Below the pieces are notes generated by a model. It was not told the DNA's origin and did not search any database. It saw only the letters and a list, made by a program, of their open reading frames with translations. Of a stretch of 64,000 bases of DNA, positions 1 through 64,000 are shown in pieces (the stretch's first letter is position 1; each line of letters opens with the position of its first letter). Made by a program: the position numbers and the translations under genes. This DNA is from Schaalia sp. 19OD2882 (GTDB taxonomy: Bacteria; Actinomycetota; Actinomycetes; Actinomycetales; Actinomycetaceae). Location of the stretch: NCBI RefSeq assembly GCF_018986735.1, contig NZ_CP065521.1, positions 496,001 through 560,000 of the forward strand. Direction: 5' to 3'.

Positions 1-2
1 GC

Positions 3-1373
3 GTGGAGTCAACCTCGCAGGAGGTCGACCAGGTCGTCGAAGAAGTCCTGGCCCACGCGGTCGAACAGCCCGAACGTTCCTTGGCGGTCATTGCCCTGAA
101 TGAACGTCACGCCGACCGGATCCGCAAGGCCATTGACCGGGCCCTTGTCGGGCAGCCCGCGTTGGCCTCGTTCTTCTCCTCGGCGAACCTTGAACCCTTC
201 ACCGTGGTGGGGCCGCGGGACGCCAAGCGGCTGAGTCGTGACCGCGTGGTCATCTCCGTCGGCTTCGCCAAGACCCCGCATGGTCGTGTCCTGCACGACT
301 TCGGCGAGATCTCCGCACCCGGCGGCCTGGAACTGCTGGCAGGGGCCCTTGGCACGGTCCGCGGGGACCTCACCTTGGTGTCTTCACTGCGGGCCGGAGA
401 GATCGACCGTTCACGCATCACCGTCGAAGGGGCGCAGCTGCTGGTCGACCTTCTGGAGATCGCCGAAGGCCAGTCGGGCGAGGGCGAGGACGCCTGGCCG
501 GTCCTGGAGACCGCCCCGGACCGACTGCTGGTGGACCTGGCCGAGCGACTGTACGGCATGGGCCTGGACGTCGTACCCAATGTGGGGATCCAGGGGGGAG
601 TACGCATTCCATTGGCCATCGGTCACCCGGAGGTCCCGGGCCGCCTGTTGGTCGCCGTCCTGACGGATGACGAGACCTACGTGGCCGAGCCGTCGCTGCG
701 CGTCAGGGATCGTCTGCGCCCCGCGATGTTGGAGGCCCAGGGGTGGAAGGTCCACATGGTGTTGTCCCTTCCGGTGTTCATCGATCCGGCCAAGGAGGCC
801 GAAGCGATCGTCCAGACGGTTCTGGACGCCGTCGATGAGGCCCACGGGCCCGCAGCCCCGCCGGTCGAGGTGCCGGTCGTGGTCGAGGATGACGAGGTCG
901 ACGACGGTACCGAGGCTGTCGAACCCCGGCTGTCCGCCCAGGAGGAGGGCGCCGTCGACGAGGACCGGAGCGCAGATCAGGGCGGCTCTGCTGTCGCGGT
1001 CGCCGAAGACGGTGCTTCCTTGGCCGGCCCGGATGACGCGGCGGAGACCGGGGCTCATCGCGAGCGCGCGGACGCCTTGCGTACCCGGATCGCCAAGGAC
1101 GAGGCTGCCCGCGAGCGGGCCCACCCCGAACACCTGCGCGGACCCCGTCCCAGCGTGGCTCGCGGCCTGCCCTTGGCGGCCTACGGGGACGACCAGTTGG
1201 ATGAACTGGCCCTGTGGGTGGCTTCCGACGGGGTTGAGCGTTCACCTGTGGAGTTCGTCGAGGAGCTGCGGCGTGCCCTCGGTTTGTCGCGTCGCGGCGT
1301 CCAGACCGATGCGGTGTTGGGCAATGTCGTGCGTCGGATTCTCGCGGCCCGGGGGAGCGGCCCCGATGCCTGA
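3..1373 (+). CDS. C-terminal part of a large helicase/nuclease (5' end outside window)
   Basis: This open frame enters from the left edge, so its N-terminus is missing and the first codon shown is probably internal. The first 120 residues read like the last part of a superfamily I helicase core; 'VVISVGFAKTPHGRV' looks like the late helicase motif region. Residues about 170-280 look like a Vsr/MTES_1575-type endonuclease fold: a Leu-Ala-Glu-rich helix, then 'VVPNVGIQGGVRIPLAIG', then a repair-nuclease-like strand. An acidic low-complexity linker follows (about 285-350), then a C-terminal helical domain. Large actinobacterial proteins with a DUF4011-like N-terminus, a helicase and this nuclease have the same order. 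A role in DNA repair or defence is inferred from family resemblance only. The stop overlaps the next gene by 8 bases, which suggests coupled translation. Confidence 0.7.
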   Translation: MESTSQEVDQVVEEVLAHAVEQPERSLAVIALNERHADRIRKAIDRALVGQPALASFFSSANLEPFTVVGPRDAKRLSRDRVVISVGFAKTPHGRVLHDFGEISAPGGLELLAGALGTVRGDLTLVSSLRAGEIDRSRITVEGAQLLVDLLEIAEGQSGEGEDAWPVLETAPDRLLVDLAERLYGMGLDVVPNVGIQGGVRIPLAIGHPEVPGRLLVAVLTDDETYVAEPSLRVRDRLRPAMLEAQGWKVHMVLSLPVFIDPAKEAEAIVQTVLDAVDEAHGPAAPPVEVPVVVEDDEVDDGTEAVEPRLSAQEEGAVDEDRSADQGGSAVAVAEDGASLAGPDDAAETGAHRERADALRTRIAKDEAARERAHPEHLRGPRPSVARGLPLAAYGDDQLDELALWVASDGVERSPVEFVEELRRALGLSRRGVQTDAVLGNVVRRILAARGSGPDA

Positions 1374-1596
1374 GCAGCCTTTGTCGGAATCGCAGGGCCG
1401 CTCCAGGCGCCCTCGTCGGCGGGCGGTGCATGTGAGCGAGGTCGACCAGCGCCTCCTGGACAAGGGGCTGCCCCCTTCCTGGGAGGAGGGGCCGAGCCCC
1501 CTTGACGAGGGCGGGGAGGCCTCGCCCGTCGAGGGCGTGGGCAATGATGCGCGTCTGGTGGCCGAGGTTCCGCCGCATTGGCACGCGCACCTGTGA
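1366..1596 (+). CDS. Small hypothetical protein coupled to the helicase
   Basis: A 76-residue frame starts at an ATG inside the last codons of the upstream helicase gene (8-base overlap), so it is probably translated by coupling. The first 20 residues are basic (RRPRRR). They are followed by 'HVSEVDQRLLDKGLPPSWEEG' and an acidic, proline-rich tail. No enzymatic motif, signal peptide or membrane segment is visible. The position immediately after the helicase suggests an accessory role, but the family is not recognised. Confidence 0.55.
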   Translation: MPEQPLSESQGRSRRPRRRAVHVSEVDQRLLDKGLPPSWEEGPSPLDEGGEASPVEGVGNDARLVAEVPPHWHAHL

Positions 1597-1620
1597 TCGG
1601 GCTGCTCCGTGGCGGGACGG

Positions 1621-1721
1621 GTGTCCACAACTCCCGATGGTGCGGAACCTGCGTCCACAGCCAGGAGGCGGTGGTGGGGCCTCGTCCACAGTCGGCAGGC
1701 AGGCCCTGCCCAATGTCCACA
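1621..1721. promoter_or_regulatory. Four phased GTCCACA motifs (DnaA-box-like cluster)
   Basis: In the gap between the small protein and the SAF-domain gene, the heptamer GTCCACA occurs four times in the same orientation, at 1623, 1653, 1684 and 1715. The spacing is 30, 31 and 31 bases, about three helical turns. The 9-mers (GTGTCCACA, GCGTCCACA, TCGTCCACA, ATGTCCACA) each differ from the high-GC DnaA box TTGTCCACA at one or two of the first positions. Seen directly: number and phasing. Inference: a DnaA-binding or titration site, or another phased protein-binding array. Confidence 0.45.
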
Positions 1722-1773
1722 GGCTGTCCTGCGGCCTCTGGTGTGGCGGCTCCTGCGGTGATGAATTGGGACC

Positions 1774-2406
1774 GTGAAGAAGAATCCTGTGCCTTGGCCG
1801 GTTCTGCGTCGAGCAGTCCTGGGGCTCGCGGTGGCCGCCTTGGTCACTGCTGTCGCCCTGTGGGCACTGCCCGGTGACGAATGCCGCGTCCTGGTTGCCG
1901 CGCGCCCCTTGGCGGCGGGCGCCCTCACCGCAGGAGCCGTCGAGGTCAGGGCGGTCGATGCCGACTCGGTACCTGCCGACGCCCTGGACTCGTTGCAGTC
2001 ATTGCCACAGCATTGGGACGGGGTGGCGGTCACCCAAGGCACGGTGTTGTCGGAGTCCCTGCTACGCGGGTCCCCGGCGGGGCGCGATCTGCAGCCGGGG
2101 TGGACCCGTCTGAGTGTGGTGGTGGATCCGATTCGGATGCCGCAGGTCGAGGCGGGCGACACTGTCGATTTGTGGGCTGCGCCACGCGCGTGTGACGAAG
2201 TCGCCTGTATAGCTTCTTTGATTTCCGAGGATGTTCAAATAGCCTCTTCTTCGACGGTGGACTCGACCACATGGCGCGAGTCCCCGGGTGTGCGTCTTGA
2301 ACTGGTGGTTCGTGACGCCGACACTGAAGAGGTCCTGGGACAAGCCGGGACTGGAACTCTCAGCCTGGTTCTCCGCTCGCGAGACGCCGGCACGCCAGGC
2401 ACGTGA
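1774..2406 (+). CDS. SAF-domain protein with N-terminal membrane anchor (CpaB/RcpC-like)
   Basis: The protein has 210 residues and a GTG start. Residues about 13-31 form one hydrophobic segment after a basic N-terminus (a signal anchor). Residues about 36-100 fit a SAF fold: 'VLVAARPLAAGALTAGAVEVR' then 'GTVLSESLLRG'. This is the pattern of Flp pilus assembly protein CpaB and related chaperone-like proteins. A second beta-rich domain follows (about 105-200), with 'AGDTVDLWAAP' as in RcpC/CpaB C-terminal regions. There are no other pilus genes next to it, so a pilus role is uncertain; stand-alone copies of this type beside mscL and 5-FTHF cyclo-ligase are common in actinobacteria. No strong ribosome-binding site is visible, so the start is moderately sure. 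Confidence 0.65.
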   Translation: MKKNPVPWPVLRRAVLGLAVAALVTAVALWALPGDECRVLVAARPLAAGALTAGAVEVRAVDADSVPADALDSLQSLPQHWDGVAVTQGTVLSESLLRGSPAGRDLQPGWTRLSVVVDPIRMPQVEAGDTVDLWAAPRACDEVACIASLISEDVQIASSSTVDSTTWRESPGVRLELVVRDADTEEVLGQAGTGTLSLVLRSRDAGTPGT

Positions 2407-2422
2407 ACAGGAGACTCTCCCC

Positions 2423-2812
2423 ATGATCCAGGGATTCAAGGAATTCATCTCGCGCGGAAACGCCATTGACCTGGCTGTCGCCGTCATCATCGGTGGTGCG
2501 TTCTCGCCCATCGTCAAGGCCATCACCGACGTCATCATGGCCATCATCGGCGGTGTCATCGGCAAGCCCTCCTTCGACGAGGTCGGCGCCTTCGTCATCA
2601 ATGATTCCCAGGTCCAGCCGGGCACCATCCTCACCGCGATCGTCAACTTCCTGCTGGTCGCCTTCGCCGTCTACTTCGCCGTGGTCGTCCCGATGAACAA
2701 GTTCAAGGAGATGCGCAAGAAGGAAGAGGACGCCGAAGAGGACGCTGCAGAGCCCACCGACGAAGCCAAGCTGCTCACCGAGATCCGCGACCTGCTGGCA
2801 CGCCAGAACTGA
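2423..2812 (+). CDS. mscL: Large-conductance mechanosensitive channel MscL
   Basis: The protein has 129 residues, the usual MscL length. The N-terminus 'MIQGFKEFISRGNAIDLAVAVIIGGAF' carries the family's amphipathic helix and the start of TM1 with its glycine-rich pore-lining face. A periplasmic loop follows, then TM2 at about 74-96 (ILTAIVNFLLVAFAVYFAVV). The C-terminal cytoplasmic helix contains 'LLTEIRDLLARQ', the conserved bundle motif. The channel opens under hypo-osmotic membrane tension to release solutes. The longer upstream frame is rejected because the family motif begins at this ATG and a GGAGA precedes it. A strong hairpin follows at 2922. Confidence 0.95.
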   Translation: MIQGFKEFISRGNAIDLAVAVIIGGAFSPIVKAITDVIMAIIGGVIGKPSFDEVGAFVINDSQVQPGTILTAIVNFLLVAFAVYFAVVVPMNKFKEMRKKEEDAEEDAAEPTDEAKLLTEIRDLLARQN

Positions 2813-2921
2813 GCGCGTCCCGGTCCTGAGACTCCGTCTTGGGCACTCAGGGCGGGCCGGCCGAGGGCGCTGCGCGAGGCTCCACCAGCACTCGCGCGAC
2901 TTCGGCCCGAATGCCGCTTGC

Positions 2922-2955
2922 GACGAACCCCGCACCCATTGGTGCGGGGTTCGTC
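2922..2955. terminator. Bidirectional hairpin terminator
   Basis: There is a perfect 15-bp stem (arms 2922-2936 and 2941-2955, CCCCGC/GCGGGG core) around a 4-base loop. It lies between mscL (plus) and the convergent lipoprotein gene (minus). A short T-rich stretch (TGTTCTG) follows on the plus strand. It is placed to end transcription from both sides. Confidence 0.85.
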
Positions 2956-2977
2956 TGTTCTGTGGCCCGGATGGCCG

Positions 2978-3391
2978 CTACTGACTCTCCAGTGAATTGA
3001 CGTCGAGCATCCGATCCACGCCCGGCAGCAGGATGTGAATCGCTTGGTACTCGGTTCCGTTGCAAGTCACTTTCTGGCCAAGTTCCTCAAACGGGGAGGC
3101 CACGAAGGTTTCACCCACGGCAATGGTCACCTTTCCGGCCGTGATGGATGTGCCATCGGGTGGGCCCGTCACCGATTCGGAGAAGACGATCAAGCGACCG
3201 TGGTCGTCGATCGGACAGATCTCCGTCGCCCCGGCGTCGATTCGCGTCAAGGGGTAGAACAGGGCCGAGGACATGACCGTCTCCGACGTCGGAGGCAGCT
3301 GCGGTGCCGGTAGTGCGCCTCCTGCACAGCCGGTGACACCGAGTCCGGCAAGTGTGGTGAGGCCGAGCGCACGCTTCAACATCTTTCTCAT
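2978..3391 (-). CDS. Secreted lipoprotein of unknown function
   Basis: With the ATG at 3391 the protein has 137 residues. It begins with a basic stretch (MRKMLKRALG), a hydrophobic core and a lipobox 'GVTGC', so it should be exported and lipid-anchored. The mature part is polar, with 'ALFYPLTRIDAGATEICPIDDHGR' and later 'KVTCNGTEYQAIHILLPG'. Its two cysteines could form a disulfide. An upstream in-frame start nine codons earlier is possible, but the lipoprotein signal fits the later start better. The start codon overlaps the stop of the upstream broken gene (ATGA), so the two were once one transcriptional unit. No family recognised. Confidence 0.7.
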   Translation of the reverse strand: MRKMLKRALGLTTLAGLGVTGCAGGALPAPQLPPTSETVMSSALFYPLTRIDAGATEICPIDDHGRLIVFSESVTGPPDGTSITAGKVTIAVGETFVASPFEELGQKVTCNGTEYQAIHILLPGVDRMLDVNSLESQ

Positions 3392-4365
3392 GAGAGCACC
3401 CTGATGTTCGGATTCCATTTGAGTACGCCGCCGTTCCGCCCCCCACAGTCGGCAACTCCATCCGGATTCGAGTCGTGAGGCGGCTCTGGCAACAAGCCGA
3501 CTGTCGGTTGGTTGAGGTAGGTGCTCGGCGTGTCAGTGCCTCGCACGATGTGGCGACGGATGTGCTCGGTCGTCACCCCGCTTGAGCGCGCCATGGCCCA
3601 CTGGTCCACTCCTGCGCACCACAGGCTGACGCATCGCCGGTGCTTGAGTGGTCGGCAGGGTCCGTGAAGACAGGCGGCGCCAAGAACGTGGTTCCGGCAC
3701 AGTGGCTCGCCATCAAATGCCATGGGCGGCCATCGAGTCCTCCAAGGTCTTCGACTGCGTCTCCGTGGTCGACGAACGCATATGCCGAAGGATTGCTGAG
3801 GAGGGGGTGGTTAGACGCCTCGTTGGCGATTCGACGTGCGACCTCCGCAGGCATGTCGAGTTCCACTTGATTGTTCACGGGGTCGATTGACGCTGCGCGC
3901 AACCCCTTGCCGACCAGTGCTTCCATCGCCTGGTCCTGGAAGTTGAGCAACTCGGTCCGCGAGAACTGCTTTCGAATGACGTTGACGACCTCGGAATGGG
4001 CCTGCACCAATGAGTTGATTTCCGGCGTCTTTGCCAGGGCCTCGTCGTCCGCGATGTACAGATTCACGCTTTGCCGGTCCCAAGCAGCCGCGACACCGGC
4101 GAACAGATCCGGGTTCTCATTGACCAGGTCATGCAGTTGAGTGGCCAGGTCTTCAAGCTCCGGGGGAGCCTCGCCGTGCCAATACTCCGCCGAAGAGGGG
4201 GTGGGGGGGTGCGGGAGAGGTCTCCGGAACGGTCGGAGTGGACAATGCGGGCGATGCCGACACGCTTGTGACGATGGCAGCGAGACCGAAGGTCGCGAAG
4301 CAGGTCCTGAGGAAATGGCTGCGGTGAGACATCAGAGTCCTCCTTGACATTGGTTGCACATGCAT
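3388..4365 (-). pseudogene. Frame-broken secreted protein
   Basis: Three successive minus-strand frames join into one plausible secreted protein. The first (from 4365) is a signal peptide, 'FGLAAIVTSVSASPALS'. The second runs from about 4200 to 3600 and reads 'SSAEYWHGEAPPELEDL', 'NPDLFAGVAAAWDRQSVNLY' and 'IADDEALAKTPEINSLVQAH'. The third (3388-3620) ends in an ATGA overlap with the lipoprotein gene. The first break lies in a run of seven C on the coding strand (4203-4209); losing one C would join signal peptide and mature protein. The second lies near 3610-3625. The middle part loosely resembles the pro-region of S1-type secreted proteases, but no catalytic triad is visible. Real pseudogene, phase-variable gene or sequencing error cannot be told apart here. 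Confidence 0.6.
4197..4209. repeat. Homopolymer pair G5-T-G7 at the frameshift
   Basis: The plus strand reads five G, one T and seven G (C7-A-C5 on the coding strand). It sits just after the signal peptide of the broken secreted gene. Slippage by one base in the seven-base run would restore or break the reading frame. Confidence 0.6.
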
Positions 4366-4504
4366 GGTATAGATCTGGAGAAATTGGTGTCAAAAGTCTC
4401 AGTTGGTGTATGGGCCTCGCGTGTGGAGCGTGCCGCGTGAGTATCTTTGTCGATGCAATTTACGCCTGTTCAAAGCGAGAGTGATTGGGCGGGCAGGTCG
4501 GACT

Positions 4505-5236
4505 TCAGTCCAACAAAAGTACGCGGGTCGGAGTGATGACTGCATTCACCGAACGGTCATGAGTCTCTCGCGGAATGGTGCCGGCGGGCAGGACCTCCTC
4601 GTCGAAGACGGCCGCCACCACGGGAACGCCCTCGCGCACATGGAGCAGCGCTCGGTCGTACCACCCGCCTCCTTGCCCCAGACGGGTCCCCGAGGCGTCC
4701 ACCGCCAGGGCGGGCGCCAGAACCACATCCGCGCATGCCAACACCGACGGGGGGAGCCTGGCAGCGGAGGGCTGCAAGGGCAGGTGCGGGTCGGGGGAGT
4801 GGAGCTGCGAGGAAGCCCTTGGCCCCACCAACCCCGCATCCGACAGATCACACCATCCCCACATGGGATCGGCCAGCGCCGCCCCGCCCTCGTCGGTGAG
4901 AACAGGAAGCAGACACCTGCCCGCCCTCGCCACGATCCCGCGGACATCAGGTTCAACGAGGGTGGGCCAGAAGAGGGCGGCCGTGAGGCCACTGCGCGGG
5001 GCCGACGATGCAGTGGGAGCCGGGACGAAAGGGGAGGGGGGATCGGCCGAAACGGCTGAGGCGGGCGGAATCGCCGGTCCCAGTGTGGCCAGCACCTGCC
5101 TCCAGCTTGCCAGCAGACCAAGGGTCTCCTCGCCGAAGGCGGCGGGCAAGGGCCACGGCGTCCGCGAGATTCCGACAAGGCCCCGGCGCACGCGCCGAGC
5201 CGCCCGCAGCTCCCGCCGGATCCGCGCCTTGCCCAC
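4505..5236 (-). CDS. 5-formyltetrahydrofolate cyclo-ligase
   Basis: The protein (243 residues, GTG start, GGGAG seven bases upstream) converts 5-formyl-THF to 5,10-methenyl-THF using ATP. The C-terminal signature 'GTRLGQGGGWYDRALLH' is the conserved ATP/Mg-binding loop. The N-terminus 'KARIRRELRAARR' is the usual basic helix. The middle (about 45-80) is a proline/alanine-rich insertion that is not well conserved. It is divergent from galU, with 44 bases between the starts. This neighbourhood with galU and mscL is common in actinobacteria. Confidence 0.9.
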   Translation of the reverse strand: MGKARIRRELRAARRVRRGLVGISRTPWPLPAAFGEETLGLLASWRQVLATLGPAIPPASAVSADPPSPFVPAPTASSAPRSGLTAALFWPTLVEPDVRGIVARAGRCLLPVLTDEGGAALADPMWGWCDLSDAGLVGPRASSQLHSPDPHLPLQPSAARLPPSVLACADVVLAPALAVDASGTRLGQGGGWYDRALLHVREGVPVVAAVFDEEVLPAGTIPRETHDRSVNAVITPTRVLLLD

Positions 5237-5280
5237 TGCCGGCTCCCTTCCCGCCCACCAGACCCGATAGTGTGGCCATC

Positions 5281-6222
5281 ATGACAGACACACACCAGCC
5301 CGTGCGCCATGCCGTCGTCCCCTCCGCGGGCCGCGGCACCCGATTCCTTCCCGCCACCAAGGCAGTGCCCAAGGAGATGCTGCCCGTCGTCGACAGGCCC
5401 GCCATCGAGTACGTCGTGCGTGAGGCCACCGACGCGGGCATCGACGACATGCTCTTCGTCACCCGAACCGGCAAGGAAGCCATCGAAGCCCACTTCGACG
5501 CGGACCCGGGCCTGGAAGGCGACCTGGAAAAGGCCGGCAAGGACGAACTGCTTTCTCTGGCCACCGAATATCTCGGCCTGGCCCGCACCCACTCCGTGCG
5601 CCAAGGACACCCGCTGGGCCTTGGGCACGCAGTCCTGCAGGCCAAGCGCCACGTGGGCGATGCGCCCTTCGCCGTCATGCTGCCCGACGACCTCATGCAC
5701 CCCGACTCGGTCCTGCTCAAGCAGCTGATCGCCGTGCGCGAAGCCATCGGCGGCTCCGTGGTCGCCCTGCTGCGCGTCACCCCCGAGCAGGCCACCGCCT
5801 ACGCCTCCACCTCGGTGACCACCATTGCCGTGCCCGAGGGGGTGGATGTTCCCGAAGGCAACCTCATGCGCATCGACAAGGTCGTCGAAAAGCCGCCGTT
5901 GGACGAGGTCATGAGCGAATACGCCGTGGTCGGCCGCTACGTCTTCGACCCGGCGATCTTCGACGAACTGGAAGTCATCGAGCCGGGCGCAGGCGGCGAG
6001 TACCAGCTCACCGACGCCTTTGCGCGCCTCATCGATCGACCGGCCGACCAGGGTGGCGGTCTGTACGGAGTCGTCGTCGAAGACCGTCGCTTCGACACCG
6101 GCGACAAGCTCGGCTACCTCGAAGCCAATGTCGCCCTGGCCCTGGAGCACCCGAAGCTCGGTCCGGCCCTGCGAGAGTTCCTCCACACCGAACTGGCCCG
6201 CACCGAGACCGCCGAGGCATGA
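5281..6222 (+). CDS. galU: UTP-glucose-1-phosphate uridylyltransferase
   Basis: The protein has 313 residues. It makes UDP-glucose from UTP and glucose-1-phosphate for cell-envelope glycans. The nucleotide-binding signature 'AGRGTRFLPATKAVPKEMLP' is at residues about 16-35. 'PFAVMLPDDLM' holds the metal-binding aspartates. 'VEKP' and 'GGEYQLTDA' are the sugar-phosphate loops. The ATG at 5281 is the only start that leaves a normal N-terminus. It is the first gene of a four-gene plus-strand run (galU, glp, rimJ-like, glpR). Confidence 0.95.
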   Translation: MTDTHQPVRHAVVPSAGRGTRFLPATKAVPKEMLPVVDRPAIEYVVREATDAGIDDMLFVTRTGKEAIEAHFDADPGLEGDLEKAGKDELLSLATEYLGLARTHSVRQGHPLGLGHAVLQAKRHVGDAPFAVMLPDDLMHPDSVLLKQLIAVREAIGGSVVALLRVTPEQATAYASTSVTTIAVPEGVDVPEGNLMRIDKVVEKPPLDEVMSEYAVVGRYVFDPAIFDELEVIEPGAGGEYQLTDAFARLIDRPADQGGGLYGVVVEDRRFDTGDKLGYLEANVALALEHPKLGPALREFLHTELARTETAEA

Positions 6223-6277
6223 CCTTTCGGCGAGGGTTGGCCTCGAACCCGCCCTCGCCCCCACGCAGGAGAATCCC

Positions 6278-7504
6278 ATGCGCACTGTCGCAGACTTCTA
6301 CCAGGACTGCCTGGCCGCCGTCGACCAACAGCCTCCGCTGGAGGTCCAGCTGGCCGACGCCGTCGGATGCGTCCTCGCCGAGGACGTCACCGCACCCTTC
6401 GACCTGCCGGTGGCCGACCTGGCCGCCTGCGACGGCTACGCGGTGCTCACCAGCGACCTCGACGGAGCCCGTCCCGACCAACCCGTCGAACTGGACGTCA
6501 CCGAAGAGATCTGCGCCGGTGACGTGCGGCCCTACGCCCTGGTTCCTGGGACCGCCATCCGCATCGCCTCCGGCGCCCCGGTACCCGCCGGAGCCGACGC
6601 CGTGCTCTCCCTGGAGTTCACCGACCACGGGCTGGCGCGCCTGAGCGCCTGGACCCGCCCCGCCCCCGGAGAGAACATTCGCCGCAAGGCCGAGGACGTC
6701 TCCGAAGGCAGGGTCGTCCTGCGCCGCGGCACCCGAGTGGGCGCCCGCCAAGTGGCACTGCTGGCCGGCGTGGGACGATCCCGCGTGGTCGTGCACCCCA
6801 GGCCCCGCGTGGTCATCCTGTCCATCGGCGATGAAATCGTCGAACCCGGAAGACCCGCCCGCCCGGGAACCGTTTTCGACGCCAACGGCCACGCTCTGTC
6901 CAGCGCCGTCGCCGACTGCGGCGCCCAGACCTTCCGCGTCTCCGCGGTGCCCGACGAACGCCAGGTGCTGCGCGAGACCATCGAGGACCAGCTGGTGCGC
7001 GCCGACCTGGTGCTCACCACCGGCGGAATCTCCTACGGAGCCGGCGACACCGTGCGCGAGGTCCTGGGCTCACTGGGTACCGTCCGCTTCGACAACGTCG
7101 GCGCCTGGCCCGGACATGTCATGGGTGTGGGTACTGTCGGGGGCGAGGACGGGCGCTGCGGCACCCCCGTCTTCTGCCTGCCCGGCGACCCCGTCTCCGC
7201 GCAGGTCTGCTTCGAGGTCTACGTGCGCCCCGCCCTGCGACACATGCAAGGGTGGACGGTGCTGTCCCGCCCCAGTGTCAAGGCGAAGGTCGACCGAGGT
7301 TGGTACTCCCCGCAGGGGCGCCGCGAGTTCGTGCGCGTGCGCCTGTCGGGAGGGCCCCAGAGTGGGTACACGGCGAAGGTCATGGGTCCGCCGGCCTCGC
7401 TGCTGCTGTCCGCCTTGGCGGAGTCGAATGCCCTGGCCGTCGTTCCCGAGGACGTGACGAATGTCCGCGTGGGCGACACCGTGCAGTGCATGGTCCTGGA
7501 CTGA
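6278..7504 (+). CDS. glp: Gephyrin/MoeA-like protein Glp, probable cell-division factor
   Basis: The protein has 408 residues with full MoeA architecture: the N-terminal linker domain ('DLPVADLAACDGYAVL', 'IRIASGAPVPAGADAV'), the MoaB-like domain ('TTGGISYGAGDTVREVL', 'LPGDPVSAQVCFEVYVRP') and the C-terminal beta-barrel. Annotation by homology would call it a molybdopterin molybdotransferase. Its position between galU and an acetyltransferase followed by a GlpR/SepX-type membrane protein matches the actinobacterial locus in which this MoeA paralogue (Glp) binds FtsZ and the membrane receptor GlpR. No other molybdenum-cofactor gene is visible in the window. The acetyltransferase start overlaps its stop (ATGA). 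The division role is inferred from synteny. Confidence 0.85.
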   Translation: MRTVADFYQDCLAAVDQQPPLEVQLADAVGCVLAEDVTAPFDLPVADLAACDGYAVLTSDLDGARPDQPVELDVTEEICAGDVRPYALVPGTAIRIASGAPVPAGADAVLSLEFTDHGLARLSAWTRPAPGENIRRKAEDVSEGRVVLRRGTRVGARQVALLAGVGRSRVVVHPRPRVVILSIGDEIVEPGRPARPGTVFDANGHALSSAVADCGAQTFRVSAVPDERQVLRETIEDQLVRADLVLTTGGISYGAGDTVREVLGSLGTVRFDNVGAWPGHVMGVGTVGGEDGRCGTPVFCLPGDPVSAQVCFEVYVRPALRHMQGWTVLSRPSVKAKVDRGWYSPQGRREFVRVRLSGGPQSGYTAKVMGPPASLLLSALAESNALAVVPEDVTNVRVGDTVQCMVLD

Positions 7505-8214
7505 TGTCCCTGCTCTCCCGCCTGTGGGGCAGGCCCCGCCACCTGTGGTCGCGACCGGTGGACTCCCTGGTCCTGGTCGAGGAGGCGCCGGTGGCGCGCG
7601 CTCTGGTGCGTCACCTGCCCGGCCTGGAGGATCCGAGGGAGCTGGTCATGCGACCGACCTTGGGAGGCGACCACGCCCGGGTCGATGACGTGCGGCGCGC
7701 CGACCACGTGTGGCTGGGACCTTGGGAGGCCACCTTGCCCCCCAGCAGGTCCGAGGGCCTGCCGTCCATGTCGGAGTACATCCGCCTGACCGACCGCAAG
7801 CAGGTGGCGGGTGAGGCACTGGCCATGATGGTGCAGCTGGATGGGCGCATCTGCGGGCAATTCACTTTGAGTGGGGTCCAGCGGGGTGCGGCGCACATGT
7901 GTTCCCTGGGGTACTGGGTGACCTCGGAGGTGGCCGGGCGCGGCCTTGGCGCGACCTGCGCGGCGATGATGTTGGACCTGGCCATCGGTGAACTGGATCT
8001 GCACCGGGTGGAAGTGTGCGTGCGGCCGGAGAACCAACGCTCCCTTGGCCTGTGCCGCAGGTTGGGGTTGCGTGAGGAGGGTCTGCGTGTGCGCTACCTG
8101 CACATCGCCGGGCAGTGGGCAGATCATGTGGCTTTTGCGGCTGACGTGGAGTCGATGCCGCCAGGGGGGTGGCTGCAGCGGTTGCTGCGGGCACGGGGCG
8201 TCAACACATCCTGA
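7504..8214 (+). CDS. GNAT-family N-acetyltransferase (RimJ/RimL-like)
   Basis: The protein has 236 residues and its ATG overlaps the glp stop by one base pair step (ATGA). 'LGYWVTSEVAGRGLGATCAAMMLDLA' contains the acetyl-CoA-binding loop (R/Q-x-x-G-x-G/A). 'LHRVEVCVRPENQRSLGLCRRLGLREEG' is the typical RimJ/RimL motif B region. It probably acetylates an N-terminal alpha-amino group of a protein; the substrate is unknown. The first 60 residues are a less conserved extension. The gene sits in the conserved galU-glp-(this)-glpR order. Confidence 0.85.
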   Translation: MSLLSRLWGRPRHLWSRPVDSLVLVEEAPVARALVRHLPGLEDPRELVMRPTLGGDHARVDDVRRADHVWLGPWEATLPPSRSEGLPSMSEYIRLTDRKQVAGEALAMMVQLDGRICGQFTLSGVQRGAAHMCSLGYWVTSEVAGRGLGATCAAMMLDLAIGELDLHRVEVCVRPENQRSLGLCRRLGLREEGLRVRYLHIAGQWADHVAFAADVESMPPGGWLQRLLRARGVNTS

Positions 8215-8254
8215 TCGCAACCTGTATGTGATCTGATTGTGACCTGTATGTGAT
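8211..8254 (+). repeat. Two tandem 22-base repeats upstream of glpR
   Basis: Two direct copies of a 22-base unit abut each other (8211-8232 and 8233-8254). Their shared core ACCTGTATGTGATC is identical in both, and differences are confined to three bases of the leading part. A weaker related stretch (ACCTGATGTGAATGTGATG) follows near 8288. The array begins at the acetyltransferase stop and ends about 140 bases before the glpR start. It may be an iterated transcription-factor site. Confidence 0.6.
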
Positions 8255-8393
8255 CAAAAAATGCGTGGCTTGTGGGGTGTCTGTGACACCTGATGTGAAT
8301 GTGATGAACGAGAATACGTGTCTCTTTTATTTGAATGCCCAACACGCCGGAACCCGACGCGCACGGGTGTGCCCGACCCCTTAGCGTGGAGGG

Positions 8394-9485
8394 GTGGAGT
8401 ACGGGGGATTCGTCATTGCAGCGATGATCGTCGTCGTCGCGCTCATGGCCCCTCAGATGGTCGCCAGGCGCACGGCGATCACGCAGTCGCGGGAGATCGA
8501 CAGGTTCTCCCCGCACATGCGCCTCCTGGGCGCGCAGGAGGACCAGGCCGACATGTCGTATCGGGAAGACCGTCCGGTCCTCCTGCCCGACGCAGTCCGC
8601 ATGCACGCAGACGATGGGGAGACCATGGCACAGCACCAGGGAAATGGCAGGACCGCACGAGCCGCCCGCACCCGCACCGTTCGCCCCGCCACCCCTGCCG
8701 GCTCCGCCGTACGCGAGATCTCTGCGCTGCGGGCTCGCCGTGCGGCCAGACTGTCCCGCGAGTCCGCCTCCGGGCAGCGGCGGATGCTGCTGGCCGCGAT
8801 CTTCGCCGTCCTCACCGTGGGCCTTGCGATCGCGGTGCCGGCCACCGCTGCGGTGACGTGGCCGTGGGTCTTCGCCGGGATCGTGCCGCTGGCGGCAGTC
8901 CTGGGGACTTCCCGGGTGGCCGCCGTTCGTTCCGAGGCGGTTGGGCGTTCCGAGCTTGAGGAACTGCGTACCTTGCGTGCCGCCGCCAAGGAGCAGGCGC
9001 GCAGGAAGCCTCCGGTTTCCTCCTCCGCTGTCGAGATCCCCGAGTCTGTGGCCGTGCCGGTGCTGCGTGAGCAGTCCGCGCCCGTGAGCGGCCATGGCGA
9101 GGGGGCCTTGGCGGACGAGGGCGCGGCCGCACGCGTCGATGACGAGGTCGGCGCCTTGCAGCCGGAGGAGGTCGAGGCCCCGCTGGCCGCCACCGGCACC
9201 AGTGGCGCGCTGCCGACAGGAGCGACCCCTCGCGTCGAGCGTCTCACCTGGTCCGTCACCCCCGTGCCTGCCCCCACCTACGCCAGGCGCGGCCGCGTCG
9301 CCGGGCGCCGGGTGCACTCCGACACCGACTTGCGGGGCATTCCGAAGGTCGACGTTCGAGTCCCCGCCCGCCCTGTCGAGGCCCAAGTCCCCGGCACCGG
9401 CGCAATGAGCACCATCGACGTGGTCGCCTCGCAGGCCGTGGCGCTGGATCTGGACGCCGTGCTGGACGCGCGTCGGGCCCAGTGA
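8394..9485 (+). CDS. glpR: GlpR/SepX-type membrane protein of the division machinery
   Basis: The protein has 363 residues. One transmembrane helix lies at about 6-21, followed by 'RRTAITQSREIDRFSPHMRLL', the conserved juxtamembrane pattern of GlpR (corynebacteria) and SepX (Streptomyces). A basic cytosolic linker follows. Two more hydrophobic helices lie at about 129-149 and 152-170. The C-terminal 190 residues are mostly charged and disordered, rich in Ala/Val/Pro. In characterised relatives this protein recruits Glp to the septal membrane and stabilises division and polar growth. Assignment rests on gene order and the N-terminal motif; the long tail is not conserved enough to judge. The ATG at 8394 places the first helix correctly. 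Confidence 0.75.
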   Translation: MEYGGFVIAAMIVVVALMAPQMVARRTAITQSREIDRFSPHMRLLGAQEDQADMSYREDRPVLLPDAVRMHADDGETMAQHQGNGRTARAARTRTVRPATPAGSAVREISALRARRAARLSRESASGQRRMLLAAIFAVLTVGLAIAVPATAAVTWPWVFAGIVPLAAVLGTSRVAAVRSEAVGRSELEELRTLRAAAKEQARRKPPVSSSAVEIPESVAVPVLREQSAPVSGHGEGALADEGAAARVDDEVGALQPEEVEAPLAATGTSGALPTGATPRVERLTWSVTPVPAPTYARRGRVAGRRVHSDTDLRGIPKVDVRVPARPVEAQVPGTGAMSTIDVVASQAVALDLDAVLDARRAQ

Positions 9486-9551
9486 GGCAGGCCTCTCGGG
9501 GCTGATTCCCACTCGGGGACGACCCAGTGCTAGACTGTCGTCGTTCCACTT

Positions 9552-9624
9552 GGGGCTATGGCGCAGTTGGTAGCGCGTCTCGTTCGCAATGAGAAGGTCA
9601 GGGGTTCGAATCCCCTTAGCTCCA
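9552..9624 (+). tRNA. tRNA-Ala (anticodon CGC)
   Basis: The 73-base gene folds as a full cloverleaf. The acceptor is GGGGCTA/TAGCTCC with one G-T pair, the D-arm region is GCGCAGTTGGTAGCGC, and the anticodon stem TCTCG/TGAGA surrounds the loop TTCGCAA, giving anticodon CGC (reads GCG). The T-arm is AGGGGTTCGAATCCCCT. The CCA end is not encoded. A TAGACT box at 9531-9536 could be its -10. A decayed recombinase and a mobilizable element lie directly downstream, so its 3' end is the likely integration site. Confidence 0.95.
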
Positions 9625-9630
9625 CTCCGG

Positions 9631-9679
9631 GGGGGAAGTGTCGAACTCTCGCTTTTGAGCGTAGGTTCGCACTTCCCCC
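9631..9679. terminator. Long imperfect hairpin after tRNA-Ala
   Basis: The arms GGGGGAAGTG-CGAAC (9631-9645) and GTTCG-CACTTCCCCC (9665-9679) pair with a single bulge. An inner small stem CGCT/AGCG adds further pairing. It follows the tRNA by six bases and also lies at the 3' end of the minus-strand recombinase remnant. It could terminate either transcript or be part of an attachment-site structure. Confidence 0.6.
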
Positions 9680-10250
9680 GCTCTATGCCACGGAGGAGCA
9701 CCTCTTCGAGGTCTTCGAACTCAATCGGTGCTGCGCTGTCGTGGTAGTACGAGGCGATGCCGATCTGGTCGCGCCCAATGTACATCTTGTCCACGATGTA
9801 CCTGAAGAGTTGCTTTCTGATCTCGGGGGTGTCGATGGTGGCCTGCGCGAACCTCTTGTAGAACGCGCTGATTGAAGCCTTGTCCTCGAACAGCGTCGCC
9901 TTCACATGCTCGGCCTGGATGGCAGCGTCAAGTTCACGCTTTTGCTCTTCAAGTGCACGCATAGCCTCGGCGATGGTGTCATTAAAGATGCCCTGCGAGA
10001 TGGCCTTGGCGAAGTTGGCAAGCTTGCCCTCCATGTCACTGCGCCGGGCTTCAAGCGCCTTGAGGATCTCCTCACCGCGCCCGTGGGTCTGCATGGTAGT
10101 GGTCGGCCAGATCAACAGCGAGTGAGGCCAGCAGCTCGGGTTCGGCGACGAATGAGGCGGTGATCTCCTCGACCCTTAGCTCGATTTCGTCCTTGCGCAC
10201 GGTCTTGGCCGAGCACCTCTTCTTCTTACGCTGATTGAGGCATTTGACCT
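9680..10250 (-). pseudogene. Remnant of a large serine recombinase (C-terminal part)
   Basis: Two minus-strand frames join near 10090. The upstream part reads 'RKKKRCSAKTVRKDEIELRV' and 'VAEPELLASLAVDLADHYH'. The downstream part reads 'ILKALEARRSDMEGKLANFA' and 'ISQGIFNDTIAEAMRALEEQ', ending in 'QLFRYIVDKMYIGRDQ'. This is the zinc-ribbon/coiled-coil C-terminal half of large serine integrases. The catalytic resolvase domain is missing and a frameshift separates the two parts, so it cannot be active. The frame then reads on through the hairpin and antisense to the tRNA, which means the original stop is lost. It is taken as the former integrase of the island inserted at tRNA-Ala. Confidence 0.7.
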
Positions 10251-10275
10251 CGACACTTGGTGGTGAAACGAGAGA

Positions 10276-10335
10276 TTCGACTACACGATCGCCGACGCCC
10301 CCGACGGAGGCCTCTTCATCTTCCGTGCCCACTGA
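10276..10335 (+). pseudogene. Fragment: last 19 codons of an unidentified gene
   Basis: In this frame the plus strand reads 'FDYTIADAPDGGLFIFRAH' followed by a stop. Nine bases later comes a perfect 21-bp hairpin. The sequence looks like the C-terminus of a real protein cut off at its 5' side by the recombinase remnant. The family cannot be named. Confidence 0.3.
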
Positions 10336-10343
10336 ACTCTCAC

Positions 10344-10388
10344 AAACGAACCCCCTGGAGGTCGCACCGACCTCCAGGGGGTTCGTTT
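10344..10388. terminator. Perfect 21-bp hairpin terminator
   Basis: The arms 10344-10364 and 10368-10388 are fully complementary around the 3-base loop CAC, and the right arm ends in TTCGTTT. It follows the gene fragment at 10276-10335. It also insulates the downstream restriction-modification operon from upstream transcription. Confidence 0.85.
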
Positions 10389-10445
10389 CTCAGGCAAAAC
10401 CACGTCTCTACAGGTCGTGTCGCTCTATTCTCAATGCAACATATC

Positions 10446-10454
10446 TGATACAAT
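10446..10454 (+). promoter_or_regulatory. Extended -10 promoter element of the restriction-modification operon
   Basis: TGATACAAT (TG-N-TACAAT) lies 37 bases before the ATG at 10491, in an AT-rich patch that stands out from the GC-rich surroundings. No convincing -35 is seen, as is common with extended -10 promoters. Confidence 0.45.
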
Positions 10455-10490
10455 CTGAGGTAGAAACAAGCCCGCGGAGAGAGGATGAAC

Positions 10491-12485
10491 ATGGCGAACG
10501 AGAAGGTGACGGACCAGATCGTCCGCGACATGCTGCGCGAGATCGGTTTCGAGCGTCCTTGGGAGCAGGACGGCGGTCCGCAGTGGAAGCGCGACGCCCT
10601 CAAGGGAGGGTCGAAGTCGGTCTCCGGCAATGCCGAAGGCAAGCCTGAGTTCGTCTTCGTCTCAGGTGGCTTCGTTGTCGTGGTCGAGGACAAGAAGGAT
10701 GTCCAGCGCACGCGCTACCTCGTCGACGGTGACCCGACCACCGAGCATCCCTACCGTGCCGACTACGCGCTCAACGGTGCGATCCACTACGCGAAGACCA
10801 TGCTCGCCAACGGCATCCCGTTCGACAAGGGCATCTTCGCCGTGGGTGTTGGCGGTGGCGAGGTCCACCACGAGATCGCCGTGTCCTACCTCGCTCCCGG
10901 CTTCGTCAAGCACCTTGACGACCTCGACAACCTCGACGTGTTCTCTGAGAAGGAGATCGGCGAGTACTACGCCGTCCAGGTCCGCGGGCAGCGCCCGCGC
11001 GCGGAGGTCCAGCTCGACGATGTTCGTGCCGCTGCTGAGCGCCTGCACGAGGGGATGCGCAACTACGGCTCCGTTGAGAATGACCGCAAGGCGCCGCTCG
11101 TCTCCGCAATCCTCCTCGCGTTCCAGTACCCCTACTTCGACCTTGACCGTCTCCAGAGTATCTCGCCGGGCAACAACTACCAGGTCTGGGACGGGCGCAT
11201 CATCTACGACGCAGCCGAGCAGTACATGAAGTCCGAGGCGCTCATGCCGCAGGCCAAGATCGGAACCCTTCTCGACCAGTTCTCCTTCATCAAGACCGCA
11301 CCCCAGCTAAACCGTGCCCACCGCGACCTGGGTGAGTCACCGCTGAAGTGGATGGCGCGCATCCTGGCCAACGACGTCTACCACGTCGTCACCGACCCCT
11401 CCATGACCGCCTTCGACGTGCTCGGCAACTTCTACCACGAGTTCATCTCCTACGGCGGCGGCGACGGATCGGGTCTGGGTATTGTCCTCACCCCCGAGCA
11501 CGTCACCACGCTCATGGCAGAGCTGATCGACGTCAACGCGACCGACTACGTGCTCGACCCCACCGCAGGCACGGCGTCCTTCCTTATTGCCGCCATGCAG
11601 CGCATGTTTGACGACGCCGGGGACAACACCGCACTCCGTGAGGACATCCGCAAGAACAGGCTCTACGGCATCGAGCTGCAAGACAAGCTGTTCGCCATCG
11701 GTACGACGAACATGATCCTGCGCGGCGACGGCAAGGCGAACTTCCGCCGCGACTCCATCTTCGAGGCACCCATGGCCGAGATGCGCGGGGACGTGAAGCT
11801 GCCCGACGGCAGTATCGCCTTCGGCCACGGATTCACCAAGGTTCTACTCAACCCGCCGTACTCCCAGGCCAAGGACAGGAGCACACGCAACCTGTCCGAG
11901 CTGGCCTTCATCCAGCGAGCCCTGGAGTTCCTCAACCCCGGCGGAAAGCTCGCCGTCATCGTTCCCCAGTCCGCCATGGTCGGCAAGACCAAGGAGGACA
12001 AGGCCCGCAAGCGCTACATCCTTGAGCACAACACGCTGGAGACCGCCATCACGATGAACCCGATGACCTTCACCAACTCCGGGCACACGCCCCACACCGT
12101 CATCGCGATCTTCACCGCAGGCCGCAAGCACCCCGACCACCACGTGGTCCGCTTCGTGAACTTCGAGAAGGACGGATGGGTTGTCGCCCCACACCGTGGC
12201 CTCGTCGACGACGGCACCGTCGCCTCACGTCGCAAGCACCTGCTGGAGGTGCTGCGCGGAGACGTCCAAGACGACACCAGCTTCATCGTCCGCTCCGAGG
12301 TCACCGCCGAGGACGAGTGGCAGCACAGCTACTTCTACTTCAACGACCAGCCACCCACCTACGAGGACTTTCTCGCCACCGTCGCCGACTACGTGACCTG
12401 GCAGGTCGACATGCACGCCCACGGGCGCGGCGACCTCATCACGCCGTCCGTGAGCCCGTCCAGCGACGAGGAGACCGGCGAATGA
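10491..12485 (+). CDS. BcgI-like restriction-modification subunit (nuclease + N6-adenine methyltransferase)
   Basis: The protein has 664 residues from the ATG at 10491, which is preceded by GAGAGG with a six-base spacer; the ATG at 10485 is too close to that site. The N-terminal domain carries P52-E53 and, 13 residues on, E66-D67-K68 ('VVVVEDKKD'), the PD-(D/E)xK nuclease pattern with the spacing seen in BcgIA. A helical region follows, then a gamma-class N6-adenine methyltransferase: motif I D356-P-T-A-G and catalytic motif IV N454-P-P-Y. Length, domain order and the absence of any hsdR fit the A subunit of a Type IIB enzyme, which pairs with a separate specificity subunit. The stop overlaps the next start (ATGA). 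Confidence 0.85.
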   Translation: MANEKVTDQIVRDMLREIGFERPWEQDGGPQWKRDALKGGSKSVSGNAEGKPEFVFVSGGFVVVVEDKKDVQRTRYLVDGDPTTEHPYRADYALNGAIHYAKTMLANGIPFDKGIFAVGVGGGEVHHEIAVSYLAPGFVKHLDDLDNLDVFSEKEIGEYYAVQVRGQRPRAEVQLDDVRAAAERLHEGMRNYGSVENDRKAPLVSAILLAFQYPYFDLDRLQSISPGNNYQVWDGRIIYDAAEQYMKSEALMPQAKIGTLLDQFSFIKTAPQLNRAHRDLGESPLKWMARILANDVYHVVTDPSMTAFDVLGNFYHEFISYGGGDGSGLGIVLTPEHVTTLMAELIDVNATDYVLDPTAGTASFLIAAMQRMFDDAGDNTALREDIRKNRLYGIELQDKLFAIGTTNMILRGDGKANFRRDSIFEAPMAEMRGDVKLPDGSIAFGHGFTKVLLNPPYSQAKDRSTRNLSELAFIQRALEFLNPGGKLAVIVPQSAMVGKTKEDKARKRYILEHNTLETAITMNPMTFTNSGHTPHTVIAIFTAGRKHPDHHVVRFVNFEKDGWVVAPHRGLVDDGTVASRRKHLLEVLRGDVQDDTSFIVRSEVTAEDEWQHSYFYFNDQPPTYEDFLATVADYVTWQVDMHAHGRGDLITPSVSPSSDEETGE

Positions 12486-13015
12486 GCGTCCTCGAAACCC
12501 TCGACTTCCAGCCAATGTTGATTGTAGATTTATTCCGCCCTCATAAGGGTAAGAGACTTATCGCAGCACATCGAGAGCCGGGAAAGACCCCTTTCGTTGG
12601 AGGCTCCGAATCTTTCAACAGCATTACGGACTTCTCCAGCGTCAAGCCACTGTTTCCTGGTGGTTGGCTTACTCTCGTGTATAACGGCTCAGTAGGGCAA
12701 ACGCGCCTACAGTCGGCGCCGTTCTTTGCGTCGGACGATGTGATTGCGCTAGAGCCGCGTATCCCGCACGTGTCGCATCCGGCACTTCTTGTATGTGCTG
12801 CGATCATTCAACGTGAATGTGTCAACAAGTACTCCTATGGCACGAAGCTAAACTTGCAACGGCTTAATCGTCAGACCGTCGCGATTCCGGCTATCACGAA
12901 CGCCGACGGCACTGTTGAGGCTGACTGGGACGGCATGGACCGGCTCGGTGCGGAGCTGCTCGATCACGTCCTCACACACACACACACACACCGCTCGCCA
13001 GACTCGCCGCACTGA
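12482..13015 (+). CDS. BcgIB-like specificity subunit, first half (truncated at the CA tract)
   Basis: The ATG overlaps the stop of the methyltransferase gene. The 177-residue frame begins 'LETLDFQPMLIVDLFRP' and has the composition of a target-recognition domain. It reaches 'IPAITNADGTVEADWDGMDR' and then runs into 'LTHTHTHRSPDSPH' and a stop, because a (CA)9 tract throws it out of frame. The downstream half continues in another frame and repeats the same layout ('LTFEPMFITDVFDS', 'VPVVTDASGEDVVDWDGM'). With 7, 10 or 13 CA units the two halves would fuse into one protein of about 355 residues (10 units), close to the size of BcgIB. At present it encodes one recognition domain only. Confidence 0.75.
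   Translation: MSVLETLDFQPMLIVDLFRPHKGKRLIAAHREPGKTPFVGGSESFNSITDFSSVKPLFPGGWLTLVYNGSVGQTRLQSAPFFASDDVIALEPRIPHVSHPALLVCAAIIQRECVNKYSYGTKLNLQRLNRQTVAIPAITNADGTVEADWDGMDRLGAELLDHVLTHTHTHRSPDSPH
12973..12990 (+). repeat. (CA)9 microsatellite inside the specificity gene
   Basis: Nine uninterrupted CA units lie in the coding sequence between the two recognition domains. They encode alternating Thr-His. Each gain or loss of a unit shifts the frame by two bases. Nine units give the short form; a gain of one or a loss of two restores the long form. With eight units the frame would stop at 13036-13038. Confidence 0.9.
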
Positions 13016-13547
13016 CGACGACACACTCCCGGAACTGACGTTCGAGCCCATGTTCATCACGGATGTGTTCGACTCGATGACGGCATCCAGGGCGTGGTAC
13101 GACAAGGTTCACCTTGCCGACGGCACGGGCCGCAATCTCTACCTCAGCCAGACCCTCGGCGGGAACTCTGTTTCAGCGGTCGTCGCCGACCAGACCTCGC
13201 GCCCGGAGGCTGGCAACTGCATCACGGTGACGCTCAAGACGCAGTCGACGTTCTACCAGCCAGCGCCCTTCTACACGGCTCAGAACTTCCTCATCTTCAG
13301 GCACGAGAACCTCGATGCCGACAGCGGTCTCTTCCTCGTGACCACGATGCGCAACGCGATGGGCAAGTTCTCCTGGGGCTATGGAGTGTCAATGGCTCGC
13401 CTGGAGAAGACCCGAATCATGGTTCCCGTCGTCACCGACGCCTCGGGCGAGGATGTCGTCGACTGGGACGGCATGAGCGCCTATGGTCACGCCCTGCGCG
13501 TGCGCGCCGAACGTGCCATCGCACCCGTCATTGGAGCCCCGTCATGA
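12992..13547 (+). pseudogene. BcgIB-like specificity subunit, second half (out of frame, no own start)
   Basis: This frame carries the second recognition domain: 'LPELTFEPMFITDVFDSMT', 'NLYLSQTLGGNSVSAVVADQ' and 'VVDWDGMSAYGHALRVRAER'. It has no ribosome-binding site near its first possible ATG (13050), so it is probably expressed only when the CA tract puts it in frame with the first half. The repeated arrangement (F-x-P-M-x-I-x-D-x-F near the start, Asp-Trp-Asp-Gly-Met near the end of each half) shows the two halves are tandem copies of the same domain. The stop overlaps the next start (ATGA). It is marked as a pseudogene for lack of a better term; phase-OFF is the preferred reading. Confidence 0.7.
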
Positions 13548-13759
13548 GCCGTGCACCCAACCCCGCTCGCGGCGTCGGCCAGGACGTGCGCGACGCCAGG
13601 CGCGCCCTTGGATGGAGCCAGACCGAGCTCGCACGCCGAGCCCACGTCTCGCGTCCGACCATCGCACGCGTCGAGACGGGCGTGAACATCTCCACCGGGA
13701 CGCTGGAGAAGGTGGTTAAGGCGCTCGGCAAGCGGCTGCGCATCTCAGACCAGCTCTGA
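13544..13759 (+). CDS. XRE-family HTH regulator, possible controller protein of the R-M system
   Basis: The protein has 71 residues with a complete helix-turn-helix: 'GQDVRDARRALGWSQTELAR' then 'AHVSRPTIARVETG', followed by 'NISTGTLEKVVKALGKRLRI'. The ATG overlaps the stop of the specificity gene. It is the last gene of the operon. Small XRE proteins often control R-M expression (C proteins), though HipB/antitoxin-like roles are also possible. No inverted repeat that would clearly be its operator was found at 10390-10490. Confidence 0.75.
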   Translation: MSRAPNPARGVGQDVRDARRALGWSQTELARRAHVSRPTIARVETGVNISTGTLEKVVKALGKRLRISDQL

Positions 13760-13974
13760 CATCTCAGGAGAGCTTCGCCAGACGATCTACCGGGCGCTGG
13801 AGTCGTCATCAGCCGCACAGACGGTCACTTAGCGCCCATCTTTGGCCCGCCATTAACCGAGCTTCCGCCATGGTTCATTCCTGCCCAGCAAAGCACCTCT
13901 CTTCGCCCACGGAATCGCCCAGTAAGCGCTCGCTGCTGCTGCGGTTCTTTCGTGACCGCCTATCGCCCAAAGAA

Positions 13975-14005
13975 GGTCCCGGTCACCTCTTCGGTGACCG
14001 GGGTC
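13975..14005 (-). terminator. Hairpin at the end of the mobilization operon
   Basis: GGTCACC and GGTGACC, with extra G-C pairs outside, form a stem of at least ten pairs around a five-base loop. It overlaps the stop codon of the small minus-strand gene at 13983. It is placed to end minus-strand transcription coming from the mob genes. Confidence 0.6.
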
Positions 14006-14210
14006 TTGTTCTCTCTCGGATCTCGGCTTCATGACCACCCTCCGAGGCCCAGTCCAGGCTCTCGATCTGCCCGAGGACGCGGCGCTGGTACGCCGCGACC
14101 GACTCTCCCTCACGGACCTTGCCGTCGCGACGCTTAGTGAGCTTCGATCGGTCCTCGGTCAGACGCGACTTGCCGAGCTTGATGCCCTTGCCGATCACCG
14201 GTTGCATCAT
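13983..14210 (-). CDS. Small basic protein of the mobilizable element
   Basis: The protein has 75 residues. The start is fixed by a near-ideal ribosome-binding site (AGGAGGTGATAACC just before ATGATG). The sequence 'GKGIKLGKSRLTEDRSKLTK' is highly basic, followed by an amphipathic 'VAAYQRRVLGQIESLDWA'. No known domain was recognised. It lies downstream of the mob genes in the same direction, and a nucleic-acid-binding role is only a guess. Confidence 0.6.
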   Translation of the reverse strand: MMQPVIGKGIKLGKSRLTEDRSKLTKRRDGKVREGESVAAYQRRVLGQIESLDWASEGGHEAEIRERTRPRSPKR

Positions 14211-14326
14211 GGTTATCACCTCCTTCTTTACCTGAGTTCCTCGTAGACCCACTGGCTCACCCGCAGGACAAGCCCGACGAAGAGCACTGCCACACCGCGC
14301 GTCGCTGCGGCGATCAGAGCCTTCGC

Positions 14327-15163
14327 TCACCATGCCGAGGCGGCAGCGAATGAGGCCCATGCCCAGTCGAACAGCGGGCCGATGCCGAACACGCTCCCGA
14401 TGCCCCAGACGAGGCCGCCGACGAGGAGCAGCGAGATGAACAGAGGCAGTACCGCGAGGGCGAGGCGCGAGATGCCGACGAATGTAACCCTGTGCTCGAT
14501 GGCCTCGATATTCCGTCGGGCTTCACTGAGCTCGCTGAGCGAGTGCTCGACCGCCGTACGCACCTCTGAGAGCTTGTCAGAGCCGAGCGTGGTCATCTCC
14601 TCACGGAGCCCCTGAAGATCGCTCCTGAGGGCATCCACGGGCTCCTGCACGGCCTTCTGGAAGTGCTCGTCCACACGACGGGACATCACCACAGCGACGC
14701 TCTCGGTGTCGAGCGTGACGCGACTCTTGGACTTCACCGAGGCGGCGAGTTTATCCAAGCTCGAAGTCATCCGCTTCTGGGATGCTTCGAGAGTCTTCAT
14801 CATCGAGTGCGCTTGTAGCACGGAGGCGCTCACTTCGGAGCCGTCGCTCGTTTTCACGACGCGCTTGTCGCTGACGGTCTCGCCGAGCGCTCGCAGCGTC
14901 GCGCTCTGCTTGTTCAGCGTCTCTTTGATCGCGTTCACGTCGCTCGTCAGCGAGTCGGGCAGCAAGACCTCCGAGGTCTGCATCGATGATTTCAACGCGT
15001 TCGTACGAGTGATCATCTCCTGCTCGACGCTCGTCAACCGCTTGCTCAGGGTCTTCTGCGACTCGACCAAGGCGAGGAGCGACTCCTCGATCCTGCTCAA
15101 CTTCTCGAAGGTCTGCGAGGGCGGCGTCGAGCTCGCTGTCTGCTTGTCCAAGGCTCTGGACAT
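14327..15163 (-). CDS. Coiled-coil, C-terminally membrane-anchored MobB-like protein
   Basis: The protein has 278 residues. It is almost entirely helical coiled coil ('KLSRIEESLLALVESQKTLS', later 'LREEMTTLGSDKLSEVRTAV'). One or two hydrophobic segments lie near the C-terminus (about 228-265: 'LALAVLPLFISLLLVGGLVW'). Its first 413 bases overlap the 3' part of the relaxase gene in a different frame. Nested or overlapping mobA/mobB genes are known from ColE1- and RSF1010-type plasmids, where MobB is a membrane-associated helper that stabilises the relaxosome. The function is therefore inferred from position and architecture. Confidence 0.65.
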   Translation of the reverse strand: MSRALDKQTASSTPPSQTFEKLSRIEESLLALVESQKTLSKRLTSVEQEMITRTNALKSSMQTSEVLLPDSLTSDVNAIKETLNKQSATLRALGETVSDKRVVKTSDGSEVSASVLQAHSMMKTLEASQKRMTSSLDKLAASVKSKSRVTLDTESVAVVMSRRVDEHFQKAVQEPVDALRSDLQGLREEMTTLGSDKLSEVRTAVEHSLSELSEARRNIEAIEHRVTFVGISRLALAVLPLFISLLLVGGLVWGIGSVFGIGPLFDWAWASFAAASAW

Positions 15164-16034
15164 CTTCCATTTCCTCTTCTCTCATCATGCGTTGGTTCAT
15201 GGTGTTGTGGACCGATGCCCACGAGTAGTCAGCGCTGAGCCTGCGAGCCGTACACGCGGCCTTCGATCTGCCGAAGCGACGGACCTCGCCGGACTCGTCT
15301 ATCAGCGCATAGGTGACGGACGGGTCGCGGCCCTCGGCCTCGCTCTTGGCGCTCGTCTTCTTTTCGACCGAGACGCCCAGCTCGCGGGCGACCTCACGCA
15401 GGGTCTCGAAGTCCACCGAGCGCGGATCGAGCAGCGCCTCGTCGACGCGATCTGCGAGGAACTCTCTCCATGTGCTCTTGTCGAGCTCGTCGACGGTGAG
15501 ACCCTGGGCGCTCGCACCGGAGCGTGACCGGTTCACATCGTGTGCGAGCTCGTGGGGCTCAAGGACCTGGAGTCCCATCTCACGCATGATTTTGTCGTTG
15601 GCCTTCTTGAGCACCCAGTGCGCCAGACCGTTCTCTCTCGCGGCCTTGCCGGTCACAAGGTCGACGTTGGCGATGGTGACGTGTGCGTGGGGGTTACCCC
15701 CGTCAGAGTCGAGGTGAACCACGACATCGCACGGCGCGTTCGGTGCGACCTCCTTCGCGAGAGCGTAGGCCGCGTCGCACACGGTCTGCGGCGTGCTCGG
15801 ATCACACGGATCGAGCTCGTCAGCCGAGAATGACTGGATGACCATCAAGGCCTGGTTCTTGCGACCTGTGCCCTTGAGCATCGACTCGATCTTCACGATG
15901 GCGTCCAAGGGCGAGCCGAAGTCCGAACGCCACGCAGCCGCACGTGACTGCTTGACGTTCGCCGGTCTCCCGTAGTGGGCGTAAATGATCGCGGCTGCTG
16001 CTCGTGTCGTCGTTGTCTGTTTCGTAATACTCAC
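14751..16034 (-). CDS. Relaxase/mobilization nuclease (MobA-like)
   Basis: The protein has 427 residues from a GTG at 16034, with AAGGAG eight bases upstream. The start overlaps the stop of the MobC-like gene by one base. The N-terminal 200 residues are the relaxase domain. A tyrosine cluster (IIYAHYG, residues 16-22) supplies the likely nicking tyrosine. 'HLDSDGGNPHAHV' (H107, H116, H118) is the three-histidine metal motif. The C-terminal part is charged and helical, rich in Arg/Glu/Ala, as in MobA tails. It would nick oriT and stay attached to the transferred strand. No type IV secretion genes are in the window, so it would need a helper element. Confidence 0.85.
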   Translation of the reverse strand: MSITKQTTTTRAAAAIIYAHYGRPANVKQSRAAAWRSDFGSPLDAIVKIESMLKGTGRKNQALMVIQSFSADELDPCDPSTPQTVCDAAYALAKEVAPNAPCDVVVHLDSDGGNPHAHVTIANVDLVTGKAARENGLAHWVLKKANDKIMREMGLQVLEPHELAHDVNRSRSGASAQGLTVDELDKSTWREFLADRVDEALLDPRSVDFETLREVARELGVSVEKKTSAKSEAEGRDPSVTYALIDESGEVRRFGRSKAACTARRLSADYSWASVHNTMNQRMMREEEMEDVQSLGQADSELDAALADLREVEQDRGVAPRLGRVAEDPEQAVDERRAGDDHSYERVEIIDADLGGLAARLADERRERDQRDAEQAERDAASARRDRQRQARRENERRLRSERLRATSALDDEDSRSIPEADDFELG

Positions 16035-16573
16035 TACGCCAACTCCTTCGCGACACGCAGCAGGGCGGTCGTCGCCTCGTCGAGATGCGCGACCGCCGGA
16101 GCCGTCCCGGCCCACCCTTGACAGGTGAGCTGGTTGACATTGACGCCCACGGCGTTGACCTCGCCGATCAACCGCAAGACATCGCGATTGATCGCCTTCG
16201 GTGGGGCCGAGCCGTCGAGCATGTCGACGGCGGCACGGATCGCCCCCGACTCCGAGAGGCCGTAGCGCCGCGCGACCCGGGCGAGTTGTGTGCGCTCCTC
16301 ATCGGAGAACCGCACAGTCACCCGGGTGTCGCGAGACTGGCGTCTCGCGATCCTGAGGTCACCACCACGAACCCGCTCTGCGAGCCCGTCCGTGGTGGTG
16401 ACCTCCGGCTGGTAGCGCGCATCCTTATCGCTCGCCCCGTTCCGGGACGAGCTTTTAGGTGGTACCGCGCTACGGCCAGCAGACGATTCGGCTGACGCCT
16501 CATCGTGCTGGCCAAGGGGGTCGGTGCCCGCCCCCTTGGATCCCCCCAGCAAGCTCGCGTCGAACACCGTCAT
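16034..16573 (-). CDS. MobC-like relaxosome accessory protein
   Basis: The protein has 179 residues. Residues 1-80 are low-complexity (Ser/Gly/Asp-rich). From about 84 the sequence 'RVTVRFSDEERTQLARVARR' and 'GLSESGAIRAAVDML' looks like a ribbon-helix-helix DNA-binding unit. 'EVNAVGVNVNQLT' is the motif shared by MobC/relaxosome proteins. It should help the relaxase melt oriT. The start overlaps the stop of the small upstream gene (ATGA) and the stop overlaps the relaxase start. Two perfect palindromes lie inside its coding sequence. Confidence 0.8.
   Translation of the reverse strand: MTVFDASLLGGSKGAGTDPLGQHDEASAESSAGRSAVPPKSSSRNGASDKDARYQPEVTTTDGLAERVRGGDLRIARRQSRDTRVTVRFSDEERTQLARVARRYGLSESGAIRAAVDMLDGSAPPKAINRDVLRLIGEVNAVGVNVNQLTCQGWAGTAPAVAHLDEATTALLRVAKELA
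16329..16405. repeat. Two adjacent perfect palindromes inside mobC (candidate oriT structure)
   Basis: The first is TCGCGAGAC-TGGC-GTCTCGCGA (16329-16350, 9-bp arms). The second has 15-bp arms GAGGTCACCACCACG (16355-16369) and its exact complement (16391-16405) around a 21-base spacer. Two perfect inverted repeats separated by four bases are unusual in coding DNA. They lie under the low-complexity N-terminal region of MobC. They could be an oriT, a MobC binding site or an autoregulatory operator. Confidence 0.5.
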
Positions 16574-16878
16574 CGCTCCTCACCCCAAACAGGCTGAGGA
16601 ACGGACTCGTTCAACGCTTCGCTGACCGCCTCACGGCGAGACGCCGCTGCCTTAGCGGCAGCGCGACGACGCTTCGCGACTCGCTCGGCGGCCTTCACTT
16701 GCGCTCGTTCGAGGAGCTCACCGACCATCACCTCGTTGACATTCTCGATCTCGTCGAGTACCGCCATGACCGCCTCGGCGAAACGCGCACGCTCCTTCTC
16801 CTCGGCGACGCGCTTCTTCTTGCGACGACGCTCGACCTTCGCCAGCGCGTCTGCGATCTCCTGGTCGAGATTCGACAT
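16570..16878 (-). CDS. Charged helical protein at the head of the mob operon
   Basis: The protein has 102 residues and is strongly charged and helical: 'EIADALAKVERRRKKKRVAE' and 'VKAAERVAKRRRAAAKAAAS'. It is coupled to the MobC-like gene by an ATGA overlap. A purine-rich stretch (GAAAGGAA) precedes the ATG. No family is recognised; a DNA-binding or relaxosome-assembly role is plausible from context only. Confidence 0.6.
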   Translation of the reverse strand: MSNLDQEIADALAKVERRRKKKRVAEEKERARFAEAVMAVLDEIENVNEVMVGELLERAQVKAAERVAKRRRAAAKAAASRREAVSEALNESVPQPVWGEER

Positions 16879-17067
16879 GATGGCGTTCCTTTCACTTCGT
16901 GTACTTGGTCAGACCGATTGCCTGGTAATGAACGCCGCTGCTGCCGCGTTGCTCTCACGTGCGATCTCGTCAGGGTCGCGTGAGATCGCAGCCGTCAACG
17001 CGCTCGACAGAGCGAGCGTGTTCGTCGTCGGCTGCGGTTGTGACTCGCGAGGATCGTCCTCGTCGGT

Positions 17068-18276
17068 TTAGTCGTCAGTGAGGACGACGTTGGCGCGCAG
17101 CAGTCCACGGGTCGAGACCGGCATGTTGCGAGGGATCTCGATCTTGCGGATCGAGCGTCCCACCGGCTGCATGTCGAACCAGTCCGACAGGTCGTACTCG
17201 ACGGCCAGGGGCTCCTCACCGAGGATCTTGTTGTGCGTACGAATGGTCTTCTGCTTACCATCGTCGCCTCGTGGGATCTTCCAGCCGCACTCAGGAGTCG
17301 CGTCCACATAAGCGCTCATGCGCTTGTTGAACTCCCTTGATCCGACGGCGTGCCCCGAGGGCACCTCGTTCTTCATCCACGCCGCATACATCGCATGGAG
17401 GAACTTCTACGGCAACAGGTCCCACCGGAACTGTGGGAGGAACTCCTCGGCGAACTGAAGCGCGGCATCGTTCTCGACCCTGATGTCGCCGAGCAAGTCC
17501 TCGCCCCTTGATGTTGGTCATGCGCCGTATTTCACGTTGAGCCGGATCCAGTCGTGCGTCACCCACGCCTTGAAGACCCCGGTTCGACGAAGGAAGTCGC
17601 CCACCTCGTTCTCGTCCGAGAGCACGCAGAAGGCGCCTCTCAGCATCTCGGGGAGAAACGGGCCACCGAAATCCGAGATAGAGAGAGTTGCGGCTCTTTC
17701 AGCTCCGATGAGGTTCCGCAACAGCTCGACAAACGTGCCCTTGCCGTTCGAGCCTGTCGGCGAGTACAAGAGCACCGCCTTGTCGAACCCATGACCTGGG
17801 CGAAAGAGTGCAGAAATAATCTGCCAGAACAGGTGCTCGACCTCGGGGTCGTCGTTCGCCAGCTCACGGATCCACTCGTCAACGCTCCAGCCGTCGATCA
17901 CAGGGCGCGAGGTCGCATTCTCGTTGAAGGCGACAAAGGCCTTCGATGTGAGCACGATCCAGTGGGAGAAGGGATGCAGCTCTTTCATTCGAATGTCGAA
18001 CAGACTGTTAGCGAGTGTGACGACATCACCGTCCGCGCTGGGGGTGATGAGCTGAACCGAGTCACGCACGAAATCCGCGACCGAGTTCAAGTCTCCCGGT
18101 GAGATAGAGTAGTTGTACTCGCGAGCTAGACGACGGATCTCACACTTAGCCAGCACGTACAGTCCTTTGTCGGGACCGTGATCCATGTATGTCACTAACG
18201 CTGCCGTCGCCTCGGACTTACCGAGAAGACCCGTATGGGACAGCTCGCGCTCCAAGATGCATCTCGCGATCACCAC
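17068..18276 (-). pseudogene. Broken plasmid/phage primase-helicase (D5/P4 type)
   Basis: One minus-strand frame carries the whole remnant. The SF3 helicase Walker A is 'YSPTGSNGKGTFVELL' (about 17745-17790), followed by 'LSDENEVGDFLRRTG' and 'WVTHDWIRLNVKYG'. A TGA follows at 17520-17518, then 'GEDLLGDIRVENDAALQFAE', then a TAG near 17410 within 'RWDLLP-stop-KFLHAMYAAWM', and finally a winged-helix-like tail ending in 'RGLLRANVVLTDD'. Relatives have a stretch of helicase between 'KYG' and the tail that is absent here, so an internal deletion is likely in addition to the two stops. It would have unwound and primed the element during replication. The upstream boundary is uncertain because the frame is open back to the excisionase stop. 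Confidence 0.7.
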
Positions 18277-18321
18277 AGGGGTGAGCGTCTGGATCGTGCG
18301 ATAAGCGCGAGTACCCTTGAG

Positions 18322-18606
18322 CTAACACCTCTCGTTCTCAGCGAGGCGGAGGCGAACGATCTGGTCATCGGACAGTCGCGGAGCGGTGTCGACGAGAGCC
18401 TTGATGTGGTGATCAAGCGCATCGGTGCTCGTCGGATGGACGAGTGCTTCGAGATCGGCTCGGCGCACCTTCACGCGTCGATCGAGGCGCACAGCGGGCA
18501 GTCGGTTCTCGGCGATGAGCTTACGGAGAGTGGAGTAGCCGCCCTATCCAAGATCGGTGGCTTTTGAAAGGGAGAGCAGCTGGTTCTCGTCATGCAAACT
18601 GGGCAT
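18322..18606 (-). pseudogene. Excisionase-like HTH protein with an in-frame TAG
   Basis: From an ATG at 18606, with AAAGGA upstream, the frame reads 'MPSLHDENQLLSLSKATDLG', then TAG, then 'GGYSTLRKLIAENRLPAVRL' and 'DRRVKVRRADLEALVHPTS'. This is the standard layout of a MerR/excisionase-type DNA-binding domain. The stop interrupts it in the turn before the recognition helix. The gene is directly upstream of the primase remnant and in the same frame. It probably once controlled excision or copy number of the element. Confidence 0.6.
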
Positions 18607-18895
18607 GGTTGCGCGTCCTTTGGGGAAGAACGCGCACAACGTGACCAGCAAGTTGATGGCGCTCGAAGCGTTTCAGGTTGTTTTCTTAGAGAGACGTATC
18701 GGATGGCTCTCCCGCAGGGGTTCGGTCGGGTAACAGCTGCGCTTGCGACGTTCAGTCAGGGTAGACATTGCAGTCCGGCTTATCCCAACGGGACCGTCGC
18801 TTTCCCCTGCCCAGAGGCTCGCAAAGGAGCGACGCGGTATGTGGTTGCCCCTCTATTTTCGCGCTCGTGAGCGGTGCGGGACAATCGCAGCGCCC

Positions 18896-19273
18896 TCATG
18901 TGGCGTTAGTGACATGCGTAATGTGTCGCTCGTCCGAGGCTACGCCGCTGCCGTCAGCGTCGCAAGGAGCAGGTGGTCGAGCAGGGGATGCGTTCGACAC
19001 GTGCGCCTTGGACTCCACCAGTTGGTCGTTGTTCAAACCAGTGAACTGTCCGCTTTGAGTTCCTGTTTCAAAACCTTGCTGCCTTGCGGTTGTGAGCTGT
19101 TGTACGGCTGGGGAGAAGAAGATGTTGAAGGGCTCACTTTGTTTGCCGTCGATCTGGTCGTCCATCTGGACATGAAGATTGTTGAAGAAGGCTTGGTTGG
19201 CGATTGAACCGTCTTGGTTTATTTCGAGGTGAAACCTGAAAAGGACGGTTTTGTGTCGAAGAGAGAAGAGACT
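18896..19273 (-). pseudogene. Orphan coding remnant of unknown family
   Basis: This minus-strand frame is open for 126 codons between a TAA at 19276 and its stop at 18896. It reads like real protein: 'NQDGSIANQAFFNNLHVQMD', 'FNIFFSPAVQQLTTARQQGF', 'SGQFTGLNNDQLVESKAHV'. There is no good start, and the first ATG (19165) is inside the conserved-looking part. The stretch 18607-18895 beside it shows nothing recognisable. It is probably the decayed end of an accessory gene. Confidence 0.35.
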
Positions 19274-19454
19274 TTAGAGGAATTCAAGTACTGAGTAGCC
19301 CGTTTGGTGAATGATCGTTTGACCCCTGATGAAACGACGTCTTCGACCAGAGCGATCCAACTGACTGCCAAGAAAACTCGAGGCATGTCACGAGGCCCTG
19401 CGTCGCTGGTGTCATGCCCCAGCCGTGAATGACCACCATGACGACGGGACACTC

Positions 19455-19834
19455 GCACAGGCAATCATGCGCCTCCACAGGGAAAATGCCGAGCCCTATC
19501 AGGTCAATGAACTATTCAAGGCCGCCTCGGCTTTTGCGCCTCCGAACTCGACCCCTGAGCCGGGAAATGATTGCGTGTCATCGACACGCACCACGATCGC
19601 TTCGAGGCCAAGCTTATCTCCAGCATGCCGAGTCATCATCCTCAAAGGAGGTTCATCACCGCGTGCGGATCGCGGATGCCGTGCGACCAAAACCCGTCCT
19701 GTCTGCACCCGGCATCGTCAGGACAGTGCCCCATCCCCGCGCTGAAGGAGATCCACGCGGACAGGCACAGCACCTACTAGGTGCACAAAATGTGACACGC
19801 CATGAAACGCGCCGGCCACGACATGGACAGCGAC
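19455..19834 (+). pseudogene. Degenerate IS3-family transposase fragment
   Basis: Scattered frames align with the intact element next door. 'LHRENAEPYQVNELFKAASAF' matches the orfA tail 'RANEILKAASAIF'. 'VIDTHHDRFEAKLIS' matches the orfB start 'FIDEHRDQFGVEAIC'. 'LKEIHADRHSTY-stop-VHKM' matches 'IRRIHSENYSVYGVRKM'. Several frameshifts and stops separate these pieces, so this is an old, dead copy that the new element lies against. Confidence 0.65.
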
Positions 19835-19882
19835 TGAAGCGTCCTGGGTTTTGTTCCGAGTCTCAGCAAGGAGAATCGGAGT

Positions 19883-20197
19883 ATGCCCAAGAAGTTCAGT
19901 CCCGAGCTGCGTGACCGCGCCGTGCGGCTGGTCTACGAACGTCAGGCGCGCGAGGGAGGCCCGCGCGCAGAGTCGATCCGTGCCATCGCGCCCCAGCTGG
20001 GGGTCGGCCTGGAGACCTTACGGATCTGGTGCAACCGCTACGGCCCCACCGAACCAGTCACCGGTCGTGGCGAGTCACTCGAGGAGGAGAACCGGCGCCT
20101 GCGCCGGGAGCTGGCTGAAGCCCAGCGCGCCAACGAGATCCTCAAAGCAGCCTCAGCTATTTTCGCCGCGGAACTCGACCGCCCCACGACGAGATGA
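19883..20197 (+). CDS. IS3-family transposase OrfA
   Basis: The protein has 104 residues. The N-terminal helix-turn-helix ('SPELRDRAVRLVYE' to 'LGVGLETLRIWCNRYG') binds the IS ends. The C-terminal leucine-zipper-like helix 'LEEENRRLRRELAEAQRANE' lets it multimerise. Its stop overlaps the orfB start by four bases (ATGA). No A6G-type slippery run is obvious near the end, so OrfAB could come from coupling or from a less typical frameshift site. Confidence 0.9.
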   Translation: MPKKFSPELRDRAVRLVYERQAREGGPRAESIRAIAPQLGVGLETLRIWCNRYGPTEPVTGRGESLEEENRRLRRELAEAQRANEILKAASAIFAAELDRPTTR

Positions 20198-21111
20198 TCC
20201 GGTTCATCGACGAGCACCGTGATCAGTTCGGGGTCGAGGCCATCTGCCGCGTGCTCAGCGCGACGGAGTGTGGGTTCATCACGTCCCGCGACTACCGGGC
20301 CGCCAAGGCGCGTCCAGCCTCGGCCAGGGCGCTGCGGGATGAGGCCCTCCTGCCGGAGATCCGGCGGATCCACAGCGAGAACTACAGCGTCTACGGGGTG
20401 CGGAAGATGCACCACGCAATGCGCCGCGCCGGCTGGGACGTAGGCCGTGACCAGGTCGCCCGCCTGATGCGAGCAGCTGGCCTGCGGGGGGTGCGGCGGG
20501 GCCGGAAACCAGTCACCACACGACCTGCCCAGGTGCCTGATGCCCGCCCGGACCTCGTCGAACGGCGCTTCACCGCGGAGCAGCCCAACCGCCTGTGGGT
20601 CGCTGACATCACCTACGTGCGGATCCTCGCCGGGTTCTGCTACGTCGCGTTCATCACCGACGTGTGCACCCGCAAGATCGTCGGCTGGGCGGTGGCTGCG
20701 ACCCTCCACACCGAGGGCCTGCCCCTGCTGGCGCTCGAACATGCCCTGCTGACCAGCGGCGCAGTCCGCAGCGAGAGCGGGGTGATCCACCACAGCGACC
20801 GCGGAGCCCAATACGTCTCCCTGGCCTACTCAGCCGCGTTGATCACCGCCGGCGTCACCGCATCAATCGGCACCGTCGGCGACTCCTACGACAACGCCCT
20901 CGCAGAGACCGTCAATGGCCTGTTCAAGGCCGAATTGATCCACTCCCAGCGGAGGATCTGGGAGTCCACCGAGGCGGTCGAAATCGCCACCATGGGCTGG
21001 GTCCACTGGTGGAACCATGACCGCTTGCACGAAGCTCTCGGCTACCGCACCCCCGCGGAAGTCGAAGCGTCCTACACTCACCCCATGACGACCGCACCCG
21101 CGACCGTCTAA
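20194..21111 (+). CDS. IS3-family transposase OrfB (DDE integrase)
   Basis: The protein has 305 residues. After an HTH_21-type N-terminus ('IHSENYSVYGVRKMHHAMRR') the rve catalytic core carries the three acidic residues: D in 'LWVADITYVRI', D in 'IHHSDRGAQY' and E in 'NALAETVNGLFKAELI'. The C-terminus 'HDRLHEALGYRTPAEVEASY' is the conserved end. No frameshift or stop is present, so the element looks active. Confidence 0.92.
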   Translation: MIRFIDEHRDQFGVEAICRVLSATECGFITSRDYRAAKARPASARALRDEALLPEIRRIHSENYSVYGVRKMHHAMRRAGWDVGRDQVARLMRAAGLRGVRRGRKPVTTRPAQVPDARPDLVERRFTAEQPNRLWVADITYVRILAGFCYVAFITDVCTRKIVGWAVAATLHTEGLPLLALEHALLTSGAVRSESGVIHHSDRGAQYVSLAYSAALITAGVTASIGTVGDSYDNALAETVNGLFKAELIHSQRRIWESTEAVEIATMGWVHWWNHDRLHEALGYRTPAEVEASYTHPMTTAPATV

Positions 21112-21138
21112 CCACGGAACGAAACCCAGGGCGCTTCA

Positions 21139-21365
21139 CCTTGGGCCACCATCGCAGTCAAGGCTCCAATGGTGGCTGGCTGGTCTACCACCACCAAGAC
21201 TGTGCCGTGCTTAGTTTGGTCCTGGGAGGGCCAACATAGTTTGGTTTCGTTGTTGGGCGAAGCCTCGTTTAGGAGTCTCTTGCCCGCACGGCACAGGGCA
21301 TGAGCCCAGTGTTCGCTTTTGCCTACGTCGAGGCCGACAAAGAGTGAGATCTGGTCCAGTTCCAT
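21139..21365 (-). pseudogene. Truncated IS110-family transposase (N-terminal piece)
   Basis: The minus-strand frame starts 'MELDQISLFVGLDVGKSEHW', the RuvC-like DEDD N-terminus of IS110 transposases, and continues 'VLVVVDQPATIGALTAMVAQ'. It is cut off at the right end of the IS3 element (21138), so about three quarters of the gene is missing. It shows the IS3 copy inserted later. Confidence 0.8.
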
Positions 21366-21511
21366 GCGTCCTGCCTGTTACTGCGCCTCTCGGGGCTTGA
21401 CATGCCTTCGCCTATGACGACTCCCTCTTCTCTTCACTCCAAGCCACACCTCACCGCGACCACCCACCTCAGTGAAAAATCTCACTGTCGTTCGTTGGGA
21501 GCGTTATCTGC

Positions 21512-22030
21512 TCACTGGCGCCTCATCGCGATACGCTCGTACGCCCGGCGGAGCCGCTTGAGACACATGCCGATCACGAGCAGGAAGTGGAGTGTGCTTC
21601 CAACTGCGATCCCGGTGAGCGTGGGTCCCCAAGAATCGTTCCCGATCCACTTTCCGGCGTCGCAGACGATAAGGTAGACCGCCAGCGTCATCCCCCAGAG
21701 AATGGCCCAGAGTGTGTTAGCCATGCACTCGTCAACCAACGCGAAGTCATCCTCGCCCAGGCGCTTGTCACTGTCCAACGTGATGCGAAACTGGAAAAGA
21801 AAAACGGCCATTGCGAACAGCAGGCCGGCGATGATCGAGATGCCCGAAACTGCACCGCTTACGTCCGTGATCTTTGCTTCCAGCTTCCATGTCACAACAC
21901 CTGCGGCCAGAGGCAAGAGTGCCTGCGTCGTGATGCTCCACCAATCAGGTCGCCTGACGCGGTTGTCGTAGAGTGTTCTAAAATGGTCGGCTGGCACTCT
22001 CCATAGGGATGCCCTGCCCACCCTGCTCAC
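21512..22030 (-). CDS. Four-helix membrane protein, partner of the upstream gene
   Basis: The protein has 172 residues and four predicted membrane helices at about 32-50, 58-83, 105-125 and 135-157, with short loops and a basic C-terminal tail (LKRLRRAYERIAMRRQ). The start overlaps the stop of the 311-residue gene upstream (ATGA). A soluble protein coupled to a small membrane protein in a mobile island resembles the organisation of abortive-infection or toxin modules, where the membrane protein is the effector. No family is recognised, so this is inference from context. Confidence 0.6.
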   Translation of the reverse strand: MSRVGRASLWRVPADHFRTLYDNRVRRPDWWSITTQALLPLAAGVVTWKLEAKITDVSGAVSGISIIAGLLFAMAVFLFQFRITLDSDKRLGEDDFALVDECMANTLWAILWGMTLAVYLIVCDAGKWIGNDSWGPTLTGIAVGSTLHFLLVIGMCLKRLRRAYERIAMRRQ

Positions 22031-22962
22031 TCTCCCCGTGGTTGCTTGGTCGGTCTACTCCACGACGCGTCCCACGACGTGTGGTGTCGTTTGCAGAGGC
22101 CCGTCACGCGGTCGGCGCAGCGGCTCACCAGCTCGCCCGTCTCCAGTGTCGGTTCGGACGGGGCGTTGAGTAGCTCCCTGATGGCGGGGGCGCCCTCCGT
22201 GCCCAGCTCGAACTTCTTGGTTCGTCCGTCGTGTTCCATGGTCACCCAGATCGTGCGGTCCTGCGGAAGATCGTCGACCGCGATGATGCGCTTGAGGACC
22301 TTCTCATCCTTGAGTCTCTTGAGGAGCTTGCCCGGGAAGCGCTTCCGACGCTCAGGGCGAGCCACGTACGAGACCCTTCCTACCTTCACGTCTGGGCCGT
22401 CCGCGACGTCAACGCTCCTGCCTTCGACTCGCACCTCAACCTCGGTCAGATGTGCTGCCTCGGCCCACACTTCACCTTCGGTGACGGCGGACATCACCAT
22501 TGTGATCTTGTCGGTGTACTTGCTGAAGTAGGAGCGGAAGAGTTCACGGATACGACCCCCGGCTTGGCCACGCGAGGACTCTTCCGACAGGAAGTACGCG
22601 CGCTCGCCTGTCTCCGGCACGAAGAGCAAGGCTCGGTTGCTGCCGGTAGGCGCATGGTTGTCGTCAATGGTTCCCACCGGCTCGCCCGTGTCGACGTCCA
22701 CGAGTTCGCCTGCCTCGCCATAGGCGCCAACGTGCAGATCTAGCAGGAGAACCCGCGGTGCGTAGCGCGAAGCATCGGCGATGCTCACCCAGGTCTGACG
22801 GTCCTCGTTATGGGTGTTTGCTGGTGTCAGGCTGGCGACCCAGGTCTCGAAGATGTCGAGCAGATCCTCGCCATCCAGATCAGCGGGAGCGAAGGAGGCA
22901 GGCTTGTGCTTGAACTTCTCATGGAAGCTTAGTTCGTAGACGGTTAAGACTCTACGGCCCAT
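22027..22962 (-). CDS. Unrecognised soluble protein of a two-gene island module
   Basis: The protein has 311 residues, with a good start (GAGGGAGAG before the ATG) and a -10-like TACAAT (22999-22994) upstream. N-terminal part: 'RVLTVYELSFHEKFKHKPAS'. Central part: 'NRALLFVPETGERAYFLSEE' and 'GGRIRELFRSYFSKYTDKI'. A C-terminal part includes 'DRTIWVTMEHDGRTKKFELG'. It has mixed alpha/beta composition with no signal peptide, no membrane helix and no nucleotide-binding or nuclease motif that can be pointed to. The last 40 residues hold His and Cys (SRCADRVTGLCKRHH) that could bind metal. It is coupled to the four-helix membrane protein. Confidence 0.6.
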   Translation of the reverse strand: MGRRVLTVYELSFHEKFKHKPASFAPADLDGEDLLDIFETWVASLTPANTHNEDRQTWVSIADASRYAPRVLLLDLHVGAYGEAGELVDVDTGEPVGTIDDNHAPTGSNRALLFVPETGERAYFLSEESSRGQAGGRIRELFRSYFSKYTDKITMVMSAVTEGEVWAEAAHLTEVEVRVEGRSVDVADGPDVKVGRVSYVARPERRKRFPGKLLKRLKDEKVLKRIIAVDDLPQDRTIWVTMEHDGRTKKFELGTEGAPAIRELLNAPSEPTLETGELVSRCADRVTGLCKRHHTSWDASWSRPTKQPRGE

Positions 22963-22993
22963 GTCTCTCCCTCATGTTAGGTAAAATGACTAA

Positions 22994-23027
22994 ATTGTAT
23001 CTAGCTTCGGTATCTGCTTAAAGCAGA
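22994..23027 (-). promoter_or_regulatory. Promoter region with palindrome ahead of the two-gene module
   Basis: On the minus strand TACAAT (22999-22994) lies about 30 bases before the start codon. Upstream of it is the palindrome TCTGCTT-A-AAGCAGA (23013-23027), which could be an operator. On the plus strand the same palindrome is followed by ATTTTT, so it could also act as a small terminator. Confidence 0.4.
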
Positions 23028-23033
23028 ACATTT

Positions 23034-23351
23034 TTAGGCTATCACACGTTGCGCGTAGGCAAATTCTCTGCACATTTCAATAGAACTGGGTGAGATTCGC
23101 CCTTCGCGCCACAGGGTGAGGGCGGTAGCGACTTTCGACGTCGGCAGGCACTTGCCCACGGCGTCCTGCACCACGGCTTCGCCCATGGATAACGGCGCGA
23201 GCAGCAGTTCGTCGCCCGAGTCGATGACACCGCGCATAGCCTCTTGGAAGAGGAGGCGTGGGCCCCGCGAACAAGAGTAGTGCTTGCCGACGAATCTAGC
23301 TTGGTGCCCATCAACTCCCACCTTCAGCAAGGCCATCGTAGCTGCCAGCAT
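23034..23351 (-). CDS. Possible small gene or fragment, unknown
   Basis: The 105-residue frame ends 'VGKCLPTSKVATALTLWREG' and 'RISPSSIEMCREFAYAQRVI', which has the composition of a real protein. The N-terminal part is weaker. No strong ribosome-binding site is seen and no family is recognised. The surrounding region is decayed, so it may be the 3' end of a lost gene. Confidence 0.35.
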   Translation of the reverse strand: MLAATMALLKVGVDGHQARFVGKHYSCSRGPRLLFQEAMRGVIDSGDELLLAPLSMGEAVVQDAVGKCLPTSKVATALTLWREGRISPSSIEMCREFAYAQRVIA

Positions 23352-23462
23352 GTTGGTGTAGTGTCGGAAGGGGTCCTAACCGGAGGCGCTCGGGGCGACG
23401 CTGATGCCGCTCGCCTTGGCGAAGCGCGGAAGTGCTGCTTTCGCCTCTCGCCTCACCACGTT

Positions 23463-23726
23463 TTACCCGGTCGGCACCGGCAGCAAATTGCTGGCCGCAA
23501 GGAGGTAGCGCGGACCTGCCTTCTGCGGGTGGTTGTTCTCGGTGTCCTTGGGTTGCTCTTGCATCTGGAACGGGATGTTCGCGGCGTTATCCGCCGCGAG
23601 GTGCCGGGTGATGTAGCGGCGGACCAAGGGGCGCCGCTTGAGCCTCCCGCCCCGCACCTAGTTGACGCGCCGGTAGTTGCGCCTGAGCCGCCGCTCATAA
23701 GGGTGCTTTCTATACGTTGAGATGAT
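23463..23726 (-). pseudogene. Decayed reading frame with internal TAG
   Basis: One minus-strand frame reads 'RKHPYERRLRRNYRRVN', a TAG, then 'GRLKRRPLVRRYITRHLAAD' and 'QKAGPRYLLAASNLLPVPTG' before the stop. The basic composition is protein-like, but no family was recognised. It lies in the same decayed stretch as its neighbours. Confidence 0.3.
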
Positions 23727-23836
23727 CATCACTCTTCCGTGAGATGAGTTCCTCCGCATCCAGGACGACCTGCCATCAGTAGACGATCGCCTGTGGGGAT
23801 GAGTTTGACACATACCCCATGGGCTCCACCACCTAC

Positions 23837-24079
23837 TCAAGGCTCAAACCCTTGCTGTCGTCGATGGTTTCGATTCGGGTTGTGGGAGTTCGTGCCCAAT
23901 CCCCACACGACCACCGGGACGAGCGACGCCGGCACGGACACGATCAACACGATCGTCATCACCGTCCCCACAATCGTGTGCCACTGCATGATCCCCGGCA
24001 GGCTGTCATCCTTCGAAGTGCACATCCAGTGGCGCAACAGCGGCAGAGTCGTCAGGACACAGATCACCAAATCAAACAT
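23837..24079 (-). CDS. Possible small membrane protein
   Basis: The 80-residue frame has two hydrophobic stretches ('DLVICVLTTLPLL', residues 3-15, and 'IVGTVMTIVLIVSVPASLVP', about 36-55) and a basic, Asn-rich C-terminus (NSHNPNRNHRRQQ). There is no clear ribosome-binding site. Small membrane proteins of this kind are common, and chance cannot be excluded. Confidence 0.35.
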   Translation of the reverse strand: MFDLVICVLTTLPLLRHWMCTSKDDSLPGIMQWHTIVGTVMTIVLIVSVPASLVPVVVWGLGTNSHNPNRNHRRQQGFEP

Positions 24080-24611
24080 GGTCCCGCTCGTGTGGGTTGA
24101 TCGAACCGACGGACCGGGCTGCGAGCGTCAGCGACCTCGGAGCACATGCTGCTTTTCCGATGGCGTCAGGGGCATGTTCGAGGACCGTGCCAGGGCCGTG
24201 GTCGTGGGAGTTGGAGCATCGCGGTGGCCGCGCTGGCCAGGAATGGTCTCAGCCCGATGTGCTCGTGACGCCACGCAGTAGCTGCGTGCTCGTCCGGGAC
24301 GTGTGCGATCACGTTGTCGAGGCGCAATGGTTCAACAATGGCGCGCCTCCTCCTTCAAGCGCTCAGGTTGGTGAGGTCACTCATCGTGCTTCCACCGGTC
24401 GAACCTGAAAGCAGACAAGGCAAGGTCGAATCCGCGCCGCATTGTGGCCAGGTCGTCCGGATCGATCGCTTGGGCGCGGAGCCGAACCGGACCGACCGGT
24501 GGCGACCTCGCAAGGTGGTTGGTACTGGTCTGACGCAAAGTGGTCGACGATCAAGCGACGGTGGTGTGAGCGCCGCATTGGCGTGAGGCCCGATCCTCTG
24601 AAAGGTGGAGC
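24080..24611. other. Intergenic/decayed stretch without a recognisable gene
   Basis: Short minus-strand pieces such as 'RGFDLALSAFRFDRWKHDE' hint at an old coding sequence broken by several frameshifts. No start, motif or repeat ties them together, and no gene is called. Confidence 0.4.
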
Positions 24612-24640
24612 TGGGGCCCAACCAATGCGGTTGGGCCCCA
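24612..24640. terminator. Hairpin terminator
   Basis: The perfect 12-bp arms TGGGGCCCAACC and GGTTGGGCCCCA enclose a 5-base loop. The hairpin lies 37 bases beyond the stop of the minus-strand ArsR-SRPBCC gene. Confidence 0.8.
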
Positions 24641-24677
24641 AAGGCGGGAATGGCGTGGTGGTCGTCGAATGCGAAGC

Positions 24678-25475
24678 TCAGCTGCGCATGGGCTGGCCGG
24701 TCTCGATCCAAGTCTTGATGTTGGAGATGAGGAACAGGCTGCCGGGCCCAACCTGTTGCGCAGTCTCAGTGGACGGGTCGAGGTCGTGGTGTTCGACAGT
24801 GAGCAAGGTGGCGCCACCTTGGGCGGTGAGTGACCACACCATGCGGAACGGGGCTTCCGCTGTCACCGCGTCATCCCAGGTCGGCGAGAAGATCATCTCA
24901 AGACGCCTGTTGGTGTCGGCGACGATGATCTTGCCCTCGGCGGCCACTCGACCGTCTGGGTAGGTGTAGGTGTAGTCGCTGCCCTGTTCCAGTGACGAGT
25001 TGAGTGTGGTGGCGAAGAACCACGAGGCGCACTCCTGGGTGAGAGCGGTCCAGACACGTTCGGGCGTGGCGTCGATGACGATGGCGTGGCGGTGCAGGGG
25101 TGCGGTGGTCATGGTTTCGGGTCTCCGTTCGGACGCGTTCTTGAGGCGAGTCAGTGCCTGCCCCCAGCCGAGGGCGTAGTCGTCAAGCCAACGTTGCGCC
25201 AAGGCGACCAGGGGGGTGGCATTGAGATAGCAGAGGCGGGTTCGCCCTGCCTTGTGGGAGGTGACCAGTCCGGCATCTTCCAAGATGCCCAAGTGCTTCA
25301 GAACTGCATGTCGACCCAACTTCGGCAGGGCTTGCCCAAGATCGGTCACGCTCTGGCCGTCACGTTCGTGCAGGGCGTCCAGCAGTGCCCGCCGTCCCGG
25401 ATGGGACAGGGCGAGAAGCACTGTGTCGTCGTCAGAAGCGGTCACATCGAGGATCATAGGTGACTTTTGGGTCAC
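24678..25475 (-). CDS. ArsR-type HTH fused to an SRPBCC (AHSA1-like) domain
   Basis: The protein has 265 residues. Residues about 15-100 are a winged helix of the ArsR family ('LLALSHPGRRALLDALHERD', 'LGRHAVLKHLGILEDAGLV', 'AGRTRLCYLNATPLVAL'). Residues about 125-260 are an SRPBCC/AHSA1 ligand-binding fold ('IVIDATPERVWTALTQECAS' to the helix 'LFLISNIKTWIETGQ'). In many actinobacteria these are two adjacent genes; here they are one polypeptide, suggesting a one-component sensor with a hydrophobic-ligand pocket. No metal-binding cysteine pair is seen. The GTG at 25475 and an ATG at 25457 are both possible starts. A palindrome (25458-25477) overlaps both, which suggests tight autoregulation. 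Confidence 0.85.
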   Translation of the reverse strand: MTQKSPMILDVTASDDDTVLLALSHPGRRALLDALHERDGQSVTDLGQALPKLGRHAVLKHLGILEDAGLVTSHKAGRTRLCYLNATPLVALAQRWLDDYALGWGQALTRLKNASERRPETMTTAPLHRHAIVIDATPERVWTALTQECASWFFATTLNSSLEQGSDYTYTYPDGRVAAEGKIIVADTNRRLEMIFSPTWDDAVTAEAPFRMVWSLTAQGGATLLTVEHHDLDPSTETAQQVGPGSLFLISNIKTWIETGQPMRS

Positions 25476-25477
25476 CT
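25458..25477. promoter_or_regulatory. Palindromic operator overlapping the ArsR-SRPBCC start
   Basis: AGGTGAC-TTTTGG-GTCACCT is a perfect 7-bp inverted repeat with a 6-base spacer, placed exactly at the candidate start codons. It is the right size and position for autorepression by a dimeric winged-helix protein. Confidence 0.65.
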
Positions 25478-25520
25478 TTCAAGCTTGAGCATCCGCTGGG
25501 GGGTCGGTCAACGTTTCCCG

Positions 25521-25658
25521 TCAGTGCAGCTGGACTTGGTCGCCGAGGTCGATGAACCGGTCGAGTCCGGTGGTGCTGGCGAAGGTGGCGACGTTGGTTG
25601 CAGGCGCATCGAGTTCATCATGGGCGACCTGCGCTCCTCGCTGCGTCGGCGCAATCAC
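25521..25658 (-). pseudogene. Short protein-like remnant
   Basis: After an in-frame TGA (25671-25673) the minus strand reads 'VIAPTQRGAQVAHDELDAPA' and 'FASTTGLDRFIDLGDQVQLH' to a stop. It resembles the C-terminal end of a protein, but there is no ribosome-binding site and no family can be named. Confidence 0.25.
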
Positions 25659-26067
25659 CCGTGATGTTCGTCAGTGCGTCAGTGTGGCGCTCGCTCCGAT
25701 GCGTCCACCTCGGGCAGGCAACCCGGCTGTGGTCGGGAGGGGGCGCGGAGTTGCTTGGTCGGCCCGCGCAGGGTTGCGCCAGCTTGGTGGGCAGGGATCT
25801 GCTCGTCGGCCTCGGCCTTGGACGGCAAGGACGTGGTCCTCGCGAAGCCCTGACGAGCAACGCGAACTCACGCTTCGTACCGCCCCGAGCCAAGGCTGTC
25901 GCACTCTTGACGTGAACGGACCCGCGGGCCGCGCCTCAAGGGTTTAGGTGTTCCCTGGATGTGCCGCGCGAGGCCCTGGCACCTGCTGGTGAGTCATCGC
26001 GCCGAGCGCGCCGGCGCACCATCCTTCGCTGCTGCGCGGAGCGTCCAATCGCGCTGCGGGAAAGTGC
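25659..26067. other. Intergenic stretch with no supported gene
   Basis: Only low-complexity, Arg/Pro-rich frames are open on either strand. No start signals, repeats or RNA genes were recognised. Confidence 0.5.
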
Positions 26068-26084
26068 AAGTAGTAATACTACTT
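26068..26084. promoter_or_regulatory. Palindrome upstream of the lipoprotein gene
   Basis: AAGTAGT-AAT-ACTACTT is a perfect 7-bp inverted repeat, AT-rich against its surroundings, ending six bases before the ATG at 26090. It is a candidate operator or a start-site-sequestering hairpin. Confidence 0.45.
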
Positions 26085-26089
26085 TCCGT

Positions 26090-26464
26090 ATGTTCCACAC
26101 CTTCACAGAACCTCGATCCTCCATCAAACGTGCCATTGTCGTCGCTCTTCTCCTGTGCGGAGGCTCTGCATTGGCGGCTTGCTCTTCAGGCCCCTCGATT
26201 GAGGGGACGTACTACGGCACCGCAGGTGACACGGTGCTGATTCTCGAATCTGGAGGAAAATGCGGGTACACCGACGACTACGACCCTGAAAAGGGGTTGG
26301 ACCTCGAGGTGAGTAAAGACTGCTCGTGGTCGCTGTCCGGTTCGAACATCACCCTGATCGGTGTCGCCAAAAAAGGCTCTCTCATGGGCATCGTTGGTGA
26401 CGACGGGGCAATTTCAATTCCCGATCAGGCGAAATGGCGTGGTGAGATCTACTCCAAGAAGTAG
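26090..26464 (+). CDS. Small lipoprotein of unknown function
   Basis: The protein has 124 residues. The N-terminus has a basic region, a hydrophobic core (AIVVALLLCGGSALA) and a lipobox 'LAAC'. The mature part 'GPSIEGTYYGTAGDTVLILE' looks like a small beta-barrel or META/DUF-like fold built around 'SGSNITLIGVAKKGSLMGIV'. It has two cysteines beyond the lipid-modified one. The larger upstream frame is rejected because the signal peptide begins here. The function is not recognised. Confidence 0.65.
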   Translation: MFHTFTEPRSSIKRAIVVALLLCGGSALAACSSGPSIEGTYYGTAGDTVLILESGGKCGYTDDYDPEKGLDLEVSKDCSWSLSGSNITLIGVAKKGSLMGIVGDDGAISIPDQAKWRGEIYSKK

Positions 26465-26822
26465 AGAACGAATCTGGGACAAGCGCGACAATTCCCGCCT
26501 CCTCGGGTCGTGCGAGCGTTTCGGGACAGCGGCCGGAATGCGCGGCGTTTCCGACTCGTTTCCATTGGCCGAGGAGCTGGGCGGGGTCGAGGCCGGGCCA
26601 CCGGGAACCACTGCAGGGACGTGAAACGTCAACTGCGCAGCGTCGCACACCTTGGGCAGACGCAAAATGGACATCCGGGCCCGGTGTCTCGACCAACTCG
26701 AAACGATGGCCAACGATGCTGCCACTTTGATGAGCGACTGTCCCGAAAGCGATTTCACCGACCTCGTGAACGTCGAGGATCAATGCCACGCCGCCCTCGT
26801 CAATGAGTTCTGCCCCCATGCC
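26465..26822. other. Intergenic stretch with no supported gene
   Basis: A plus-strand frame from 26652 ('CLDQLETMANDAATLMSDCP') has some protein-like character, but it lacks a ribosome-binding site and runs into a low-complexity tail and the antisense of deoD. It is not called. Confidence 0.4.
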
Positions 26823-26860
26823 GGTGCTGCCACCGCGGTTTCAGCCGCGACGGCAGCACC
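26823..26860. terminator. Terminator-like hairpin
   Basis: GGTGCTGCC (26823-26831) pairs with GGCAGCACC (26852-26860), and an inner CGCGG/CCGCG stem extends it. It lies about 160 bases past the deoD stop on the minus strand. Confidence 0.5.
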
Positions 26861-26956
26861 TCGCGCGAAACCGCCGCCGCCCCGAGTGAAGGTCGTTCCC
26901 TCTCCCGAGAGTCCGGCGCTGATTCGGGCTTGCATGCGCCTGCCATGTTGCTCGAC

Positions 26957-26992
26957 GGACGAATCTCGCGGAACGAGGGACGAATCTCACGG
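26957..26992. repeat. Two copies of GGACGAATCTC with a 21-base period
   Basis: GGACGAATCTCGCG and GGACGAATCTCACGG begin 21 bases apart, downstream of the deoD stop. The same unit with the same 21-base period recurs, on the opposite strand, at 41688-41750. Confidence 0.6.
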
Positions 26993-27020
26993 AGAAAGGG
27001 TGGGCGAGGGGGACCGGGCG

Positions 27021-27749
27021 TCAGGACAGTGCTGCGGCGACCGCCAGTTCCAGGGAGGCCTGGAACAGGGTTTCGCGTTCTTCGGCGCTCATGTCCTTGG
27101 AGTGGTCGAAGAGGTGGTCCGAGACCGTCAGGACGGCCAAGGCTTGCTTGCCGTATTCGGCGGCCACGCCGTACAGTGCGGCGGCCTCCATCTCCACGCC
27201 CAGTACCCCGTACTTCGCCAGCTTCTCGGTCTGGCCCTCCGGAGTGAAGTAGAAGTGGTCACGTGAGATCACGGTGCCGGCGTGAACGGTACCGGTGATC
27301 CGGCCCGCCTCCTTGGCGGCCAAGCCGGTCTGCCAGGCGGTGCTGGCCAGACGGAAGTCGGCCACTGCGGAGAAGTTCACGCCGGGAATGCGCAGCTGGT
27401 TCATGGCCGAGTCCGTGTGCGCGCCGGTGGCCACGATGACATCACCCACGCTGACCTGCGGAGCGATGCCGCCGGCGGTGCCCACGCGGATGATGCGTTC
27501 GACACCGAACTGGCTGAACAGCTCGGTGGCGTAGATCGAGAAGGACGGCTGACCCATGCCCGAGCCCATGACGGACAGCGGCTTGCCGTTGACCGTGCCT
27601 GTGAATCCCAGCATTCCGCGCACGTCGTTGACCTGGCGGGCGTCGGTGAGGATCAGGTCCGCAATGCGCTTGGCGCGCTTCGGGTCACCGGGCATGAGGA
27701 CTGCGGGCGCGAAGTCTCCGGGCTCTGCGGCGATGTGGGGGGTTGCCAT
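27021..27749 (-). CDS. deoD: Purine-nucleoside phosphorylase (DeoD type)
   Basis: The protein has 242 residues from the ATG at 27749; the longer frame adds an unrelated N-terminus. It cleaves purine (deoxy)nucleosides with phosphate for purine salvage. Family motifs are visible: 'VLMPGDPKRAKRIAD', 'GSGMGQPSFSIYATEL', 'IIRVGTAGGI' (phosphate site) and 'GVEMEAAALYGVAAEYG' with the ribose-binding Glu-Met-Glu. The catalytic Asp lies in 'LTVSDHLFDH'. It is a single gene with no obvious operon partner. Confidence 0.93.
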   Translation of the reverse strand: MATPHIAAEPGDFAPAVLMPGDPKRAKRIADLILTDARQVNDVRGMLGFTGTVNGKPLSVMGSGMGQPSFSIYATELFSQFGVERIIRVGTAGGIAPQVSVGDVIVATGAHTDSAMNQLRIPGVNFSAVADFRLASTAWQTGLAAKEAGRITGTVHAGTVISRDHFYFTPEGQTEKLAKYGVLGVEMEAAALYGVAAEYGKQALAVLTVSDHLFDHSKDMSAEERETLFQASLELAVAAALS

Positions 27750-27900
27750 GGCTGCTGGTCCTTCCTGTGGGCGGTTGTCGAAGTGGATGCCATGAGCGGC
27801 ATCCCCGTCTGCGTGGTGATCCAGTCTTGCACAGTGGCGGTCCCGACAGGGCCAGTCGTGGCTGCCCCGTGCGAGGATCGCCAGTGGAAAGGGGATCATC

Positions 27901-28479
27901 ATGGATGCGCGCACCTTGGTGGAATTGGTCGAGTCGAGTGCGGAGGAACTCCAGTGGGCCACCGTCGACCAGCCGTTCGGCCCCGGATGGGCGGCCTGGC
28001 GGGTGAGCGGGAAGATCTTCGTCGTATTGGGTTCACTACGAGGGCGCCGTCTGGTCAACCTCAAGTGCGCGCCAGAGGATGCCCGGGCCCTGGTGGCCGC
28101 CTGCCCCGACATCACGGAGGGCTACCACATGAACAAGAAGCACTGGATCACCCTGTGGGCCGAGGACCGGGATGCAGATGCGGGCGCAACGGTGGGTCCT
28201 GAGTCCTCCACCTCGGGGGACGAGGGCATGGCCACGGACTCCCAGGTGCCGGAGGACGACGAGGACTCGATCGCATTGGAGCCTGACCTGGTGTGCGATC
28301 TGGTGAAGAACTCATGGGTACTGGTGGCACGCACTTTGCCGGCCGCACGCAGGCCAATGATCGATGCCGTGGTCTTCTCCGACGGGCTGGGGCCCGATGG
28401 AGTGCCACCTGCCACCGGGTCCGCCCACGCCCTCGTGGCGGGGAGTTCCGACAATTCCGTGAACGTTACCGGACCGTGA
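27901..28479 (+). CDS. MmcQ/YjbR-family protein
   Basis: The protein has 192 residues. The YjbR fold is split by an insertion. The first part has 'QPFGPGWAAWRVSGKIFVVL', 'VNLKCAPEDARALVAACPDI' and 'GYHMNKKHWITLW'. An acidic linker of about 45 residues follows, then the closing helix 'DLVCDLVKNSWVLVARTLPA'. Members are small CyaY-like-fold proteins often called DNA-binding, but their role is not established. The last 40 residues are unconserved. Confidence 0.75.
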   Translation: MDARTLVELVESSAEELQWATVDQPFGPGWAAWRVSGKIFVVLGSLRGRRLVNLKCAPEDARALVAACPDITEGYHMNKKHWITLWAEDRDADAGATVGPESSTSGDEGMATDSQVPEDDEDSIALEPDLVCDLVKNSWVLVARTLPAARRPMIDAVVFSDGLGPDGVPPATGSAHALVAGSSDNSVNVTGP

Positions 28480-28784
28480 ACCCGAAATTCGCAGTTCCGA
28501 GCGTTCCCGCCCCGCCTCGTCAGCAGGCGAAAGGGACAGGGGCCCCATCCCGGATCGACGCCCATCGGTGGGGGAGTGGGTCCGTCTCAAGCTTCCGACA
28601 TCGGCGAATCGGACCACTGGATTGCCTTTGAACTGTGCAAACACTTCCACTTGGTCCAGGTGGGCGACCCTCGGGGCTTTCCCGATAACAGTTCCGTAAC
28701 AGTGGGCCCCTCGTGGTGCGGGGCGCTCTTCGTGGTGGGGTACCGTAGACGTCACGTTCGCAAGGAGGCGTTCGCGCAGCCGGT
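28480..28784. other. Upstream region of the fucose operon
   Basis: There is no gene. The stretch leads to the palindrome at 28785 and probably contains the operon promoter, but no convincing -35/-10 pair was found. Confidence 0.4.
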
Positions 28785-28800
28785 TCGTTAGCGCTAACGA
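28785..28800. promoter_or_regulatory. LacI-type operator of the fucose operon
   Basis: TCGTTAGCGCTAACGA is a perfect 16-bp palindrome with the central CG of LacI-family operators, 57 bases before the first operon gene. The LacI-family regulator at 36002-37003 inside the operon is the obvious candidate to bind it. Confidence 0.75.
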
Positions 28801-28856
28801 CGTCCGGGCGATCACCACAGGCACGACGACGTTCCTGGTTACCCAAGGGGTGAGAA

Positions 28857-30374
28857 GTGACGAAACTACTGGAGTTGAAGGGGATCTCCAAGACCTTCCC
28901 CGGTGTGAAGGCGTTGTCCGACGTCGACATGGATCTTCACGCAGGAGAAGTCCTGGGGCTCTGCGGTGAGAACGGAGCCGGCAAGTCCACTCTGATGAAG
29001 GTTCTCACCGGCATCTACACTGCGGATCCGGGTGGTGAGATCTGGCTGCAGGGCGAGAAGGTCGAGGTCAAGGGACCGACCCACGCCCGCGACCTGGGCC
29101 TGAGCATCATCCACCAGGAGCTCAACATCATTCCCGATCTCACGGTCGCCCAGAACCTGTACATCGGGCGTCCGGGATCCCACTCGGGAACCTACATCAA
29201 CGACCGCAAGCTGGTGCAGGACGCCCGCGAACTCTTCGAGCGCCTGGGCATGGAGATCGACCCGAATGCCATGTGCCGCGACCTGTCCGTGGCCCGCCTG
29301 CAGATGGTCGAGATCGCCCGAGCCCTGTCCTACGACGCTCGCATCCTGGTCATGGACGAGCCCACTGCTGCCCTGACCACACAGGAGACCGAAACCCTGT
29401 TCGGCCTCATCCGGGACTTCGTCACCACAGAGACGGGGCTCATCTACATCTCCCACCGCATGCCCGAAATCGAGGAGATCACCGACCGCGTCTCCGTCCT
29501 TCGCGACGGCCAGTACGTGGGCACGGTGACCACCAAGGACGTCGAGATGCGCGAGATCATCTCGATGATGGTGGGCCGCGAGGTCCCCGCCGACGCCCGC
29601 CCCAAGATCACCACCTCCAGCGACGAGGTCGCCCTGAAGGTCACCGGGCTTTCCACCCAGAAGCTGCTCAAGGACGTCTCCTTCGAGGTCCACAAGGGTG
29701 AGATCTTCGGATTCGCCGGCCTCATGGGTGCCGGCCGCACCGAGGTCGCCCGGTGCATCTTCGGCGCCGACCCGCGTGTCCACGGCGAGATCGAGGTGCA
29801 CGGCACGAAGGTCAACATCCGCAACGCCCGCGACGCCGTCCGCGCTGGCATCGGCTACCTGTCCGAGGACCGCAAGCGCTACGGCTGCCTGCTGGACCAG
29901 GACGTCAAGTTCAACTCGGTCCTGACCTCCATGGAACGCTTCTCCTCCGGCACGGTGCTCAACGGCGCCAAGATCGCCCAGGAGACCCAGTTCTACGTCG
30001 AGCGCCTGCGCACCCGCACCCCCTCGATCCACCAGATGATGCGCAACCTTTCCGGCGGAAACCAGCAGAAGGTCATCATCGCCAAGTGGCTCATCCGGGA
30101 CTGCGACGTCCTCATCTTCGACGAGCCCACCCGTGGCATCGACGTGGGCGCCAAGGACGAGATCTACGAACTGCTGGAGAACCTGGCCTCCCAGGGCAAG
30201 GCGATCATCGTGATCTCCTCAGAACTTCCCGAGGTCCTGCGCCTGTCCCACAGGATCGCCGTCATGGCGCACGGCCGAATCATCGGCACCCTCACCAATG
30301 AGGAAGCCACCCAGGAAAACATCATGGAACTGGCCACCGTCGGTCAGGCCGAAGCGAACGGAGCCCTCGCGTGA
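28857..30374 (+). CDS. Sugar ABC importer, tandem ATPase (RbsA/MglA type)
   Basis: The protein has 505 residues with two ABC domains. The first has Walker A 'GENGAGKSTLMK' and Walker B 'ILVMDEPTAALT'. The second has the degenerate P-loop 'GLMGAGRTEVARCIFG', typical of RbsA/MglA/XylG, and the signature 'LSGGNQQKVIIAKWL'. It powers uptake of a monosaccharide with the permease and binding protein that follow. The GTG start has AAGGGG upstream. It is followed by a 4-base overlap (GTGA) with the permease gene. The fucose genes downstream make L-fucose the probable substrate. Confidence 0.92.
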   Translation: MTKLLELKGISKTFPGVKALSDVDMDLHAGEVLGLCGENGAGKSTLMKVLTGIYTADPGGEIWLQGEKVEVKGPTHARDLGLSIIHQELNIIPDLTVAQNLYIGRPGSHSGTYINDRKLVQDARELFERLGMEIDPNAMCRDLSVARLQMVEIARALSYDARILVMDEPTAALTTQETETLFGLIRDFVTTETGLIYISHRMPEIEEITDRVSVLRDGQYVGTVTTKDVEMREIISMMVGREVPADARPKITTSSDEVALKVTGLSTQKLLKDVSFEVHKGEIFGFAGLMGAGRTEVARCIFGADPRVHGEIEVHGTKVNIRNARDAVRAGIGYLSEDRKRYGCLLDQDVKFNSVLTSMERFSSGTVLNGAKIAQETQFYVERLRTRTPSIHQMMRNLSGGNQQKVIIAKWLIRDCDVLIFDEPTRGIDVGAKDEIYELLENLASQGKAIIVISSELPEVLRLSHRIAVMAHGRIIGTLTNEEATQENIMELATVGQAEANGALA

Positions 30375-31375
30375 GCAACGCAGCAACCCAGGCGGCCCCC
30401 CAGAACTCCCTGGTCACCGCCGTCAAGTCCCAGATGCAGCTGATCTTCGTCATGCTGGCGTTGGTCGTCATCTACGTCTTCTTCATGATCTGGGCGCCCA
30501 ACTTCGCACAGTGGTCGATCTTCACCGACATCCTCCTGCAGGCCGCCTACATGGGCGTCATGGCACTGGGCGCCACCTTCATCATCGCCACCTCCGGCAT
30601 CGACCTGTCCGTCGGCACCGGCATGACCCTGGTCGCCGTCATGGCGGGCGTCTTCCTGTCGGCAGACTGGCTCAACCTGCCCCTGGGCGCCGGCCTGGTC
30701 CTCATCATCGCCTTCGGCGCCCTGGTGGGCCTCATCAACGGCGTCAACGTGTCGGTCCTGGGCCTGCCGCCCTTCATCGCCACCCTGGCCATGATGATGG
30801 TGGCCCGCGGTCTGTCCCTGATCATCTCCGGCTCCCAGACGATCTCCATCAAGAACCCCGGCTACATCTTCCTGTCCACCGGCCAACTGATCCCCGCCCT
30901 GGGCATCTCCAACGCGGCCCTCATCTTCATCGTGCTGACCGTGCTGGCCGCGTTCCTCATGAACAAGACCCTGCTGGGCCGCTACTCCCTGGCCATCGGT
31001 TCCAACGAGGAAGCCACCCGCCTGTCCGGCGTCAACGTGCGCTACTGGAAGACCATGATCTACATGGTGGCCGGCATCTTCATGGCCTTCGGCGCCATCC
31101 TCTACTCCGCGCGCTTCGGCTTCGTCCAGCCCGCCGAGGGCGTCGGCTTCGAACTCAACGTCATCGCGGCAGTGGTCATCGGCGGCACCTCGCTGGCCGG
31201 CGGTCGCGCCTCGATCTTCGGCACCCTGATCGGTGCCCTGCTCATGGAGACGCTGAAGAAGGGCCTGACGATGATGGGTGTGGCCGCCGAATGGCAGCTG
31301 GTCGTCACCGGCATCGTCGTCCTCCTGGCGGTCTTCGTCGACAACATCCGTCGGGCACGCGCCGCCGCAGTCTGA
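30371..31375 (+). CDS. Sugar ABC importer, permease (RbsC type)
   Basis: The protein has 334 residues with about ten hydrophobic helices. The family motif 'ATSGIDLSVGTGMTL' lies after the second or third helix. 'AIGSNEEATRLSGVNV' is the cytoplasmic EAA-like loop that contacts the ATPase. 'VIGGTSLAGGRASIFGTLIG' is conserved near the end. It is translationally coupled to the ATPase by GTGA. Confidence 0.92.
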   Translation: MSNAATQAAPQNSLVTAVKSQMQLIFVMLALVVIYVFFMIWAPNFAQWSIFTDILLQAAYMGVMALGATFIIATSGIDLSVGTGMTLVAVMAGVFLSADWLNLPLGAGLVLIIAFGALVGLINGVNVSVLGLPPFIATLAMMMVARGLSLIISGSQTISIKNPGYIFLSTGQLIPALGISNAALIFIVLTVLAAFLMNKTLLGRYSLAIGSNEEATRLSGVNVRYWKTMIYMVAGIFMAFGAILYSARFGFVQPAEGVGFELNVIAAVVIGGTSLAGGRASIFGTLIGALLMETLKKGLTMMGVAAEWQLVVTGIVVLLAVFVDNIRRARAAAV

Positions 31376-31577
31376 CACGTCGACGAGGTCGGGGGCGGCC
31401 GACGGTCGGGTCCCGGGTCCTCCCGGGCAGCGACCGGCCCCGCCCTCGTCGAAGATCCCCGCGGCCCCGCGTCGCACCCCGAACCCGACCGTCCGGAGGA
31501 CCACCGAAGGACACGGACACCCGTCCACACCACGAGTGCGGGGACGCCCGTCCCCACGCCCACACGAAAGGAAACTC

Positions 31578-32630
31578 ATGCGCTCCATCGGACGTATCGT
31601 CGCCGTTGCCGCTGCCGGCACCATGGCCCTGGGCCTTGCCGCCTGCTCGACGAGCACAACCCCCGCCGCCGGCGGCGAGTCGGGCAAGACCGATACCGCC
31701 ATGTCGGCCGATGCACCCGAGTCCGCCGCCACCGAGCTGACCGGTGAGGTCAAGAAGGGCGACGGCACCCAGACCATCTACCTGGTCTCCAAGGGCTTCC
31801 AGCACCGCTTCTGGCAGGCCGTCAAGGAAGGCGCCGAGCAGGCGGGCAAGGAGTACGGCTACAAGGTCCAGTTCGTCGGCCCCGACGACGAGACCAAGGT
31901 GACCCAGCAGCTCGACCAGCTGCAGGCGGCCCTCGACTCCAAGCCCGCCGCCATCGGCTTCGCCGCCCTGGACTCCGGCGCCGCCGAGCCCGTCCTGCAG
32001 AAGGTCAAGGCCGCGAACATCCCCGTCATCGCCTTCGACTCCGGCGTCGACTCCGACATCCCGCTGACCACCGTCCAGACCGACAACTACGCCGCCGCCC
32101 AGGAAGCCGCCAAGCACATGGTCGACGCTCTCAAGGGCAAGGGCACCGTCGGCTTGGTGTGCCACGACCAGACCTCGCAGACCGGCAAGCAGCGCTGCCA
32201 GGGCTTCATCGACTACATCAAGGAGAACGCTCCCGAGATCAAGCTGCTCGACCCGCAGTACGCTGGTGACGTCAGCAAGGCCGCTGACACCGCAAAGTCC
32301 ATCATCCAGGCCAACTCGGACATCGTCGGCATCTACGGCTCCAACGAGGCCGCAGCCTCCGGCGTGATCCAAGCCCAGAACGAGGTCAAGAAGCCGGGGC
32401 TGACCGTGATCGGCTTCGACTCCGGCAAGACCCAGATCGCCGCGATCAAGGACGGCACCCAGGCCGGCGCCGTCACCCAGGCCCCGGTGAAGATGGGTTA
32501 CACCACCGTCAAGGCCGCCATCCAGGCGATCAACGGACAGACCCTGCCCAAGATCGTCGACTCGGGCTACGCCTGGTTCGACAAGACCAACATCGACTCC
32601 GACGAGATCAAGCCGAATCTCTACGAGTGA
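31578..32630 (+). CDS. Sugar-binding lipoprotein of the ABC importer
   Basis: The protein has 350 residues. A signal peptide ends at the lipobox 'GLAAC', followed by a Ser/Thr/Ala-rich linker. The periplasmic-binding-protein type I fold follows: 'IYLVSKGFQHRFWQAVKEGA', 'AAIGFAALDSGAAEPVLQKV', 'AFDSGVDSDIPLTTVQTDNY' and 'IVGIYGSNEAAASGVIQAQN'. A clear ribosome-binding site (GAAAGGAAAC) precedes the ATG. It captures the sugar at the cell surface; L-fucose is inferred from context. A strong hairpin follows the gene, as is common after binding-protein genes that need higher expression. Confidence 0.92.
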   Translation: MRSIGRIVAVAAAGTMALGLAACSTSTTPAAGGESGKTDTAMSADAPESAATELTGEVKKGDGTQTIYLVSKGFQHRFWQAVKEGAEQAGKEYGYKVQFVGPDDETKVTQQLDQLQAALDSKPAAIGFAALDSGAAEPVLQKVKAANIPVIAFDSGVDSDIPLTTVQTDNYAAAQEAAKHMVDALKGKGTVGLVCHDQTSQTGKQRCQGFIDYIKENAPEIKLLDPQYAGDVSKAADTAKSIIQANSDIVGIYGSNEAAASGVIQAQNEVKKPGLTVIGFDSGKTQIAAIKDGTQAGAVTQAPVKMGYTTVKAAIQAINGQTLPKIVDSGYAWFDKTNIDSDEIKPNLYE

Positions 32631-32639
32631 CCCACCGGC

Positions 32640-32673
32640 GGGGTGGGGCGGGCACCGCAGCCCGCCCCACCCC
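32640..32673 (+). terminator. Hairpin between binding-protein gene and fucI
   Basis: A perfect 14-bp G/C stem (32640-32653 with 32660-32673) around a 6-base loop lies nine bases after the stop. There is no T-run, so it may stabilise the upstream mRNA or cause partial termination inside the operon. Confidence 0.65.
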
Positions 32674-32740
32674 GACCCACACACCGATCCGAGGGGCGAA
32701 CCGCCCCCCGAACCAATGACAACGAGGAATTGAGAGGGAC

Positions 32741-34501
32741 ATGACGAATCACCCCCGCATCGGAATCCGACCCACCATCGACGGTCGCCGCAAGGGCGTG
32801 CGCGAAAGCCTCGAGGAGCAGACCATGGGCATGGCGACCGCCGTTGCCGAGCTGCTCTCCTCCACCCTGAAGTACCCCGACGGCCGGCCCGTCGAATGCG
32901 TCATCGCCGACACGACCATCGGCCGCGTCCACGAGGCCCAGGCCTGCGCCGAGAAGTTCAAGGCCAACAACGTGGGCCTGACCATCACCGTGACCCCCTG
33001 CTGGTGCTACGGCACCGAGACCACCGACATGGACCCGACCATGCCCCACGCCATCTGGGGCTTCAACGGCACCGAACGCCCCGGAGCCGTCTACCTGGCC
33101 GCCGCACTGGCCGGCCACGCGCAGATCGGCATCCCCGCCTTCGGCATCTACGGCAAGGACGTCCAGGACGGCGACGACAACTCCATCCCCGAGGACGTGC
33201 GCACCCGCCTCATCGACTACGCCGCCGCCGGCCTGGCCGTCGCGCAGATGCGTGGCCGCTCCTACCTGTCGATGGGTTCGGTGTCCATGGGCATCGCGGG
33301 CTCCGTCGTCGACCCGCACTTCTTCGGCGCCTACCTGGGCATGCGCAACGAGTACATCGACATGTCCGAGTTCACCCGCCGCATCGCCGAGGGCATCTAC
33401 GACCACGACGAGTACGAGAAGGCCTACGCCTGGATCCGCGAGAACCTGCACCAGGGCAAGGACTGGAACCCCGAGGAATGGCAGTTCCCGGACAAGTTCG
33501 ACCAGTGGTGGCAGTTCGTCACGAAGATGACGCTGATCGGACGCGACCTCATGCAGGGCAACCCGAAGCTTGCCGAGATGGGCTTCGAGGAAGAGGCCGG
33601 CGGACACGGTGCCATCGCCGCAGGTTTCCAAGGACAGCGTCAGTGGACCGACCACTTCCCCAACGGCGACGTCATGGAGACGATGCTCAACACCAACTTC
33701 GACTGGAACGGCAAGCGCCAGCCCAACGTCCTTGCCACCGAGAACGACTCCCTCAACGGCGCATCGATGCTCTTCGGCCACCTGCTGACCAACACGCCGC
33801 AGATCTTCTCCGACGTGCGCACCTACTGGAGCCCCGAAGCCATCGAGCGTGTCACCGGCTGGAAGCCCGAGGGCCGCGCCTCCGTGGGTCTGCTGGACCT
33901 GCGCAACTCCGGCTCGACCACCCTGGACGGGGCCGGCCAGGCCAGGCGTGACGGCGAGAACGTCATCAAGCCGTGGTGGGAGGTCACCGATGAAGACATC
34001 AAGGCCACCCTGGATGCCACCACCTTCCACCCGGCCTCGACCGGCTACTTCCGCGGAGGCGGATTCTCCACCCACTTCCGCACCGCCGGTGAGATGCCCG
34101 TGACCATGTGCCGCATCAACATCGTGGCCGGCAAGCCCGTCATGCAGATCGCCGAAGGCTGGACCGTCGAGCTGCCCGACGAGGTCGCCTCCACCATCGA
34201 GGAACGCACCAACCCCGAGTGGCCCACCACGTGGTTCGTCCCCAACCTCACCGGCGAAGGCGCGTTCAAGAGCGTCTACGACGTGATGAACAACTGGGGC
34301 GCCAACCACGGTGCGATCTCCTACGGACACATCGGAGGCCAGCTCATCACCTTGGCCTCGATGCTGCGCATCCCTGTGAACATGCACAACGTTCCCGAGG
34401 ATCGCGTCTTCCGTCCCAAGGCGTGGTCGCTGTTCGGCACCGCCGATCCCGAGGGCGCCGACTACCGCGCCTGCGAGACCTTCGGGCCTCTGTACCGCTG
34501 A
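32741..34501 (+). CDS. fucI: L-fucose isomerase
   Basis: The protein has 586 residues, the normal FucI length. It converts L-fucose to L-fuculose with a Mn2+ cofactor. The N-terminus '[20 protein letters not shown]' is diagnostic. '[13 protein letters not shown]' and '[17 protein letters not shown]' follow. The metal ligands fall in '[19 protein letters not shown]' (Glu/Asp) and near '[20 protein letters not shown]' (His). AATTGAGAGGGAC precedes the ATG. The next gene is the kinase that acts on the product. Confidence 0.95.
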
Positions 34502-34510
34502 GGCGGCAGC

Positions 34511-34572
34511 CGGGGGCGGGCCGCTCGGGCCCGCCCCCGCACCCCCGCCCTCGTCCCCAGGGGACGAGGGCG
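34511..34572 (+). terminator. Two consecutive hairpins between fucI and the kinase gene
   Basis: The first pairs CGGGGGCGGGCC with GGGCCCGCCCCCG around GCTC. The second pairs CGCCCTCGTCCC (34546-34557) with its exact complement (34561-34572). Neither has a T-run. They may process or stabilise the polycistronic mRNA or reduce read-through into the kinase gene. Confidence 0.55.
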
Positions 34573-34620
34573 CCCCCGGTCCACCAGAACACCGACCCAC
34601 CGAGACAGAAGGCAAGGGAC

Positions 34621-36027
34621 ATGACCACCGCACTGGCAGTTGACCTCGGATCCTCCTCCGGGCGAGTCCTGGCGGGCACGCTCGACGCGGACCACATCGA
34701 GATCACGGAGGTCCACCGTTTCAAGCACGAGGCCCAGCGCCGCGACGGCCGCCTGGTCTGGGACGTCGAGACCATGTGGAACGAGGTCGTCACCGGCCTT
34801 CGCGCCGCGGTCGAGCGCTTCGACGACGCGGTCTCGGTCTCCGTGGACACCTGGGGCGTGGATTTTGCCGCCCTGGACGCCGACGACCAGCTGGTCGGGC
34901 CCGTACGCGCCTACCGCGACGAACGCACCGAACGCACCCACGACGCCTTCCGTCGGCGCCTGGACGACCGCGAGTTCTTCACCCTGACCGGTATCGCTCC
35001 CGCCACCATCAACACCGCCAACCAGCTGGTGGCTCTGACGGTCGAGGAGCCCGAACTGGCAGAGCGCATCGACACGGTCCTGCTGCTGCCCGACTACTTC
35101 GCGTGGAAACTCAGCGGCGTCAAGGGGTGGTCGCGTTCCATCTGCTCCTCCTCGGGCCTGTGCGAGCCCGGATCCCCGCGCTGGTCCAACCAGGTCTTCG
35201 AGCGCCTTGGCCTGGAGCGCAGGTGGGTGGGGGATCTGAACTCGGACCTGACCGTCGTCGGCCCGTGCACCGTGGAGGGCCTGGAGCACCTCACGGTCGT
35301 GCGTGGCGGAGCCCACGACACGGCCTGTGCCGTCCACGCCCTGCCCATTGACGAGGGCGTCGCCGCCTGGTGGTTGTCGTGTGGATCCTGGTCGGTACTG
35401 GGGGCCATGGAGGACCACGCCCTGACCAGCGACGCGGCCTTCGAGTTGGGGTTGACCAACGAGTCGCGCTCCGACGGGGGAGTGCGTCCTCTGTTCAACA
35501 TCACCGGCATGTGGATCCTCCAGGAGCTCCAGCGCCAATGGGAACGCGAAGGCAACCCCACCGACACCGACGAATTGGTGGCCGCCGCCCGCCAGTGCCC
35601 CACGCCATCGGTCCTGCTGGACCCGGATCGCCCCTTCTTCGCCGAGCCCGGCAACATGGTCGAGAAGGTCGACGCTTTCCTTGCCGAGGCCGGAGCCCCT
35701 GCCCCGTCCTCGGAGGCCGAATACGTGCGCCTGGTCATCGAGTCCTTCGCGGCCCGCTACGCGCGCGGCATCGACGACTTGGCCAAGATCACCGGCACCC
35801 GCCCCGACCAGCTGAACCTTGTCGGCGGCGGCTCACGCAACCACCTGCTGTGCGACCTCACGGCGCGAGCCGCCGGGATGCGAGTCGTGGCCGGACCGGT
35901 TGAAGCGTCGATCCTCGGGTCGCTGCTTGCCCAACTGGAGACCCTCGGACACCTCGATCCCGCCAGACGTCCCGACGTCATCGCCCGAACGGCAAAGACC
36001 CATGTCCACGCGCCGGATGTCCAGTAA
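34621..36027 (+). CDS. L-fuculokinase / rhamnulokinase-family sugar kinase
   Basis: The protein has 468 residues of the FGGY family. The N-terminus 'ALAVDLGSSSGRVLAG' is the phosphate-1 motif. 'VSVDTWGVDFAALDADDQLV' is the substrate-site motif shared with rhamnulokinases. 'NITGMWILQELQRQWERE' and 'LNLVGGGSRNHLLCDLTARA' (adenosine motif) follow. Sequence type is closer to rhamnulokinase than to E. coli FucK, but the neighbours fucI and fucU make L-fuculose the expected substrate. The next gene overlaps its end by 26 bases. Confidence 0.85.
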   Translation: MTTALAVDLGSSSGRVLAGTLDADHIEITEVHRFKHEAQRRDGRLVWDVETMWNEVVTGLRAAVERFDDAVSVSVDTWGVDFAALDADDQLVGPVRAYRDERTERTHDAFRRRLDDREFFTLTGIAPATINTANQLVALTVEEPELAERIDTVLLLPDYFAWKLSGVKGWSRSICSSSGLCEPGSPRWSNQVFERLGLERRWVGDLNSDLTVVGPCTVEGLEHLTVVRGGAHDTACAVHALPIDEGVAAWWLSCGSWSVLGAMEDHALTSDAAFELGLTNESRSDGGVRPLFNITGMWILQELQRQWEREGNPTDTDELVAAARQCPTPSVLLDPDRPFFAEPGNMVEKVDAFLAEAGAPAPSSEAEYVRLVIESFAARYARGIDDLAKITGTRPDQLNLVGGGSRNHLLCDLTARAAGMRVVAGPVEASILGSLLAQLETLGHLDPARRPDVIARTAKTHVHAPDVQ

Positions 36028-37003
36028 GAGCAAGAGGGTCTCGCAGGCGGACGTCGCAGCACTTGCCGGGGTCTCCACCAACACGGTCTCACGTGTGGTG
36101 CGCGGCGACCCGGAGGTCTCCGACGCCACACGCCGAAGGATCACCGCACTGCTCAAAGAGGTTGACTATCGGCCGAACTACGCGGCCCGCTCCCTGTCGG
36201 CCAAGCGCACGGGCGTGCTCCACGTGGCCCTGGCGGCCCCCATGTTCCACGGGCACGGGCGCTCCCTGCTCTCCGTGGTCTCCGCAGCGGCCGACGCGGG
36301 TTTCCACGTGTCCATGTCGAATCTGTGGGTGCGTGACGGGGTCATCGATTCGCGCATCGCCCCCTTCGACGTGGACGCCGTGGTGATCCTCGGCGGCCAG
36401 GGGCCCACCGTCGACATGGCGGTCGAACTGGGGCGCACCGTCCCCACGGTGTTGCTGTTGGCCTCGGAGAGGAACCTGGATCGGATCTCCACCGTCAGCG
36501 TGGACAACGTGCGCGGGTCCCGCCTGGCAACCGAACACCTGCTGCGCGCAGGAGTCGATTCCATGGTCCACTTGGCCGGACCCACCTCGTGGGGGGATTC
36601 GGGCACGCGGCGCGAAGGATTCGAACAGGCCTGCCGGGAGGCCGGCATTGAAGCACGGGTCCTGTCCGCTGACTCGTGGAACGCCCGCGACGGCTACGAC
36701 GCGATGACCTCACTGGACCAGCTGCCCCAAGGGCTCTTCGCCGCCAACGACCAGTTGGCGTTGGGAGCAATGCGCCTCATCCACGAGCGTGGAGCGTCCA
36801 TCCCGGGCGACGTCAAGGTGGTCGGCTTCGACGACATGGACGGCGCCGACTGTTTCGCCCCGCCTTTGACCACCATCCGCCAGCCCTTCGACCGGGTGGG
36901 GCGCACGGCGGTGCGCCTTGCCCGGCAGATGATCGAGGGTGGCCCCGGTCAGGACGTCGTCATCGAACCGGAGCTGGTGATTCGCTCCAGTTCCTCCTTG
37001 TGA
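36002..37003 (+). CDS. LacI-family regulator of the fucose operon
   Basis: The protein has 333 residues from the ATG at 36002; an ATG five codons later is also possible. The HTH 'SQADVAALAGVSTNTVSRVV' plus hinge 'YRPNYAARSLSAKRTGVLHV' is standard LacI. The effector domain contains 'VDNVRGSRLATEHLLRAGVD', 'LFAANDQLALGAMRLIHERG' and 'VVGFDDMDGADCFAPPLTTI'. It lies inside the operon it probably controls through the 28785 palindrome. The inducer is likely fucose, fuculose or fuculose-1-phosphate. Confidence 0.9.
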   Translation: MSTRRMSSKSKRVSQADVAALAGVSTNTVSRVVRGDPEVSDATRRRITALLKEVDYRPNYAARSLSAKRTGVLHVALAAPMFHGHGRSLLSVVSAAADAGFHVSMSNLWVRDGVIDSRIAPFDVDAVVILGGQGPTVDMAVELGRTVPTVLLLASERNLDRISTVSVDNVRGSRLATEHLLRAGVDSMVHLAGPTSWGDSGTRREGFEQACREAGIEARVLSADSWNARDGYDAMTSLDQLPQGLFAANDQLALGAMRLIHERGASIPGDVKVVGFDDMDGADCFAPPLTTIRQPFDRVGRTAVRLARQMIEGGPGQDVVIEPELVIRSSSSL

Positions 37004-37159
37004 AGGCGGAGTGCGCCGCCCTCGTCCACACCGTCCCCATCCGCCCCCTCACCTCGGCAGATTTCCATTCACCCGATCCGAGTGGACCCGATCTGCCAGA
37101 CTGACCCGAACCGTCCCGACCCTGCGGGGCGAGCACACCGCAATGAAAGGAACACTCCG

Positions 37160-37591
37160 ATGATCTACGGACCCATGACCCACCCGCAGTTCCTGCGCGC
37201 CCTGGCGGCCGCCGGCCACGGCTCGAAGATCCTCCTGGCCGACGCCAACTACCCGCACACCACCGGCGTGGGGCCGCGCGCGGAACTCATCTCGTTGAAC
37301 TTCGCGCCGGGAATGCTCGACGTCATCCAGATCACCGAGGTCCTCAAGCAGGTCTGCCCGATCGAGAAGGCGGAGATCATGGTGCCCGCGCCTGACGCCG
37401 AGCAGGTCGAGATCCCGATCCACGACGAGTTCCGCGCCCTGCTGCCCGACACCGAATTCGGCGAGCTCTCGCGCTTCGACTTCTACGACGCCGCCCGCAG
37501 CGAGGACGTGGGCATCATCGTCGCCACCGGCGAGCAGCGCCTGTACGGCAACCTGCTGCTGACAGTGGGAGTGCGCCAGCCCGGCGAGTGA
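37160..37591 (+). CDS. fucU: L-fucose mutarotase (RbsD/FucU family)
   Basis: The protein has 143 residues. It interconverts the alpha and beta anomers of L-fucose. Conserved points are 'LAAAGHGSKILLADANYPHT' with the catalytic His, 'NFAPGMLDVIQITEVL' and the C-terminal 'ATGEQRLYGNLLLTVGV' with the Tyr-Gly of the active site. AAAGGAACA precedes the ATG. It is the last gene of the fucose block; no fuculose-1-phosphate aldolase (fucA) is found in the window. Confidence 0.92.
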   Translation: MIYGPMTHPQFLRALAAAGHGSKILLADANYPHTTGVGPRAELISLNFAPGMLDVIQITEVLKQVCPIEKAEIMVPAPDAEQVEIPIHDEFRALLPDTEFGELSRFDFYDAARSEDVGIIVATGEQRLYGNLLLTVGVRQPGE

Positions 37592-37681
37592 TGTCACTGC
37601 GCTGCCACCCGGGATGCGCGAGGATCGTCCTGAGGAACGTCGTCGATGGGACCGGGAAGCCCCCGGCACCGGAGGAGGGAC

Positions 37682-38362
37682 ATGGGCAGCGCAGGCATGG
37701 AGGCAATGCGGATCCTGCTGGTCGAGGACGAGGTCCCGCTGGCCAACGCCCTGCAGCGTGGCCTGGTGGGCGAGGGGTTCGAGGTCGAGGTGGTCCACGA
37801 CGGTGCCAGCGCCCTGACCACCCTGGAGCGCCGTATCTTCGACATCGTCGTCCTGGACCGTGACCTGCCCATCCTGCACGGAGACTTCGTCGCCCGGAGC
37901 CTGCGTGACTCCGGCTCGCGCACCCGCATCCTCATGCTCACCGCGGCGTCCTCGTCCGAAGACGTCGTGCGGGGCCTGGACCTGGGGGCGGACGACTACC
38001 TGAGCAAACCCTTCGACTTCGACGTGCTGCTGGCGCGGCTGCGGGCCTTGGGACGCCGCCTGACCGACACCGGTGGTGGCCTGACCTGCGCAGACCTGCG
38101 CATCGACATCGCCTCGCACCGGACGTGGGTGGCCGGGACCGAGATCCATCTGCGTCCCAAGGAGTTCCAGGTCCTTGCCGAACTCATGCGCGCCGGCGGC
38201 GCCACGGTCAGCCCCGTCGGCCTCTTCGACGCCGCCTGGGGCGAGGACGACCCGACGGGCGAAGCCGTGGTCAAGACCGTCATCCACTCCCTTCGCCGCA
38301 AGATCGGGGCCCACAGGATCACCACCGTCCACGGAGTGGGCTACAGGGTGGCGCAGCCGTGA
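37682..38362 (+). CDS. OmpR-family response regulator
   Basis: The protein has 226 residues. Its start is set by GGAGGAGGGA directly upstream of the ATG at 37682. The receiver domain 'MRILLVEDEVPLANALQRGL' has the acidic pair and the phospho-acceptor D59 ('VVLDRDLPILHG'), and 'LMLTAASSSEDVVRGLDLGADDYLSKPF' ends in the conserved Lys. The winged-helix output domain has 'LRPKEFQVLAELMRAGG' and 'VKTVIHSLRRKIGAHRITTVHGVGYR'. The cognate kinase gene overlaps its stop (GTGA) but is truncated, so its signalling input may be lost. Confidence 0.92.
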   Translation: MGSAGMEAMRILLVEDEVPLANALQRGLVGEGFEVEVVHDGASALTTLERRIFDIVVLDRDLPILHGDFVARSLRDSGSRTRILMLTAASSSEDVVRGLDLGADDYLSKPFDFDVLLARLRALGRRLTDTGGGLTCADLRIDIASHRTWVAGTEIHLRPKEFQVLAELMRAGGATVSPVGLFDAAWGEDDPTGEAVVKTVIHSLRRKIGAHRITTVHGVGYRVAQP

Positions 38363-39290
38363 GGCGGGCCCTCGGCGCCTGGTGGGTGCGCCTGGGACTC
38401 AGGCGCCAACTGGTCCTTGTCATCTCCGGCATTTTCGTCCTTGCGGGGGCGCTGCTGCTGTTGGCCCAGTACATGATCCTGCAGAACCTGCTGGTCGAAC
38501 ACATCACCTTGGTGCGCAGCGAGAACCCCGTGGTGGTGTCCGCTTCCCCTGATGGCCCGCCCCCGGGGCCCCACGGGACGGGCGAGGCGCAGTCCGGCGG
38601 AGCACTGGGGGCAGGGGCGTATTCCGGCCCTGCCAGCCGGGTCCTCACCACTGGAACCGGCGGTGGCCTGGAGACCCGCGAGGAATGGCGCTTCTGGCTG
38701 GCCTCCACCCCATTTTCGGCCACCATCCTGGCCCGCCTCCAACTGTGGTCGGCGCTGCTGCTGGCAGTCTTCGTCATCTGCACCATCCTGGCCGCCCACA
38801 TGGTCACGCGTGCCGTCATGGCGCGCATCGACGCCTTGGCCCGCGCCACCGCGTCAATCACCGAAAGGAACCTGTCCCGGCGCCTTGCCACCGACGGACC
38901 CGAGGACGAGGTCCGTCACCTGGCAGAAGGCGTCAACGTGATGGTGGCTCGACTGGAGGATGCCTTCGCCCGCCAGGAGTCCTTCGTCTCCAACGCCGCC
39001 CACGAGTTGCGGACCCCCTTGACCACCGTGCGCACCACATTGCAGGTGGCGGGGCGCCAGGGCCGCATCCCCGAGGACCTTCGCCCCGACATCGACGAGG
39101 TCCTGTTGGCGAACCGGTACCTCGAAGGGCTGGTTTCCTCGCTTCTGGCCTTGTCCAGGTTGGGTGGGCGTTCGATCTCCACCCACGACCAGGTCGACTT
39201 GGCCGCCCTCGTCGACGACGTGCGCCGGCAGGAAGACATGTGCCAGGGCGTGCCGATCCGTGTGCGTGGGGCCGGCGGAGCGGCGCGCCT
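38359..39290 (+). pseudogene. Sensor histidine kinase truncated by a deletion
   Basis: The frame starts at a GTG coupled to the response regulator. TM1 is at about 18-38 and TM2 at about 125-150, with a Gly/Pro-rich extracellular loop between. HAMP follows ('RATASITERNLSRRLATDGP'), then the dimerisation/phospho-acceptor helix with H215 ('VSNAAHELRTPLTTVRTTLQ'). After 'RGAGGAA' the expected ATP-binding domain (N, G1, F, G2 boxes) is missing, and the frame continues as an out-of-frame reading of an ABC ATPase gene to a stop at 39618. A deletion has therefore joined this gene to its downstream neighbour, and kinase activity should be lost. Confidence 0.8.
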
Positions 39291-39649
39291 GCCTGGACCA
39301 CGTGAGTCTGCCCTTCCTGGCGCGCGGCCTCAGGCGCTCCGAAGCCGACCTTCGGGCACGGGAGCTGCTGGAGAGGGTCGGGCTGGCGCATGTGGCGGAG
39401 CGCCCCTTCCACACCCTGTCGGGCGGCGAGGCCCAACGCCTCATGTTGGCGCGCGGCATGGCAGCAGCCCCAGACCTGCTGCTTGTCGACGAGCCCACCG
39501 CGCAGTTGGACGGGCGCACCGCCCGGGCGGTCGACGCGGCGCTGTCTCGCCTGGCCGAACCGGGGGTCATCGTCGTCGTGGCCACACACGACGCCCGGAC
39601 GGCCGCCGTGTGCGATGAGGTCGTGGACCTGGGCGGGTGGGTGCCGTGA
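39291..39649 (+). pseudogene. C-terminal half of an ABC transporter ATPase
   Basis: The frame reads 'LDHVSLPFLARGLRRSEADL', 'ELLERVGLAHVAERPFHTLS', the signature 'SGGEAQRLMLARGMA', Walker B 'LLLVDEPTAQLDG' and the H-loop 'VVVATHDAR'. The Walker A half is missing because the sequence upstream belongs to the sensor kinase. The type resembles MacB/LolD ATPases. It overlaps the end of the following permease frame region and would have energised the permease at 39742. Confidence 0.8.
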
Positions 39650-39741
39650 AAGGGCGACGGACCCGGCCCTCGGCGGAGCGCATGAAGGGGCGGGGGGCCA
39701 AACGCCGGGCAGGGCGCCTGCGTGGGCGTGTGAAGGGGAGC

Positions 39742-40818
39742 ATGCGACTACGCGAGATCCTGCGTGAAGCCGGGCGCGACCTCGCCAGTGGCACCGCGCG
39801 GGCTGTGCTCCTGGCCGTGGGGGTCGCTGCGGTTGCCGTGACGTGCACGGTGGCCGACCTTCGGGCAATGGGAGCGGTGGTGGACGCCGTGGTCACCTTC
39901 CGCTCGGTGGGGGCCTCCATCAGGATCGTCGAAGTCCCCCAAGGAATCGACGCCCGCGTGTGTGACGGCCTCACGCACCTGCCGGGGGTCAGGGCCGCAG
40001 GCGCCCTGCGCAAGGTCAAGGAGCCCCTCACCTTGGGGGTCCTGCCCTCCAACCCCCTGACCCTGTACGAGGCGTCCCCCGCATTTGCCACCATGCTTCC
40101 CGCGTCCACCGGCCAGAGCCGCACGGGCCTGCTGGTGCCGACCGGCCTCGCCCGGACCCTCGGGGTCGGCATCGGCCAGCAGGTGCCGACCTCGCAAGGA
40201 ACGGCGCTGGTGGGAGGCACCTACTCCTACCCCGAGGACGGCCGGCCTCCAGGAATGGGATGGGCCGCCATCGCCCTCGTCCCCGCAGATCACGGATTCG
40301 ACGAATGCTGGATGGACGCCCACCCGGTCGCTGCTTCCACCGCGGCAGCGCTGCTGTGGGCGATTTCGGCGGACTTGCCGGTGCCCGACGCGGACGTGGT
40401 CACCAGGCAGCACAACTCAACCCTGGGACTGCCCACCGTTCCCGCCCGCGACTTCCTTGCGCGACCCACCGCGCGACTGCCTCTGGTCGCTTTCGCCGTC
40501 GCGCTGGTCCTGGCGGGTGCGGCCACATGGATGCGGCGCCTGGAGCTGGCCTCCGCCCTGCACGTGGGGGTGCGGCGACTCGACCAGATGGCATGCCTGG
40601 CGATGCAGACCCTCGTGTGGGCGGGGGTGGGGGCGGCGCCTGCCGTGCCCGTCGCACTGGCCCTCACACGAGGGCGGGCGGCAGAGACGGCCCAGGTCCT
40701 GGCTCTTCATGCGTGCATGAACCCACTCATGGGCGTCGCCGGGGCGCTGGTCGGAACGCTGGTGGCGGCGGCGCTGGTCAGGGAGCGTCGCATCTTCACG
40801 TGGTTCAAGTCCAGATGA
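39742..40818 (+). CDS. FtsX/MacB-type ABC permease
   Basis: The protein has 358 residues from the ATG at 39742, with AAGGGGAG upstream; a GTG at 39646 in the same frame is an alternative. The N-terminus 'MRLREILREAGRDLASGTAR' is typical of this permease family. One membrane helix lies at about 20-40, followed by a large extracytoplasmic domain (about 45-250) and three more helices ('LPLVAFAVALVLAGAATWM', 'LAMQTLVWAGVGAAPAVPVAL', 'MGVAGALVGTLVAAALV'). Together with the ATPase it would handle peptides or lipoproteins, often under control of the adjacent two-component system. With the ATPase broken, its function is doubtful. Confidence 0.75.
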   Translation: MRLREILREAGRDLASGTARAVLLAVGVAAVAVTCTVADLRAMGAVVDAVVTFRSVGASIRIVEVPQGIDARVCDGLTHLPGVRAAGALRKVKEPLTLGVLPSNPLTLYEASPAFATMLPASTGQSRTGLLVPTGLARTLGVGIGQQVPTSQGTALVGGTYSYPEDGRPPGMGWAAIALVPADHGFDECWMDAHPVAASTAAALLWAISADLPVPDADVVTRQHNSTLGLPTVPARDFLARPTARLPLVAFAVALVLAGAATWMRRLELASALHVGVRRLDQMACLAMQTLVWAGVGAAPAVPVALALTRGRAAETAQVLALHACMNPLMGVAGALVGTLVAAALVRERRIFTWFKSR

Positions 40819-40856
40819 CAGGGGCGCCCCACGGGCGTCGAAGGAAAGGAGAGGTC

Positions 40857-41849
40857 ATGGGACATGACATGTCGGTCCACGTCGCGCGTCGTGGGCGTGC
40901 GGGGTGGGCGAGGAGGCCTGTGCCGATGGTGGCCGCCGCGGCGGTGGTGTCGGCGGCGCTCGCCGCCGGGTGTGCGGGGGGTTCGCCTGCGGAGTCGTCG
41001 GCTCCCGGCGCGCCCTCGGGTGGTACCCAGGGCGGGGAGGTGGCCGGTGGGGGAGGAGCCACCGGGGGACCCGCTGGGTCGAACGGCACCTTCGAGGAGA
41101 TCGTCAAAGCGGGGCTGGCGCAGGACATCGGGCCCTTCCAAAAGGAGGTCCTGGAGAGGGCACTGAGTTCGGGCCAGATCAGCGAGTCCGACTGGAAGGA
41201 GGTCAACACGCGTTTCGTGGCCTGCGCGAAGTCGCGAGGCGCCCAGGTGGAGGTCGAGTTCAACGGGGCTCAGGTCAGTGTGCGGGTCGACCAGGCGTCC
41301 TCGTCCCAGCCGGGCAAGGTGGAGGATTCGCCGAGCAGTTCGCGGTGTGACGGCAAGGGCGGGTCGGACGAGCAGGTCACCGGAAATGCACCCGACGGGT
41401 TCCGGCCCGTGGGGGTCGCCCCGGCGGTCATCGAGTGTCAGGACCGCGAGAACACGTGGGTCAATGCGGCCTACGCGCGTCTGCATGCCACTGGTGCGCA
41501 GACCTCGGACATGTCCATCGAACAGCAGGTCCTGGCGTGCCTGAAGCAGGCGGGGACCGTGCCGGAGTCGACGACCTTGGACGAGTTCATGGCCCAGTTG
41601 TCGAAAGAGGAGGACCAGTTCGGTCCCGCCGGTTCCAGCGACCGGAAGACCTTCGAAGCCTGCTGGCAAACGGCCACAGCCCCTCCTGAGATTCCTCCGT
41701 CCCTGCGTGAGATTCGTCCGTCGATCGACGAGATTCGTCCTTCAAGCGATTCGGGGCGAGTCTCGACATCGGGGGTGAGCGGCGGGGCGCTGGGACTTTC
41801 GTCGGGGGTTTCGGATTCCTTCGAGAACTTTCGAATTGGTCGGAGGTGA
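40857..41849 (+). CDS. Lipoprotein downstream of the permease
   Basis: The protein has 330 residues, with GAAAGGAGAGG before the ATG. The signal peptide ends in the lipobox 'LAAGC'; a Gly/Ala-rich linker follows. The mature part has two related helical segments with paired cysteines ('VNTRFVACAKSRGAQVEVEF' and 'LACLKQAGTVPESTTLDEFM'). Such lipoproteins often accompany MacB-type permeases with two-component systems in actinobacteria, possibly as peptidoglycan- or antibiotic-sensing partners. The last 55 residues contain three heptapeptides of the EIRPS type, created by a 21-base repeat that also occurs near 26960, so the tail may be a later addition. Confidence 0.7.
   Translation: MGHDMSVHVARRGRAGWARRPVPMVAAAAVVSAALAAGCAGGSPAESSAPGAPSGGTQGGEVAGGGGATGGPAGSNGTFEEIVKAGLAQDIGPFQKEVLERALSSGQISESDWKEVNTRFVACAKSRGAQVEVEFNGAQVSVRVDQASSSQPGKVEDSPSSSRCDGKGGSDEQVTGNAPDGFRPVGVAPAVIECQDRENTWVNAAYARLHATGAQTSDMSIEQQVLACLKQAGTVPESTTLDEFMAQLSKEEDQFGPAGSSDRKTFEACWQTATAPPEIPPSLREIRPSIDEIRPSSDSGRVSTSGVSGGALGLSSGVSDSFENFRIGRR
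41688..41750. repeat. Three 21-base repeats in the lipoprotein tail
   Basis: GAGATTCCTCC, GAGATTCGTCC and GAGATTCGTCC begin at 41688, 41709 and 41730. They keep the frame and encode E-I-P/R-P-S repeats. On the other strand this is the GGACGAATCTC unit found at 26957-26992 with the same period. Confidence 0.7.
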
Positions 41850-42026
41850 CAAGGTGAACCGAGTGGCTTGGGGGTTCCTCGACAGATCTGGGATGAAAAG
41901 CGCAGAAAGTCGGGGACTTTCCCCTGTCGTCCGACCTGCGGGCCATGCTGGGGCACCGCCTTCACCCGGCCCCGAGGATCCTTGCGAGCTTTCGTTTGAT
42001 TGACTACTCTGTGTGTAACCGAAGAA

Positions 42027-42042
42027 GAACCGACACCGGTTC
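42027..42042. promoter_or_regulatory. Palindrome upstream of the DeoR-type regulator
   Basis: GAACCG-ACAC-CGGTTC is a 6-bp inverted repeat 28 bases before the regulator's ATG. It is a candidate autoregulatory operator for the operon that follows. Confidence 0.4.
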
Positions 42043-42069
42043 TCAGGGATCGCAAGGGGGTGATCGACA

Positions 42070-42816
42070 ATGGGGCGCCAGGAACGGGCGGACTTCATCC
42101 TCGATCGCCTTGCCGCCGAAGGCGAGGTCTCGGTCTCGGGACTGGCGGACGATCTCGGCGTGTCACTGGTGACCGTGCGCACCACCTTGAAGGACCTCGA
42201 AGAGGGCGGATACCTCACCCGCACCCACGGCGGCGCGCGCCCGACGGCCTTCCGCAACATCCACCTGCGCCAGAACGACCGCCTGGATGAAAAGGAACGC
42301 ATTGCCAAGGCCGCCGCCGACATGGTCCGCGACGACGACCACATCATGATCGAAGCCGGGACCACCTGCGCCTTGATCGTCAAACACCTCACCGGCAAGC
42401 GCAATGTCCACGTGGTCACCAACTCGGTGCTGGTCTTCGCCAACGCGCGCTCCAACCCGAACCTCATCCTCACCCTGACCGGCGGCCAGTTCCGCCCCGA
42501 GTCGGAGTCCCTGGTCGGGCCCGTCGCCGAGCGCTCCATCAACGCCTTCAACGCCCGCATCGCCTTCCTCGGCACCGACGGTTTCAGCGTCGAACGCGGG
42601 CTCACCACCCAACTCGTCGAAGGTGGACAGGTCGGGTCCCTCATGCGCTCACGCGCGGAGGAGACCTGGCTGCTGGCCGACTCTTCCAAGGCGGGACGAG
42701 CCGGCTTCGTGAGTTTCATGGAGATCGACCAGATCACCGGCATCATCACCGATGACGCCCTGGTGGCGACCTTCAGGGAAGAACTGACCGCGCGAACCCG
42801 AATGCGCATCGTCTAG
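42070..42816 (+). CDS. DeoR-family regulator of the E2-E3-E1 operon
   Basis: The protein has 248 residues. The N-terminal HTH 'ERADFILDRLAAEGEVSVSG' and 'DLGVSLVTVRTTLKDLEEGG' is followed by the sugar-phosphate sensor domain with 'MIEAGTTCALIVKHL', 'VVTNSVLVFANARSNPNLIL', 'FLGTDGFSVERGLTT' and the C-terminal 'LLADSSKAGRAGFVSF'. Such regulators usually respond to phosphorylated sugars. It is 13 bases ahead of the E2 gene in the same direction and is probably its local regulator. Confidence 0.88.
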   Translation: MGRQERADFILDRLAAEGEVSVSGLADDLGVSLVTVRTTLKDLEEGGYLTRTHGGARPTAFRNIHLRQNDRLDEKERIAKAAADMVRDDDHIMIEAGTTCALIVKHLTGKRNVHVVTNSVLVFANARSNPNLILTLTGGQFRPESESLVGPVAERSINAFNARIAFLGTDGFSVERGLTTQLVEGGQVGSLMRSRAEETWLLADSSKAGRAGFVSFMEIDQITGIITDDALVATFREELTARTRMRIV

Positions 42817-42829
42817 GAGGAAATGACAA

Positions 42830-44206
42830 ATGGCCGCCATCGTCGTGATGCCCCAGCTGGGCAACTCCGTCGAGTCCTGCATCATCATGTCGTGGGAGGT
42901 CGCTGTGGGCGACACCGTGGCGGTGGAGCAGACCCTGTGCTCCATCGAGACCGACAAGGCCACGATGGACGTCCCCAGCACTGAGGCCGGAACGATCCTC
43001 GCCCTGCTGTGGGCCGAAGGCGACGAAGTCCCCGTCAAGGATCCCCTCGTCATCGTCGGCGAGCCCGGTGAGGACATCTCCGCCCTCGTCCCCGGCGGAT
43101 CCACGCACGAGGGCGACGCCGCCTCCGCTGATGCCCCCACCGTCGAGGCGGCCTCCCCCGTCGAGACGACCCCCGCACCCGGCTTTGCCACCACGGCCTC
43201 CGACGGGGCCATCTCCCCGCGCGCCCGCACTCTCGCCTCCTCCTCGGGGGTGGACGCCTCGTCGATCACCGAAGGGTCAGGCCCCCACGGTAGAGTCATT
43301 GAACGAGATGTGCAGGCCGTGATCGCCGCAGGCCCGGCCCTGACGCACGCGGCGCAGGCCACTGGTGGCACCGCTGCCGCGGGCACCGGAATCGGCGGCC
43401 GTGTGACCACCGGCGACATCGCCTCGGCCGGTGCCGCACCCGCCGCGCAGGTGAGTGCTCCGCTTGCCCCGGTCACCGCCGTGACCGCACCCGCCGCTGA
43501 CTTCCCCGGTGCGACCAGCACCGAACCCCTCAAGGGCATCCGCAAGGTCGTCGCCCAGCGCATGATGGCCTCCCTGGCCGAGTCCGCACAGTTCACACTC
43601 AACAGCACGGCCAAGGCCGACGCCCTGCTGGCGCTGCGCAAGAAGCTCAAGAACTCCGACGAGTCCTTGGGGCTCAGCCGCGTGACCCTGAACGACCTGG
43701 TGTGCTTCGCCGTGGCCAAGACCCTGCTCAAGCACCCCGCCTTCAACGCCCACCTGGTCGACGGCAAGGTCACTCGCTTCGAGCAGGTCCACCTGGGTTT
43801 CGCCGCCGACACCCCGCGCGGTCTGCTGGTCCCCGTCATCCGCAGCGCCCAGGCCCTGTCCCTCAAGCACTTCGCCGCCGAAGCCAAACGCCTGGCCGCC
43901 GGTGCCATCGACGGGTCGCTGGCCCCCGAGTACCTGGGCGGGTCGACCTTCACCGTGTCGAATGTCGGATCCTTCGGGGTGGAAACCTTCACACCCGTCA
44001 TCAACCGTCCTGAGGTGTGCATCCTCGGCGTCGGAGCAATCACCCCGCGCGCCAAGCTCGAAGCGGATGGCTCAGTCGGCATCGAACAGCGCATCAACTT
44101 CTCGCTGACCATCGACCACCAGGTCATCGACGGTGCCGACGGCGCCCGCTTCCTCAAGGACCTGGCTGCGGCCATCGAGAACATCGACGTCACGGTCCTG
44201 GCCTGA
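42830..44206 (+). CDS. Dihydrolipoamide acyltransferase (E2)
   Basis: The protein has 458 residues. The lipoyl domain is at 1-78 with lipoyl-lysine K43 ('IETDKATMDV'). An Ala/Pro linker and a peripheral-subunit-binding domain follow ('ISPRARTLASSSGVDASSI'). The catalytic domain starts at about 225 ('LKGIRKVVAQRMMASLAESA') and ends with the active-site histidine H430 in 'TIDHQVIDGADG'. AGGAGGAAATGACAA precedes the ATG. It transfers an acyl group from E1 to CoA. Gene order E2-E3-E1 with the regulator in front is unlike the housekeeping pyruvate dehydrogenase, pointing to a dedicated catabolic complex. Confidence 0.9.
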   Translation: MAAIVVMPQLGNSVESCIIMSWEVAVGDTVAVEQTLCSIETDKATMDVPSTEAGTILALLWAEGDEVPVKDPLVIVGEPGEDISALVPGGSTHEGDAASADAPTVEAASPVETTPAPGFATTASDGAISPRARTLASSSGVDASSITEGSGPHGRVIERDVQAVIAAGPALTHAAQATGGTAAAGTGIGGRVTTGDIASAGAAPAAQVSAPLAPVTAVTAPAADFPGATSTEPLKGIRKVVAQRMMASLAESAQFTLNSTAKADALLALRKKLKNSDESLGLSRVTLNDLVCFAVAKTLLKHPAFNAHLVDGKVTRFEQVHLGFAADTPRGLLVPVIRSAQALSLKHFAAEAKRLAAGAIDGSLAPEYLGGSTFTVSNVGSFGVETFTPVINRPEVCILGVGAITPRAKLEADGSVGIEQRINFSLTIDHQVIDGADGARFLKDLAAAIENIDVTVLA

Positions 44207-44236
44207 GACCGGCACACACAACCCGAGGAGACACAC

Positions 44237-45604
44237 ATGAGTGAGACCCGCTTCGACGTCATCGTCCTGGGTGCCGGCCCCGGCGGCTACCTGGCTGCCG
44301 AGCGCCTGGGCCACGCGGGCAAGAAGGTGCTGCTGATCGAGGAGGTCGCCCTGGGCGGCACCTGCCTCAATGTCGGCTGCATCCCCACCAAGACCCTGCT
44401 CAACGGTGCGAAGAACTACCTGCACGCCAAGGAGGCCGGCCAGTTCGGTGTGGACGCCACCGGCGTGACCTTCGACTGGGCGCGTATGCAGGCCTGGAAG
44501 GACCAGGTGGTCAGTGGCCTGGTCGGCGGGGTCGGCGCGGCCGAACGCAAGGCCGGCGTCACCGTGGTCAACGCCCGCGGCCACCTCGACGGCCCCGGAA
44601 AGGTCACCGCCGCAGGCACCACCTACACCGGCGACCACGTCATCGTCGCCACCGGCTCCGTACCCGCCATGCCGCCCCTTCCCGGCGCAGCCGACAACCC
44701 GGCCGTGGTCGACTCCACCGGCATCCTCTCCCTGGACCAGGTCCCCGCACGCCTGGCCGTCATCGGCGGCGGCGTCATCGGCGTCGAGTTCGCCTCACTG
44801 TTCTCGACCTTGGGCTCCGAGGTCACCGTCATCGAAATGGCGCCGGAGATCCTGCCCTTCATGGATGACGACATGGCCGCCCAGCTGCGCAAGGCCATGT
44901 CCGACGTCACCTTCGAGCTCGGCTGCAAGGTCGAGTCCCTGGACGGGGCCTCGGTCACCTACTCCAAGAACGGGCAGTCCACGACCCTGGAGGCCGACGT
45001 GGTCCTCATGGCGGTCGGCCGCCGCCCAGCCACCGCAGGGTGGGGAGCCGAAGAGGCCGGACTGGAGATCAACCGTGGCATCGTGGTCGATGACCGCATG
45101 CGCACCAACCTGCCGAATGTGTGGGCCATCGGAGACGTCACGGGCCGTTCGCTGCTGGCCCACGCCGCCTACCGGATGGGTGAGATCGCCGCCGCGAACA
45201 TCTCGGACCCCGAGGCGCACAGGCGTGGCGAGGTCATGCGTTGGCACACGGTCCCGTGGGCCGTCTACTGCATGCCCGAGGCCGCAGGCGTGGGTCTGAC
45301 CGAGTCCCAGGCCAAGAGGGAGGGACGCGAGGTCCTGGTCGCCAAGGTTCCGGCCCAGATGTCCGGTCGCTTCATCGCAGAGAACGGATTCAAGGCCCCC
45401 GGCTCGGCGAAGATCGTCGTCGATCCCCTCACCCACCAAGTGCTTGGCGTGCACGTGCTGGGCGCCTACGCGGCCGAGATGATCTGGGGTGCCCAGGCCG
45501 TCCTCGAAATGGAACTGACGGTGGAGGACCTGCGCCAAGTCGTCTTCCCCCACCCGACCGTCTCCGAAGTCATCCGGGAGGCCGCCTGGGCCGTCAAGCT
45601 CTGA
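44237..45604 (+). CDS. Dihydrolipoamide dehydrogenase (E3)
   Basis: The protein has 455 residues. The FAD-binding 'VIVLGAGPGGYLAAERLG' is followed by the redox disulfide C43/C48 in 'GGTCLNVGCIPTK'. The NAD-binding 'LAVIGGGVIGVEFASLFS' and 'NVWAIGDVTGRSLLAHAAYR' follow. The dimer-interface C-terminus ends 'FPHPTVSEVIREAAWAV' with the catalytic His-Pro. It reoxidises the lipoyl group of E2 with NAD+. It is 30 bases after the E2 gene. Confidence 0.92.
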   Translation: MSETRFDVIVLGAGPGGYLAAERLGHAGKKVLLIEEVALGGTCLNVGCIPTKTLLNGAKNYLHAKEAGQFGVDATGVTFDWARMQAWKDQVVSGLVGGVGAAERKAGVTVVNARGHLDGPGKVTAAGTTYTGDHVIVATGSVPAMPPLPGAADNPAVVDSTGILSLDQVPARLAVIGGGVIGVEFASLFSTLGSEVTVIEMAPEILPFMDDDMAAQLRKAMSDVTFELGCKVESLDGASVTYSKNGQSTTLEADVVLMAVGRRPATAGWGAEEAGLEINRGIVVDDRMRTNLPNVWAIGDVTGRSLLAHAAYRMGEIAAANISDPEAHRRGEVMRWHTVPWAVYCMPEAAGVGLTESQAKREGREVLVAKVPAQMSGRFIAENGFKAPGSAKIVVDPLTHQVLGVHVLGAYAAEMIWGAQAVLEMELTVEDLRQVVFPHPTVSEVIREAAWAVKL

Positions 45605-45668
45605 ACGCCGCCGACAGGCTGCACACCACCCACGAGTTTCACCATTCCACTTCTAGGAGAGAAGAAGA

Positions 45669-48119
45669 ATGACCAAGTCCCTCATCGTCGATCCCGCGCA
45701 GGTCCGGGCGCGCGGCCGCCTCACGCTGCCGGAAATCCCGCTGAACACCTACGAGTTCAACCTGGGAGCCGAGATCGGCCGCTACGGCAAGGACGGCCTG
45801 TTCCGCATGCTGCAGGACATGATCGTCGTGCGCACCTTCGAGTCGATGCTCGACTCGATCAAGAAGACCGGTGAATGGCAGGGCGTCGCATACAACCACC
45901 GGGGCCCCGCCCACCTGGGCATCGGCCAGGAGGCCGCCTACGTCGGCCAGTCCTTCGTCCTGACCCCCGACGACCAGATCTTCGGCTCGCACCGCTCCCA
46001 CGGCGAGATCCTGGCCAAGTGCTACTCGGCCATGCGTCAGATCCCCGCCGAACAGCTCGAATCCATCATGAAGGGCTTCCTGGACGGAGAAACCCTGTCC
46101 TTCGCCGAGAAGATCGAGCACGGCGACACCCTGGACCTGACGGAGAACTTCATTCTCTTCGGCGCCCTGGCGGAGATCTTTGCCCGCAAGGCCGGCTTCA
46201 ACCGTGGCCTGGGTGGCTCGATGCACACCTTCTTCCTGCCCTTCGGCTCCTACCCGAACAATGCGATCGTCGGCGGCTCGGCCCCGGTGGCCAATGGGGC
46301 GGCCCTGTTCAAGCGCATCAACCGCAAGCCCGGCATCGTCGTGTCGAACATCGGCGACGCCGCCATGGCCTGCGGCCCCGTGTGGGAGGCCATGAACTTC
46401 GCGACCATGGACCAGTTCGCCACCCTGTGGCGTGAGGAGGACGGTGGCTACCCGCCGATCCTGTTCAACTTCTTCAACAACTTCTACGGCATGGGCGGCC
46501 AGACCTTCGGCGAGACCATGGGCTACGAGGTCCTGGCCCGCGTGGGCGCAGGACTGAACCCCGAGGCCATGCACGCCGAGCGCGTCGACGGCATCAACCC
46601 GCTGGCCGTGGCCGACGCCGTGTCCCGCAAGAAGAAGATCCTCGAAGAAGGCCGCGGCCCGGTCCTCATGGACACCCTCACCTACCGCTTCTCCGGCCAC
46701 TCGCCCTCGGACGCCTCCAGCTACCGCGACAAGGACGAGGTCGCCCTGTGGGAAGAGGTCGACTGCATCAAGACCTACTCCGACCTGCTGATCTCCAGCG
46801 GCGTCACCACCCAGCACGACATCGACGAGTACACCGCCTCCTTCACGGACAAACTGGTCAAGGTCCTGCGTCTGGCCACCGACGAGGAAAAGTGCCCCCG
46901 CGTGGCAGACGGTTACATCGAGACCGTCATGTTCTCCGACACACCCGTCGAAGCCATGGAAGAGGGCGAAGCCGAGATCGACCTGGAGGCCAACCCGCGC
47001 ATCAAGGCCCTGGAGAAGAAGATCCGCACCTCGGTCGACGCCGACGGCAAACCGGTGTCGAAGATGAAGATGTTCCAGTTCCGCGACGGTCTCTTCGAAG
47101 CCCTCGTCCACCGCTTCTCCATCGACCCGACGATGGCCGCCTGGGGCGAGGAGAACCGCGACTGGGGCGGCGCATTCGCCGTCTACCGCGGTCTGACGGA
47201 GGCCCTGCCCTACCGTCGCCTGTTCAACAGCCCCATCGCCGAAGCCTCCATCGTCGGCGCCGGCGTCGGCTACGCGATGGCCGGCGGGCGCGCGGTGGTC
47301 GAGCTCATGTACTGCGACTTCCTTGGCCGCGCCGGTGACGAGGTCTTCAACCAGATGGCCAAGTGGCAGTCGATGTCCGCGGGCCTGCTGAAGATGCCGC
47401 TGGTCCTGCGCGTGTCGGTGGGCAACAAGTACGGCGCCCAGCACTCCCAGGACTGGACGGCCCTGACCGCCCACATCCCGGGTCTGAAGGTCTACTTCCC
47501 GACCACGCCGACCGACGCCAAGGGCATGCTCAACCTGGCGCTGCGCGGCACCGACCCGGTCGTCTTCTTCGAGTCCCAGCTGCTGTACGACAAGGGTGAG
47601 GACTTCGAGCCCGGCGGCGTGCCCACCGGCTACTACGAGACCCCCGAGGGTGAGCCGGCCATCCGCCGCGAAGGCACCGACATCACGATCGCCACCATCG
47701 GCGCGACCGTGTACCGGGCCCTCGAAGCGGCCGACATCCTCCAGGAGAAGTACGGCATGAGCGCCGAGGTCATCGACCTGCGCTTCATCGCTCCGCTCAA
47801 CTACGACACGCTGATCGCCGCGGTCAAGAAGACGGGCCGCCTGCTTCTGTCCTCCGATGCCGTCGAGCGCGGCAACTTCCTGCACACGGTTGCGACGAAC
47901 GTCCAGGCCCAGGCCTTCGACGCCCTCGACGCCCCGGTGGTGGTGGTCGGCTCTCGCAACGGCATCACCCCCGGCCCCGAGTTGGAGTCGTACTTCTTCC
48001 CGCAACCCGAGTGGATGGTCGACGCCATCCACGAGCGCATCGTCCCGCTGCCGGGCCACGTCCCCTCGATCAACCAGACCGAGGCGGAGCAGGCTCGACG
48101 CAACCGACTGGGCATCTGA
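45669..48119 (+). CDS. Fused E1 alpha-beta ThDP-dependent dehydrogenase
   Basis: The protein has 816 residues. Residues about 30-400 are the E1-alpha part. '[20 protein letters not shown]' and '[14 protein letters not shown]' are present, and the ThDP motif reads '[16 protein letters not shown]' with a second N-N at '[10 protein letters not shown]', so GDA replaces the usual GDG. Residues about 465-816 are the E1-beta part ('[20 protein letters not shown]', '[20 protein letters not shown]', '[20 protein letters not shown]'). Most bacteria encode these as two genes. The substrate is not clear: acetoin-, branched-chain- and pyruvate-type E1s share this fold. AGGAGAGAAGA precedes the ATG, and a strong hairpin follows the gene. 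Confidence 0.85.
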
Positions 48120-48127
48120 GCCCTTAC

Positions 48128-48172
48128 CCCGTGGGCCGGGACTCCCCTCCTCCTGCAGTCCCGGCCCACGGG
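48128..48172 (+). terminator. Hairpin after the E1 gene
   Basis: A perfect 16-bp stem (48128-48143 with 48157-48172) around a 13-base loop begins nine bases after the stop. A second smaller hairpin (CCGCCCTCG / CGAGGGCGG) follows near 48175-48200. Genes continue in the same direction, so it is likely an attenuator or mRNA-stabilising element. Confidence 0.6.
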
Positions 48173-48304
48173 CCCGCCCTCGGCCATCGGCGAGGGCGGC
48201 CACCTTCCCTCGTTCCCGCCTTTCGACCAGGGCCAGCACCCGCCCCGCATTCGCGTCGAAGGCGCCGCGACACTCCAAGCCCTGAAACCGGAAGGAAGAC
48301 TCCA

Positions 48305-49609
48305 ATGACGGAAGCCGCCAACGACCCCACCCTCACCCCCGAGGAGCGCCTGGAGGCGCTGCGCTCCGTCGCATCCACCGAGACCTTCCCGGAGTGGGCG
48401 CCCGAGTCGAACAACCACATCCACACCTGCTACTCCTTCAGCCCCTACACGCCGGCCGGGGCGGCCCTCAACGCCCGTCGGGCGGGCCTGCGGGTCGTCG
48501 GCTCCGTCGACCACGACTCCATCGCCGCAGCCGCCGAGATGAGCGCCGCCACCCGCATGCTCGGCATGGGCAGTGTCACCGGCTTCGAATGCCGCGCCTT
48601 CTTCGACCCGGAAGGCCCCCTGGGCTCGCGCAAACTCAACAACCCGGACTCTGCAGGTATCGCCTACATGACCGTCCAGGGCGTGCCCGCCCAAGCGCGC
48701 CAGGCCGTCGCCCAGTGGCTTGCCCCCAAGCGCGCCGCCCGCCTGGAGCGCACCTTGGCCATGGCCGCAGCCCTCAATGAGATCCTCGAAGGTGTGGGCG
48801 TGGCTCCCTTCGACCCGCAGACCGACATGGTCGACCGCTCCCAGTACGCCAACGGCGGCGGAATCACCGAACGTCACCTGCTGGCCGCCACCGCGGACGC
48901 CCTGATCGCGGGCTTCGGCCGCGGCCCGGCGCTGGTCAGCGGCCTTGCCGGCATGGGACTGACCGTCCCACCCGCCCTCGAAGGAGTCCTGTCGGACCCG
49001 GACAACCCGCACCTCATGTACGACCTGCTGGGCCTCCTCAAGGCCGAATACCTGGACCGCGTCTACATCCAGCCCACCGTCGAATGCCCCACCACTGAAG
49101 AGGTCGTCGACTTCGCCGACCAGGTGGGAGCCATCGCCACCTACGCCTACCTGGGTGACGTGTCGGCATCGCCCACCGGAGACAAGAGGGCCGAGAAGTT
49201 CGAGGACGAATTCCTCGACGAACTCTTCGCCGCCTGCGCCGACCGCGGCCTGCGTGCGGTCACCTACATGCCGCCGCGCAACACCCCCGAGCAGCTGCGC
49301 CGCGTCCACGAACTGGCCCAGAAGTTCGGCATGCTGGAGATCTCCGGTGTCGACATCAACCAGCCGCGCCAGAAATTCAACTGCCCCGAGTTGCGCCGCC
49401 CCGAATTCGCCGACCTCAACGAGGCCACGTGGGCGCTGGTCGCACACGAGGCCCTGTCCAGTGTCGACCCGTCCCTGCACCTCCTGGGACAGGGACGCCC
49501 GACTCCGCAGGTCCTCGCCGCCCGCATCGCCGACTACGCCCCGATCGGCCGTTGCTACGCCGACGGCGCCTCCGTCGAGGAACTGGCCGCCACCGCACCG
49601 CGGGCCTGA
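48305..49609 (+). CDS. PHP-domain metal-dependent hydrolase
   Basis: The protein has 434 residues. The PHP signature is 'NNHIHTCYSFSPYTP' (H-x-H) near residue 38, followed by 'VVGSVDHDSIAAAAEMSAAT' with Asp-His, and 'TGFECRAFF' (Glu). Later ligands may be in 'YAYLGDVSASP', 'TYMPPRNTPEQLRRVHELAQ' and 'ISGVDINQPRQKF'. PHP proteins are phosphoesterases or related hydrolases with a two- or three-metal site. At twice the size of histidinol phosphatases this one has a long central insertion. Its position in a carbohydrate-type operon suggests action on a phosphorylated or cyclic intermediate, which is inference. Confidence 0.75.
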   Translation: MTEAANDPTLTPEERLEALRSVASTETFPEWAPESNNHIHTCYSFSPYTPAGAALNARRAGLRVVGSVDHDSIAAAAEMSAATRMLGMGSVTGFECRAFFDPEGPLGSRKLNNPDSAGIAYMTVQGVPAQARQAVAQWLAPKRAARLERTLAMAAALNEILEGVGVAPFDPQTDMVDRSQYANGGGITERHLLAATADALIAGFGRGPALVSGLAGMGLTVPPALEGVLSDPDNPHLMYDLLGLLKAEYLDRVYIQPTVECPTTEEVVDFADQVGAIATYAYLGDVSASPTGDKRAEKFEDEFLDELFAACADRGLRAVTYMPPRNTPEQLRRVHELAQKFGMLEISGVDINQPRQKFNCPELRRPEFADLNEATWALVAHEALSSVDPSLHLLGQGRPTPQVLAARIADYAPIGRCYADGASVEELAATAPRA

Positions 49610-49677
49610 CGCCCGCCCGGACCCCATGACCTGCCAGGGCGGCTCCGCCCTCGCGAAAGACAAGTGAAAGGACTCCG

Positions 49678-50697
49678 ATGAGCAACGCACCCGTGGTGAG
49701 GGGATTGTTCCTTGCCGCACTGGCCCGCCCGGTGATTGTTCGCGCGACCGACAAGACCCCGACCCTGACGCTGGATCGCGACCTGGCAGCCGTGGACCCG
49801 GCCACCCTTGTCGGACTCGACCTGCCGGTCGTCGTCGCGGCAGGCGAGGAGACCTACGAGGTCAGCGTCACCGAGCGCGGCGAACGCGAGATCTCCGGAC
49901 GCGTCGCACTGGTCACCGGCGGCGCCCAAGGATTCGGCGCAGAGATCGCCAAGGGCCTGGTCGAGCAGGGATGCTTCGTGTACATCGCGGACCTCAACGC
50001 CGAGGGTGCCGCCGCAAAGTGCCAGGAGCTGGGTGCCGAGGTCACCCACCCGATCGCCGTCAATGTGGCCGACGAGGACTCCGTGGCCGCCATGGCCGCC
50101 GAGGTCGAGAGGACCACAGGTGCCCTGGACCTGGTCGTCTCCAACGCGGGCATCGTGCGTGCAGGCTCCGTCCTGGAACAGGACTCCCGCGCATTCCGCC
50201 TGTCGACCGACATCAACTACGTGGCCTTCTTCCTGGTGACCAAGCACTTGGGTGGCCTCATCGCCCGCCAGCACGAGGCGGCTCCGGCGTGGCTGACCGA
50301 CATCATCCAGATCAACTCCAAGTCCGGACTGGTCGGGTCCAACAAGAACGCCGCCTACGCGGGCTCGAAGTTCGGAGGCATCGGCCTGGTCCAGTCCTTC
50401 GCCTTGGAGCTGGTCGAACACGGCATCAAGGTCAACGCCATCTGCCCCGGCAACTTCTACGACGGGCCCCTGTGGTCGGACCCGGAAAAGGGACTGTTCG
50501 TCCAGTACCTGAACTCCGGGAAGGTGCCCGGCGCGAAGACCGTGGCGGAGGTCAAGGAGTTCTACGAGTCGAAGGTGCTGATGCGTCGCGGAGCCACCGG
50601 CATCGACGTGCTGCGGGCGATCTACTACATCGTCGAGCAGGCTTACGAGACCGGGCAGGCGGTGCCCGTCACCGGCGGTCAGGTCATGATGAACTGA
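49678..50697 (+). CDS. Extended short-chain dehydrogenase, sorbitol-6-phosphate-dehydrogenase-like
   Basis: The protein has 339 residues, about 75 longer than a classical SDR because of an N-terminal domain (1-72) of unknown function. The Rossmann motif 'TGGAQGFG' is at 80-87, N-A-G at 156-158, and the catalytic S214, Y227 and K231 lie in 'IQINSKSGLVGSNKNAAYAG'. This stretch and the end 'GQAVPVTGGQVMMN' are very close to SrlD-type sorbitol-6-phosphate 2-dehydrogenases. It probably oxidises a polyol (phosphate) to a ketose with NAD+. The real substrate is unknown. Confidence 0.8.
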   Translation: MSNAPVVRGLFLAALARPVIVRATDKTPTLTLDRDLAAVDPATLVGLDLPVVVAAGEETYEVSVTERGEREISGRVALVTGGAQGFGAEIAKGLVEQGCFVYIADLNAEGAAAKCQELGAEVTHPIAVNVADEDSVAAMAAEVERTTGALDLVVSNAGIVRAGSVLEQDSRAFRLSTDINYVAFFLVTKHLGGLIARQHEAAPAWLTDIIQINSKSGLVGSNKNAAYAGSKFGGIGLVQSFALELVEHGIKVNAICPGNFYDGPLWSDPEKGLFVQYLNSGKVPGAKTVAEVKEFYESKVLMRRGATGIDVLRAIYYIVEQAYETGQAVPVTGGQVMMN

Positions 50698-50889
50698 ATC
50701 CTCCTTGCGGCGGGCGCAGGGCCCCTGCCCGCCCGCATCCCCTCTCCTCCGACCCCGCCCACTCGCCCGGGCACGTGGGTCCGGGTTCGAAACCCGGCCG
50801 GGCACTGCCGGCGGTCCCGGCCCGGAAGCCACAGTCCACCACCCGCGGTTCCCACCACCCCCAGACTTCTCTTCACCGAAGGAGACGAA

Positions 50890-52494
50890 ATGACCGAGTA
50901 CCCCGAGAGCCAGCACGCGATCCAGATCGTCGGCAAGGAGGAGTTCGTCGTCAACACCTCCAAGGCCATCGACCCGGTCGGCCCGCACCAGATGATGCTC
51001 AAGGTCGAGGCCTGCGGCATCTGCTTCTCCGACACGAAGCTGCTGCACCAGTTCGACTCCCACCCGCGCAAGTCCGACGTCATCGCCGGAATCGCCCCCG
51101 AGGCGCTGACGCAGATCCCCAGCTACCACCCGGGCAGCGCCCCCGTGACCCCCGGTCATGAGCCCGTCGTGCGCGTGGTCGAGGTCGGCGAGTCGGTCAC
51201 CCACTTCAAGGTCGGTGACCGCCTGCTGGTCCAGGCCGACTGGAAGCACCTGCGCACCGCCAAGTCCAATGGCGCCTTCGGCTACAACTTCGACGGAGCC
51301 CTGCAGGAGTACGTCGTCGTCGACGAACGCTGTGTCGTCTCCCCCGACGGCGAGGAGTTCCTCATTCACGTGAGTGAGGGGCCCTCGGCCGCTGCAGTCG
51401 GCCTCATCGAGCCGTGGGCCACTGTCGAAGGCTCCTACGCGTGGGCCGAACGCAACCACGTGGCCGACGGTGGCCGCCTGCTGGTCGTCGGCGAGGGTTG
51501 CGTGGACGCCCTGACCGCCGAACACACTCCCGCCGAGGTCGTCCGTGTGGCGGTCGACGCCCTGGGCGAGGTCGAGGGGCAGGAGTTCGACGACATCGTC
51601 TTCTTCGGCGCCGATGCGCGGGCCATTGAGAAGGCTGCGCTGCTGCTGGGTTCGCGTTCGGTCATGTGCGTGGTCCTGGGTGGGGCGCGCATCGACGGCA
51701 AGGTGAGCCTTGACATCGGGCGCGTCCACTACGACTTCACGCGCTTTTGTGGCACCACCGGCTCCGACCCGGTGGAAGGGTACGCGTGGATCCCCGCCAA
51801 CGGGGACCTTCGCAAGGGCGACAAGTGCGCATTCATCGGGGCGGCCGGCCCGATGGGGGTCATGCACGCGATGCGCGCAGTGACCTGCGGTGTTCCGGGG
51901 CTGTCGGTGGTGGGCACCGATCTGTCGGACGAGCGTCTGGCCAACCTCAAGGAGGTCGTCGGCGCCACCGCCGAGAAGAACGGCGTGCCCTTGGACATCA
52001 TCAACACCGGAACGCAGCCGCTGGAGTACGGCTACACCTACGTCACCTGCCTGGTTCCCGTGCCGGCGCTGGTTTCACAGGCGGTGGACATCTGTGCCGA
52101 GGGTGGAATTCTCAACGCCTTCGCGGGAATCGCGGCCGGCACCTTCGGTGACTTCGACCTGCAGGGCATCATCGAACGCAAGATCTTCATGTTGGGCACC
52201 TCGGGCTCCGACGTGTCCGACATGCGCACGGTCCTGCGCAAGATCGAGGCCGGCATCATCGACACGACGATCTCCCTGTGGGCCGTGACCGGCATGGCGG
52301 GCTTCGGCGACGCCATCGGAGCGGTCATGAACCGCACCTCGGGCGGCAAGATCATGGTCTTCCCGATGCTGCACGACCTGGGCCTGACCCCGGTGGCCGA
52401 CCTTGCCGAGGACTTCCCGGAGGTCGCCGCCAAGCTCAACGACGGCCTGTGGACCAAGGAGGCCGAGGAGGCGCTGCTGGCCATTGCCAAGTGA
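50890..52494 (+). CDS. Zinc-dependent MDR-family dehydrogenase with large insertion
   Basis: The protein has 534 residues against about 350 for normal zinc alcohol/polyol dehydrogenases. Catalytic zinc ligands C42 ('EACGICFSDT'), H90 and E91 ('TPGHEPVVRVVEVGE') are visible. The structural-zinc cysteines are absent. An extra segment of about 120 residues ('VVRVAVDALGEVEGQEFDDI' and following) interrupts the usual order before the nucleotide-binding fold 'KCAFIGAAGPMGVMHAMRAV'. GAAGGAGACGAA precedes the ATG. It is the last gene of the operon, convergent with uxuB. Probable reaction: oxidation or reduction at a secondary alcohol of a sugar-like compound. Confidence 0.75.
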   Translation: MTEYPESQHAIQIVGKEEFVVNTSKAIDPVGPHQMMLKVEACGICFSDTKLLHQFDSHPRKSDVIAGIAPEALTQIPSYHPGSAPVTPGHEPVVRVVEVGESVTHFKVGDRLLVQADWKHLRTAKSNGAFGYNFDGALQEYVVVDERCVVSPDGEEFLIHVSEGPSAAAVGLIEPWATVEGSYAWAERNHVADGGRLLVVGEGCVDALTAEHTPAEVVRVAVDALGEVEGQEFDDIVFFGADARAIEKAALLLGSRSVMCVVLGGARIDGKVSLDIGRVHYDFTRFCGTTGSDPVEGYAWIPANGDLRKGDKCAFIGAAGPMGVMHAMRAVTCGVPGLSVVGTDLSDERLANLKEVVGATAEKNGVPLDIINTGTQPLEYGYTYVTCLVPVPALVSQAVDICAEGGILNAFAGIAAGTFGDFDLQGIIERKIFMLGTSGSDVSDMRTVLRKIEAGIIDTTISLWAVTGMAGFGDAIGAVMNRTSGGKIMVFPMLHDLGLTPVADLAEDFPEVAAKLNDGLWTKEAEEALLAIAK

Positions 52495-52513
52495 GGAGCG
52501 GAGCGAGGCGCTC

Positions 52514-53911
52514 TCAGCGCGCCTTCTGGAGGATCTCCTCACAGGCTGCGACCACCAGGGAAACGACCCTGTCCTCACCTGCCACGTCAGGTGCCAGGAA
52601 GTGCAGGACACTGGAGACGTCCTCAGCCACCGTTCCACCGACCAGTGCGGTGACCTGCTCGGCCGCCACGTCCTTGACCGGGGCGCCCACACCACGCAGG
52701 TGCGCGATCCAGGCGGCCAGCAGCCGCACCGCACCCGCGGGGGTGGCCCCCTGGGCGAGGCGGGCACGCAGCACCGGCAGGCATCGCACGGGGATCTTCA
52801 CGGAACCGTCTGCCGCGATCTGCGCCAACAGGTGACGCACCCTCGGGTTCGTGAAGCGCTCCAGCAGCGACTGCCTGTAGGCCTCCCACGGCACGGACAC
52901 GCACGCACCCGCATCCTGCCACCACTGTTCGACCCACTCACGCAGTGTCGGCTGGACGATCGCCTCGGCCACCGTCCGGCAGCCCAAGGCGGAACCCGCA
53001 TAGGCAAGCAGCGAATGCGCGCCGTTGAGCATCCACAGTTTGCGTTCCTCGTACGGGGCCACATCGTCGACGAAGGTGACTCCTGCGCCCGCCCAGTCCG
53101 GGTGGCCGGCAGGGAAGTCGCCACTGATGACCCACTCGGCGAAGGGCTCTGTGGGGACAGGGGAGGAGTCCTGATAGCCCAGGGCGGACACGGCCGCCAC
53201 GTCGTCGTCGGTGGTGGCCGGCGTGATGCGGTCGACCATCGAACTGGCCCACGACACATTCGCCTCCACCCAGTCCAGGGCATCGGGTGCGACCTGCGTG
53301 AGCGCGTCGAGGACGACCCGGCGGAAAGCGCTGCCGTTGTCGCAAAGATTGTCACAGGGCAGGACGGTCAGCGGCCCCGCATCCGCCTCGCGGCGCACCA
53401 GGACTCCGGCGGCCACACGCACCGGCGTACTCGCCAGCGCACATGAGGACAGGGATTCGACGCTCGCACCCTCCTTCGCCAGTTGATCGCGCAGGTCCGC
53501 CACGTCGGCGGCCACGTCCGTGGCGTCCACGTCCAGGGACCCGTCCGCGCGACGACGATAGCCGGCCTCGGTCACGGTGGAGGTGACGATCGCCGTCGCG
53601 GGAGCCGCGAAGTAGCCGAGCAGGGCCGACGTGTCGCTGGCCGGGTGGACGGCGGACAGGGAGGAGATCACCTCGAAAGTGTCCATGTCGGCCCCCTTGG
53701 TCACCAGCGTGTACAGGCCGTCCTGGGGTGCCAGCAGCTCGGCGGCCGTGGGACGGCGGCCCGTGAAGGCGGCGATGCCCCACTGGTCGGCGTCGCGGCA
53801 GTGCTCGGTGTACCAGGCCTGGTGGGCGCGGGTGAAATTGCCCAAGCCCAGGTGGATGATCCTCACGGGGGCTGCGGGGCGACCATGGGTGGCGCGATTG
53901 AGTCGTTTCAC
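52514..53911 (-). CDS. uxuB: Fructuronate reductase / mannonate oxidoreductase (UxuB-type)
   Basis: The protein has 465 residues of the mannitol dehydrogenase family. 'RIIHLGLGNFTRAHQAWYTE' is the NAD-binding loop. 'ALASTPVRVAAGVLVRREAD', 'ANVSWASSMVDRITPATTDD' and 'ERKLWMLNGAHSLLAYAG' (with the catalytic Lys and the Asn-Gly-x-His motif) follow. It reduces D-fructuronate to D-mannonate. It starts with GTG overlapping the uxaC stop (GTGA). The preceding isomerase and glucuronidase genes make the fructuronate assignment more likely than mannitol. Confidence 0.88.
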   Translation of the reverse strand: MKRLNRATHGRPAAPVRIIHLGLGNFTRAHQAWYTEHCRDADQWGIAAFTGRRPTAAELLAPQDGLYTLVTKGADMDTFEVISSLSAVHPASDTSALLGYFAAPATAIVTSTVTEAGYRRRADGSLDVDATDVAADVADLRDQLAKEGASVESLSSCALASTPVRVAAGVLVRREADAGPLTVLPCDNLCDNGSAFRRVVLDALTQVAPDALDWVEANVSWASSMVDRITPATTDDDVAAVSALGYQDSSPVPTEPFAEWVISGDFPAGHPDWAGAGVTFVDDVAPYEERKLWMLNGAHSLLAYAGSALGCRTVAEAIVQPTLREWVEQWWQDAGACVSVPWEAYRQSLLERFTNPRVRHLLAQIAADGSVKIPVRCLPVLRARLAQGATPAGAVRLLAAWIAHLRGVGAPVKDVAAEQVTALVGGTVAEDVSSVLHFLAPDVAGEDRVVSLVVAACEEILQKAR

Positions 53912-55323
53912 AGCTTGAACACCTTCTTCGGTTGGGTGGTGACCAGGGCCACGGCGGTCTCAGCGGCCTCGTCCATGGCGAGGCGGTGTTCGGCGACCAG
54001 GCCGGCCAGGAAGGCGCAGTCGACTCGGCGTGAGACATCGTGGCGCACGGGGATCGAGCAGAAGGCGCGGGTGTCGTCGATGAACCCGGAGGTCTTGGCG
54101 AATCCCGCGTATCCGGTGACGGAGCGGCGGTAGCGCATGATCGCGTCGGTCTCGTCGATGAACCACCAGGGGGCTCCGATGAACAGGCCCCTGTACCAGC
54201 CCGCCAGCGGCGCCAGCTCGCGGGAGTAGACCGTCTCGTCCATTGTGAAGACCACCAGGTGGAAGCCATCCGAGTTTCCGTAGGCGTCGAGCATCGGCCG
54301 CAGGGAGCGGGTGAATTCGACGCTGGTGGGCACGTCCGCACCGACATCGGCGCCGTAGCGGGTCGAGGCGGAGCTGTCGTGGTTGCGGGCAACTGCCGGA
54401 TGCAGGGTCATGACCAGCCCGTCCTGGACGGCCAGGGCCGCCTGGTCGTTGAGCATGTGGGCGCGCAGCAACTGCGAGTCCGACCAGGTGATGGTGCCCG
54501 CCAGGGCACGCGCGAAGAGGGTGGCCACCTGGGCTTCGCCCAGGCGCTCGCAGGTGGCGTCCACGTGGGAGTGGTCGGTCGACACGGCACCGAGTTCCTT
54601 GAAGTGGGCGCGCCTGCGTCGCATGGCTTCCAGGTGGCTGGGGTAGTCGACGATGTCGACGTCGGCGGCACGGCCGAGCGCCCGGGTGAGGTCGCGCCAG
54701 TCGCTGCGGGCCGGCTCAAGATAGGCGTCGGGGCGGAAGGTGGGCACCACACGCCCCTTCCAGGTGGGGTCCTCACGTAGCTTCCGGTGGGCCGCCAGGT
54801 CCGAGCACGGGTCGTCGGTGGTGGCCAGGGTTTCGATGCGGAAGCGCTCGTACAAGGCCCGAGGGCGGTACGCGGGGTCCGCCAGGCGTTCGGCGATGGT
54901 GTCGTGGATCAGGTCGGCGCTTTCCGCGCCGGGTCGCACCCGGATGCCGAAGACGTCGTGGAAGACGGACTCGAACCACGTCTGGACGGGGGTGCCGCGA
55001 AAGACGTGCCAGTTCTCGCACAGCAGGCGGAAGGCGCGCCGTGACGCGTCGGCGTCCAGGGGGCCTCCCACACCCACCCCGAGCTCTTCCAGTTCAACTC
55101 CGGCTGCCGAGTGCAGCATCCGATTCGTGTAGTGGTCGGGGGTCAGGAGCAGACTTGTGGGGTCGGTGAAGGGCAGGTTGTCGGCCAGCCACTCTGCGGG
55201 CACGTGCCCGTGGGGGGAGATGATCGGCAGCTTGTCGACCAGTTCGAAGAGTTCGCGTGCGATGGTGCGTGTGCCGGGGTCTGCCGGCAGGAGCCGGTCA
55301 GGGTGCAGGGCCAGGGGCTTCAT
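53908..55323 (-). CDS. uxaC: Glucuronate isomerase
   Basis: The protein has 471 residues, the usual UxaC size. It turns D-glucuronate into D-fructuronate. Motifs include 'LPIISPHGHVPAEWLADNLP' near the N-terminus (metal-binding H-x-H type), 'CENWHVFRGTPVQTWFESVF', 'TTDDPCSDL' and the late 'GLFIGAPWWFIDETDAIMRY'. It is nine bases downstream of the LacI gene and overlaps uxuB, so it lies within one operon. Confidence 0.93.
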   Translation of the reverse strand: MKPLALHPDRLLPADPGTRTIARELFELVDKLPIISPHGHVPAEWLADNLPFTDPTSLLLTPDHYTNRMLHSAAGVELEELGVGVGGPLDADASRRAFRLLCENWHVFRGTPVQTWFESVFHDVFGIRVRPGAESADLIHDTIAERLADPAYRPRALYERFRIETLATTDDPCSDLAAHRKLREDPTWKGRVVPTFRPDAYLEPARSDWRDLTRALGRAADVDIVDYPSHLEAMRRRRAHFKELGAVSTDHSHVDATCERLGEAQVATLFARALAGTITWSDSQLLRAHMLNDQAALAVQDGLVMTLHPAVARNHDSSASTRYGADVGADVPTSVEFTRSLRPMLDAYGNSDGFHLVVFTMDETVYSRELAPLAGWYRGLFIGAPWWFIDETDAIMRYRRSVTGYAGFAKTSGFIDDTRAFCSIPVRHDVSRRVDCAFLAGLVAEHRLAMDEAAETAVALVTTQPKKVFKL

Positions 55324-55332
55324 GGAGTCTCC

Positions 55333-56436
55333 TCAGAAGTGGGGGTGCTGTCCCACCGGTTGCACCGGCGAGTGTGGGTACGACACCGAGTCGCGTTGGA
55401 CAAGAGTCACGGGAACGACGAAGGTCTGGTTGAGGCGGGCGCTGCGACGGGTCACTTGGTGGATGAGGGTGCATGCCGCGCTCTGGCCGATCTCCGTGGC
55501 GCTGGTGGCCACGCTGGTCAGGGTCGGCGTGTTGAGCACGGCCGAGATCGAGTTGTCGATGCCGACCACCGAGACGTCATCGGGGACGCGCATGCCCAGG
55601 GCCTGCACGCCTTTCATGAAGCCGATGGCCATGATGTCGTTGAAGGCCATGACGGCTGTGGTCGGGTTGTCCCGCCAACGTTGGGAGGCTTCCAGTCCGC
55701 CGCGCACGGAGGGTACGCACGGTCCGATGCGACGCACGGGCATGTCGAAGGACTTGCACGCTTCGGTGACGGCCCGCCACCGGGTGCCGTCCATCCAGGA
55801 GGCTTCCGGGCCCGCCAGGTAGGTGAGGCGTTCGTGCCCCAGGGACTCCAGGTACTGGACGGCTCGGCGCAGGCCGCCGCGCGTGTCGGGGACCACGGAG
55901 GTGGTGCCCTGGACGACCCTGTTGACCGCCACCAGCGGGGTGACCTTGGCGACCTGGGCGATGGCGGAGTCGGACAGGCGTGAGGCCACCAGTGCGACCC
56001 CGTCGACCACGGGGACGATCCGGTTGATCAGGTCCTGCTCCAGGACGCTGTTCTCCTGCGAGTCCAGGAGGATCGTCGAGTACCCGGCCTCGTGGGCTTC
56101 GTTCTGGAAGGAGCGCATCATGTGCGTGTAGACCGGGTTCGTGGCGTCGGCGGCGACGAAGGCGAGGATCTTCGTGGCTTCGTCGCGTTCGGAGCGGGGG
56201 ATGACGCTGGTTCGGTACCCGAGGCGTTCGGCGGCCAGTCGGATTCTCTCTGCCGTGTCGGCGTTGACCCGGCCGGGCCTCGCGAAGGCGCGGGACACGG
56301 TCGAGGGCGAGACCCCGACCTCGTGGGCCACGTCGTAGATCGTGACCCGGCGTTGGTTCGCCTGCGGATCCGGTGTGTCGAGGGTATCGCCCTCATCCGA
56401 TGGTGAGGGGCCGGAGGTGGGGGGCTGCTCAGTCAT
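55333..56436 (-). CDS. LacI-family regulator of the glucuronide operon
   Basis: The protein has 367 residues from the ATG at 56436, with GGGAGGCGCC upstream. An acidic 30-residue N-terminal extension precedes the HTH 'TIYDVAHEVGVSPSTVSRAF' and hinge helix. The effector domain has 'VAADATNPVYTHMMRSFQNE' and 'VMAFNDIMAIGFMKGVQALG'. It overlaps larB by eight bases. Being inside the operon, it probably represses uidA and the divergent transporter from the 60.0 kb intergenic region. Confidence 0.9.
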   Translation of the reverse strand: MTEQPPTSGPSPSDEGDTLDTPDPQANQRRVTIYDVAHEVGVSPSTVSRAFARPGRVNADTAERIRLAAERLGYRTSVIPRSERDEATKILAFVAADATNPVYTHMMRSFQNEAHEAGYSTILLDSQENSVLEQDLINRIVPVVDGVALVASRLSDSAIAQVAKVTPLVAVNRVVQGTTSVVPDTRGGLRRAVQYLESLGHERLTYLAGPEASWMDGTRWRAVTEACKSFDMPVRRIGPCVPSVRGGLEASQRWRDNPTTAVMAFNDIMAIGFMKGVQALGMRVPDDVSVVGIDNSISAVLNTPTLTSVATSATEIGQSAACTLIHQVTRRSARLNQTFVVPVTLVQRDSVSYPHSPVQPVGQHPHF

Positions 56437-57124
56437 TGGCGCCTCCCGAAAGGGCGCCGACAGCCGCGATCTGGGCCGCCAGGTGCCCGGCCCCGTACCC
56501 GTTGTCGATGTTGACCACACCGACCCCGGGGGCGCAGGAGCTCAGCATCGACAACAGCGCCGTCACCCCGCCAAAGGTCGCCCCGTATCCCACTGAGGTC
56601 GGCACGGCGACCACCGGCGCCTTGACCAGTCCCGCCACGACGGGCACCAGAGCGCCCTCCATACCGGCGACCACGACGATGACATCGGCGGTTTCGAGGG
56701 CCTCACGTCGGGCGAGGATCCGGTGAAGGCCAGCGACCCCCACGTCGTTCAGGGTTTCGACCCGGCGACCGAGGTGGCGGGCGGTCATTGCCGCCTCCCT
56801 GGCCACCGGCAGGTCGGAGGTGCCCGCACACACGACAAGGACACGGCCCCCTGTCGGCTCGGGCGGAGTGGGCGGCCAGGCGAGCATACGGGCCACCGGG
56901 TCGTGGAGCGCGTCGGGCAATTCGGCGAGGACGGCACGGGCGTGAGTGTCGTCGGCCCTGGTGAAGAGCAGTGTTCCCAGGGCCGAGTCGTCTCCGACCC
57001 GTCGCGCCCGCTCTGCCCATTGGCGGGCCGCGTGTTGACACTGCTCGGGCGTCTTCGACTCGCAGTAGACGGCTTCGGCGTATCCGCGCCGTGCGTGTCG
57101 GTCGAAGTCCAGGTTCAGTTCCAT
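56429..57124 (-). CDS. larB: LarB, nickel-pincer cofactor biosynthesis (NaAD carboxylase/hydrolase)
   Basis: The protein has 231 residues. The PurE/AIR-carboxylase-like fold is shown by 'VLVVCAGTSDLPVAREAAMT', 'VIVVVAGMEGALVPVVAGLV' and 'VVAVPTSVGYGATFGGVTAL'. The LarB end 'SSCAPGVGVVNIDNGYGAGH' has the family Cys and Asn-Ile-Asp-Asn-Gly. LarB carboxylates nicotinic acid adenine dinucleotide as the first step of the nickel-pincer nucleotide. The gene overlaps larE upstream by one base and lacI downstream by eight. LarC and LarA genes are not in the window. Confidence 0.92.
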   Translation of the reverse strand: MELNLDFDRHARRGYAEAVYCESKTPEQCQHAARQWAERARRVGDDSALGTLLFTRADDTHARAVLAELPDALHDPVARMLAWPPTPPEPTGGRVLVVCAGTSDLPVAREAAMTARHLGRRVETLNDVGVAGLHRILARREALETADVIVVVAGMEGALVPVVAGLVKAPVVAVPTSVGYGATFGGVTALLSMLSSCAPGVGVVNIDNGYGAGHLAAQIAAVGALSGGAND

Positions 57125-58128
57125 CAGGCGCTCCGACCCGAATTCAGGACGTGCAGGGTGAAGGCGCCCGACTGGATGCCGTCCAGGTCAAGGCTGACGA
57201 AGCGGAAGCCCGCCGCGCGCACGGCCCTCAGGACCCTCTCACGCACTCCTTCCTCCAGCAGCAGGTGGAACTCGTCGACGGGAACCTCGACGCGGGCAAC
57301 CTCTCCGTGGTGGCGCACTCGGCAGGTGGTGAACCCTGCGGCCAGGACCGCGTCCTCGGCGGTGTCGACGGCCCTCAGGGATGCGGCGTCGACAGGTGTG
57401 CCGTGGGGGATGCGTGAGGCCAGGCAGGGGCTGGAGGGCAGGTCGGCGCTGTTGAGCCCGAGTTGCGCGGCGATGGCGCGGACCTGCGACTTCGTGATCC
57501 CGGCAATCTGGAGCGGGGCGATGACCCGCCGTTCGGCCGCTGCCCTGGTGCCAGGGCGGTCCGCCGCCAGGGCGTCGTCCGCATTCGTGCCGGTCACCAG
57601 GATGTCGAGTCCGTCGGAGCGGAGGACCTCCAGGGTGATCCTGTCGTAGGTCTCCGACTTGCAGAAGTAGCAGCGGGAGGCGGTGTTGGCCCGGTAGGAC
57701 GGGTTGTCGAACTCGCGGGTGTGGACCTCGACCAGGCGCAGGCCGAGTTGGTCGGCCTGCGCCCTGGCCAGGTCATGGTGACGTCTGGACAACGAGGGAG
57801 AGACCGCAAGGGCCAGAACGGTGTTCTCCCGGCCCAGTGCCCTGGCCGTCAGGGCCGCCAGGACCGAGGAATCGACCCCACCCGAAAAGGCCACGGCTGC
57901 GGTGCGCGCGCCGACCCGGGCGAAGGCCTCTCGAACTGCCTCGGCCCGTGCGGCCAGCTCGCCCGGCAGCGGCGCCCACAGGTCCACCGTCGTGGCACGC
58001 GCGCTGTCCACCGCCCCGCCTCCGGGTTCGACCCGCCCGCCGGCGGAGGCGCCGCTGGGCGCAACACCTCCGGCCCGCCCTGTGACCTCCGCCCGCTCCA
58101 GCCGAGTCGTCTCGGTTGTGCTCTCCAT
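57124..58128 (-). CDS. larE: LarE, ATP-dependent sacrificial sulfur transferase
   Basis: The protein has 334 residues. After an unconserved Gly/Ala-rich N-terminus of about 45 residues, the PP-loop 'AVAFSGGVDSSVLAALTARA' (SGGVDSS at 82-88) begins the ATP pyrophosphatase domain. 'ASRCYFCKSETYDRI' and 'PSSPCLASRIPHGTPVD' hold the cysteines characteristic of LarE, including the PCLASR cysteine that donates its sulfur. It thiolates the LarB product to build the nickel-binding pincer. It follows uidA by 24 bases in the same operon. Confidence 0.92.
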   Translation of the reverse strand: MESTTETTRLERAEVTGRAGGVAPSGASAGGRVEPGGGAVDSARATTVDLWAPLPGELAARAEAVREAFARVGARTAAVAFSGGVDSSVLAALTARALGRENTVLALAVSPSLSRRHHDLARAQADQLGLRLVEVHTREFDNPSYRANTASRCYFCKSETYDRITLEVLRSDGLDILVTGTNADDALAADRPGTRAAAERRVIAPLQIAGITKSQVRAIAAQLGLNSADLPSSPCLASRIPHGTPVDAASLRAVDTAEDAVLAAGFTTCRVRHHGEVARVEVPVDEFHLLLEEGVRERVLRAVRAAGFRFVSLDLDGIQSGAFTLHVLNSGRSA

Positions 58129-58152
58129 CGTCCTCGTCTCCGTCCAGGGGTC

Positions 58153-59928
58153 TCAGCGACCCGATTCGTCCCTCATCCGCGTCCAGCGCTCGCGGACCTT
58201 CCAGGCCGCCGCCTTGGGTTGACGTTCGCGGGTGAACATGCCTTTCTTGTTCCCGCCCACGCGCATGATGCCCGGCGTGGTCTGGAAGTCCGCGAAGTTC
58301 CACATCTGTTCACCCACGACCTCGTCCACGTCGTCGAAGACCCGGTGGAACATGTCCAACATGTCCACCTGGTACTCCTCCGACCACGGGCGGCGGTGCA
58401 TGTCGTGCAGGCCGGGCATCGTGTCCGGGCCGTACTCGGTGAAGATGATCGGTTTGCCGGGGGCGCGGCGGATCCACCCGGCGATTTCCTCGCGCAGGTG
58501 CTTCTCGGCCGACGCCAAGTCGCCGTTGTCCCAGTACCAGCCGTAATAGCGGTTGAGCATGACCACGTCGAAGTCGTCGATGAGGGTCTCGGCCTCAGGC
58601 CCGCCGATCTGCACATTCACGTATCCGACAGGTCGGGTGGGGTCGGCTTCGCGGGCCAGCGCCGCCAGGGGCGAGAAGTACTCGTGCGCCTCGGGCGTGT
58701 GCGACTCGGGCTCGTTGGCGATGGACCACATGACCACGCAGGGGTGGTTGCGGTCGCGGGCGATGAGTTCCCGGATGTGATCGGCGTGGACCTGGCGTGT
58801 CTGGGTGCTGACGGTGTTCGGGGTGAAGGTCGGGAAGTTCTTGCCTCCGAAGATTCCACCGGCGATTCCGGTGTTCAGGCCGACGGCAGCGGTCTCGTCG
58901 ATGACGACCATGCCCACACGGTCCGCGTGGTCCAGGACCTCCTCGTCGTAGGGGTAGTGGGAGGTGCGGAAGGAGTTGGCGCCCTGCCAGGCCATGAGCT
59001 CGAAGTCGTGGAACATGAGGACGTGGTCGTGGCCCTTGCCGCGGATCGGCCGGTCCTCGTGGCAACCGTAGCCGCGGAAGTGGAAGGGCCGGCCGTTGAT
59101 GAGGAACTTCCCGTCCCGGACCTCGACGGTGCGGATGCCGAAGGGCTGCGGGTACACGTCCTGGTCGGCGTGGATCTCAAGGGTGTGCATGCCGCCCTTG
59201 CCGGGCTCCCACAGGACGGCGTCGTCGATGCGCACCGTCCCGGTGGTGCCCTCGCACGTGGCCACCACGCTTCCAGCGGGGGCCAGGACGTTCACCCGGA
59301 CCTCGCGTGCACCTGGGGCGTCGACCTCGTAGTGGACCACACCGGTGCTCCCGTCGATGTCGGTGCTCACCCGGACGTTCTCGACGTGCACGGCGGGGCG
59401 GGTGCACAGCTGCACGCTGCGGTGGATGCCCGCGTAGTTGTAGAAGTCGTGGAAGTAGCGCTGGACCTGATGGCCGGCGTCGGTCGTGTCGACCCAGCCG
59501 GGTGGGATGGTCGTCCACGAGAGGCGGTTGTCGACGCTCACGGACAGGCGGAAGTGGGTCCTTCCGGCGACCAGGTCGGTCACATCGGCCTCTAAGGGCA
59601 GGTATCCGCCTTGGTGGCGGGCGACTTCGACCTCGTCGACCCAGACGACTGCGCCGTGGGTGACCGAACCGAAGTGCAGGACCAGGCGCTCGTCGGGCAG
59701 CGTGCGCGGGACGGTGACGCTCCTCTGGTAGCGGACCGGACCCACGTGGTCGTGGATGGCGGTGTCGACGGTGACGTCGTTGAACGAGGACGGGACGGGC
59801 ATGGGGCGGGGATCGGTGATCCCCTCGGTCAGCCAGGCAATGTCGTCGGAGTCGGTGGCCAGTGCGAAGTCCCAGATCCCGTCGAGGCAGTGGATCGTGC
59901 GGGAGGAGGACGGGCGTGGTCGTAGCAT
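58153..59928 (-). CDS. uidA: Beta-glucuronidase (GH2)
   Basis: The protein has 591 residues from the ATG at 59928 (AAGGAG six bases upstream); the longer frame has no family match before 'MLRPRPSSSR'. A GH2 sugar-binding domain comes first ('RYQRSVTVPRTLPDERLVLH'), then an immunoglobulin-like domain, then the TIM barrel with acid/base E406 ('WSIANEPESHTPE') and nucleophile E498 ('IIFTEYGPDTMPG'). 'MWNFADFQTTPGIMRVGGNK' contains the Asn-x-Lys motif specific for glucuronides. No signal peptide, so it acts inside the cell on imported glucuronides. It is the first gene of the minus-strand operon. Confidence 0.93.
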   Translation of the reverse strand: MLRPRPSSSRTIHCLDGIWDFALATDSDDIAWLTEGITDPRPMPVPSSFNDVTVDTAIHDHVGPVRYQRSVTVPRTLPDERLVLHFGSVTHGAVVWVDEVEVARHQGGYLPLEADVTDLVAGRTHFRLSVSVDNRLSWTTIPPGWVDTTDAGHQVQRYFHDFYNYAGIHRSVQLCTRPAVHVENVRVSTDIDGSTGVVHYEVDAPGAREVRVNVLAPAGSVVATCEGTTGTVRIDDAVLWEPGKGGMHTLEIHADQDVYPQPFGIRTVEVRDGKFLINGRPFHFRGYGCHEDRPIRGKGHDHVLMFHDFELMAWQGANSFRTSHYPYDEEVLDHADRVGMVVIDETAAVGLNTGIAGGIFGGKNFPTFTPNTVSTQTRQVHADHIRELIARDRNHPCVVMWSIANEPESHTPEAHEYFSPLAALAREADPTRPVGYVNVQIGGPEAETLIDDFDVVMLNRYYGWYWDNGDLASAEKHLREEIAGWIRRAPGKPIIFTEYGPDTMPGLHDMHRRPWSEEYQVDMLDMFHRVFDDVDEVVGEQMWNFADFQTTPGIMRVGGNKKGMFTRERQPKAAAWKVRERWTRMRDESGR

Positions 59929-60007
59929 TCTCAGCTCCTTTGCCGAGGTCATTGCGGTGTGTTCCCTACGCACCCATTCGAGCACGACGGGGTGGGCGTT
60001 CCAGGCT

Positions 60008-60059
60008 GTTGCCACCTGTTGCAGACCTTCATGCGCATTGTGAGGCAACTCATGGCAAC
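60008..60059. promoter_or_regulatory. Candidate operator pair between uidA and the carrier gene
   Basis: In the divergent intergenic region GTTGCCA (60008-60014) and its complement TGGCAAC (60053-60059) form an inverted pair, and a further CTGTTGCAG and AGGCAACT lie between them. Repeated GTTGC/GCAAC half-sites suit looping or co-operative binding by the operon's LacI protein. Confidence 0.4.
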
Positions 60060-60199
60060 GGTGCTACAGGGGGTGTGTGTTCTGGAAAGAATCTGGCCAA
60101 GGCCTCCGAAGGCGGCAGGCCGTCAACGACCCCATCGACGCGCAGGCTCCACAACGGCGTGCGACGGTCGAGGTCCCACGAGGTCAAGGGAGACCAGAG

Positions 60200-61633
60200 A
60201 TGACCAACATCCAGGCAAGCAAGGCCATCCGTCCTTTCGGATGGCGCGACAAGATCGGCTACATGTTCGGTGACTTCGGCAACGACTTCACCTTCATCCT
60301 CCAGATGATGTTCTTCATGGTGTTCTACACGGACATCATGGGCATCGAGGCCGCCCATGTCGGCCTCCTCTTCCTCGTGGCGCGCATCGTCGACGCCTTC
60401 ACCGACGTGGGCATGGGGCGCGTGGTGGACGTCCTCAAACCCAGTGGGGGCGGCCGTTTCCGCCCGTGGCTCCTGCGCATGTCCATCCCGGTGGCCCTGG
60501 CGGGCGCGTCGATGTTCATGCCCTTCATGGCGGAGGCCTCCTACGGGGTGCGCATCGCCTACATGTGCGTGACCTACCTGCTGTGGGGCTCGGTCTTCTA
60601 CACCTCGATCAACATCCCCTACGGCTCCATGGCCGCGGTGGTCACCGACGACCCGGGTCAGCGCGCTTCCCTGTCGGTGTTCCGCTCCCTCGGCGCAAAC
60701 CTGGCCTACCTCATCATCTCGGCGGTCCTGCCTCAGATCGTCATCGTCGACAACAGGATCGACCCGACGCGCATGGCCATTGCCGCGGTGGTCTGCGGCG
60801 TCCTGGCCGTCGTCTGCTACGTCCTGTGTTGGAGCAACGTCCAGGAACGCATCGAAGCCAAGGTCGCCGGACCTGCGGAGCGCATCGGATTCGTCCAGAT
60901 GCTGGGCACCTTGGGCAGGAACCGTGCGCTGATCTCGCTTGTGGCGGGTGCCATCGTCTTCCTGGTGGGCAGCCAGATCGCGGGCACGACCACCACCTAC
61001 CTGTGGAAGGACTACTTCCAGCGCGGTGACCTCATGTCGCTCGCCCAGATCATCTCGGTGGCTCCGGTGTTCATCCTGGCTCTCGTCGCCTCCTGGCTGG
61101 CGGCCAAGGTCGGCAAGAAGGAGACCATCGCGGTCACCTTGGCAATCGCCGCCGTGGTCGCGATCATCTGCTGGATCCTCAGGATCACCAACCCCTTCGT
61201 CTTCATCGCCGCCTTCTTCATCATCTCCATCGGCGTGGGCATGTACAACATCCTCGTGTGGGCGGTCATCACCGACGTCCTCGACGCCCAGGACGTGGCC
61301 ACCGGACAACGTGACGACGGCACGATCTACGCGATCTACTCCTGGTCGCGCAAACTTGGTCAGGCTTTGGCCGGCTACATCGTCGGCTGGGCGGTCAGCG
61401 CCGTCGGCTACAGCGCCGAGGCCGCCAAGGCGGGCCAGGCCCAGTCCCCCGAGGCCGTCTCAGGCATCTACATGTTGTTCTTGCTGATCCCGGGCATCCT
61501 GTACGCGATCACGGCAGTCATCATGTGGTTCTGGTTCCCCTTGGGCCGCAAGAAGGTCCTGGACAACGTCGAGATCCTCCGGGCCCGCAAAGAGGCCGCC
61601 GAGGCCCAGGCCCCCGCACCCGCCCAATCCTGA
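60200..61633 (+). CDS. GPH-family glucuronide/sugar carrier (MFS, UidB-like)
   Basis: The protein has 477 residues and about twelve membrane helices. The GPH signature is near the start: 'RDKIGYMFGDFGNDFTFILQ' and 'RIVDAFTDVGMGRVVDVLKP'. 'INIPYGSMAAVVTDDPGQRA' is the loop motif shared with UidB, MelB and XynP. 'VWAVITDVLDAQDVATGQRD' and 'AIYSWSRKLGQALAGYIVGW' mark the second half. It would import glucuronides by cation symport for the intracellular UidA. It is divergent from uidA, with 271 bases between the starts. A strong terminator follows. Confidence 0.88.
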   Translation: MTNIQASKAIRPFGWRDKIGYMFGDFGNDFTFILQMMFFMVFYTDIMGIEAAHVGLLFLVARIVDAFTDVGMGRVVDVLKPSGGGRFRPWLLRMSIPVALAGASMFMPFMAEASYGVRIAYMCVTYLLWGSVFYTSINIPYGSMAAVVTDDPGQRASLSVFRSLGANLAYLIISAVLPQIVIVDNRIDPTRMAIAAVVCGVLAVVCYVLCWSNVQERIEAKVAGPAERIGFVQMLGTLGRNRALISLVAGAIVFLVGSQIAGTTTTYLWKDYFQRGDLMSLAQIISVAPVFILALVASWLAAKVGKKETIAVTLAIAAVVAIICWILRITNPFVFIAAFFIISIGVGMYNILVWAVITDVLDAQDVATGQRDDGTIYAIYSWSRKLGQALAGYIVGWAVSAVGYSAEAAKAGQAQSPEAVSGIYMLFLLIPGILYAITAVIMWFWFPLGRKKVLDNVEILRARKEAAEAQAPAPAQS

Positions 61634-61755
61634 TCCGACACCCTTCATGTGCGCTCTGCCGCTCCTGCACGGGAGCTGACGCCCCTTGTGCCGGGAGCCG
61701 ACCCGGTGGGTGCCCGGATGGCTCGTTCCAGCGGCGGGGGACCGGGGTTCGCGAA

Positions 61756-61789
61756 GGCGGTGGCCGCTCCGGCAGGAGCGGCCACCGCC
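61756..61789. terminator. Bidirectional hairpin terminator
   Basis: A perfect 15-bp stem (61756-61770 with 61775-61789) around GGCA, followed on the plus strand by CCCATTT. It lies between the carrier gene (plus) and the convergent LacI gene (minus). Confidence 0.85.
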
Positions 61790-61861
61790 CCATTTGCCTT
61801 GGCCCACGTGTCGGGTGTGGGGGCCGCACATGAGACCGGCGGCGTGCCCGCGAACGGGCGC

Positions 61862-62881
61862 TCAGGTGTCGGCTCGGAGGCGCCGGGGAAGGCCGTGCAG
61901 GGTGGAGTCCCGCAGGACGAGGGTCGGCACCGGTTCGACGATCGAGGCCGGGTTCTGACCGCGCAGGCGGGCGAGGACGAGGCGACCTGCATCGGCGCTC
62001 AGGCGGCTTGCGCTGGTGGCGACCGCGGAGATCGCAGGCGTGGTCGCGCGGCACAGTGGCGAGTCCTGGCAGGAGAACAACAGGACGTCGGCGTGAGCGC
62101 TCCCATTGGTGGCCGCCAGTCCACCCAGGGTGAGGATCTCGTTGTCGAAGATCAAAGCGTCGACATCTTTTTCGAGCAGCGAAGAAGCGGCGCTGCGGCC
62201 CGCTGTTTCGGTGAAGTCCGTGCCCTCTGAGACGAACACCCGGACCTGTGGGTGCTCGTCGGCGTAGGCGTGCAGGGCTGCACAGCGCGAAACCGTGTGG
62301 ATGAAGCTTGCGTCCCCCGAGACGTAACCGATTCGGCGCGCCCCCTGCGCGACGAGGTGTTCGACAATGCTCCGGATCAGGGCATCGTCCGCGGTGATGA
62401 CGCTGGGCAGTCCCGGCGCGTCGAGACCGACGACGACTGCGGGCAGGTCAAGGTCCTTGACGAGGTCGAAGCGGGGATCCCCGACGACCGGTTCGACCAG
62501 GACCACACCGTCCACGCGTCCGGACGAACTCCACTCCCTGTACAACTGCATCTCCTCCTCCAGGCAGGAGGCGTGCCGCATGACCAGGTCCATGTTCGCG
62601 GTGGCAAGCTCGCTCTGCAGGCCGATGAGGAAGTGGAAGTAGAAGCCTTCCGAGGCGTAGGAGTCGTCGGGTCGGGTGATGACCAATCCGATGGCGTCAG
62701 CGCGGGCGCGGGACAGGGCCTGGGCGCGCGGACTGGGTGTCCAGCCGGCCTCGTGGGCGACCGTGAGGATCCGCTCGCGTGTCTCCTGGCCGACCCCTGG
62801 ACGCCCGTTGAGGGTGAAGGAGACCGCGGTGGGGGAGACCCCGGCCTTCTCGGCGATGTCCTTGATCGTGGTCTTCTTCAC
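61862..62881 (-). CDS. LacI-family regulator of the mannosidase locus
   Basis: The protein has 339 residues from a GTG at 62881 (AAAAGG upstream); the longer frame adds a Pro/His-rich non-LacI stretch. HTH 'TTIKDIAEKAGVSPTAVSFT' and hinge 'WTPSPRAQALSRARADAIGL' are standard. The sensor domain has 'VEPVVGDPRFDLVKDLDLPA' and 'DALIFDNEILTLGGLAATNG'. It is divergent from the alpha-mannosidase gene, and a LacI-type operator lies in the shared intergenic region. Confidence 0.9.
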   Translation of the reverse strand: MKKTTIKDIAEKAGVSPTAVSFTLNGRPGVGQETRERILTVAHEAGWTPSPRAQALSRARADAIGLVITRPDDSYASEGFYFHFLIGLQSELATANMDLVMRHASCLEEEMQLYREWSSSGRVDGVVLVEPVVGDPRFDLVKDLDLPAVVVGLDAPGLPSVITADDALIRSIVEHLVAQGARRIGYVSGDASFIHTVSRCAALHAYADEHPQVRVFVSEGTDFTETAGRSAASSLLEKDVDALIFDNEILTLGGLAATNGSAHADVLLFSCQDSPLCRATTPAISAVATSASRLSADAGRLVLARLRGQNPASIVEPVPTLVLRDSTLHGLPRRLRADT

Positions 62882-63049
62882 CGCAGGCCTTTTGTCGGTA
62901 GTGATGTGCTGAACGGTCGGGCGCCGAGGGCGCGCGTGTCGGTGTTCATGAGGTGATCTGTCGGGGTGCGCCGGGGGCGGGTGGAAGCGCCCGGGGTGCG
63001 TGCAACCGACACACACATGATAGTCGACAGGAGTTCTTCGGAAGCACTT

Positions 63050-63069
63050 GCGCTAAATCGGTTTAGTGC
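63050..63069. promoter_or_regulatory. LacI-type operator upstream of the alpha-mannosidase gene
   Basis: GCGCTAAA-TCGG-TTTAGTGC is a near-perfect palindrome with the CTAAA...TTTAG arms and central CG of LacI-family sites, 37 bases before the mannosidase ATG. It fits control by the divergent regulator. Confidence 0.7.
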
Positions 63070-63106
63070 CTACCCTTGGTGCAGAGCGTGAAAGGTCGAA
63101 GAAGAC

Positions 63107-64000
63107 ATGCATCACAACCGTTCAATCTTGCACAAGCGTGTCGAACGTACCCTGCGAGAAAAGCTCGCACCGGCCACGGTGAGTGTGATCGGCGCGTTGG
63201 ACGTGTCCGCTTGGCGCGTCCCCCTTGAAGCAGGCGTCATCGGCGAACCGATTCCCTACGCCCTCGTTCCCCTCGACGAATTCACCCCCATTGCCGTCGG
63301 CGACACCTGGGGAGCGCCTTGGCAGACCACGTGGATGCTCTTCACCGCGCAGATCCCCTCCAGTGAGCAGGTCGCCCTTGCCCCCGGCGACACCTTGGAG
63401 GCCCGCATCGACCTCGGGTGGCAGGACCACTCGCCGGGATTCCAATGTGAGGGACTGGTCCGCGACGAGGACGGACGCACCGTCAAAGCACTCAATCCGC
63501 GCAACACGTGGGTTCCTCTACCTGCACCCGCCGAGGATGAAACGCCCTTCCGATTCACCGTGGAAGCAGCTGCCAATCCGCTTCTGCTCGACGTTCCTCC
63601 ATTCCAGGTCACCTACCAGGGGCACAAGACCACGGCGACCTCCAAAGAGGCCTACGCCCTGACTCGGGCCGACCTGGTGGTCCGCCACGCGGAAGTCGAC
63701 GCCCTGTTCTGGGACATGACTGTCCTGAGCGAATTGATCGCCGTCCAAGAAGACCTGGACGCGCGCGGATGGCAGATCCTCCTCGCCCTGTCCCACGCCA
63801 TCGACGTCCTCGACCTCCAGGACATCCCGAACACCGCGGCAGCAGCGCGCGCCGTCCTGGCGCCACTGCTGGCCGAACCTGCATCCCCCTCGGCCCACCA
63901 CCTGTCGGCAGTGGGACATGCACACATCGACTCCGGATGGCTGTGGCCCCTGCGTGAAACCAGACGCAAGGTCAACCGCACCCTGGCCAACGTCGTCCGT
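63107..64000 (+). CDS. Alpha-mannosidase (GH38), 3' end outside window
   Basis: The frame is open from the ATG at 63107 to the window edge (298 codons). The N-terminal part is the beta-sandwich that precedes the catalytic domain in bacterial GH38 enzymes ('DTWGAPWQTTWMLFTAQIPS', 'IDLGWQDHSPGFQCEGLVRD', 'VVRHAEVDALFWDMTVLSEL'). The last residues enter the catalytic barrel: 'HLSAVGHAHIDSGWLWPLRE' has the H-x-D zinc ligands of the active site. It removes alpha-linked mannose, for example from host N-glycan fragments. No signal peptide is seen, so it should be cytoplasmic. Confidence 0.92.
   Translation, partial: MHHNRSILHKRVERTLREKLAPATVSVIGALDVSAWRVPLEAGVIGEPIPYALVPLDEFTPIAVGDTWGAPWQTTWMLFTAQIPSSEQVALAPGDTLEARIDLGWQDHSPGFQCEGLVRDEDGRTVKALNPRNTWVPLPAPAEDETPFRFTVEAAANPLLLDVPPFQVTYQGHKTTATSKEAYALTRADLVVRHAEVDALFWDMTVLSELIAVQEDLDARGWQILLALSHAIDVLDLQDIPNTAAAARAVLAPLLAEPASPSAHHLSAVGHAHIDSGWLWPLRETRRKVNRTLANVVR

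Follow-up and report, generated by a model that had tools for sequence, protein, structure and literature searches.

A CA repeat between the two recognition domains of a BcgI-like Type IIB specificity gene as a probable phase switch in Schaalia sp. 19OD2882

The specificity (S) gene of a BcgI-like Type IIB restriction-modification operon in Schaalia sp. 19OD2882 carries a pure (CA)9 tract between two Methylase_S domains that read in different frames, and we consider it very probable that the operon is a contingency locus, phase-switched by the number of its CA units. This would place a repeat-driven DNA-specificity switch in Actinomycetota, within a Type IIB system that is probably mobile. The window, which is the whole 64,000-nucleotide stretch of DNA analysed here, spans positions 496001-560000 of a genome assembled in one contig (2.56 Mb, completeness 99.94%). 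In window coordinates, the features of the operon are as follows.

10485..12485, + strand: RM subunit, a fused nuclease and gamma N6-adenine methyltransferase of 666 aa, of the BcgI/Sau42I kind (PADLOC, Pfam)
12482..13015, + strand: S subunit in the nine-unit reading, recognition domain 1 plus spacer helix, 177 aa (PADLOC Specificity_II, 6.9e-17)
12926..12991, + strand: predicted spacer helix codons of domain 1, the helix end being encoded by the tract (AlphaFold2 model of the Rothia aeria S, L010, via alignment)
12973..12990, + strand: (CA)9 tract, the proposed switch
12993..13547, + strand: second recognition domain, in a different frame from the first (Pfam Methylase_S, 5.6e-10)
13544..13759, + strand: Cro/C1-type helix-turn-helix (HTH) protein of 71 aa, candidate controller (Pfam HTH_3, 2e-14)

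The three genes follow one another in the order RM, S, HTH through ATGA overlaps, the S start lying over the RM stop and the HTH start over the S stop, and an HTH gene also follows S in all six close relatives and in one further locus (G1284). A tRNA-Ala(cgc) gene is found upstream of the operon at 9552-9625; downstream, between 14327 and 21111, are genes for a relaxase, a NikA-like protein, a DUF5906 protein and an integrase-core transposase. Because of the tRNA gene on one side and the relaxase, NikA-like and transposase genes on the other, the operon probably lies inside an integrated mobile element. In the out-of-frame states translation stops about 500 nt ahead of the HTH gene, so the level of the HTH protein may also change with the switch.

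The RM protein matches PADLOC REase_MTase_IIG at 614.8 bits, covering positions 1-630 of 637, contains a Pfam N6_Mtase domain (2.6e-28) and shares 45% identity with the RM protein of Staphylococcus phage phi-42, whose system is called Sau42I and BcgI-like in a title from the reference list of PMC3077401. Its identity to 11 relatives, phi-42 among them, ranges from 38 to 92%, and residues E68, K70, D358-P359, G362 and NPPY 456-459 are invariant in the 12 aligned sequences. Nuclease and gamma N6-adenine methyltransferase thus appear, from sequence, to share one RM chain, and a separate S gene supplies two tandem recognition domains, which in the window as sequenced lie in two frames. The assignment to BcgI-like Type IIB restriction-modification, proposed in the initial annotation, is supported by these sequence matches.

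The S frame runs from ATG 12482 to TGA 13013-13015 (177 aa; Pfam Methylase_S, 7.4e-14), and the frame of the second domain is open from TTG 12915 through 13547. Aligned to each other, the two halves are 23% identical (E 7e-14). Both Methylase_S domains occur in one chain in four relatives with a fused S (L005, L008, L010, G087), and the S of Rothia aeria (L010), fused by nature, served for an AlphaFold2 model, which was mapped onto the window by alignment. The model predicts a helix at residues 149-170, of which THTHS forms residues 165-169. Foldseek with this model returned Type I S subunits (1ydx at the top) and BsaXI entry 8w0p chain C at rank 10; the structure-match lists also contain the single-domain protein Esub1 (8vsq, 8vsr).

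The coordinates and frame arithmetic of the initial annotation hold for the tract: 7, 10 or 13 units put the two domains in frame, ten units giving a protein of 355 aa, and eight units lead to a stop at TGA 13036. No (CA)7 run arose in 100 dinucleotide shuffles of the window, a first-order model predicts 1.2e-4 occurrences of (CA)9 genome-wide on both strands, and the window's genome has no other (CA)6-or-longer run. In eight genomes searched for (CA)6-or-longer runs, the tract is the sole such run in each of the six carriers; the other two, G122 (a Bowdeniella MAG that has lost the tract) and G091, are without any. The tract is a pure in-ORF repeat, far above chance expectation, and it sets the reading frame.

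The system was found in 2 of 35 genomes of the genus, 7 of 213 of the family and 8 of 396 of the order. Wider searches gave 1 of 394 in the class (the window's own copy), 2 of 396 in the phylum, 3 of 349 in a further family, 1 of 11 in the genus of G1232 (a copy already known) and 0 of 186 in another family; the window's own genome is included in the genus, family, order, class and phylum counts, and cut-offs varied among searches. This patchy distribution across taxa fits a mobile system, which the Type IIB operon probably is. A contig scan of genomes returned seven loci. The close set likewise comprises seven loci including the window, at an RM identity of at least 89% (relatives' RM 89-93% identical), with the following tracts and frame states.

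Window: (CA)9, split
Schaalia vaccimaxillae (L006): (CA)8, split
Actinomycetaceae MAG (L005): (CA)7, fused
Rothia aeria (L010): (CA)7, fused
[Zimmermannella] bifida (L008): (CA)7, fused
G087: (CA)7, fused
Bowdeniella MAG (L007): impure stretch in place of the tract, split

The tract occupies the same position in all six carriers, and the four seven-unit alleles encode fused S proteins of 353-356 aa. Repeat number varies among these related genomes and alters the frame state, a comparison between species; the closest pair, L005 and L006, is unlike in both tract length and frame state. The frame-switch reading of the initial annotation agrees with this series, in which seven-unit relatives are fused and eight- and nine-unit alleles are split. 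Seven units encode the linker VVTHTHSARETRLADDDTLPEL in Rothia aeria. The linker of an Arthrobacter plasmid locus (L023), VITDMHSAIQTSPADDDTLPDL, has the same length without a pure tract, and that of G1284, AITHAHSARTSDTADADAELPDL, where the repeat run is interrupted by one base and so is not pure, is equal across the tract and one codon longer further on. In both, the length across the tract is in frame and equivalent to seven units; because these loci without a pure tract match the seven-unit length, the ancestral in-frame tract was probably seven units long, eight and nine being out-of-frame slips. Two further loci differ in their domains. G077 has one domain followed by unrelated sequence, either a fossil or a natural half subunit; in G411, excluded from the argument, domain 1 is interrupted and no repeat was found there.

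Fourfold sites were compared in six RM genes (15 pairs), L008 being omitted for its frameshift. They differ at 40-57% in 14 of the 15 pairs and at 12% in L005-L006; five carriers have 283 conserved fourfold codons in common, of which 57 (20%) are spelt the same way in every one. Thirty threonine columns are common to six RM genes, of which five use a single codon throughout and none uses ACA throughout; in the window's RM gene ACA serves for 1 of 37 threonines. Since fourfold sites are so divergent and ACA so rare, the pure ACA-CAC run in the six carriers is not a matter of codon habit. Its purity indicates maintenance and not by itself selection, because slippage can also purge interruptions. 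Ratios of dN/dS for the window halves against near relatives are 0.06-0.09, so neither half looks like a decaying pseudogene, and most of this low-ratio divergence may stem from times spent in frame.

Recognition domains move between positions. At a 60% identity cut, 27 domains from 14 loci group into eight types; the largest, a mixed one, is represented in both positions (for example first in L006 and second in L005 and L007). The type of the window's second domain (TRD2) is also found first in G296, that of the G087 TRD2 first in G1284 and L024, and that of the L006 TRD2 first in L023. Domain movement has been reported for an H. pylori Type IIG S gene in passages of PMC3077401.

Repeats at domain boundaries were surveyed in other BcgI-like lineages. 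A single-protein scan of viral contigs found no relative, and two alignment scans of viral contigs returned distant relatives at 41 and 22 loci. From the first, 32 of 41 were used, four with at most 21 bases after the RM match and five weak partial matches being dropped; from the second, 7 of 22 were used as new contigs, the other 15 being contigs of the first scan. Together with genome, plasmid and phage loci, the survey covers 62 S regions, which form 55 non-redundant groups. Repeats were counted in a set of 55 loci, in some of which RM is partial and of which L072, L106 and L109 are absent from the 62 regions: the RM genes hold one qualifying repeat in 98,610 nt (A9, L059), against 13 in 87,894 nt downstream of RM, a total that G087 brings to 14. 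Twelve of the 14 lie at a domain boundary by eye and nine by an automatic rule (repeat at most 150 nt past a domain-end motif), those of L057, L062 and L069 following a domain end by eye and being missed by the motif; A9 in L042 and T9 in L101 lie away from domain boundaries. With the repeats grouped into lineages by eye, 5 of 7 are at a boundary, compared with the 24.7% of the stretch that boundaries occupy, for a rough binomial value of 0.012. Six of the boundary repeats are CA; the other four lineages carry G, AT, GA or AG.

The architecture of the window, two domains in two frames around a repeat, recurs in L060, with GA10, and in L063, where a second tandem S gene, about 1100-2200 nt past the RM match, has its two domains split by (AG)8. 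In four loci a third domain stands behind the repeat. L057 and L027 (G091) have G10 after a complete two-domain S, with a third domain in another frame, L057 being identical to G091 over 4,884 nt. L059 (RM match 2957-4837) has a 548-codon open stretch from about 4890, with three domains, the last of them preceded by (AT)8. L062 and L069, viral contigs of unknown read support that are 98.5% identical over 5.8 kb, carry (AT)16 versus (AT)12 between domains 2 and 3, at about 6988 (1113 nt past the RM match end), and come closest to a length polymorphism within one lineage. Plasmid and phage searches yielded only relatives below 80% identity, and nine of these, L023, L024, L040, L085-L088, L090 and L110, were read for repeats and have no qualifying one. 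The S of a Macrococcoides plasmid (L089, 3303-4330), outside the survey and with a partial RM, is annotated as two overlapping genes; it is split inside domain 2, not at a boundary, with no qualifying repeat. We regard it as an even question whether BcgI-like S genes repeatedly evolve repeat switches at domain boundaries, poly-G in H. pylori being a further instance, some adding a third domain, such that one locus might toggle among one, two and three domains and, with shuffling, explore many specificities. If domain-boundary repeats do recur, apparent S pseudogenes may conceal a class of epigenetic switches.

One rival reading is a dead gene, in which a microsatellite arose in the linker and drifted out of frame, leaving the second half a pseudogene. 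The window and S. vaccimaxillae alleles, both out of frame, speak for it, and some copies of the system do decay: L007, out of frame as well, no longer has the pure tract, and the RM gene of L008 is frameshifted at about 6394, near codon 131 (its S being fused and in frame). For a switch, eight or nine units may be short if it is to work fast. Against such decay, the second halves are open over the whole domain in the split loci (231 codons between stops in the window, 192 in L006 and 206 in L007), six of the seven close loci have a pure tract and four of the seven are in frame, and the window's TRD2 is 90.7% identical to that of Rothia aeria, with dN/dS 0.09. The initial annotation had tied a dead gene to a constant (CA)9 among relatives or to an unrelated second domain in them, and the relatives offer neither, with tract lengths of 7, 7, 7, 7, 8 and 9 and this closely matching TRD2. 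We therefore find a maintained repeat switch far likelier than a dead gene, which seems unlikely.

A simple miscount in sequencing or assembly, with a true number of 10 or 7 units and an intact gene, is less probable again; repeat counts are prone to miscalling and the window's species is represented by one assembly, but other assemblies vary too, four of them having 7 units and a fifth 8, the genome is a single contig at 99.94% completeness, and the 18-base run should be short enough to lie within one read. We also think it improbable, if a shade less so than a dead gene, that the gene works in its split state, as a dimerising single-domain S whose second half serves as a store for domain shuffling. 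In its favour, L047, L051 and L086 have single-domain S genes of 165-180 aa next to BcgI-like RM genes, domain types are found in either position when relatives are compared, and domain movement has been reported for the H. pylori gene of the PMC3077401 passages; however, four of the seven close loci have a fused, in-frame S, and shuffling needs no tract.

Under the preferred reading, a switch at the CA tract, replication slippage would probably be the cause, altering the tract by two bases per unit, and the change would be reversible within a clone. Seven units (or 10 or 13) would give one S chain with two recognition domains, which, by analogy with BcgI as described in passages of PMC3874165, would bring two RM subunits together at a bipartite target for methylation and cutting. 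With 8 or 9 units translation would stop after domain 1 and the spacer helix, so that the subunit would lose its bipartite specificity and coupling with the HTH gene would probably be weaker. The role of this short form is the least certain part of the proposal. A homodimer with a palindromic target and an inactive enzyme each seem to us a little short of an even chance, other outcomes taking the small remainder; the homodimer is given this much weight because the short S retains the whole helix that would pair the halves. A change of specificity in a cutting enzyme could be lethal, which counts against a version with two specificities. Since sequenced alleles of both frame states exist, a methylome comparison can test the question of the short form directly. 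An active short form is favoured by the truncated S of NgoAV, by the natural single-domain S genes of L047, L051 and L086 and by mouse colonisation with the one-domain H. pylori wild type; the methylation results for H. pylori constructs, and the self-damage that a second target could bring to a cutting enzyme, count against it. In the single-domain S of L086 (3814-4347, a Lactiplantibacillus plasmid), domain 1 runs in frame into a C-terminus similar to the one in its Paucilactobacillus relative L110 (3814-4890).

Among known systems of the BcgI kind, the one compared was Sau42I of phi-42, which has an S open stretch of 339 codons beside its 45% identical RM protein, and no qualifying simple repeat follows its RM gene. 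The Type IIG enzyme of Campylobacter jejuni resembles the proposed case in that a protein uniting nuclease and methyltransferase is switched by a simple repeat, and differs in being, reportedly, a single chain that lacks a separate S subunit. Phase-variable Type IIG in C. jejuni is the subject of PMC4889913. In the Type I system NgoAV of Neisseria gonorrhoeae, the truncated S is active and methylates a symmetric motif, according to passages of PMC6789123 and PMC3874165; it has a frame switch in the S gene, by poly-G where the CA tract is proposed for the window, and its R and M are separate subunits.

The closest parallel is in Helicobacter pylori. HP1471/JHP1364, which by inference is also the Type IIG S locus with domain movement, is placed in the Type IIB family with a homopolymeric repeat between its two TRDs, of 14 units as published and 13 in another laboratory's same strains (passages of PMC4209511 and PMC3936762). 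The initial annotation knew of no established case of such switching in a Type IIB system; that statement fails, because this BcgI-like S gene has poly-G between its domains. As described in these passages, HP1471/HP1472 and JHP1364/JHP1365 (Hpy99XXII) resemble the window in a fused RM, a separate two-domain S and a simple repeat between the domains whose frame sets whether one or both are read. Passages of PMC3936762 report methylation by JHP1364/JHP1365 with both domains joined, in a construct whose translation start was also altered, and none by corrected HP1471/HP1472. In mice, colonisation was seen with the wild type, which reads one domain, and not with the deletion or locked-on strains (passages of PMC4209511, whose model for the switch is offered there as a hypothesis). 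In the open-licence literature we found no Type IIB S gene reported with a dinucleotide switch, nor any such switch gene from actinobacteria. The H. pylori repeat is poly-G (13 or 14 units) and the Schaalia repeat CA; the H. pylori S is described in the same passages as having no start codon after the RM gene, whereas here there is an ATGA overlap and an HTH gene; and the host is Helicobacter there and a member of Actinomycetota here. What is new in the present system is the dinucleotide tract, its occurrence in Actinomycetota, the length series across genera and the signs of recurrence.
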